Of a stretch of 32,519 bases of DNA, positions 1-32,519 are shown in pieces. This DNA is from Bacteroidota bacterium. GTDB taxonomy: Bacteria > Bacteroidota > Ignavibacteria > UBA10030 > SZUA-254. The notes under the pieces were generated by a model. That model worked only from the letters and a program-made list of their open reading frames with translations, was not told where the DNA came from and ran no database searches. A program made the translations under genes and the position numbers. Position 1 is the first letter of the stretch; each line of letters opens with the position of its first letter. Location: the NCBI GenBank assembly GCA_030019075.1, contig JASEHD010000019.1:1-32519 (forward strand). The letters are read 5' to 3'.

Positions 1-1878
1 ATATGTGCTCTCGCTGATCATGATGTTTGTTCGATACACTTTATTAGCCCCTTCCAAACGCGCACCCAAGTTAACGCTGTCGCCTATTACTGTGTAGTCA
101 AACCGGTTTGCACCACCCATATTTCCAACAATTAGCTCGCCGGTGTTAATACCGATACGTGTGTTCAGAGAGGGTCGTTTCTCGCGACTCCAACGCATGT
201 GTAACTCTCTTAATCGTTGTTGCATTTTTAAAGCGGTCCGGCATGCACGATATGCGTGATCTGCCTGCGGTATTGGCGCCCCCCAAAACGCGACTATCGC
301 ATCACCTTCATATTTGTCAAGTGTGCCATCGTTGGAAAGAATTATCGCTGTCATTTCGCTAAGATATTCATTCAGGATTGCGACAAGATTTTCCGGGGGC
401 ATTTGTTCCGATATCTGTGTAAAATTTTCTATGTCGCTGAAGAATACTGTTAATTCTTTCCGCTCACCGCCTAACCGCAGTTTCTCGGGGTGTGCTACAA
501 GCTCATCTACGATAGTAGGATTCACGTATCGGCTGAACATATTTTTAATGAGAACTTTTTGCTTGCGCTCGGAGATATAACTGTAAACTGTGCTGCCAAC
601 GTAGCAAACAATGATCGCAAGGAATGGGCTGGTCATATCGGTGAGAAAATTTTCCTTAATGAAGAGCTGCAATGATAACAAGTAAACGAGGAATAGCTCT
701 GCTAAAACAAGCGCAACACCTAAAATTTCGATGAGAACGCTATATTTTGTCCGAATTGCCTTCAGTCCCTCGGTGAAAACAAAAGTAAACAGACTCAAGC
801 CGAAAACAATTAACGCTGTCATCCACAATGGCTGCCGCCAAATAAAATTTCCATCAAGAATGCTTTGGATTACATTTGCATGAATTTCCACACCGTACAT
901 TTTGTTATCGTCATCGTGTTCTCCTTTTGCAATCGGTGTCGGAAATAAATCTTTGTCTTCAGGCATCGTTGATCCGACGAGAACGATTTTGTCTTGAAAC
1001 GTTCCATCATAAAGATAGCCATATTCAGGATCGTCGAAAGTATTTATTTCTTCCCCGGGATTGTTTAACTCTTCAATCGTTTGAAGTTCTTTATCATCGA
1101 TTATATCCGCAAAGCGAATCCGTTGGAATGTGTTTGATGGTCCATAATAATTAATAAGAAATGATATCGGGTCGTACTGCGGAATAATCTTTTCACGATA
1201 TCTAAAATTCCCTTCTTCAACAATTGCCGTGTAATCGGGCGTTTGATGCAGGGCGATGTTCGCTACTGCCATGGAAAAAGTCGGTATAGGAAGTCGACGT
1301 GCTTCATCATAGACAAATGGCATGTAGCGTCTTACCACTCCGTCAAGGTCTTCGCGGGTATTAACAATGCCAACGTTGCATGTTGCATCGATAATAGTAT
1401 TCCCATAATTTTGATATTTATCTTGAACAATATAGTGTTTAAATTCGGTTTCTACTTTACCGGCAAGAACAACATTTCCCGCTTCCCTTATTGCCTGCCT
1501 TAATTGTTCATTTTGTTTGAAAGAGATAGAATCGCTATGTCCAAACAAGATATCGATACCGATTGTATTTGCACCAGCGCGCTTAAGATTTCTAACAAGC
1601 TTTGTATAATATGTTCTGGGCCAGGGCCATTGGGCGGGCAGTGATTTGAACGATTCCTGAGATATCTCTACGATTATTATATCAGATTTATTTTTAATCG
1701 TTGGATTTAATCCGCGCTGGCGGAAGCGCAAATCTATTAGCGACAACTCAGCTCGTTTCAGCGGAGGAAATTCTATTAAGACATCTTGGGTGAGAAGTAG
1801 GATGAAAATTGTTACAAAAAAACTTATGCTTAGGTTGAGGAAAAATAAACGAACGGGTTTTGAAAATCCTCGAGGCAT
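1..1878 (-). CDS. CHASE2-domain adenylate cyclase (class III), C-terminus cut by window edge
   Basis: The frame is open from the ATG at 1878 to base 1 with no stop, giving 626 residues of a longer protein. It has one N-terminal membrane segment (about 12-30), an extracytoplasmic CHASE2 sensor domain (about 40-370, with the typical DLRFRQRG start and IVLVGST near its end), two or three further membrane segments (about 370-450), and a class III cyclase domain. Visible catalytic residues are the metal-binding Asp of FFSDIENF (about 482), Lys and Asp in DKYEGDAIVAFWG (about 520), Thr in DYTVIGD, and the transition-state Asn and Arg in VNLGARLE. The Lys/Thr pair matches cyanobacterial CyaC-type adenylate rather than guanylate cyclases. 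It is the last gene of a four-gene operon and starts 7 bases after its upstream neighbour. The ligand is unknown. Confidence 0.93.
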   Translation of the reverse strand, partial: MPRGFSKPVRLFFLNLSISFFVTIFILLLTQDVLIEFPPLKRAELSLIDLRFRQRGLNPTIKNKSDIIIVEISQESFKSLPAQWPWPRTYYTKLVRNLKRAGANTIGIDILFGHSDSISFKQNEQLRQAIREAGNVVLAGKVETEFKHYIVQDKYQNYGNTIIDATCNVGIVNTREDLDGVVRRYMPFVYDEARRLPIPTFSMAVANIALHQTPDYTAIVEEGNFRYREKIIPQYDPISFLINYYGPSNTFQRIRFADIIDDKELQTIEELNNPGEEINTFDDPEYGYLYDGTFQDKIVLVGSTMPEDKDLFPTPIAKGEHDDDNKMYGVEIHANVIQSILDGNFIWRQPLWMTALIVFGLSLFTFVFTEGLKAIRTKYSVLIEILGVALVLAELFLVYLLSLQLFIKENFLTDMTSPFLAIIVCYVGSTVYSYISERKQKVLIKNMFSRYVNPTIVDELVAHPEKLRLGGERKELTVFFSDIENFTQISEQMPPENLVAILNEYLSEMTAIILSNDGTLDKYEGDAIVAFWGAPIPQADHAYRACRTALKMQQRLRELHMRWSREKRPSLNTRIGINTGELIVGNMGGANRFDYTVIGDSVNLGARLEGANKVYRTNIMISESTY

Positions 1879-1885
1879 GATTTAT

Positions 1886-4312
1886 TCAGATCTCGGCGCG
1901 GAGAATGAGATTCCAGACAATATCGATACTCGTTTGACTGTAATTGTACATCTTTTGGTTGAAATAAATATTCATCTGTGTTTGTGCGCTAAGATTTTTA
2001 TAGAAATAATATTGCGCACTTAATGTTGTCTGTATTCTTGATATTTCACCAAATGTTGGATTAAATCCTCCAAAAAATCTCAGCTTATCCTCCATCATTC
2101 GGTAATTTGCATTCAATGAAAGAGTTGTGTAGGTAAGTTTTGTGGTTTCGTTATTGCCTGAAAGAAAACGGTTCGAGTTATATGACAATGAAAACATCGT
2201 CTGCAAAGGAATTTTAAACGTTGAAAAATTACTGAAAGTAAAATTGGTGTTTTTTGTATCAAAATTTCTTTCTGTATAATCATCCTTATTTGAGGTACTC
2301 ACTCCCATAGAAGCGTTATGACGTAAATTTATGAAGTTGTAATCTTTTCCAATTTGGAAGATAATGCGGTTTGTTTTGTCATCAGTTCCATAGAATTTGT
2401 CCTGCCTGCCGTTTTGATTCGAATTTAGAAGGTATGCTATGGTTACGCTAGGCGCATTAATTCTTGGATAGTAAGAGATACCTACATTAGTTGTTGCACT
2501 TACAGTGGTAGCAATTTTTGTTTTTACGGTATTGTCAACAAGTCGCTCATGTCCTGCCAATACGAATATTTGATTATCGAAAAGTCGAAGACGATCCGAG
2601 ACATTATATCCCTGCACATCGGTCCGAAGAAATGGCTGACCGAACGACTCATAACTTTCTCCACGGCGAAGATAGGAAAACTTAAATGTATTATTGAAAT
2701 AATTTAATGAGGTACCTGCATCGTACGATAATGTTGAAGTTGGTGTATTTTTGGATGGAAGAGGAATGAGGTGTTGATTGACAGTAATAACAGGAGAAAT
2801 GATATCTCTTAGCTTTCGGATATTATCTCGGAACTTATTATCTTCATTGGCAAACATACTATCAATTTCACTATCTGAAATCTTCCCCTTGCTGAAGTCT
2901 TTATTACTTGCACTTAATGCAGCTTGTCCCCAAAATTCAAAATTTCGGTTGTCGAATGAAACCATGAAATCGGATCCAAGAACTACGTTTTCTTCGGGTT
3001 TTATACCATATCGAATAGAGCTAATATCATCTTTCGATTTGAGATAAGTGAATCCAAGATGTGTTCCCTCGCGTTTACCGAAACTTGGACGGATGATAAA
3101 AAGCTCGCGTTCATAGGTACCATATTTGTATTCTGCCCATAGTGAATCCTGATACGGAGCAAAAATATCCGTTTTATCTTGTCTTGTGGTATCTTGTTTT
3201 ACAGAATTAATTGAATCAAATAGAAACGTTCTACACAACTTTCCTTCAATCTGTCGAGTAATACTTCCTTTTGCAAAGTCGAGATTAAGTATATCTACCG
3301 AAATGCTCCCAGTCAAGCCTCGCACGCGTTTGCCGCTCAAGAAAAAATCGGGAAAAATTGGATAACTGTCACCATATCCAATTTTGAGCCATGGAGATTC
3401 CAGTCCAATAAAAAAACGGTTTTGCGGCTGCCTGTAATCTTTTTCCTCATTCGTTAGATAAAGATTACCTTTTACCCGATACACATCATAAGCACCATTT
3501 GCCGAAATTGTACCGCGATTGTATGGGGTAACTTTATCGGATATGTTTTCTTGTCGTGTTTCTAACTGAAATGAAGATGAATATGTCCATGGGCTTGATG
3601 ATCTGCCCGTGGTTCGGTTAACGCCATCACCGATTACAGTAAAATACCATGAGAAGCTTTTCACCGGGTTTCCAAGTGTATCTTTAATAGCAACACGGAT
3701 TGTATGTTGTCCCCCTTTGAATGATATGTTTGCATTTTCCGGTTTCAGTACAAAAAGGTCTTCTGCACGCAAAGCATATGCTGAGAGATCATTTTCATCA
3801 AGAAAGATCTGAATAGAATTTAAATCAATTAATGAATCGGGATAGTAAAGTGTAAACGATATGAGAAAATCTTCCGGATAAACATGTTCATCCTGTTCTG
3901 GGCTGAGTATAGTAAATTCGCTTGAAATCACAGAAGCGGGTTTGAGGTCGATCCTGAACGGTTGTTGTTCTGCGTTTTCCAGGGGATAGGTTTCTGGGTC
4001 AACCTGCCCGCGAATATGGAGAATGAAATAATACTCGATAAACGGCGGATGAAGCGCTTCAGCAGGAAGTGAAAAGGAAGCGGTGTTGTTGGTAAGCGTC
4101 ATTTCGGTATGTTTAAAATTTCGCTCACCAAACTGTCGGTATGCAATCTCAACTTGATCGAGCAAGTTTGATTGCATGAGATCAATTTGAATTGTAAGCG
4201 GCTGACCATGCTGAATTGAGCCGATAGTTACTTTTGCAACTTTATCGCTTACCTGTGCCAGCGCAAATGATGCAGTTAAAAGAAATACAATTGCAGTAAT
4301 TAATCGTTTCAC
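1886..4312 (-). CDS. Putative outer-membrane beta-barrel protein with N-terminal Ig-like domains
   Basis: This is an 808-residue protein with a signal peptide (MKRLITAIVFLLTASFALAQ, cleavage expected after ALA). Residues about 22-130 and 135-230 look like two all-beta, Ig-like periplasmic domains; the second ends in HTIRVAIKDTLGNPV and YFTV. From about 240 to the end the sequence alternates polar and hydrophobic residues with many Tyr, Phe and Asn and repeated short strands (for example FKFSYLRRGESYESFG), as expected for a large outer-membrane barrel. I recognise no specific family. The start is GTG, since the frame upstream reaches a stop with no ATG. It lies between the FecR gene and the CHASE2 cyclase, so a role as envelope sensor or channel is plausible but inferred. 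Confidence 0.75.
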   Translation of the reverse strand: MKRLITAIVFLLTASFALAQVSDKVAKVTIGSIQHGQPLTIQIDLMQSNLLDQVEIAYRQFGERNFKHTEMTLTNNTASFSLPAEALHPPFIEYYFILHIRGQVDPETYPLENAEQQPFRIDLKPASVISSEFTILSPEQDEHVYPEDFLISFTLYYPDSLIDLNSIQIFLDENDLSAYALRAEDLFVLKPENANISFKGGQHTIRVAIKDTLGNPVKSFSWYFTVIGDGVNRTTGRSSSPWTYSSSFQLETRQENISDKVTPYNRGTISANGAYDVYRVKGNLYLTNEEKDYRQPQNRFFIGLESPWLKIGYGDSYPIFPDFFLSGKRVRGLTGSISVDILNLDFAKGSITRQIEGKLCRTFLFDSINSVKQDTTRQDKTDIFAPYQDSLWAEYKYGTYERELFIIRPSFGKREGTHLGFTYLKSKDDISSIRYGIKPEENVVLGSDFMVSFDNRNFEFWGQAALSASNKDFSKGKISDSEIDSMFANEDNKFRDNIRKLRDIISPVITVNQHLIPLPSKNTPTSTLSYDAGTSLNYFNNTFKFSYLRRGESYESFGQPFLRTDVQGYNVSDRLRLFDNQIFVLAGHERLVDNTVKTKIATTVSATTNVGISYYPRINAPSVTIAYLLNSNQNGRQDKFYGTDDKTNRIIFQIGKDYNFINLRHNASMGVSTSNKDDYTERNFDTKNTNFTFSNFSTFKIPLQTMFSLSYNSNRFLSGNNETTKLTYTTLSLNANYRMMEDKLRFFGGFNPTFGEISRIQTTLSAQYYFYKNLSAQTQMNIYFNQKMYNYSQTSIDIVWNLILRAEI

Positions 4313-4317
4313 AAATT

Positions 4318-4351
4318 CATAACTATAAGATGGTTATCCTTTTTAGTTATG
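4318..4351 (-). promoter_or_regulatory. 8-bp inverted repeat in the leader of the barrel gene
   Basis: Read on the minus strand, CATAACTA and TAGTTATG form a perfect 8-bp inverted repeat around an 18-base loop containing AAAAAGGAT. The right arm ends in an ATG that opens a three-codon reading frame (ATG AAT TTG TGA), whose TGA overlaps the GTG start of the 808-residue gene. A TTGACA lies just upstream, but no -10 box sits at a normal distance. It could be a hairpin hiding a ribosome site, an operator, or chance in AT-rich DNA. Confidence 0.35.
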
Positions 4352-4387
4352 TCAAGATACAAAATTTACAATTAATTCGCACCAAAT

Positions 4388-5089
4388 TTATTGTTTGTAC
4401 CGCAGCTTCAATTCTTTTTTGTTACCCTCGGGATCCTGTAACTCAAGCTTCAGCTCATTCAATGTTCCACCAATTGCCGCATTTGCCGCTTGATTAAGTT
4501 CCTGTTCTGTCGCTTCCCGCGATGTAACTGACCCTGTTTCGTCAGAAAAACCAACAAATCCCGCTCCTACATCAACCTCATTATTTGATACTAAATTTCT
4601 AAGATTGACAAGACCCTCTGTTACAACTAATGTATCGTATCCATTACCGCTGCTCCATTTTCCTTTTGTGCCCCGAATGGATGCAACGGAAGTCGGAGAT
4701 GAAAGACGAAATTTTTCATTCCCTTGTTTCTGAACATCAAACCCTAATGAGCCTTTGTAAAGATGTGCCTGCTTTGTCATCGTACCGCGTTGCCCTTCAC
4801 CATGAATAGTTAACTCTGATTCTTCTCGCAAACGGACAATACTATTATCCTTGAATTTTAAAATCGCCAGCGACTTTTTTGCTGTGCGTACCTGATTTCC
4901 GTTGTATAGCATATCTCCCTTGTCGGCTTTTGTCCAATCGGCTGCTTCCATTTTCTTTTTAACGTCTTGAATAACTTTTGTCATGACAGCGAGCGATGGA
5001 TTATCTGATGTGTAGCCAGAGAATAAATTAATTATTAATAAACTGGCAATCACCAATAAACTGCTTTTTATAAATGTTCGGTGTTTCAT
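4388..5089 (-). CDS. FecR-domain periplasmic protein
   Basis: This is a 233-residue protein with an N-terminal signal or anchor segment (about 8-25). A FecR-like domain spans about 55-170: GDMLYNGNQVRTAKKSLAIL, DNSIVRLREESELTI, FRLSSPTSVASIRGTKG and TLVVTEGLVNLRN follow the usual order of that fold. The C-terminal tail (about 190-233) is charged and probably helical. There is no anti-sigma cytoplasmic part and no sigma-factor gene nearby, so it is not a classical FecI/FecR pair. A strong ribosome site (TAAAGGAG) overlaps the stop of the preceding gene, showing translation within an operon. FecR-like proteins are often found beside CHASE2 sensors, which fits this neighbourhood. The role as a periplasmic signalling or scaffold partner is inferred. 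Confidence 0.88.
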   Translation of the reverse strand: MKHRTFIKSSLLVIASLLIINLFSGYTSDNPSLAVMTKVIQDVKKKMEAADWTKADKGDMLYNGNQVRTAKKSLAILKFKDNSIVRLREESELTIHGEGQRGTMTKQAHLYKGSLGFDVQKQGNEKFRLSSPTSVASIRGTKGKWSSGNGYDTLVVTEGLVNLRNLVSNNEVDVGAGFVGFSDETGSVTSREATEQELNQAANAAIGGTLNELKLELQDPEGNKKELKLRYKQ

Positions 5090-5103
5090 AATTATAATCT
5101 CCT

Positions 5104-6201
5104 TTATTCAAAACTCACTTCGATGTTATTATCAAGCTTCCTCAGCTCATTAATAATTTTCATAAGCTCACCACGCGAAATTAATGTGCCATTTAGTATA
5201 TACTGACCGCTCGTTTTAAATCCATCCTTATGTATCTGCTCGAAAATTGCAGAATACTGATTTCCCAAATGGTCTTCGAGAATTTTAAGAATCGGATCTG
5301 CCGGTAATTTTTGAGGGTCAAGATTTCCCTGGGTTGAGCTTGAAACTGTAAATAATCCAATAGAACTGGAGATTTCATTTTCAGTGCCTCCAACCTCAAG
5401 AATTTTACTCACGACACGCCATACATATGTTTTTCCCTGCTCCAAGGGCCTGCCGCCCGAATAGAAAAACGAGTTTTGATCTTTTGTTAATGGCTGTTCA
5501 TCCATAGGTGGCTCTTTAATAATTGCATCCTCGCGGGATTGGTCGGGTAATTTTTCAGCAATTGTAATAACTCCTTTATTACCTTCGTGGAAAAATTCAA
5601 AAAGAGGAAATTCGTTTGTTGTTTCACCATCGCGTGGCGAAAAAAGCTCAACGCGGGAAGGATTTTTTATCTCAATTGGATCGGGCTTGGGCTCTACATT
5701 CACTTCGTACTGTTCGTTGCTAAGCTTGAAATCAAATTCATATCTGCCTGCTGGAAATTTCCCCGTTGCAAGTGCGACATTTTGGACCTTTTCCTTTATA
5801 TCCGCGGGTAAATTAAATTCTCTTGACCTGATTTCGGAATTTTTACCTATCATTAAGTTCGTTATAACTCTTCCACCGAGAGGCACCTCAAACGGTAGTG
5901 TGTTGAAAGTAACCGGTTCCGGAAACTGAGTTCCGTCTGCTAATGTAATCCTCAATGAAACATCAAGTTGAACATTAACCGAAATACATGTATCATTTTG
6001 AATATAGAGAGTAAATAATAATGTTTTGCTTTCAAAGTGTTCGAGATCAATATCGGCGAGGGATAGTTGTTGAAATGGCATCATGCTAACCCTCATTTTC
6101 AAGCATTGAGAGCTTGCCATTTGAGGCGCCATCACACTAATTACGAACAACAAAATCAAAAACATTAAACCGTATCTAAAATTTCCGTTTATTATTTTCA
6201 T
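5104..6201 (-). CDS. Secreted protein of unknown function with FN3/Ig-like segment
   Basis: This is a 365-residue protein with a hydrophobic N-terminal segment (about 10-32) ending in MASSQ, consistent with Sec export. Residues about 33-175 form a beta-rich region. Residues about 180-290 have the pattern of an FN3/Ig-like domain: VELFSPRDGETTNEFPLFEF at its start, then LEQGKTYVWRVVSK. The last 60 residues look helical with a conserved-looking ILNGTLISRGELMKIINEL. I do not recognise a named family. It is the first gene of the FecR/barrel/CHASE2 operon; a GGGG ribosome site lies a few bases before the ATG and a promoter-like sequence lies just upstream. A role in envelope sensing is inferred from position only. 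Confidence 0.8.
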   Translation of the reverse strand: MKIINGNFRYGLMFLILLFVISVMAPQMASSQCLKMRVSMMPFQQLSLADIDLEHFESKTLLFTLYIQNDTCISVNVQLDVSLRITLADGTQFPEPVTFNTLPFEVPLGGRVITNLMIGKNSEIRSREFNLPADIKEKVQNVALATGKFPAGRYEFDFKLSNEQYEVNVEPKPDPIEIKNPSRVELFSPRDGETTNEFPLFEFFHEGNKGVITIAEKLPDQSREDAIIKEPPMDEQPLTKDQNSFFYSGGRPLEQGKTYVWRVVSKILEVGGTENEISSSIGLFTVSSSTQGNLDPQKLPADPILKILEDHLGNQYSAIFEQIHKDGFKTSGQYILNGTLISRGELMKIINELRKLDNNIEVSFE

Positions 6202-6243
6202 AACAACCCCACTTAATAAAAACCTTTGTTAACTATTACATAT

Positions 6244-6272
6244 ATAATAAAGATTTACACTGTTAAATTCAA
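6244..6272 (-). promoter_or_regulatory. Probable sigma-70-like promoter of the CHASE2/FecR operon
   Basis: On the minus strand TTGAAT (6267-6272) and TATTAT (6244-6249) are separated by exactly 17 bases. Transcription would start near 6237, giving a leader of about 36 bases before the ATG at 6201. It lies in the only sizeable gap between rseP and this operon. Confidence 0.5.
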
Positions 6273-6344
6273 TAAAAACCATTTTTTATCTACAATAATA
6301 TAGTTTTTGCCTAAGGAATAAGATGTGTGTATTATCACGCAAAG

Positions 6345-7658
6345 TCAAAAACGGGAGATGTCGTTATATATAATGAATGCCATAAATGCAAGCAATAGAA
6401 TTAATCCCGCTTGCTGGATAGCAATTTTCACTTTATGGGGGATTTCCCGTCGGAATACTTTTTCAAAAAATAACATAATTAAGTGACCGCCGTCAAGGGC
6501 AGGAATAGGTAATACGTTGATTATCGCTAAGCTCATACTTAGCTGTGCCATAAACCAAATAAACATAAAAAACCCATACTCGGCGCTTTGTGTTGCTAAC
6601 TGAGCAATTGCAATTGGTCCACCTAATGATTCTTTGACGGAAGTTTTTCCACTGAATATTTTACTGATCGTTAAATAAAAAAGATTAACAGATACTTTGA
6701 TGTCCGTTAAGCCTTCACCGACAGCTCCTATGATTGAGTACTCAATTTTTTTTGATGGCCCAATATATCGGCTTCCTATCCTGATACCTATTCTGCCTTC
6801 TTCGGTAACAGTTGTGGTTTTTGTTAGTATTTCATTTCCCCGTTTCAACTTCATTGCAACCTGTTTGCCCGCGTTGGCTTTGATGAGTTTTATTACTTGG
6901 GCTTGAGTAACTTGAATATCGTTTACTGCCAAGATTGTATCTCCCATCATTAATCCCATTTCGCTGGCAGGCATATTTAGTTCAACACCGTCAATGATTG
7001 CAACCGTGTGGGCTACCATAATACCAACCTGGCTTTGTGATGGAGACGGAACGGTCTTTGCGGGAATAAAAATCTGAACATGCCGACCTTCCCGCTCAAC
7101 ATTCAATGTAATATCATTTCCTAAATTTTCTATATAAATTAGAGGCAGAATCTCATCCCAGTGTTTTACAGATTTATCGTTAACCGATAGAATTTTATCA
7201 CCATTAACTAATCCTGCTTTTTCAAAGAAACTTTCTTCAACAACATATCCAACTTCTGTTGTTTCGGCAATATAAGAACCTTGAACAAAATGAATGCTCG
7301 AGAAAATCGCTACAGCAAGAAGTATATTCATAATCACACCTGCTGAAATTACAACCATGCGTGCCCAGATAGGTTTCGACCGATATTCCCACGGCTCCGG
7401 TTTCTGATTTGCAAACTCAGTATCCATACTCTCGTCTACCATTCCGGCAATTTTAACATAACCGCCGATTGGAATCCATGAAACACAGTAATCGGTATCA
7501 CCGATTTTCTTACCGAATGCTCTCGGTGGAAATCCTATTGAAAATCTATCTACCCGCATGCCCAGGAGTTTTGCGGCAAGGAAATGACCAAGCTCGTGTA
7601 TAAATATCAGCACTCCTAAAGTTATCGTTGTGTATAATATCATATTCAAAATGTGCAT
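6345..7658 (-). CDS. rseP: RseP-type site-2 zinc metalloprotease
   Basis: This is a 437-residue membrane protease of the M50B family that cuts transmembrane segments of regulatory proteins such as anti-sigma factors. The zinc site HELGH is at residues 21-25 in the first membrane segment. The third zinc ligand region PALDGGHLIMLFFE lies near residue 390, in the usual place. Two PDZ domains lie between (about 115-200, GLVNGDKILSVND; about 205-290, GLMMGDTILAVND). Further membrane segments are near 95-115, 365-390 and 415-437. It starts 10 bases after dxr with an AAAGGA ribosome site, so it belongs to the dxr operon. Length and architecture are normal. Confidence 0.97.
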   Translation of the reverse strand: MHILNMILYTTITLGVLIFIHELGHFLAAKLLGMRVDRFSIGFPPRAFGKKIGDTDYCVSWIPIGGYVKIAGMVDESMDTEFANQKPEPWEYRSKPIWARMVVISAGVIMNILLAVAIFSSIHFVQGSYIAETTEVGYVVEESFFEKAGLVNGDKILSVNDKSVKHWDEILPLIYIENLGNDITLNVEREGRHVQIFIPAKTVPSPSQSQVGIMVAHTVAIIDGVELNMPASEMGLMMGDTILAVNDIQVTQAQVIKLIKANAGKQVAMKLKRGNEILTKTTTVTEEGRIGIRIGSRYIGPSKKIEYSIIGAVGEGLTDIKVSVNLFYLTISKIFSGKTSVKESLGGPIAIAQLATQSAEYGFFMFIWFMAQLSMSLAIINVLPIPALDGGHLIMLFFEKVFRREIPHKVKIAIQQAGLILLLAFMAFIIYNDISRF

Positions 7659-7668
7659 ACAATCCTTT

Positions 7669-8832
7669 CTATCTTATAAACTTACTCATATCGTTAACAA
7701 CGATACGTGTTTCTTTAACAACTTCAATTATGTCGTTGAGTCGTGGTGATGTTTTAATGGGAATTTGTTTTAAAGCTCCTCGAATCAGTTTCGGTATCAA
7801 ATTAAATTTGATCTTATTATTTAAAAATAAATCTACTGCAACCTCATTCGCTGCGTTAAGAATTGCCGGGGCGGTTCCACCCATTTCAATGGCATCGTAA
7901 GCAAGCTGAAGACATTCGAATTTTTTCAAATCAGGTTTAGAAAACGTCATCTCTTTAAGAACCGGAAAATCAACCCTACGGTATTGCGATGCGGAGCGGT
8001 TGGGATATGTCAATGCATATTGAATTGGAATTCTCATGTCGGGCATACCAAGCTGTGCCTTGATAGAACCATCGACAAATTCGACCATCGAGTGAATAAT
8101 GGATTGAGGATGAATAAGAACCTCAATTTTATTAGTTGGTAAATTGAAAAGCCAATGGGCTTCGATTACCTCTAACCCTTTGTTCATTAAAGTTGCTGAG
8201 TCGATTGTGATTTTTTTTCCCATCTTCCAATTGGGATGGTTAAGAGCTGCTTTAACCGATACTCTTGAAAATTCATTTTTCTTAAGATTTAGAAACGGTC
8301 CACCCGAAGCGGTTAGAATTAGTTTTGCAATATTCTTCGGATTTTCTCCTGCCAAACACTGAAGCAGTGCGCTATGCTCGCTATCTATCGGTACTATTCT
8401 TGCGTTGTATTTTTTTGACAGCTTCGTTATTATTTCTCCGGCAACGACTAACGTTTCTTTATTAGCAAGAGCAATCGTTTTTCCTAACTTGATTGCCTCA
8501 ATTGTTGGTTGTAATCCTGAAAATCCCACCAAAGAGTTGATTACAATATCAATATCAGGCTGCTTGATAAGCTCTATAATGCCATTCTCTCCCGAAAAAA
8601 CTTTTAGCTTACCGTTCATAGTATTTTCGAGGTCGATTCCAGCGTGGTGATCATGCAGTGCTACTACTTTGGGTTTGAAACGTTCTACTTGATGACTCAG
8701 GAGTTCTGTATTTTTATGCGCAGATAGGCAGACAACACGAAATCGATTCGGAAAATTTGCGATAACTTCTAAACTGCTTTTTCCGATAGAACCAGTCGAA
8801 CCAAGTATGCAAATATTTATCTTTTTAGGCAT
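7669..8832 (-). CDS. dxr: 1-deoxy-D-xylulose 5-phosphate reductoisomerase
   Basis: Dxr converts DXP to 2-C-methyl-D-erythritol 4-phosphate with NADPH, the second step of the MEP isoprenoid pathway. The N-terminal nucleotide site GSTGSIG, the ALANKETLV loop, the metal and substrate region PIDSEHSALLQCL, the TASGGPF loop, and NHPNWKMGKKITIDSATLMNK are all present and in order. I take the ATG at 8832 (387 residues) as the start; a TTG three codons earlier at 8841 is also in frame. It sits between dnaB and rseP on the same strand. A GC-rich hairpin lies immediately upstream and may affect its expression. Confidence 0.97.
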   Translation of the reverse strand: MPKKINICILGSTGSIGKSSLEVIANFPNRFRVVCLSAHKNTELLSHQVERFKPKVVALHDHHAGIDLENTMNGKLKVFSGENGIIELIKQPDIDIVINSLVGFSGLQPTIEAIKLGKTIALANKETLVVAGEIITKLSKKYNARIVPIDSEHSALLQCLAGENPKNIAKLILTASGGPFLNLKKNEFSRVSVKAALNHPNWKMGKKITIDSATLMNKGLEVIEAHWLFNLPTNKIEVLIHPQSIIHSMVEFVDGSIKAQLGMPDMRIPIQYALTYPNRSASQYRRVDFPVLKEMTFSKPDLKKFECLQLAYDAIEMGGTAPAILNAANEVAVDLFLNNKIKFNLIPKLIRGALKQIPIKTSPRLNDIIEVVKETRIVVNDMSKFIR

Positions 8833-8843
8833 AAAAAACAATA

Positions 8844-8865
8844 TGCCCCATATTAACGAGGGGCA
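8844..8865 (-). promoter_or_regulatory. Hairpin between dnaB and dxr, attenuator-like
   Basis: Read in the direction of transcription, TGCCCC, a 10-base loop and GGGGCA form a perfect 6-bp stem. It is followed by TATTG, a run of six T and then the dxr ATG. It has the form of a weak intrinsic terminator. Its 3' arm also contains the GGGG that is the only Shine-Dalgarno-like sequence before dxr, so it could instead gate translation. Confidence 0.45.
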
Positions 8866-8912
8866 GGTCTATTAAAAAGTTAATGAATAATAGAGAGGAA
8901 AACAAGAATTTA

Positions 8913-10355
8913 TCAAAATGGCGTTTCTTCGGGTAAAAAGGCTGGAGGAGTTAACATCATCTCAAGTTTTTCAAAACTTGCATACTCTTTATGGAATTGG
9001 AGCCGAACGATGCCGGTTGGTCCATTTCTTTGTTTTCCGATGATGATTTCAGCTAATCCTTCGGAAGGGATGTTACCTAATTCTTCATCCTTAATTGTGT
9101 CGATGTTATATGTTTCCGGACGATGAACAAATACCACAACGTCAGCATCCTGCTCGATTGCACCAGACTCACGGAGGTCGGCAAGTACTGGTCGCTTATC
9201 GCCACGAGTTTCGACTGCGCGATTTAATTGAGATAATGCCATTACAGGAATATCAAGTTCTTTCGCCAGCGCTTTTAGGGAGCGGGATATCATAGAAATT
9301 TCTCGCTCCCGCGATTCAGCGTTTTTTGGACCTTGAACCAACTGTAAATAATCGATTATAACAAGTCCAACATTATGCTCAGCTTTTAGACGCCGCGCCT
9401 TAGCCCGAAGTTCCAAAATGCCTAACGAAGGTGTATCATCAATAAATATTTTCGCTTCTGCCAATCTGCCGACGTTTCGGCTCAGATTTTTCCACTTGTC
9501 TTCATGCAGCCGTCCGGTTCTTAATTCGTGTGCGTTTACTTTCGCTTCAGATGCGAGAAGTCGTATTATCAATTGTCTTTCAGACATTTCGAGACTAAAA
9601 ACACCAACAGCGGTTTTCTTCTCTTTGTGCATGGCAGCATTGCGCGCGACAGATAAGGCAAATGCCGTTTTTCCCTGGCTAGGTCGTCCTGCTACAATTA
9701 CTAAATCAGATTTCTGAAAACCGCCTGTTTTTTCATCAAGAAACGAAAAACCACTCGGCACACCTGTTACACCACTATGTTTACCGTGAATCTCTTGCAG
9801 CATTTCAAATGTTTCATGAAGGGCGCGATTTATCGGTGTGAACGATCTCTTCATTCGCCGCTCCGAGATTTGGAATATCTTCGATTCAGCTTCGTCGAGT
9901 AAATCAAGCGCGTCCTCTGTATCGCTGTATGCTCGCGAAGCAACTTCTGACGAAGCAGATATCAAATTGCGCATCAATGATTTTTCTAAAACAATGCGTG
10001 TATGATAATCCACATTAGCGGGCGAGGCGGTACTCATTGTCAGCTCGGTTATGTACAGAGGATCTTCAGTGGGATTTAACTGTCCTCGCCGCCGCAGCTC
10101 TTCGACAAGCGTTACGGCGTCAATCGGATCACCCTTTTCAAATAGCGATATCATCGCCTGGAAAAATTTATGATGCGTTGGATTGTAAAAACTCGCCGGC
10201 TCAAGCATCTCTATAACTTTAGGAACCGCCTCTTTTTCAATCAACATGGCGCCGAGAACTGCTTTTTCAACATCAACGGCTTGCGGTGGTATGCGCCCCG
10301 TTGTTGATATATCAACCGATGGTTGATATTCGATATTTTTCTTCGACTTTGCCAT
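8913..10355 (-). CDS. dnaB: Replicative DNA helicase DnaB
   Basis: This is a 480-residue hexameric fork helicase. The N-terminal helical domain (about 20-125, IPPQAVDVEKAVLGAML) is followed by a RecA-like ATPase domain: Walker A GRPSQGKTAFAL near 220, VFSLEMSERQL, Walker B VGLVIIDYLQLV, and the arginine-containing KQRNGPTG motif near 445. There is no intein or insertion and the length is normal. It starts 2 bases after the uracil-DNA glycosylase stop, so the two are translationally linked. The C-terminal tail is short and Pro-rich. Confidence 0.98.
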   Translation of the reverse strand: MAKSKKNIEYQPSVDISTTGRIPPQAVDVEKAVLGAMLIEKEAVPKVIEMLEPASFYNPTHHKFFQAMISLFEKGDPIDAVTLVEELRRRGQLNPTEDPLYITELTMSTASPANVDYHTRIVLEKSLMRNLISASSEVASRAYSDTEDALDLLDEAESKIFQISERRMKRSFTPINRALHETFEMLQEIHGKHSGVTGVPSGFSFLDEKTGGFQKSDLVIVAGRPSQGKTAFALSVARNAAMHKEKKTAVGVFSLEMSERQLIIRLLASEAKVNAHELRTGRLHEDKWKNLSRNVGRLAEAKIFIDDTPSLGILELRAKARRLKAEHNVGLVIIDYLQLVQGPKNAESREREISMISRSLKALAKELDIPVMALSQLNRAVETRGDKRPVLADLRESGAIEQDADVVVFVHRPETYNIDTIKDEELGNIPSEGLAEIIIGKQRNGPTGIVRLQFHKEYASFEKLEMMLTPPAFLPEETPF

Positions 10356-10357
10356 AT

Positions 10358-11080
10358 TCAGTTTGCTTTCATTTGATCATATTCTTTTTTAAACATTTTC
10401 ATGTCTTCCCATGCGGGATATTTCCAATTAGGATTTCTCAACAAGGCAGCGGGATGATACGTTACAATTAGTTTTGTGCCGCGAAAATCATGAAATTTAC
10501 CGCGCATTGCCGTAAGAGAGTCATTCGTTTGCAATAACCATTGGGCTGAAATTCTGCCGAGACAAATAATAAATTTTGGTTGAATCAACTCGATCTGTTT
10601 AAACAAATAGGGTGTACATGTTTCCATCTCAAAGGATTCGGGGTCGCGATTATTCGGTGGCCTGCATTTTAAAATATTGCATATAAATACTTCTTCTCTC
10701 TTTAGATTTACCGCCTCTAAAATTTTATTTAGAAGCTGACCTCCTCTGCCAACGAATGGCTTACCCTGTGCATCTTCATCGGCACCCGGTGCTTCACCGA
10801 CGAACATAACCTCGGCTTTTGGATTGCCGACACCGAAGACAAAATTTAATCGCTGACTGCCTAACTGGCATTTAATACATGTGTTAATGTTCTTTTCGAG
10901 TTCGTCGACCGTTTGTAAATTTGTCCAGGGTTCATCCGGATATGAGAATGATATTTTTTTAGTGTCTGGTTTTTTCGTTTGCTTTTCCTCGGTGTAAATG
11001 ATATTTCCAAATAAATCTTGCTGCTGCATAAAATAACGTTTTGTATTCTCAAGGATTTCCGACAATGTTTTTGCCAACAA
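10358..11080 (-). CDS. Type-4 (Fe-S) uracil-DNA glycosylase
   Basis: The enzyme removes uracil from DNA to start base-excision repair. The family 4 signature [20 protein letters not shown] (about 95-114) and the HP motif TYHPAALLR are present. Four cysteines fit the iron-sulfur cluster: C68 and C71 (CIKC), C139 (LKCRPP) and C155 (METC). The TTG start at 11080 is preceded by GAGAGGA at good spacing and gives 240 residues; an ATG 17 codons later (11029) is the alternative. The first 60 residues are a poorly conserved extension. It lies between coaBC and dnaB with gaps below 10 bases. Confidence 0.93.
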
Positions 11081-11089
11081 AGTATCCTC

Positions 11090-12307
11090 TCATTTCAATA
11101 ATTTCGAGACTCTGTTCAGGATTTCGTTAGCAACGTCGTACTTCGGCATTTTCTTTAACTTTTCGATTTTTCCGTTTTTTGAGATGATAGTAACAATGTT
11201 CGTGTCGGAATCGAAGGCAGCACCTTTTTTCTTGGGATTATTCAAAATGATAAGATCCAGTTTTTTTCTCTTCAATTTTTCCATCGCATTGTGGATGTCG
11301 TTATGTGTTTCCAAAGAAAAGCCAACAAGCACACCTTCTTTCTTTCCCTCGCCTAAAGAGTGAAGAATATCTTTTGTTTTTTTCAGCTTGAGAAGGAGGG
11401 TGTCATTATCTAACTCTTCTTTTTTAACTTTTTTTGAAAAAGAATTTATTGGTGTAAAATCCGCAACTGCTGCCGCCATAATGATTGCATCTGTTCCTTT
11501 TTTGTGTTTCATTACGGCATTGTACATCTGCTGAGCGTTTTCTACATCAATACGATGAACGTTCTTCGGTGTCTGGATCTGAACATGTCCTGTAATAAGT
11601 TTAACTTCCGCGCCACGATGGGCGGCTGCCGTAGCGAGAGCAAAACCCATTTTCCCTGAAGACCGATTGCCGATATATCGTACAGGGTCAATGGCTTCGC
11701 GAGTTGGTCCTGCGGTAATTAATATTTTTTTTCCTCTGAAATCTTGATGAGCAAATTGTAAAATTTCTTCCACTGCATTTTGTATTTTAGGGAGGTCGGG
11801 CAGTCGCCCCTGACCAACCAAACCGCTTGCAAGTTCACCTTCTTCGGGAGGCAGAATTATATATCCTAACTCTCGCAAGGAGGTAATATTATTCTGGGTT
11901 TGGGTTCTTTGCCACATATCCACATCCATCGAGGGTGAAACAACGACTGGAGCGCGCATTGCAAGAGCTAATGTGGTAACTGCGTTATCGGCGTACCCGT
12001 GTGCAAGTTTTGCAATAGTATTTGCAGTTGCGGGAGCGATAAGCATTACGTGCGCCCATTGCGCCAGATCGATATGCCATGTGCCGGCGGATAGAACATT
12101 AGAATCTGACTGTGGAAAATTTCCCATTACAACTTCGTTACCGCTGACAGTTGATAAGGTGAGGGGTGTAACGAATTCCTTCGCTGCATCAGTCATGACA
12201 ATTTTTACCGATGCACCACTCTTTTTGAGATCGCGAATGAGCTGAGGAATTTTATAAGCTGCAATTCCACCCGTCAATCCGATGAGAATATTTTTCCCCT
12301 TCAGCAT
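11090..12307 (-). CDS. coaBC: Bifunctional phosphopantothenoylcysteine synthetase/decarboxylase
   Basis: This is a 405-residue coenzyme A biosynthesis enzyme. The N-terminal FMN decarboxylase domain (1-180) has LTGGIAAYK, the active-site His in GTWHID (H78), [14 protein letters not shown] and SPSMDVDMW. The C-terminal synthetase domain has [38 protein letters not shown] and SKKVKKEE. One oddity: the position of the catalytic cysteine of E. coli Dfp (C158, in an ACG motif) reads LASG here, so it is Ser161. Everything else is intact. It is followed closely by the glycosylase gene in one operon. Confidence 0.95.
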
Positions 12308-12340
12308 ATTTTTCTTTTAAAGTAAACGCCTTCAGATATC

Positions 12341-12655
12341 CTATAACTTGGGTTCTTCGTCTTTGTATCTATAAGTTAGTAAGCCTTTATTAAGTTCTTC
12401 TATGGCAGCTTCCGTTGGTTTCGGACGTTTTTCGAATTCTTGTGCAACCAGGATCTGATCTGGATTTATTTGCGGCTGCTCAGTTTCTTCTTCCGGCTCA
12501 AAGACTTTCGGTTGCAGCATCTCTACGCGCTGGTTAAATTCAACTTTCATCTCCTCATTTATCTGGCGGGCACGCTTCAACAACACAACGATCGCTTCAT
12601 AAATATTCTCACATTTATTGCTCAGTTTATCAATCTCTATTGGTTTTATCGGCAT
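12341..12655 (-). CDS. rpoZ: RNA polymerase omega subunit, Bacteroidota-like
   Basis: This is a small 104-residue protein. The N-terminal half (PIEIDKLSNKCENIYEAIVV, then LLKRARQINEE) matches the omega/Rpb6 pattern in which the NxYEaivv helix packs on the beta' subunit. The second half is acidic and divergent, ending in RPKPTEAAIEELNKGLL, the helix often found at the end of Bacteroidota-type omegas. Position between gmk and coaBC supports the call, because gmk-rpoZ-coaBC is a common order. An AAGGAAAG ribosome site precedes the ATG. Confidence 0.9.
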   Translation of the reverse strand: MPIKPIEIDKLSNKCENIYEAIVVLLKRARQINEEMKVEFNQRVEMLQPKVFEPEEETEQPQINPDQILVAQEFEKRPKPTEAAIEELNKGLLTYRYKDEEPKL

Positions 12656-12693
12656 TAGTAATCTTTCCTTAAATGGTTTTATTTCTATGTTAG

Positions 12694-13275
12694 TTAAAAT
12701 TTATTGTTTTTTCTGATCATCTCATCTGTAATGATTGCATCAACCGATGTTACTGCTTTATCAAGGACATCGTTAACAACGCAATGATCAAACTCTTTAG
12801 CTCGGTCAAGCTCCATTGTTACACGTTCCATACGTTTATTGAGTGTTTCGGCGGTTTCCGTTTTTCGGTTCCTTAGTCGATCAGTAAGTAATTTTAAACT
12901 TGGTGGTTTAATAAAAATTAGTATCGAGTGCTTTGGATATTTTTCTTTGATTGAAAGAGCGCCTTTTACATCAATATCAAATAGTATCGAGGTGCCATTG
13001 TTTATCGCTTTTTCAACTTCACTTTTCAACGATCCATAATAGTCACCATATATCTGTTCCCACTCAATCAGCTCATCTTGATTTATTTTTTTCTCGAACT
13101 CATTTTTAGAGATGAAAAAATAATCTTTTCCCTCTACTTCTGTGTTTCGCTTAGGTCGTGTTGTTGCTGAAACCGAGAAACCAATATCGGGATATCGCGT
13201 GAGGATTTCTCTGGCTATAGTTGTTTTTCCACAACCACTCGGACCTGAGATAACTATCAACTTTGGATGAGACAT
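12694..13275 (-). CDS. gmk: Guanylate kinase
   Basis: It phosphorylates GMP to GDP with ATP. The 193-residue sequence has the P-loop SGPSGCGKTT (about 10-19), the GMP-binding segment SATTRPKRNTEVEGKDYFF, EWEQIYGDYYGS, the Walker B-like ILFDIDVKGA, and the lid RNRKTETAETLNKRM. All key residues are present. It is placed between yicC and rpoZ, a conserved arrangement. Confidence 0.97.
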   Translation of the reverse strand: MSHPKLIVISGPSGCGKTTIAREILTRYPDIGFSVSATTRPKRNTEVEGKDYFFISKNEFEKKINQDELIEWEQIYGDYYGSLKSEVEKAINNGTSILFDIDVKGALSIKEKYPKHSILIFIKPPSLKLLTDRLRNRKTETAETLNKRMERVTMELDRAKEFDHCVVNDVLDKAVTSVDAIITDEMIRKNNKF

Positions 13276-13290
13276 TTACAGTTTTATGAA

Positions 13291-14172
13291 CTATTCAATG
13301 TTCTGTAATTGTTCTCGTATTTTTTCCAATTCTTCTTTGATGACAATAACAAGATGAGCAATTTCGGCATTATTCGCTTTTGCTCCTATCGTGTTTGCCT
13401 CGCGATTCATTTCCTGAGTAAGGAAATTTAATTTGCGACCCGCAGCTTCTTCGTTATAAAATGATTTCACAAAATATTTGTTGTGGCTGCGAAACCGAAC
13501 ACACTCTTCGGTTGTATCGAGTTTATCAACCATCAGTGCGAATTCGAGTTCTAAGCGATTGCTATCAATAACTGACTGATCGTTAACCAATTCTTTCACT
13601 CGTTCTTCCAACCTTTTTCGCTCTTCAGGCAAACGATCTCTCGAGATAGTTTCTATCTGGTCGATCATTTCATCGATTCGCTTTATTCTTTGTAAAAGAT
13701 CGTTTAACAATTCTCCGCCTTCATGGCGGCGCATCAAAACTACTTCATCAAGAGCTTTGTTCAAGGATTCCTTTGCGATGAGCCATTCCCGCTCATCGCC
13801 TTTTTCGAATTCATTGATCTCGATTACCTCTGGAAAATTCAAAAGATGCTCGAGCTTTATTTTTTCCTGAATCTTTACCGCTTTACGGAGATCATTTAAC
13901 AGCTTGTAAAAAGACTTCGCAGCAGTTGTGTTAATCTTTAATGGGACTTCGTTTGTATTTTCATGAGTAATACTCAATACAACATTTATCTTGCCCCGAA
14001 CAAATTTTGCCCGTAACAGCTCTTTTACTTCATTCTCTCTAAGTGACATCGTGCGCGGCAGTTTTGATGTAACTTCAAAATAACGGCTGTTGACAGAACG
14101 CACCTCTGCAACAGCAGTGATCTGCTCTTCCGTTACTTCCCCCCGACCATAACCTGTCATGCTTGAAATCAT
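13291..14172 (-). CDS. yicC: YicC family endoribonuclease
   Basis: This is a 293-residue protein starting with the hallmark MISSMTGYGRGE. The N-terminal YicC domain (1-155, VRSVNSRYFEVTSKLP) and the C-terminal DUF1732 domain (about 205-293, FLTQEMNREANTIGAK and ending in EELEKIREQLQNIE) are complete. Family members act as RNases in E. coli. It is the first gene of the housekeeping cluster and lies 15 bases before gmk, divergent from rqcH. Confidence 0.95.
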   Translation of the reverse strand: MISSMTGYGRGEVTEEQITAVAEVRSVNSRYFEVTSKLPRTMSLRENEVKELLRAKFVRGKINVVLSITHENTNEVPLKINTTAAKSFYKLLNDLRKAVKIQEKIKLEHLLNFPEVIEINEFEKGDEREWLIAKESLNKALDEVVLMRRHEGGELLNDLLQRIKRIDEMIDQIETISRDRLPEERKRLEERVKELVNDQSVIDSNRLELEFALMVDKLDTTEECVRFRSHNKYFVKSFYNEEAAGRKLNFLTQEMNREANTIGAKANNAEIAHLVIVIKEELEKIREQLQNIE

Positions 14173-14203
14173 TTAAAAAACAACAATATTTGGAAAATTT
14201 TCT

Positions 14204-14237
14204 ATTATAAGGTACGAAATATTCAAACGTACGTCAA
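14204..14237 (-). promoter_or_regulatory. Possible promoter of the yicC-gmk-rpoZ cluster
   Basis: On the minus strand a perfect TATAAT (14204-14209) lies about 32 bases before the yicC ATG. TTGACG (14232-14237) lies upstream, but the spacing is 22 bases, longer than a standard sigma-70 promoter. The -10 box is more credible than the -35 box. Confidence 0.35.
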
Positions 14238-14327
14238 GAAAAACCTTTTAACATATTCAACACAGTTTTTTCACCTTGTCAAAAATAAATTATTGAGAAA
14301 CATTGAGTTTTTAAATATATTGTGAAC

Positions 14328-16013
14328 ATGATAGTCCATTATTTCACACTGCGCGCTTTTATTCAAGAGCTTCAGCCCTTTCTTCAAAATACTCTTATCA
14401 TAGAGTCGTTTACCCAAACAAAAGACGAGCTTATTGTTACTCTTAATAAAATCCACGATGAGAAAACCTGTAAATCACTTTGTGTCTCGGTAAAAACGCG
14501 GTTTAATTACATCGTATTGCGTGACCAAAGTAAACGGGCAACTAAAAATACAGTCGACCTCTTCAATAACATTGCCGGATCAACACTTCAACAAATATCG
14601 ATTCATCCAACAGATCGAACGATCATTATAGAGCTTGATTCAAGCAAAAGACTCTTCATTCAACTTTACAACACGGAATCGAGCAACATTATTCTTGTCG
14701 ATGAACATAATACGATTCTCAAATCATTTAAACGTAACAAGGAATTGAAAGGAAAATTATTTTCTATACAAAGCCGGGATTTAGACCAAAACATCCTAAC
14801 TGACCTTCAACACTTTCTTAGCAAGATAACGAATACGGCAGAGGTCTCAATACTAACGGGGATTAAAAAATTATTTCCAATACTTGGTTCCGTTTATGTG
14901 CGTGAAATTTTGCACCGGGCAAAAATACTTGAACCAACCCTAATAAAAAATCTCCACCTCGATGAGTTAACGATTGTACATCGTGAATTACAGCGTTTAT
15001 GGAAGGAAGCTTTTCAGCCATCTCCAAGGATATATACTTTAAGTGAAAAAGAAAAAATACTATCAATTATTCCCCTTCATCATCTTGAGGATAATCAAGT
15101 CGAAACATTTTCTTCTGTCAATAATGCGATTCGCGTCTATCTCGCTCAAACGTTTAAAGAACAAAGTATTTCAGACGAGAAGGTTGAATTGTCAAACAAG
15201 CTACAGCACGAGTTGCATCGCGCTCAACGGGCCTTTGAAGAAACGAGCGGAGCAAAGTTAACCGATCCATCGGAGTGCGATCATATCGGAAATGTGCTGC
15301 TTGCAAGCTTACAACATCTTAAAAAAGGTATGAAGCACATTTCTCTCGAAAATATCGGTGGAGATTCTGACTATATTGAAATTGATCTTAATCCTGAATT
15401 GACGCCTGTACAAAACGCCGAACGATATTTTGAGAAGGCACGGCGTGCAAGAACCGCAGAGAAAGAAACTCAAAAACGGATTATTGACTTACATAGAAAG
15501 ATCGATACAGTTAAAAAATTGCTTGATTCACTTCAAGTCTGTCAATCAAAAGTTGAGGTCAAAGAATATAAAAAAGTATACGAAAAAGAATTACGGGCTT
15601 TTAAAATGATAGGAAATAGATTTGAAGATGAGTTACCCCCATTCCGGATTTTTCAGGTGGCTGGTGGCTATGAAGTATGGGTTGGTAAGAGCAGTGCAAA
15701 TAACGATCTTCTCACGATGAAATATGCAAAACCAAATGATTTATGGTTTCATGCTCGCGGTTCAAGCGGATCTCATACTGTTCTGAAGGTGAAAAGTGGT
15801 GTGAAAGATATCCCAAAGGAAACAATATATCAGGCGGCAAGTATTGCAGCATATTACAGTAAAATGCGAAAAGCAAACAATGTCCCTGTTGCCTATACTG
15901 AACGAAAATATGTAAGAAAACCGAAAGGCGCTCCAGCAGGAACAGTAACATTAGAGCGGGAAGAGGTAATCTTCGTTAAACCTTATCTACCGCAGCCAGT
16001 TGAAAAAATATAA
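14328..16013 (+). CDS. rqcH: NFACT family ribosome quality-control protein RqcH
   Basis: It binds 60S-like 50S subunits carrying a stalled peptidyl-tRNA and adds alanine tails. The NFACT-N domain begins with HYFTLRAFIQELQP and contains the DR motif in HPTDRTIIIEL (about residues 96-97), the pair needed for tRNA handling in B. subtilis RqcH. A long helical and coiled-coil middle (about 280-440) is followed by the NFACT-R domain with NDLWFHARGSSGSHTVL, an AASIAAYYSKMR helix, and RKYVRKPKGAPAGTV. I prefer the ATG at 14328 (561 residues); a GTG two codons earlier (14322) is possible. It is divergent from yicC. Confidence 0.93.
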   Translation: MIVHYFTLRAFIQELQPFLQNTLIIESFTQTKDELIVTLNKIHDEKTCKSLCVSVKTRFNYIVLRDQSKRATKNTVDLFNNIAGSTLQQISIHPTDRTIIIELDSSKRLFIQLYNTESSNIILVDEHNTILKSFKRNKELKGKLFSIQSRDLDQNILTDLQHFLSKITNTAEVSILTGIKKLFPILGSVYVREILHRAKILEPTLIKNLHLDELTIVHRELQRLWKEAFQPSPRIYTLSEKEKILSIIPLHHLEDNQVETFSSVNNAIRVYLAQTFKEQSISDEKVELSNKLQHELHRAQRAFEETSGAKLTDPSECDHIGNVLLASLQHLKKGMKHISLENIGGDSDYIEIDLNPELTPVQNAERYFEKARRARTAEKETQKRIIDLHRKIDTVKKLLDSLQVCQSKVEVKEYKKVYEKELRAFKMIGNRFEDELPPFRIFQVAGGYEVWVGKSSANNDLLTMKYAKPNDLWFHARGSSGSHTVLKVKSGVKDIPKETIYQAASIAAYYSKMRKANNVPVAYTERKYVRKPKGAPAGTVTLEREEVIFVKPYLPQPVEKI

Positions 16014-16064
16014 AAAATGTCTTAACTTCAAAATGATAATAACATCAAAGAAAGGATAATATCA

Positions 16065-16376
16065 ATGCCTCTGAAACCGAGCGAAAAAGAAGAAGAATAC
16101 TTTGCACGATTAGAAGCTCAGAAGAAAAAGAAGCTTGCTGAAGAGCGGGAAAAATCTCTAAAACAAAAAGAGCGCGATGAATTAAAGCAGCTCCACTGGA
16201 TGCATTGTCCTAAGTGTGGGTCAGAGCTTCAAACAATTACGTACCAAGAAGTAGAAATTGACCGGTGTTTTTCCTGCAATGGTTTATGGCTTGATGAAGG
16301 GGAGTTAGAAAAAATTAGCAAAACTGATGCTGGAAAAAGCAGTATGATTTCAGCGGTTCTTAGGATCTTCAAATAA
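16065..16376 (+). CDS. TFIIB-type zinc-ribbon protein
   Basis: This is a 103-residue protein. Residues 1-43 are a highly charged Lys/Glu-rich helix. Residues about 46-85 are a zinc ribbon of the zf-TFIIB family: CPKCGSEL, then the CFSCNGLWLDEGELEKI signature. A short C-terminal helix follows. An AAAGGA ribosome site precedes the ATG. It lies 51 bases after rqcH and its last 27 bases overlap the end of the convergent phosphatase gene. Function is unknown; a nucleic-acid or protein-binding role is only a family-level guess. Confidence 0.87.
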   Translation: MPLKPSEKEEEYFARLEAQKKKKLAEEREKSLKQKERDELKQLHWMHCPKCGSELQTITYQEVEIDRCFSCNGLWLDEGELEKISKTDAGKSSMISAVLRIFK

Positions 16377-18011
16377 CCTTAATGCTTCTTTCAACACCCT
16401 TCCTTCGCACGGTTGCGGACATTCAATTTCCAAAGCTGCTGCAATGGTTGGGGCAAGATCGATGGGTTGTGCGGGTATTTTATAAGTTCCGGTTAAAAAC
16501 ATTTTTCCATAAAAGACGAGCGGCACATGGGAATCGTAATCATACGGTTGACCATGGTTTGTGCCAACACTATCTCCACTCATTATAAAATTTGGTTTCA
16601 ATACATAAAGCACATCACCGCTGCGATGAGAATGAAAAGATTTTTTCACTTTAACAGCGACAGGATTCTGAATGTTTTTTACTTCAAGTACCGGGCGTGT
16701 TACCACCTCCGCAATGAATGGTAACACCATAAATGAATCTTTTAAAACTTGCGAGGCAGCTTCAAGAGTGATACCATTTTTAAATAAAATATCGTGGTTA
16801 AAGTAAATATCACATTCGTTGACATATTCTATGCATGATTCCCTTTCTGTTTGCCCAAATTTATTTTCAAGAATCCGCTTCGCATAAATTGCCATCATTT
16901 TCGAGCTCACTCTCCCCGCCTGTACATCTGGAGATTTTTTCTTAAGAAATTCGGGGATATGAGCTACCCCGTGATCACTCGTAAGTGCGATGATGCAGTT
17001 ACTTAGCCCGATTTTGTTATCTATAAACGAGAAAAAATCTCCAAGCATTTTATCTGTTCTAAGAATATTGTCGAACGTTTCCCGGCTGTCGGGTCCATAC
17101 GCATGGCCGATTTCATCAGTTACCGAAATACCGACGAACAACATATCTGTAATCCCTCTCAATCCAAGCGACTCCGCCGTAAAAACACTGCAGGCAGCAT
17201 TGAGCAGAAACTCGGTGGAATGGGGTGACAATTCAAGAGACTGATAATATGATGGCGTAATGCTCGAGGAGTTATCACCATATATGTGATGGGGGAATGC
17301 TTTCCCGATCTTACCCCAGTCGGCTTCGTAGGGGACATTATCCTCGTCACACAAAATCGCAGCTATCGATGGATTAATTTCATTCCATGTTTTCCCGAAG
17401 TAATCTCTGATCAACCCAGATGTGTTTATTGCTTTCACATACGATGGAAGTGACTGCATATAATATGTTGAAGTAACGATAAGAGACTCAGCGATCCAGT
17501 ACGCGGTGCCTAATTTTCCTGCCATCAGAATAGCTGATCGATCTTTATTCGAAATAGCAATCACCTTAGATCTGAAGTTAGAATGGATACGCAGCATATC
17601 GCCAAGAGTGTAGATCAGTAAATTTTTCGGTGATTTCCCGCCCTGATTGTTACCGATTATATGACCAGAGTCGTCAGACACACTGTTTATATATTTTTTC
17701 TTATCACGGTCGTACCAGCCATTGGAAATGATGCCATTAATATTTGCGTATGTACCGGTGCTTATTGCAGCATGACCCGGTGCAGTTTTGGTGAGAGCAT
17801 GTTCAAATTTCACATTCTCAAAATTTGCTCCGTGTTGAATCAGATAATTAAAGCCCCCATCAACCGAGAAGTATGGCTGAAAACGCTGTATGTAATAGTA
17901 TGGAAATTGATCAAGCGTAATGATAACGACTGCTTTGGGTTGCTGGGAGAATAAATTTAAATGAAAGAGAACAGCAAAGAGAATGGCTATATATTTAGTT
18001 GATGCCTTCAC
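16350..18011 (-). CDS. PafA-like secreted alkaline phosphatase family protein
   Basis: This is a 553-residue protein with a signal peptide (about 5-23, ending LFSQQ). It belongs to the alkaline phosphatase/phosphodiesterase superfamily. Likely metal and catalytic residues are D34 in TLDQF, the nucleophile T76 in TKTAPGH, the K157-D-R159 pair in NKDRSAIL (equivalent to K162/R164 of PafA), Asp and His in TDEIGHAYGPDS, TSDHGVAH, and the C-terminal His in GTNHGQPYDYD. The Lys/Arg pair favours a phosphate monoesterase like Elizabethkingia PafA. The start is GTG, since no in-frame ATG lies upstream. It is a single gene, divergent from the hisA-like operon. The natural substrate cannot be read from the sequence. 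Confidence 0.92.
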   Translation of the reverse strand: MKASTKYIAILFAVLFHLNLFSQQPKAVVIITLDQFPYYYIQRFQPYFSVDGGFNYLIQHGANFENVKFEHALTKTAPGHAAISTGTYANINGIISNGWYDRDKKKYINSVSDDSGHIIGNNQGGKSPKNLLIYTLGDMLRIHSNFRSKVIAISNKDRSAILMAGKLGTAYWIAESLIVTSTYYMQSLPSYVKAINTSGLIRDYFGKTWNEINPSIAAILCDEDNVPYEADWGKIGKAFPHHIYGDNSSSITPSYYQSLELSPHSTEFLLNAACSVFTAESLGLRGITDMLFVGISVTDEIGHAYGPDSRETFDNILRTDKMLGDFFSFIDNKIGLSNCIIALTSDHGVAHIPEFLKKKSPDVQAGRVSSKMMAIYAKRILENKFGQTERESCIEYVNECDIYFNHDILFKNGITLEAASQVLKDSFMVLPFIAEVVTRPVLEVKNIQNPVAVKVKKSFHSHRSGDVLYVLKPNFIMSGDSVGTNHGQPYDYDSHVPLVFYGKMFLTGTYKIPAQPIDLAPTIAAALEIECPQPCEGRVLKEALRLFEDPKNR

Positions 18012-18018
18012 CGATTAT

Positions 18019-18046
18019 AATATAATTACACTTGTTTGAATTTCAA
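18019..18046 (-). promoter_or_regulatory. Possible promoter of the phosphatase gene
   Basis: On the minus strand TTGAAA (18041-18046) and TATATT (18019-18024) are 16 bases apart. The -10 box ends only 7 bases before the GTG start, so this promoter would give a leaderless or nearly leaderless transcript. Confidence 0.3.
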
Positions 18047-18105
18047 AAAAAAATTCTGCATTTTTAAAATATGTTAATAATATTCTTAATACGGGTTCAT
18101 AACAA

Positions 18106-18855
18106 ATGATTTTGATAATTCCATCTATTGAGATAAAGAACGGAAGATGTGCAATAGACATCGAAGGGACAAACGGGTTTACATATAGCAAAGTTCCAAT
18201 TGAAATCGCAAAATTATGGCGGAAAGAAAATGCAAAATCTATTCATGTTACAGATCTTGATGGCGTAAAACAAGGTCGTCCAGTCAATTTCGGTATTATC
18301 ACACAAATATTAAAGAGTGTTGACATTCCAATTGAGCTTGGCGGCGGACTACGCACTTTTCAAAACGTGAAGGATGCCTTCAAAAATGGTATATATCGTG
18401 TAGTTATTGGTACAATGTTCATTGAAAATCCTGATGAAGCAAAACGCTCGCTTGATGTTTATGGGCCAAATAAAATTGCGCTGGCAATCGACGTTAATAA
18501 TTATCACATAACAGTAAAAGGCGGGGAAGATGGAGGCATATCACCTTTATCGGCAGCATTGAATGCTTATCAACTCGGCTTTCAGCGAGTAATCTATACC
18601 GACATACTAACAGACGGTGCAGCCAGAATGCCTAATTTTAAGGCAGTTGAATTGCTTGCAAAAAATTCAAATTTGCGTATCACTGTCTCGGGCGGAATTG
18701 GAGGACTCGATCATTTATTAAAGCTTCAAGAATTAGAGCCGTTTGGTGTGGATTCTGTAATTATTGGACGTGCATTATATGAAAATCGATTTCCTTGTCA
18801 GCAATTATGGCGAATGTGCGAAGCAGGCAACTATCCATACACAGCAAAAATTTAA
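18106..18855 (+). CDS. HisA-like TIM-barrel protein with altered active site
   Basis: This 249-residue (beta/alpha)8 barrel clearly belongs to the HisA/HisF family: HVTDLDGVKQGRPVN, ELGGGLRT, VIGTMFIENP, IYTDILTDGA, VSGGIGG and VIIGRALYE match HisA strand ends, including both phosphate-binding halves. It departs from HisA at key points. The catalytic Asp of the first strand (IPAID in HisA) is Glu9 (IPSIE), the nearby DGKCVRL is NGRCAID, and the KGW tryptophan is KGG (Gly140). The second catalytic Asp (D129, AIDV) is kept. No other his gene is near; it lies 1 base before a PfkB-like kinase and heads the dap operon. It may isomerise another phosphosugar or be a diverged HisA; both are guesses. 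Confidence 0.85.
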   Translation: MILIIPSIEIKNGRCAIDIEGTNGFTYSKVPIEIAKLWRKENAKSIHVTDLDGVKQGRPVNFGIITQILKSVDIPIELGGGLRTFQNVKDAFKNGIYRVVIGTMFIENPDEAKRSLDVYGPNKIALAIDVNNYHITVKGGEDGGISPLSAALNAYQLGFQRVIYTDILTDGAARMPNFKAVELLAKNSNLRITVSGGIGGLDHLLKLQELEPFGVDSVIIGRALYENRFPCQQLWRMCEAGNYPYTAKI

Positions 18856-18856
18856 T

Positions 18857-19795
18857 ATGACTATTACTGTCATAGGACATCTTTGTTTAGATGTTATTGA
18901 AAATCCCGACGGAAGTGAGATACAAAGTTATGGTGGAATATTTTTTACACTTGCTGCGTTGGCAAATTTGCTGGAGGACGAAGATAAAATCTTCCCGGTT
19001 TTCGGTGTTGGAAAAAATGATTATGACAACCTTCTGGAACGACTAACTATTTATCCGAATATTGATGTTTCCGGGATTTTCAAATTCAGTGGTCCTACAA
19101 ACCACGTCAGGTTAACGTATCGAAATAGAGAAAAACGTGTGGAGTGTTCTCGAAATATTTCCGAGCCGATTGCATGGAAACGCATACGCCCATATATAGA
19201 TTCTGAAATGATTTTAATAAATATGATTTCAGGTTTCGATATCACTTTGGAAACTTTTGACGAGATTCGGATGGAGGCGCGAGAGAAGAATCAAGAAATT
19301 TATCTCGATGTGCATTGTTTAGTTTGCGGCATCAATAATGATTTCACAAGATTTTATCATCCAATCGATACTTGGCGGCGATGGCTCTTCATGCTGCATG
19401 GTGTACAAATGAATGAGGAAGAAGCAAAATCAATCAGCATCGAACAACTTGATGAGTCTGCGCTCAGTCAGCACATACTTGCTCTGAACACAAAAGCTTT
19501 GCATATTACACGTGGTGAGAATGGCAGTACGGTATTTATTAATAATCACAAACAGGTAAAACGATTTGATATACCTGCTGTAAAATCAGAAAATGTGATT
19601 GATACCACGGGGTGTGGCGATGTCTTCGCGGCAGCATACTGTGCGCATTATATGAAAACGAAAAATATAATTTTATCGACAGAATTTGCCAACCGTGTTG
19701 CATCATACAATGCCCAGCTCCCCGGCTCGATTAATATCGATCAACTTTCGAAGTTTCGCTTAAGAAAGATTAACGAGAAGGAGAAAATATTATGA
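18857..19795 (+). CDS. PfkB (ribokinase) family carbohydrate kinase
   Basis: This is a 312-residue kinase. The start MTITVIGHLCLD lies 1 base after the HisA-like stop; an upstream in-frame extension only overlaps that gene and is rejected. The N-terminal VIGHLCLDVIE and YGGIFFTLAALANLL correspond to the PfkB substrate-binding region. The C-terminal signature reads DTTGCGDVFAAAY and contains the catalytic Asp; Cys replaces the usual Ala. LHITRGENGSTVF is the usual strand before the ATP site. Its stop overlaps the dapB ATG (ATGA). The substrate is unknown; the strict pairing with the HisA-like protein suggests they act on related sugars. Confidence 0.9.
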   Translation: MTITVIGHLCLDVIENPDGSEIQSYGGIFFTLAALANLLEDEDKIFPVFGVGKNDYDNLLERLTIYPNIDVSGIFKFSGPTNHVRLTYRNREKRVECSRNISEPIAWKRIRPYIDSEMILINMISGFDITLETFDEIRMEAREKNQEIYLDVHCLVCGINNDFTRFYHPIDTWRRWLFMLHGVQMNEEEAKSISIEQLDESALSQHILALNTKALHITRGENGSTVFINNHKQVKRFDIPAVKSENVIDTTGCGDVFAAAYCAHYMKTKNIILSTEFANRVASYNAQLPGSINIDQLSKFRLRKINEKEKIL

Positions 19796-20529
19796 ATATT
19801 GCATTAGTTGGTTATGGTAAGATGGGAAAAGAAGTCGAGCGCGTTGCACCTGAGAAGAACATCAAGATTAAACAAATTTTCACTCTTGAGAACAACCTCC
19901 GTGCTATGGGCATCACTAAACAATCGCTAAAAGATGTCGATGTGTGCATAGATTTCTCAACACCGACCGCTGTTATTGAAAACATCAAAGTTGTTGCTGA
20001 TTGTGGAAAAAATATCGTCGTTGGTACAACGGGATGGTACGATAAACTGAAGGAGATTGAGAAGATAGTGAAGGATGCGAACATAGGATTGCTCTATTCC
20101 CCAAATTTTTCGCTCGGAATGAACATTTTTTTTCAGATGATATCGTCTACTGCAAATGTTTTTAACAGATTCGATTGCTATGATATCTCAATTCACGAGA
20201 CTCACCATAAAGGAAAAGTTGACAGCCCGAGCGGCACAGCCCTTACGATGGGACAAATTATCCTCAAGCACATCCGACGAAAAAAAGAAATGCTTCTCGA
20301 AACTTCTCACAAAGAAATCAAACCGTCGCAGCTTCATGTTACCTCAACGCGAGTTGGAAATGTAATCGGAGTACATCGGCTTTTATTCGATTCGGAAGGT
20401 GATTCGATTGAATTGGTTCATTCGGCAAAGAACCGAACCAGTTTCGCAATAGGGGTATTGCTTGCCGCCGAATGGCTGAAAGGCAAGAAAGGGATCTTCA
20501 CGATGAAGGATGTTATAACTTCAATTTAA
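19792..20529 (+). CDS. dapB: 4-hydroxy-tetrahydrodipicolinate reductase
   Basis: This 245-residue enzyme uses NAD(P)H to reduce the DapA product to tetrahydrodipicolinate in lysine and diaminopimelate synthesis. The N-terminal dinucleotide motif VGYGKMG, the VGTTGWY strand, the NFSLGMN loop, and the signature ETHHKGKVDSPSGTAL with catalytic His and Lys are intact. It overlaps pfkB by ATGA and dapA follows after 6 bases. The order dapB-dapA-dapD is unbroken. Confidence 0.97.
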   Translation: MNIALVGYGKMGKEVERVAPEKNIKIKQIFTLENNLRAMGITKQSLKDVDVCIDFSTPTAVIENIKVVADCGKNIVVGTTGWYDKLKEIEKIVKDANIGLLYSPNFSLGMNIFFQMISSTANVFNRFDCYDISIHETHHKGKVDSPSGTALTMGQIILKHIRRKKEMLLETSHKEIKPSQLHVTSTRVGNVIGVHRLLFDSEGDSIELVHSAKNRTSFAIGVLLAAEWLKGKKGIFTMKDVITSI

Positions 20530-20535
20530 ATTTAT

Positions 20536-21429
20536 ATGAAACGAAATTTATTATTTAAAGGAACAGGTACAGCTCTCGTAACACCATTCACGCTTAAAGG
20601 TGAGGTTGACGAAGCCACTCTCAGGAAACTTGTCGAGTTTCAGATCAAAGGCGGTGTAGAAGCAATCCTTCCAACAGGAACAACTGGTGAAAGCGTCACG
20701 CTCACAGATGAGGAACAGACGCGGGTTGTCTCTATCGTTGTCAGGCAAGCAAAAGGTCGCGTGAAAGTAATCGCTGGCGCAGGAAGTAACTCCACAAGTA
20801 AAGCAATTGAACACTCGAAACATGTGTTAGACGCTGGAGCTGATGCAATCCTCTCAGTCGCACCATACTACAATAAACCAACACAAGAAGGATTCTATGG
20901 GCATTATGCTGCAATCGCATCCGAGATTGATGCACCGATTGTTGTGTACAATGTTCCGGGTAGAACTTCCAGTAACATTGAAGCCGCAACAACACTCCGG
21001 CTGACAGAAGAATTTCCGAATATTGCCGGAATCAAGGAAGCATCGGGAAATTTCGGACAGATTATGGAAATTCTACACCATAGACCTAACGGATTTGGAG
21101 TTTGGTCGGGTGATGATGCCATTACGCTTTCCCTGATAGCACTTGGAGCAGATGGGGTTGTTTCTGTTGTTGCAAACGAGACACCTAAGCTTTTTTCTGA
21201 TATGGTACGATTGTGCTTGAAAGGAAATTTCTCTCAGGCATCCAAAATCCACTATAAACTTCTGGATTTGATGAATTTTAATTTTGTTGAATCAAATCCG
21301 ATTCCTGTAAAAGCAATCCTTGCACAAATGGGAATGATTAAAGAACAATATCGATTACCGCTTGTTCCGCTCAGTCGTAACCTTAGACCGAAAATGCAAA
21401 CGATACTGAAAGAATTAGGGCTGATATGA
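20536..21429 (+). CDS. dapA: 4-hydroxy-tetrahydrodipicolinate synthase
   Basis: This 297-residue class I aldolase condenses pyruvate with aspartate semialdehyde. The TGTTGES substrate loop, the catalytic Tyr in [10 protein letters not shown] and the Schiff-base Lys in [10 protein letters not shown] are present, and the C-terminal helical region is complete. The last codons overlap the dapD start by ATGA. Confidence 0.97.
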
Positions 21430-22259
21430 TTCTCCAGCAAATCATCGAACAATTATATGACAAACCGATCGAAAAAATTGATCGGGATGATGCTCTTCAG
21501 GTAATCGAACAACTAAAAACCGTATTGAATCAGGGCGATGCCCGGGCGGCAGATAATTATTGCGGCTCATGGCGAGTCAATGATTGGGTGAAAAAAGGAA
21601 TTTTGCTCGCTTTTCGTTTTGGTGTGCTAAACATGGTTTCAAAAAACGATGTGTTTAATTTTTTTGATAAAGATACGATGGGTGTGCGGCAATTCTCGGT
21701 TGATGATGGAGTACGAATTGTTCCAGGCGGCAGCGTTGTACGCGATGGTGCATTCGTTGCAAACGGCGTTGTGATAATGCCCCCATCGTATGTGAATATC
21801 GGTGCCTACGTGGATGAAGGAACAATGATCGACTCTCATGCGCTTGTTGGAACGTGTGCGCAAATCGGCAAGCGAGTACATATTAGCGCCGCGACACAAA
21901 TTGGTGGTGTGTTGGAACCGATTGGTTCTTTACCTGTAATCGTTGAAGATGATGTTTTCATCGGCGGCAATTGCGGAATTTATGAAGGTGCTATCCTAAA
22001 AAATCGGTCGGTTATCGGTGCCGGCGTCATACTCACCGGTTCTACACCTGTTTACGATCTCGTGAAGAAAACTATTTATAAAAAATCTTCTAAAGCCCCG
22101 CTTGAAATTCCTGAGGGAGCCGTTGTGGTCCCGGGCAGTCGGCAAATCTCCGATACCTTTTCAAAAGAACATGGGCTTTCAATGTATACACCCATCATTA
22201 TCAAATACCGCGACGAAAAAACATCTACCTCCGTTATTCTTGAAGAAAGCTTACGTTAA
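21426..22259 (+). CDS. dapD: Tetrahydrodipicolinate N-succinyltransferase
   Basis: This 277-residue left-handed beta-helix transferase uses succinyl-CoA. After an N-terminal helical domain (1-100) there are hexapeptide repeats (about 105-220: [53 protein letters not shown]). [17 protein letters not shown] is typical of DapD. Its presence shows that this organism uses the succinylase branch rather than the DapL aminotransferase shortcut. dapC and dapE must lie elsewhere. Confidence 0.96.
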
Positions 22260-22261
22260 CA

Positions 22262-23194
22262 ATGAAGCGCATCCTCATCACGGGAAGCAACGGTTTGTTA
22301 GGACAAAAAACAGTCGAGCTTCTTTCAAGAACTAACTATCCTCTGCTAACTACCTCGCTGGAAGAGCGGTCAGTCTTCGACCAAGAAATAATTCCTTACC
22401 GTCAGCTTGATCTCACACGACGTCAAGAAGTCAGAAAACTCGTTGACGAATTCGAGCCGAACGTTATTGTACATACAGCAGCGGTAACCGACGTCGATCT
22501 GTGTGAAAAAGAACGTGGACTTGCATGGCAGGTGAATGTCGGAAGTGTTGAAAATCTAATCTACGCTGCGAAGCTCGTTGGCTCACAGATTATTCACCTC
22601 TCAACAGATTATGTATTTGATGGCTCCTATGGTCCTTACACCGAGCTTGATCGCCCGAATCCAATTAGCTACTATGGTCGAACCAAATTAGCAAGCGAAA
22701 ACATTTTAGCCACGAGCGGTATCCCCGTAACAATTATTCGAACGATGGTTCTGTACGGCTTTGGATTTAATGTTAAAATAAATTTCGCATTATGGCTTTA
22801 TAAAAATTTAAATGAAAAAAAACAAATCAGTGTCGTAGATGATCAATTTGGTAATCCTACGCTTGCAGATGATCTCGCCTACGCAATTTTAAAAATCATC
22901 GAACTTGAAAAAGTCGGTGTGTACCACATAGCGGGTGCCGAGATGGTTAGTAGGTATGATTTTGCCCTGACACTTGCTAACATTTTCAATTTCAATAAGA
23001 AATTGATTGCACCTGTGAAATCAACAATTTTTAAACAGCCGGCACCCCGCCCATTAAAATCAGGATTGATTACACTAAAGGCACAAACGGAGCTGGGATT
23101 AAAAATGTCGGGCGTTTCTCATGGATTGACAGTCTTTAAAAATCAATTAGAAGCTTTTAGTAATCAGCCCGAAACAAACAAAAATCCGAAATAA
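22262..23194 (+). CDS. RmlD-like NAD(P)-dependent sugar-nucleotide reductase
   Basis: This is a 310-residue extended short-chain dehydrogenase. It has the nucleotide motif GSNGLLGQ, HTAAVTDVDLCEKE, the catalytic Thr/Tyr/Lys region LSTDYVFDGSYGPYTE, and YYGRTKLASE. The pattern matches dTDP-4-dehydrorhamnose reductase (RmlD) best. It starts 2 bases after dapD, and no rhamnose pathway genes lie nearby, so the exact substrate is open. The C-terminal tail is Asn/Lys-rich. Confidence 0.88.
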   Translation: MKRILITGSNGLLGQKTVELLSRTNYPLLTTSLEERSVFDQEIIPYRQLDLTRRQEVRKLVDEFEPNVIVHTAAVTDVDLCEKERGLAWQVNVGSVENLIYAAKLVGSQIIHLSTDYVFDGSYGPYTELDRPNPISYYGRTKLASENILATSGIPVTIIRTMVLYGFGFNVKINFALWLYKNLNEKKQISVVDDQFGNPTLADDLAYAILKIIELEKVGVYHIAGAEMVSRYDFALTLANIFNFNKKLIAPVKSTIFKQPAPRPLKSGLITLKAQTELGLKMSGVSHGLTVFKNQLEAFSNQPETNKNPK

Positions 23195-23208
23195 GGAAGC
23201 TTAGTTAT

Positions 23209-24474
23209 ATGTTAGATATAAAATTCATTCGTGAACATCCAGAATTAGTGAAAGACGGCATCCGCAAAAAAGGTGCTGAAGATAATATTGATGAAGTTAT
23301 AAAACTCGATGCTCAGCGGCGAGATCTTCTTCAACGAGTTGAAGTATTGAAGAACAAACGCAATGTCGTTTCGGAAGAAATCGGAAAGTTAAAGAGGGAC
23401 AAGAAAGATGCCTCCGTATCCATAGCACAAATGGATGAAGTGAAGATACAGATTAAATCGCTCGACGATCAAATCGCAGAAAATGAAAAAAACCTGAACC
23501 AATTATTGCTAACCATTCCAAACATTCCCCATCCTTCTGTGCCCGGAGGTAGAATGCCCGTTGATAATCAGGAGATTGCAAAATGGGGCGAGCCGCCGGT
23601 GATCGACTTCAAACCCAAACCTCACTGGGAGATCGCTCAAGAACTTGATATAATAGATTTTGAGCGCGGTGTGAAAATAACGGGGGCAGGATTTCCACTT
23701 TACAAAGGGAAAGGCGCACAACTTCAACGAGCTCTTATCAACTTCTTCCTTGATGAAGCTTTAAAAAGAGGATATAAGGAAGTTCAGCCGCCGCTTATGG
23801 TTAACGCTGAAAGCGCTACCGGCACAGGGCAGCTTCCCGATAAAGAAGATTTGATGTATGTTGCAACCAAAGATGATCTTTATCTTGTTCCAACTGCCGA
23901 AGTACCGGTTACGAACATTCACCGCAATGAAATTTTAAAAGAGGATCAACTTCCAATAAAGTATTGTGCATATACACCCTGTTTCCGGCGCGAAGCCGGA
24001 TCGTACGGTAAGGATGTACGCGGATTAAATCGCCTTCATCAATTTGACAAAGTTGAACTTGTAAAGTTTGTACACCCGGGACTTTCTTATAACGAACTTG
24101 AAGGGCTGCGTGAAGACGCCGAGTTGCTTCTCCAGAAGTTAAGTTTGCATTACCACACGCTTCTCATGTGTGCTGGTGACATGGGTTTCACTCAATCAAA
24201 GAAATATGATCTCGAAGTTTGGTCGATTGGACAGCAGCGCTGGCTCGAGGTTTCGTCAATCAGCATTTTTGAAGCGTTCCAATCGCGGCGAATGAACATC
24301 CGCTTCCGACCGCGGGGTGAGGGGAAACCAGAGTTTGTTCATACTTTAAATGGTTCGGGCTTAGCGCTTCCGCGAGTTGTTGCGGCTATACTTGAACATT
24401 ACCAGACACCCGAAGGGAAAGTGATTGTACCGAAAGTTTTGCATAAGTATACAGGATTTGAAGTAATTGGATAA
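23209..24474 (+). CDS. serS: Seryl-tRNA synthetase
   Basis: This is a 421-residue class II synthetase. The N-terminal coiled-coil tRNA arm covers about 28-100. The catalytic domain shows TGTGQLPDKEDLMY, the TAEVPVTNIH serine site, motif 2 FRREAGSYGKDVRGL with LHQFDKVEL, and motif 3 [20 protein letters not shown]. The last 49 codons (from about 24325) have a diverged second copy 550 bases downstream, after the DUF2283 module. The present gene is intact. It ends the dap operon. Confidence 0.97.
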   Translation: MLDIKFIREHPELVKDGIRKKGAEDNIDEVIKLDAQRRDLLQRVEVLKNKRNVVSEEIGKLKRDKKDASVSIAQMDEVKIQIKSLDDQIAENEKNLNQLLLTIPNIPHPSVPGGRMPVDNQEIAKWGEPPVIDFKPKPHWEIAQELDIIDFERGVKITGAGFPLYKGKGAQLQRALINFFLDEALKRGYKEVQPPLMVNAESATGTGQLPDKEDLMYVATKDDLYLVPTAEVPVTNIHRNEILKEDQLPIKYCAYTPCFRREAGSYGKDVRGLNRLHQFDKVELVKFVHPGLSYNELEGLREDAELLLQKLSLHYHTLLMCAGDMGFTQSKKYDLEVWSIGQQRWLEVSSISIFEAFQSRRMNIRFRPRGEGKPEFVHTLNGSGLALPRVVAAILEHYQTPEGKVIVPKVLHKYTGFEVIG

Positions 24475-24492
24475 GTTTGATCAAGTAGTCTC

Positions 24493-24525
24493 TAACGAGA
24501 TTGTGTTTTTAAGCGGTTCTCGTTA
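24493..24525. repeat. Hairpin after serS (8-bp perfect inverted repeat)
   Basis: TAACGAGA (24493-24500) and TCTCGTTA (24518-24525) are perfect inverted copies around a 17-base loop. No T run follows, so it is not a standard terminator. The right part (AAGCGGT followed by a CGTTACATTATA stretch) resembles a sequence at 31103-31121. It may be the left boundary of the inserted small-gene module. Confidence 0.45.
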
Positions 24526-24557
24526 CATTATAACAGTGTGAGCATTATAAGCTAGAG

Positions 24558-24803
24558 ATGGAATATAAATTCACAGCGTATTTTGAGAACGAAGTCTTGC
24601 GAAAGCGCCCTTATCTCAAGAAAGAGTGGTGCATTCATGTTGTTGAGAATCCAATTCGTGTAGAAGCACAGGATGATAACCGATTTCGATTCTGGGGAAA
24701 AATACCCGAGCTGGGGAATAAAGTAATTAGAGTTGTAACGCTCAAAGATAAAATAACTATTCATAACGGATTTATTGATAGAGGATTTAAACATGAAACT
24801 TAA
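24558..24803 (+). CDS. Small protein paired with DUF2283, possible toxin-like
   Basis: This is an 81-residue protein beginning MEYKFTAYFENEVLRKRPYL. It has a helical N-terminal half, then beta strands with RFRFWGKIPELGNKVIRVV and TIHNGFIDRGFK. I recognise it as the type of small protein that recurs directly before DUF2283 genes; it resembles DUF4258-like or RelE/BrnT-like folds in size and strand pattern, but no catalytic residue can be assigned. It overlaps the next gene by 11 bases. Whether it is a toxin is inference. Confidence 0.7.
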   Translation: MEYKFTAYFENEVLRKRPYLKKEWCIHVVENPIRVEAQDDNRFRFWGKIPELGNKVIRVVTLKDKITIHNGFIDRGFKHET

Positions 24804-25011
24804 ATATTATCCAGACACAGATTCTTTATATATTGATCTGTCTTCGAAACCAAGCGTTGAGAGCCGTGAAATTTCAAAGGGTGTAGTGGTTGATTATGAT
24901 GATAAGGGCAATATCGTCGGACTTGACATTGATAATGCAAGCCGCATATTGGACCTCAAGCAATTGGTTTTAAGTAAGCTTCCCATTGAGGAACAAATCC
25001 TCACCGTATGA
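24793..25011 (+). CDS. DUF2283 domain protein
   Basis: This is a 72-residue protein starting at MKLKYYPDTDSLYIDLS, the hallmark of DUF2283. VVVDYDDKGNIVGLDIDNAS matches the second conserved block. Six codons of in-frame upstream sequence are rejected because the family begins at MKLKYY. The ATG lies inside the end of the preceding small gene. In this family such two-gene units are common and resemble toxin-antitoxin pairs; this protein would be the antitoxin-like partner. No DNA-binding motif is visible. Confidence 0.82.
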   Translation: MKLKYYPDTDSLYIDLSSKPSVESREISKGVVVDYDDKGNIVGLDIDNASRILDLKQLVLSKLPIEEQILTV

Positions 25012-25026
25012 TAAGATGCGAACTGA

Positions 25027-25176
25027 AAACCGGAATTTGTTCATACTCTCAACAGCTCAGCGCTTGCCCTGCCGCGTGTAGTTGCGGCACTCATAGAGCA
25101 TTACCAAACGCCGGAAGGAAAAGTTGTTGTGCCGAAAGTTTTACATAAGTATACGTGGTTTGAAGTAATTGGATAA
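25027..25176 (+). pseudogene. Decayed copy of the serS 3' end (last 49 codons)
   Basis: Translated from 25027, the sequence reads [20 protein letters not shown] and continues to a stop at 25174-25176. 43 of 49 residues equal the C-terminus of the intact SerS. Most base differences are silent, so the copy diverged while still coding. Motif 3 is now damaged (GSG became SSA) and a stop (TGA) directly precedes the fragment. There is no start codon or promoter. The copy lies just downstream of the DUF2283 module. Confidence 0.88.
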
Positions 25177-25250
25177 TCAAACTTGCAGGGAATGGTAGAG
25201 AACTGAGGTTTCAATATTCAAGTTGCATGATTCTGGTTTTTATACAAAGA

Positions 25251-25299
25251 AGAACTCCGATTTCTGGTTCGTTCTATCATTGAAAGAAATCAGAGTTCT
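25251..25299. repeat. Imperfect inverted repeat, 14-bp arms
   Basis: The arms AGAACTCCGATTTC (25251-25264) and GAAATCAGAGTTCT (25286-25299) pair at 13 of 14 positions around a 21-base loop. They lie in the 263-base gap between the serS remnant and the ABC exporter gene. No T run follows. The rest of 25177-25357 shows no gene that I can support. Confidence 0.5.
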
Positions 25300-25357
25300 A
25301 CAACCCGAAACTCCCGCCAAGAATTTAATGTTATAGTTTCGTATCTTATTCATACCC

Positions 25358-25425
25358 GTCATTCCAAACTTGGTTCGGAATCTATTCATGGCTAACCAGA
25401 GACCCTGAAACAAGTTCAGGGTGAC
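25358..25425. repeat. Short interspersed inverted-repeat element with GTCA/TGAC ends
   Basis: The element begins GTCATTCCAAACTTGG and ends CAAGTTCAGGGTGAC. Its two ends are imperfect inverted copies (about 26 bases each) around a short centre. The form matches small non-coding palindromic repeats scattered in many Bacteroidota-like genomes. It ends 15 bases before the ABC exporter ATG, so it forms that gene's immediate leader. Confidence 0.65.
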
Positions 25426-25439
25426 GGCAAGATAAATTT

Positions 25440-27218
25440 ATGAAATCATTACTTCGACTACTTCCATATCTTAAAAAATATAAGCGCACACTGCTGTGGG
25501 GACTTCTCACAGTGATGATGAGCAATATCTTCACTGTTTTCCAGCCGCGGATTGTGGGAGTTGCTATCGATAAATTGAAAGCCGGACTTGAAACAAGATC
25601 AATCGACGGAACAAGTCTGCTTATTTATGCCGTTGTTCTTATAGCGTTAAACCTCATTGCCGGAATTTTCACATATCTAACAAGACAAACAATCATTGTA
25701 GTCTCTCGGCATATCGAGTTCGATCTTAGGAACGATTTCCTCAAGCATATCCAGAAACTTTCCCTCTCGTATTATCAGAACACACCCACCGGTGATTTGA
25801 TGGCACATGCAACAAACGATATCGGCTCGGTACGCAATGTGGTTGGTCCAGGCATAATGTATCCCAGCGATACAATTATGACGCTTTCGATGGTTCTCGT
25901 GATGATGTTTCTTACCAATTGGCAGTTGACCTTGTATGCTCTCATCCCGATGCCTCTGGTTTCGTATGCGGTTTATAAATTGGGGAAACAAATCCATAAA
26001 AAGTTCGAGGAGAGGCAGGAACAATTTTCAATACTAACTACGCGGGCACAGGAAAATTTATCCGGCATTCGCATTGTGAAAGCATACGTCCGCGAGGCAT
26101 ACGAGATAGATCGCTTTAAAAAATTGAGCTTCAAATATCTTAAGAAAAATCTTGTCTTAGCTAAAATCCAAGCGATACTTTGGCACCTCATGTTTTTACT
26201 TGTCGGCTCTTCGCTCGTTATCACGGTATATGTTGGCGGGCTGAAGGTCATCAACGGTGAAATTTCCATTGGCACACTCACAGCATTTTTCGGATATCTC
26301 ACATTGTTAATTTGGCCCATGATTGCATTCGGTTGGGTTACAAATCTTCTACAGCAAGGGGCGGCTTCGATGGGAAGATTAATAAAGATAATGGACACCG
26401 AGCCGGATATTCAGGATACCAATAAAACGGATAATTTAATTAAAGAAATTAAAGGCAGCATTGAATTCCGTAACGTTTTCTTTGCACATAAAAATGTTGA
26501 CACACCGACACTTAAAAACGTAAACCTCAAAATCCCCAGGGGGATGTCGCTGGCAATTGTCGGATATACCGGCTCAGGTAAATCGACACTTATCAATCTT
26601 ATTCCACGTTTGTATGATGTTACAGCTGGTGAACTTCTGATTGATGGAATCAATGTCAAAAAAATTCCACTTGAAGTTCTTCGCTTGAACATCGGCTACG
26701 TTCAGCAAGAAACGTTTCTTTTCTCCGATACACTTGCAGAAAACATCTCATATGGAACCGAGTTGGAAAGCTTGTCCGCCTCTGGCGGAATGGATGGAAT
26801 TTTAAATGCGGCAGACGTATCTCAGATATCAAAGGATGTAAAAGATTTTCCGAAGGAGTTCGATACCATGCTCGGTGAACGCGGCATCACACTTTCAGGC
26901 GGGCAGAAACAGCGAACAAGTATCGCACGTGCAGTAATGCGTAATCCGAAAATTTTAATTCTTGACGATGCTCTTTCAGCCGTCGATACTTACACGGAAG
27001 AAGAAATTTTAAAACGTCTCCGCAATGTAATGAAAGATCGAACAAGCATTATCATCAGTCACCGCATCTCAACAGTGAAAAATGCCGACATGATAGTTGT
27101 GCTTGATAACGGTGAGATTGTTGAGCGGGGAACTCATGATGAGCTTGTTGCAATTAGTGGTATTTATGCTGATTTGTACGAGAAGCAATTGTTAGAGGAA
27201 GAACTTGAACACTTGTAA
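25440..27218 (+). CDS. ABC exporter half-transporter with degenerate catalytic site
   Basis: This is a 592-residue fused transporter: six membrane helices (about 15-310) and one nucleotide-binding domain. It has Walker A GYTGSGKSTL (about 377), the Q-loop GYVQQETFLF, signature LSGGQKQR (about 485), Walker B ILILDDALSAVD (about 507) and the H-loop ISHRIST. The catalytic Glu after Walker B is Asp, as in TM287 of the TM287/288 heterodimer. Its signature is canonical. A partner with the opposite pattern lies just downstream. A 15-base palindrome at 26775-26789 adds residues SASGG in frame after the Q-loop region. Substrate unknown; drugs or lipids are usual for this class. Confidence 0.94.
   Translation: MKSLLRLLPYLKKYKRTLLWGLLTVMMSNIFTVFQPRIVGVAIDKLKAGLETRSIDGTSLLIYAVVLIALNLIAGIFTYLTRQTIIVVSRHIEFDLRNDFLKHIQKLSLSYYQNTPTGDLMAHATNDIGSVRNVVGPGIMYPSDTIMTLSMVLVMMFLTNWQLTLYALIPMPLVSYAVYKLGKQIHKKFEERQEQFSILTTRAQENLSGIRIVKAYVREAYEIDRFKKLSFKYLKKNLVLAKIQAILWHLMFLLVGSSLVITVYVGGLKVINGEISIGTLTAFFGYLTLLIWPMIAFGWVTNLLQQGAASMGRLIKIMDTEPDIQDTNKTDNLIKEIKGSIEFRNVFFAHKNVDTPTLKNVNLKIPRGMSLAIVGYTGSGKSTLINLIPRLYDVTAGELLIDGINVKKIPLEVLRLNIGYVQQETFLFSDTLAENISYGTELESLSASGGMDGILNAADVSQISKDVKDFPKEFDTMLGERGITLSGGQKQRTSIARAVMRNPKILILDDALSAVDTYTEEEILKRLRNVMKDRTSIIISHRISTVKNADMIVVLDNGEIVERGTHDELVAISGIYADLYEKQLLEEELEHL
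26775..26789. repeat. In-frame 15-base palindromic insertion in the ABC exporter gene
   Basis: TCCGCC, a 3-base centre TCT and GGCGGA form a perfect inverted repeat inside the coding sequence. It falls in a variable surface loop of the nucleotide-binding domain, between SYGTELES and DGILNAADV, and keeps the frame. Confidence 0.5.
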
Positions 27219-27268
27219 TAAATTCAAAAGTCAAAATTAAAAAATAAAAAAATGTTTAAGGAGAAATT

Positions 27269-27649
27269 ATGTATCAAGATATTAAAGACCGAACTTTTAA
27301 TTTTGGCTTGAGGATTATCAATCTTTCGGTGAAATTACCAAACAATACAGCTGGATATGTACTCGGCAAACAAATATTACGATCCGGAGCTTCTGTCGGA
27401 GTCCCGACATATGTCGGGATTGAAGAAGCTGTAGCTGCATTCAGCAAGGATGATTATATCTATAAGATGAGCGTTGCTCTTAAAGAGGCAAGAGAAACAC
27501 ACTATTGGTTAAGGTTGATAGATGGATCAAAAATGATTGAAAGGAAAAGACTTGAAGATTTGATTATCGAAGCAGAGGAAATCAAGAAAATTTTAGGTGC
27601 TATAGTTAGCAAACTTCGGGGCAAGTCAAAGAATCAGATAAAAAAATAA
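27269..27649 (+). CDS. Four-helix-bundle protein (23S rRNA intervening-sequence family)
   Basis: This is a 126-residue helical protein. LGKQILRSGASVG, EEAVAAFSKDDYIYKMSVAL, and KEARETHYWLRLI are the family hallmarks (the S23/IVP group, TIGR02436-like). The usual short GAN turn after SVG is replaced by VPTYVG, encoded exactly by an 18-bp palindrome. A strong AAGGAG ribosome site precedes the ATG. It splits two ABC genes that look like partners, and A-rich (5') and T-rich (3') simple sequence flanks it. The function of the family is unknown; members are often mobile. Confidence 0.9.
   Translation: MYQDIKDRTFNFGLRIINLSVKLPNNTAGYVLGKQILRSGASVGVPTYVGIEEAVAAFSKDDYIYKMSVALKEARETHYWLRLIDGSKMIERKRLEDLIIEAEEIKKILGAIVSKLRGKSKNQIKK
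27402..27419. repeat. Perfect 18-bp palindrome inside the four-helix-bundle gene
   Basis: TCCCGACATATGTCGGGA is its own reverse complement over all 18 bases. It encodes part of VPTYVG at the position where relatives have a tighter turn. It keeps the reading frame. Confidence 0.75.
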
Positions 27650-27663
27650 GAAATGATTTGTAA

Positions 27664-27696
27664 CCTTTTTTACTTTTACCTTTTTACTTTTTACTT
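27664..27696. repeat. T-rich simple repeat (TTTTTAC units)
   Basis: Four to five degenerate copies of TTTTAC/TTTTTAC lie between the four-helix-bundle gene and the second ABC gene. On the other side of that gene, 27226-27251 is A-rich (AAAAGTCAAAATTAAAAAAT), roughly the inverted counterpart. Confidence 0.55.
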
Positions 27697-27704
27697 GGCT
27701 GCCA

Positions 27705-29495
27705 ATGATTGACGAAGAAATTCTCGGTAAGGCATACGACACTCGCTTGATGAGGCGGCTCATTAAGTATTTGAAGCCGTACAGGTGGCATGTTGTTCTT
27801 GGAATTTTCCTGAGCGTGCTTGTATCAGGTATGGAAGCGGTGCGTCCGTGGTTCACGAAGTACGCCGTTGATACAAATATTGCCAACAACGATAAACACG
27901 GTTTGCTGATTACCGCGATTGCATTCTTAGGGTTGCTCGTCATCCGTGGATTTGTACAATACGTCAGTGCATATCTAACCCAGTGGATTGGTCAAAAAAC
28001 AATTTTCGATCTGAGGATGCAGGTGTTTACTCATCTTCAAAATCTCAGCATCAAGTTTTACGATAAAAATCCGATTGGTCGGCTTATAACTCGCGTTACA
28101 AACGATGTTGAAGTTTTGAATGAAATGTTTTCATCCGGAATCGTAATGGTATTCAGCGACGTTTTTACGATTATTGGAATTCTTTATTTCATGTTCACTA
28201 TGAGCTGGGAGCTGGCGCTGCTATCGCTCAGCGTTCTCCCATTGTTGTTTTATGGTACATTCCTCTTCCGCAAGAAAGCCCGCGAAGCATATCGTGAAGT
28301 CCGTTTACAAATTGCTCGAATCAATACATTCATGCAGGAACATATCACCGGTATGATGGTCGATCAGATATTCAACCGGGAAAAGAAATCATACAATAAA
28401 TTTAAGGAAATTAATGCCGCACACCGCGATGCAAACATCAAATCAATTTTTTATTATGCTCTCTTTTATCCGGGTGTTGATCTCATCGGTGCGATTGCAA
28501 TCGGGCTTATCGTTTGGTATGCAGGAATTGATACACTTGATGGCTCGCTTACTATCGGCACCGTGATCGCTTTCTTCCAGTTTAATGAAATGTTCTGGAG
28601 ACCCATCCGCGACCTTTCGGAAAAATATAACATCATGCAAACGGCGATGGCTTCATCGGAGCGTCTGTTCAAACTATTAGACGACGATACTATAATCCAC
28701 TATCCTAAATCACCAATCCCGATAGGGCAATTAAGCGGGGAAATCGAGTTCCGCAACGTATGGTTCGCTTACGTCGATGAAGAATGGGTTTTAAAAAACG
28801 CATCCTTCACTATCAAACCTGGTGAAACCGTTGCGTTCGTCGGACATACGGGTGCAGGAAAAACAACAATCATCAACCTACTGTGCCGTTTTTATGAATT
28901 CCAGCGCGGGGAAATTCTCATCGATGGAATCGATATCCGATCTATCAATAAAGAAGACCTCCGCAAACAAATGGCTATTGTTTTGCAGGATGTTTTCCTT
29001 TTCTCCGGCGACATCAAATCGAATATCAATCTCGGCAATGATGGTATCTCGATGGATAGAGTCAAGGCAGCGGCTCGGGTTGTTGGAGCAAATAGATTTA
29101 TCGAAGCAATGCCGCAGCAGTACGATGCAGAAGTGAAAGAGCGCGGTGCAACACTCTCGGTCGGACAAAAACAGTTGATCTCTTTTGCGCGTGCATTAGC
29201 CGTTCATCCCAAAATATTAATATTGGATGAAGCGACATCAAGCGTTGACACAGAAACGGAGATTCTCATTCAGCAGGCAATCAAAAAACTCCTTCAAGGA
29301 AGAACATCAATCGTTATTGCACACCGTCTTTCCACTATCCAGCGTGCAAATAAGATTATAGTAATGCACAAAGGAGAAATCCGCGAGATGGGTACTCATC
29401 AGGAACTGCTTGCTTTGGAAGGAATCTATTACAAACTTTACCGCTTGCAGTACAAGGAACAGGAGAAGGCAACTATTGGTAATAGTGGAAAATGA
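27705..29495 (+). CDS. ABC exporter half-transporter, catalytic partner
   Basis: This is a 596-residue half-transporter: membrane domain about 30-315 and nucleotide-binding domain about 345-590. It has Walker A GHTGAGKTT (about 382), the Q-loop IVLQDVFLFSGD, signature LSVGQKQL (about 484, Val instead of the second Gly), Walker B ILILDEATSSVD with the catalytic Glu (about 507), and the H-loop IAHRLST. With the upstream LSGGQ/Asp protein, this gives one good ATP site (Walker A/B here, signature there) and one degenerate site, the pattern of heterodimeric exporters. No clear ribosome site precedes the ATG. Substrate unknown. Confidence 0.94.
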   Translation: MIDEEILGKAYDTRLMRRLIKYLKPYRWHVVLGIFLSVLVSGMEAVRPWFTKYAVDTNIANNDKHGLLITAIAFLGLLVIRGFVQYVSAYLTQWIGQKTIFDLRMQVFTHLQNLSIKFYDKNPIGRLITRVTNDVEVLNEMFSSGIVMVFSDVFTIIGILYFMFTMSWELALLSLSVLPLLFYGTFLFRKKAREAYREVRLQIARINTFMQEHITGMMVDQIFNREKKSYNKFKEINAAHRDANIKSIFYYALFYPGVDLIGAIAIGLIVWYAGIDTLDGSLTIGTVIAFFQFNEMFWRPIRDLSEKYNIMQTAMASSERLFKLLDDDTIIHYPKSPIPIGQLSGEIEFRNVWFAYVDEEWVLKNASFTIKPGETVAFVGHTGAGKTTIINLLCRFYEFQRGEILIDGIDIRSINKEDLRKQMAIVLQDVFLFSGDIKSNINLGNDGISMDRVKAAARVVGANRFIEAMPQQYDAEVKERGATLSVGQKQLISFARALAVHPKILILDEATSSVDTETEILIQQAIKKLLQGRTSIVIAHRLSTIQRANKIIVMHKGEIREMGTHQELLALEGIYYKLYRLQYKEQEKATIGNSGK

Positions 29496-29569
29496 TGTGG
29501 AACATTCTTAACTTACATGTAAACGATATTGCTAATCAAAACGTCTCATATATACGAAAGGGGATTATT

Positions 29570-31027
29570 ATGAAGAAGACATTATTTTTAGCTCTAATAT
29601 GTTTGATTATTTTGGGTAATCAAGTCATATTTGCACAATTAAAGCAAACAACTGCCGGCGAGCGAGCTTCTGTTGATTTAACTATCTACAACCAAAACCT
29701 CTCGCTTATCCGAGAAGAAAGACCAATCAACATTCCGAAAGGAATAAGTCGGGTAGTGATTCCTGACATTCCAGCAACGATTGATGGCACTTCACTTCAC
29801 TTTGCAAGTCTTACCGAAGTATTAGCTGTTAGAGTGCTTGAACAAAATTACCAGTACGATTTAGTGAACCAAACAAAACTATTGGAGAAATATATTGGCA
29901 AGGATGTTGAGTTTATTCGATTGAATGAAGAAACGAAAAAAGAGTACACTGTAATAGGAAGGTTAATTTCATCAACGTTTGCCGGAGGATTAGTTGCAGA
30001 AATCAATGGAAAGATCGAGATAAATCCTGCTGGTCGGCTTATACTTCCATCTCTTCCTGAAGGATTAATTTTGAAGCCGCAGCTCGAGTGGCTTGTAGAA
30101 AATACAAAGGCGGGAGAACATAAAACAGAAATCAGTTATCTCGCCGGGCAGCTTTCCTGGAATGCAAACTACGTTGCATTGTTGAACAAAGATGACACTA
30201 AGTTAGCCTTGACTGGCTGGGTAACTGCAACGAATAATTCAGGTACATCATTTAAAGATGCAGGATTGAAACTTGTGGCGGGCGATGTCAATATTGTCCG
30301 ACAGGAATTCGATAGAGCGCGACCGATGATGGAATTTGCCGCTAAAGCAGCCGAGCCGCAATTTGCACAAACTGAATTATTCGAATATAAACTGTATACA
30401 CTCAAGCGCCGCACCGATCTGAAAAACAATGAAACAAAACAAATCGAGCTTATCTCTGGTAAGAATGCCACATCTAAGAAAGTCTTTATTTATGATGGTT
30501 TGTCGGATCAGTGGCGATATTGGTATAAAAACTATTCATATCGGGACCAAGGAAGCTTCGGACAGCAATCGAATCAAAAAGTCGGTGTATTTGTAACATT
30601 TAAGAACGATGAGAAATCCGGTTTAGGTATTCCTTTGCCAAAAGGAAAAATCCGAGTTTATAAACGCGACGATGACGGAAAAGAGCAGTTCATCGGCGAG
30701 GATTTGATTGACCATACGCCGAAGGATGAAGAGCTTCGACTTTATCTTGGTAATGCTTTCGATATAGTTGGCGAGCGAGCACAGAAAGATTTCAGAACTA
30801 TCAGTAAAAGAGTTGTAGAAGAAACGATTGAGATAAAAGTCCGCAACCACAAAAAGGAAGCGGTTGAGATTCAGATTTATGAGCACCCATGGCGGTGGAG
30901 CGAGTGGGAGATTGTCAAATTCTCGACAAACTTTGAGAAGGTGGATCAATCGACGATAAAATTTCCGGTGAAGATTGGGAAGGATGAAGAGAAAATTGTG
31001 ACTTACACGATAAGGTATTCGTGGTAG
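29570..31027 (+). CDS. DUF4139 domain secreted protein
   Basis: This is a 485-residue protein. The start MKKTLFLALICLII with a GAAAGGGG ribosome site is preferred; an in-frame extension reaching back to the previous stop codon lacks support. The signal peptide ends about VIFAQ. The N-terminal part (SVDLTIYNQNLSLIREERPI, PKGISRVVIPDIPATIDG) and the middle (QLSWNANYVALLNKDDTKLA, LTGWVTATNNSGTSFKDAGL) are characteristic of DUF4139. The C-terminus is a beta domain (ETIEIKVRNHKKEAV and ending IVTYTIRYSW). Family members are envelope proteins of unknown function. It is 74 bases from the ABC exporter and may be cotranscribed. Confidence 0.92.
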   Translation: MKKTLFLALICLIILGNQVIFAQLKQTTAGERASVDLTIYNQNLSLIREERPINIPKGISRVVIPDIPATIDGTSLHFASLTEVLAVRVLEQNYQYDLVNQTKLLEKYIGKDVEFIRLNEETKKEYTVIGRLISSTFAGGLVAEINGKIEINPAGRLILPSLPEGLILKPQLEWLVENTKAGEHKTEISYLAGQLSWNANYVALLNKDDTKLALTGWVTATNNSGTSFKDAGLKLVAGDVNIVRQEFDRARPMMEFAAKAAEPQFAQTELFEYKLYTLKRRTDLKNNETKQIELISGKNATSKKVFIYDGLSDQWRYWYKNYSYRDQGSFGQQSNQKVGVFVTFKNDEKSGLGIPLPKGKIRVYKRDDDGKEQFIGEDLIDHTPKDEELRLYLGNAFDIVGERAQKDFRTISKRVVEETIEIKVRNHKKEAVEIQIYEHPWRWSEWEIVKFSTNFEKVDQSTIKFPVKIGKDEEKIVTYTIRYSW

Positions 31028-31212
31028 TGCTGGCATCTTTTTGGATTAGTGCTATGATGCGGAATAATCGCTTCGTCACGCTTTGCGAGATGCTTTGGTC
31101 ATAAGCGGTACGCAACATTATACATAATGCCACTCACAGTTGGGACTTGCGGAGAGATTTTGTAAATTTAAAAAGAAAATATAAACAATCTCAAGGAATC
31201 TACTAACCTGAA
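31028..31212. other. Intergenic stretch without recognised genes
   Basis: I see no supported gene, RNA or terminator. The stretch 31103-31121 (AAGCGGTACGCAACATTATA) partly resembles the sequence after serS at 24511-24530. The gap continues as the methylase remnant and an A/T inverted repeat. Confidence 0.4.
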
Positions 31213-31293
31213 ATGCAACTGACAACAACCAAGGCAAAGCCATTTCTCAAGTGGGCAGGTGGAAAAGCTCAACTCAAAGAAAAAAGTAAGTAA
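31213..31293 (+). pseudogene. N-terminal remnant of a Dam-type (D12 class) adenine methylase
   Basis: The 26-codon frame ends KAKPFLKWAGGKAQLKEKSK before a stop. FLKWAGGK is the N-terminal SAM-binding motif of D12-class N6-adenine methyltransferases (Dam, DpnM type), which begin with this segment and run for about 270 residues. Nothing of the remaining protein, including the DPPY motif, follows. The break coincides with the A/T inverted repeat at 31280-31325. Confidence 0.8.
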
Positions 31294-31325
31294 TTAGTGA
31301 AAAGTCGAAAATAATTTACTTTTTT
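31280..31325. repeat. A/T inverted repeat at the methylase break point
   Basis: AAAAAAGTAA (31280-31289) and TTACTTTTTT (31316-31325) are perfect inverted copies around 26 bases, followed by further T. It has the look of a weak terminator, but the stem is almost only A-T. The composition resembles the TTTTAC repeat near 27664-27696. Confidence 0.45.
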
Positions 31326-31343
31326 TTAACGAAAGCGAATACT

Positions 31344-32066
31344 ATGAAACAATATGAAGTTGTTATAGAAATAATGAAAGCAAATGGCGGGTTTGCTACA
31401 CTAGGACATCTCTACTCAGAAGTGTTTAAACTTTCCAGGATTGAGTGGAAAACCAAAACACCTTTTGCTTCAATACGACGAATAGTGCAGGACCAACGTT
31501 TCTTTTTCAAGATTCGTCCAGGCCTTTGGGCATTAAAAGAATTGAGACATAGGATTCCACCACACATTCAGTTTGAAGCAAAGGAACCAAGAATAAAAGA
31601 TTATTCTCATTCTTATTACCAAGGTTTGCTGGTAGAACTTGGAAATCTAAGAGATTTTCAAACCTATGTTCCTAATCAGGACAAGAATAAAAAATACCTC
31701 AACAAACCTCTCTCTGAGTTAGCTACAGTTCCGAGCATCTATTCCTTCAGTTACGATTATTTGGTGAAGCGAGCACAGACTATCGATGTAGTATGGTTTA
31801 ATGAACGAAAGATGCCTGATTCCTTCTTTGAAATAGAACATTCAACAGATATTCAAAATTCACTCCTGAAATTTCTTGAACTGCAAGACTTCAATGTGAA
31901 TTTTCGTATTGTCGCGGATAGCAAGAGGAAGAGAGAATACCAGTCGAAACTTGACTACAGTGCTTTTAGGCTTATCTCGCAACGAATTAAGTTCATAGAT
32001 TACGAAACAATCTCAGAGCTACATTCAAAATCTGTCGAACTCAATTTGTTACAGCACCAAATCTAG
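31344..32066 (+). CDS. HARE-HTH protein with nuclease-like C-terminal domain
   Basis: This is a 240-residue protein. Residues 1-70 fit the HARE-HTH winged helix (EVVIEIMKANGGFATLGHLY, IRRIVQDQRFFFKIRPGLWAL), a domain that in bacteria is repeatedly fused to restriction endonucleases. The C-terminal domain (about 90-240) has YYQGLLVELGN, then TIDVVWFNERK and FFEIEHSTDIQNSLLKFLEL. The Asp followed by ExEHS fits a PD-(D/E)xK-like nuclease core with a non-standard last residue. It lies between two methylase remnants, which supports a restriction role. The family-level nuclease call is inferred from motifs; the recognition site is unknown. Confidence 0.72.
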   Translation: MKQYEVVIEIMKANGGFATLGHLYSEVFKLSRIEWKTKTPFASIRRIVQDQRFFFKIRPGLWALKELRHRIPPHIQFEAKEPRIKDYSHSYYQGLLVELGNLRDFQTYVPNQDKNKKYLNKPLSELATVPSIYSFSYDYLVKRAQTIDVVWFNERKMPDSFFEIEHSTDIQNSLLKFLELQDFNVNFRIVADSKRKREYQSKLDYSAFRLISQRIKFIDYETISELHSKSVELNLLQHQI

Positions 32067-32104
32067 TAAACTATTTATGTTATAATAATTGACCGGAGGT
32101 AATC

Positions 32105-32308
32105 ATGAATCAAAAAAATACTCAAGAACGTTGGGTAAAATCTTTTAAAAGAATAAAGAATAATAAATTATTCATAGAATTTTATTGTGAAGCTGAAGAC
32201 AATTGGCTTCAATACTCAGACTGGGCTTCCAAGATACATGGTGTTTTTGGGTCCTATAAGAATGTAGTGTTAGCATTCCGTACATATCTTAAAGAGAATA
32301 AAAGTTGA
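32105..32308 (+). CDS. Small protein of unknown function in the restriction region
   Basis: This is a 67-residue basic protein (RWVKSFKRIKNNKLFIEFYC, then DNWLQYSDWASKIHGVFGSY). GGAGGT lies 7 bases before the ATG, an unusually good ribosome site for this window, so translation is likely. I recognise no family. It overlaps the open part of the frame that encodes the methyltransferase fragment by about 35 bases, without a shared start. Confidence 0.55.
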   Translation: MNQKNTQERWVKSFKRIKNNKLFIEFYCEAEDNWLQYSDWASKIHGVFGSYKNVVLAFRTYLKENKS

Positions 32309-32342
32309 AATCCATCTTTCGATATTTATTTCACTCTGCACA

Positions 32343-32519
32343 ATTGCGTATGACATCAACCAAAAGGCAGTAGACATTTCTAAGGAAAGGTTGTCCTTCA
32401 AAGTTGAGAATAACTCAACTCAAACTGTCGAAATAGGAGACGTCCGCAATCTCTCCAAGCACAAAGACAATTCCATCGATCTCATTATCACCCATCCACC
32501 GTATGCGAATATAGTTACC
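32343..32519 (+). pseudogene. DNA methyltransferase fragment lacking its N-terminal motif, cut by edge
   Basis: The frame translates to IAYDINQKAVDISKERLSF, then VEIGDVRNLSKHKDNSIDLI and ITHPPYANIV. This is the segment following SAM motif I (YDIN at the end of strand 2) up to catalytic motif IV ([N/S/H]PPY) of N4/N6 DNA methyltransferases. The upstream stretch of the same frame, back to a stop at 32271, has no start codon and no FxGxGT motif, so the N-terminal part is missing. The C-terminal part lies beyond the edge. Confidence 0.75.

Follow-up and report, generated by a model that had tools for sequence, protein, structure and literature searches.

A conserved four-gene operon of a predicted outer-membrane barrel, a FecR protein, an FN3-like protein and a CHASE2 cyclase in Bacteroidota: a candidate envelope-to-cAMP signalling module

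In the FecA-FecR-FecI system of E. coli, the FecR domain serves as a periplasmic relay from an outer-membrane barrel. Envelope proteins have also been described in connection with CHASE2 sensors. The CHASE2 cyclases CyaD1, CyaD2 and CyaK of Sinorhizobium meliloti respond through the outer-membrane barrel NsrA (PMC13001267), and SMc02177, a FecR protein of S. meliloti under Clr control, is dispensable for the perception of the plant signal (PMC5498481). In Campylobacterota, a CHASE2 cyclase is clustered with a FecR-domain outer-membrane protein, a TPR protein and a phosphodiesterase, for which one pathway was proposed (PMC9239204), while the BiofilmReg operon of Burkholderia comprises a FecR/LysM protein and a CHASE2 histidine kinase (PMC5192318).

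The window, i.e. the whole stretch of DNA analysed here, comprises 32,519 nucleotides and represents a complete contig (C110, JASEHD010000019.1) of a 3.18 Mb genome of an uncultured Bacteroidota bacterium of the class Ignavibacteria. Its left end is formed by a unit of four minus-strand ORFs, read from position 6201 to position 1, with the following features:

5104..6201, minus strand: FN3L, predicted to be secreted, with two Ig/FN3-like domains followed by a helical C-terminal tail; it opens the operon (ORF of 365 aa; structural model)
4388..5089, minus strand: FecR, an exported protein with one FecR domain and without an anti-sigma N-terminus (ORF of 233 aa; PF04773)
1886..4312, minus strand: predicted outer-membrane barrel with signal peptide, two Ig-like domains and a barrel of about 26 strands (ORF of 808 aa, GTG start; AlphaFold2 model)
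1..1878, minus strand: CHASE2 class III adenylate cyclase, the C-terminus of which is lost at the contig end (open ORF of 626 aa; PF05226 and PF00211)
6202..6344, minus strand: gap of 143 bp separating FN3L from rseP, where the operon promoter is likely to lie (from the sequence; sigma-70-like match at chance level only)

The arrangement of four genes on one strand with short gaps, given in an earlier sequence-only reading, was recovered in the ORF check, the gaps being 14, 75 and 7 bp. The same reading had noted one promoter-like site. A sigma-70-like match is indeed present at 6272-6244, but such matches amounted to 17 compared to 14.9 in shuffled sequence, and the promoter and terminator scans gave results at chance level. 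Since the matches show no excess over shuffled sequence, the promoter argument carries no evidential weight. Upstream of the unit, rseP, dxr and dnaB were assigned by Pfam; since rseP and dxr are missing upstream in several families that retain all four genes, these two are regarded as positional neighbours only. At the other side of the window, positions 27269-27649 encode a protein of the 23S rRNA-intervening sequence family (PF05635, E 6.6e-17) between two ABC transporter genes.

As in the NsrA system of S. meliloti, a CHASE2 cyclase is accompanied by an outer-membrane beta-barrel; there, the cAMP output depends on the barrel and is read by a CRP-family protein (PMC13001267). In contrast to S. 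meliloti, the barrel here shares one conserved operon with FecR, FN3L and the cyclase; the two barrels are compared by role, which is described for NsrA and proposed for the window barrel. The Campylobacterota cluster shares with the present unit a FecR-domain envelope protein adjoining a CHASE2 cyclase (PMC9239204), whereas the present unit comprises neither a phosphodiesterase nor a TPR protein and has a separate barrel of about 26 strands together with an FN3-like protein. The same upstream position of the FecR protein relative to the CHASE2 sensor is found in Burkholderia BiofilmReg, in that case directly (PMC5192318), but there the output is a kinase and a barrel is absent.

A further comparison was made with six regions of Pseudomonadota plasmids, which had been picked for annotated hits. 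In all six, a FecR gene lies upstream of a CHASE2 gene in the same short operon. The two genes are adjacent in five of the regions; the exception is Paraburkholderia aromaticivorans, with an OmpA-family gene between them. The output of these units is a cyclase or another one. On the Methylocystis plasmid NZ_CP143315.1 (L209:2237-5902), one protein combines FecR and TPR parts with a TonB-receptor-like barrel at its C-terminus, and its gene overlaps the CHASE2 cyclase gene. FecR, barrel and CHASE2 cyclase thus form one unit as in the window, but FecR and barrel are fused and the barrel resembles TonB-dependent receptors. Since no homology between the window barrel and the Methylocystis fusion protein was detectable, such architectures appear to have evolved around unrelated barrels. 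Relatives of the window barrel were not found on the plasmids searched. Together with the papers on Campylobacterota and Burkholderia, these regions bear out the earlier statement that CHASE2 and FecR genes are neighbours in other phyla as far as the pair is concerned, i.e. an exported FecR-domain protein and a CHASE2 protein in one operon, as also present here; barrel and FN3L, on the other hand, are constant partners in this phylum.

No Pfam family was found for the FN3L protein of the window. Its structural model (pLDDT 86) predicts an FN3 domain at residues 180-288, which matched FN3 folds with a Z of 10.2, preceded by another Ig-like domain, in agreement with the initial description as an FN3-like secreted protein. 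A link to DUF928 was obtained for 2 of 32 members (best E 4e-4) and did not recur in further FN3L proteins scanned; it was dropped as an assignment and is kept as a weak lead only. In another genome (G210), a protein of 1066 aa (L184:12897-16097) contains both an FN3L-like region and an S8 subtilase domain and is encoded in the vicinity of a barrel relative; no CHASE2 was found in this genome.

The FecR domain (PF04773, E 6.2e-12) covers residues 66-161 of the FecR protein, and hydropathy indicated one N-terminal hydrophobic segment at residues 5-23. One signal-like segment of this kind is likewise present in FN3L and in the barrel protein, as expected from the export signals that had been noted for the three proteins. 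Some of the FecR proteins in families f4 and f6 contain one to three copies of the first Ig-like domain of the barrel; FecR proteins with this domain occur at L050, L053, L054, L056, L057, L058 and L067. At L059:10236-11939, the encoded FecR protein (568 aa) has several additional copies of the same domain.

For the 808-residue protein, the sequence-only reading had made the assignment as a barrel dependent on structure prediction. The AlphaFold2 model (pLDDT 81) comprises two Ig-like domains at about residues 25-230 and about 26 barrel strands at residues 243-807; the alternation within the strands fits an amphipathic pattern, and an outer-membrane beta-barrel is predicted. The best structural match was MtrB (6r2q_B) with a Z of 21.6 (464 residues, 4.3 A); the AlgE group (about 16) scored five Z units lower, and ushers reached about 15. 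This comparison with MtrB/PioB is a fold match only, with no Pfam match in any of 31 members of the window barrel's family and no cytochrome gene among the four. The first Ig-like domain matched peptidylarginine deiminase chains in their C-terminal part (E 2e-4). Fifteen conserved polar residues were assigned to the lumen side and six to the outward side, conserved columns being excluded from the orientation call; this modest bias is small and expected for barrels in general.

The fourth protein showed Pfam matches to CHASE2 (PF05226, E 3e-55) and Guanylate_cyc (PF00211, E 4.9e-22), with a transmembrane-flanked CHASE2 followed by a class III catalytic domain. The window contains 626 aa of the about 730 aa found in relatives. 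In the full-length cyclase of a relative, hydropathy indicated one N-terminal and three later transmembrane segments, three of which, including two of the later ones, were seen in the window cyclase. In class III cyclases in general, lysine and threonine at the purine site go along with ATP as the substrate. An alignment of 24 CHASE2 cyclases showed Asp482, Lys522, Asp526, Thr596, Asn603 and Arg607 to be invariant, so that the metal pair (D482/D526), the purine pair (K522/T596) and the transition-state residues N603 and R607 are all present. The residues at the purine site would fit ATP rather than GTP as the substrate, and the previous identification of a membrane adenylate cyclase with CHASE2 and intact catalytic residues is upheld. 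Possible cAMP receptors are present in the genome, namely a CRP-type regulator that combines a cNMP-binding with an HTH_Crp_2 domain, and a further three cNMP-binding proteins.

Two fusion proteins with such domains were also observed. A second CHASE2 protein of the same genome (L072, G000:C183:14608-17253; 881 aa) is a fusion of CHASE2 with a sigma-54 activator, in which the membrane sensor is joined directly to the sigma-54 AAA+ domain. In genome G246, a phosphofructokinase of 496 aa with an N-terminal cNMP-binding domain (L193:7169-8659) is encoded divergently at a distance of 174 bp from a CHASE2 cyclase, which points to a possible direct control of glycolysis by cyclic nucleotides.

A profile scan of genome contigs with a nine-member barrel alignment was used for the distribution of the unit. 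Within the order, the barrel is present in 52 of 60 relatives. Of 39 loci, 33 have all four genes on one strand in the arrangement FN3L-FecR-barrel-cyclase, with the FN3L family upstream of FecR in every complete locus. Five of the remaining six loci end at contig ends, while G002 has its cyclase elsewhere. The co-occurrence survey that the sequence-only reading had proposed was extended to 149 genomes of the class. Barrel and FecR share the same 59 genomes (Fisher p about 5e-43, related genomes being treated as independent), and 58 of these possess the orthologous cyclase. FecR lies immediately upstream of the barrel in all 56 testable cases, i.e. those with both genes on one contig, and the cyclase immediately downstream of it in 54 of 58; in G002, G078, G096 and G105, the cyclase is found at another place in the same genome. 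A cyclase kept without the three other genes had been named beforehand as the observation that would refute a common function. This pattern was not seen in the class sample, where a cyclase ortholog lacks the barrel only in three incomplete drafts from a single genus (68, 79 and 85% complete). Where the barrel is missing, the genomes contain more distantly related CHASE2 proteins, and these have different neighbours (CsgG-like or SH3-like proteins). Other CHASE2 cyclases (L093, L190 and L196; L094, L095 and L197) have recurring neighbours of their own, namely SH3-like exported proteins in one clade and a CsgG-like or lipoprotein-like gene plus an 830-aa protein in another.

Among 247 genomes of the phylum, barrel relatives were found outside the class too. 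An identical operon of four genes is present in families f26, f37 and f52. In the six genomes from families f29 and f44, the FN3L-FecR pair, the barrel and the CHASE2 protein (about 780-800 aa) lie at three separate places and all persist, and this persistence after separation is the strongest sign of a shared function. In the cyclase tree, the operon clade is separate from other CHASE2 cyclases, and the three f29/f44 cyclases used join f26 (99/96) within this clade (95/79). Since these cyclases are placed inside the operon clade, the break-up is probably a derived state. In f29/f44 (L169, L170, L174 and L175), the barrel gene is preceded by genes for a HIT-family and a small TPR-like protein, with clpB next in f44. 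Since it is found beside these genes and not beside the cyclase, the barrel may have another job there.

Because the four genes are kept together in relatives, or are all kept even when scattered, FN3L, FecR, barrel and CHASE2 cyclase very probably form one system reporting cell-surface events. Our preferred reading, to which we assign a probability of roughly 0.6, is one envelope-spanning signalling module that sets cAMP, in which barrel and FN3L would sense, FecR would relay and CHASE2 would switch the cyclase. It starts from what was directly observed, namely the four-gene unit, its conservation, the co-retention after dispersal, the catalytic residues and the CRP-family regulator, and makes use of the predicted folds of barrel and FN3L. 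The physical contacts, the direction of signalling and the signal are those that we infer as follows. The barrel would span the outer membrane and expose its two Ig-like domains to the periplasm, and FN3L would be its secreted or periplasmic partner. FecR would act as periplasmic go-between, contacting the Ig-like domains of the barrel as well as the CHASE2 domain. A change of the barrel, be it in ligand, cargo or assembly state, would then alter FecR and in turn the CHASE2 domain, which would switch the cytoplasmic cyclase, and cAMP would reach CRP-type receptors. The Ig-like domain copies in FecR proteins of f4 and f6, the FecR-CHASE2 operons of the six plasmids and the NsrA pathway of S. 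meliloti speak for this relay; the lack of detectable homology to the Methylocystis barrel and the dispensability of the FecR protein SMc02177 speak against it.

The main rival considers the barrel primarily as a transport or export channel, i.e. an MtrB-, AlgE- or usher-like conduit with FN3L as its cargo or surface partner. The FecR-CHASE2 pair would monitor or control this channel, and cAMP would be a feedback on export instead of a response to the outside. The fold matches to MtrB, exporters and ushers point in this direction, and the best of them, a conduit and not a sensor, counts against the relay. The mostly lumen-facing conserved polar residues and the separation of barrel and cyclase in f29/f44 can be read in the same way. 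Nevertheless, the loci read contain no constant cytochrome, inner-membrane transporter or export ATPase, and the conserved unit stops at the cyclase, so that we regard the conduit as unlikely, if well ahead of the other alternatives.

Clearly less probable is a signalling unit of FecR and CHASE2 cyclase only, with barrel and FN3L co-transcribed from a common promoter but outside the pathway. FecR-CHASE2 pairs without a barrel gene do exist in Phyllobacterium and Paraburkholderia, and FN3L-FecR is separated from the barrel in f29/f44. However, the exact match of barrel and FecR across 59 genomes, the co-retention of all four families after the break-up and the FecR proteins with built-in copies of the barrel's Ig-like domain argue against such bystanders. 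A transport and regulation system of the Fec type, finally, would account for a FecR domain alongside an outer-membrane barrel, in which the unit resembles FecA-FecR-FecI. It differs in its predicted output, cAMP, and in the barrel family, for which Pfam gave neither a plug nor a TonB-dependent receptor match. Since no sigma factor gene was found among the neighbours and FecR comprises no cytoplasmic anti-sigma part, the system is rejected as Fec-type with hardly any doubt, as the sequence-only reading had already concluded.

Beyond the envelope-spanning module itself, a broader proposal can be made, which we hold tentatively and at slightly less than even odds. The four proteins would represent a previously undescribed transenvelope receptor in several classes of the phylum, leading from a dedicated barrel (about 26 strands, Ig-like domains in the periplasm) via FecR to a CHASE2 cyclase. 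It would be a cAMP counterpart of FecA-FecR-FecI, with FecR as a general adaptor of outer-membrane barrels to CHASE2 sensors.

CHASE2 is a widespread sensor domain with a largely unknown input, and a study of 2016 stated that the factors recognised by CHASE2 were not known (PMC5192318). The conserved operon offers a testable answer, namely that CHASE2 reads a periplasmic FecR protein which reports on an outer-membrane barrel. If this is true, the relay principle of FecR would reach beyond sigma factors to second messengers, in bacteria whose signalling has been little studied.
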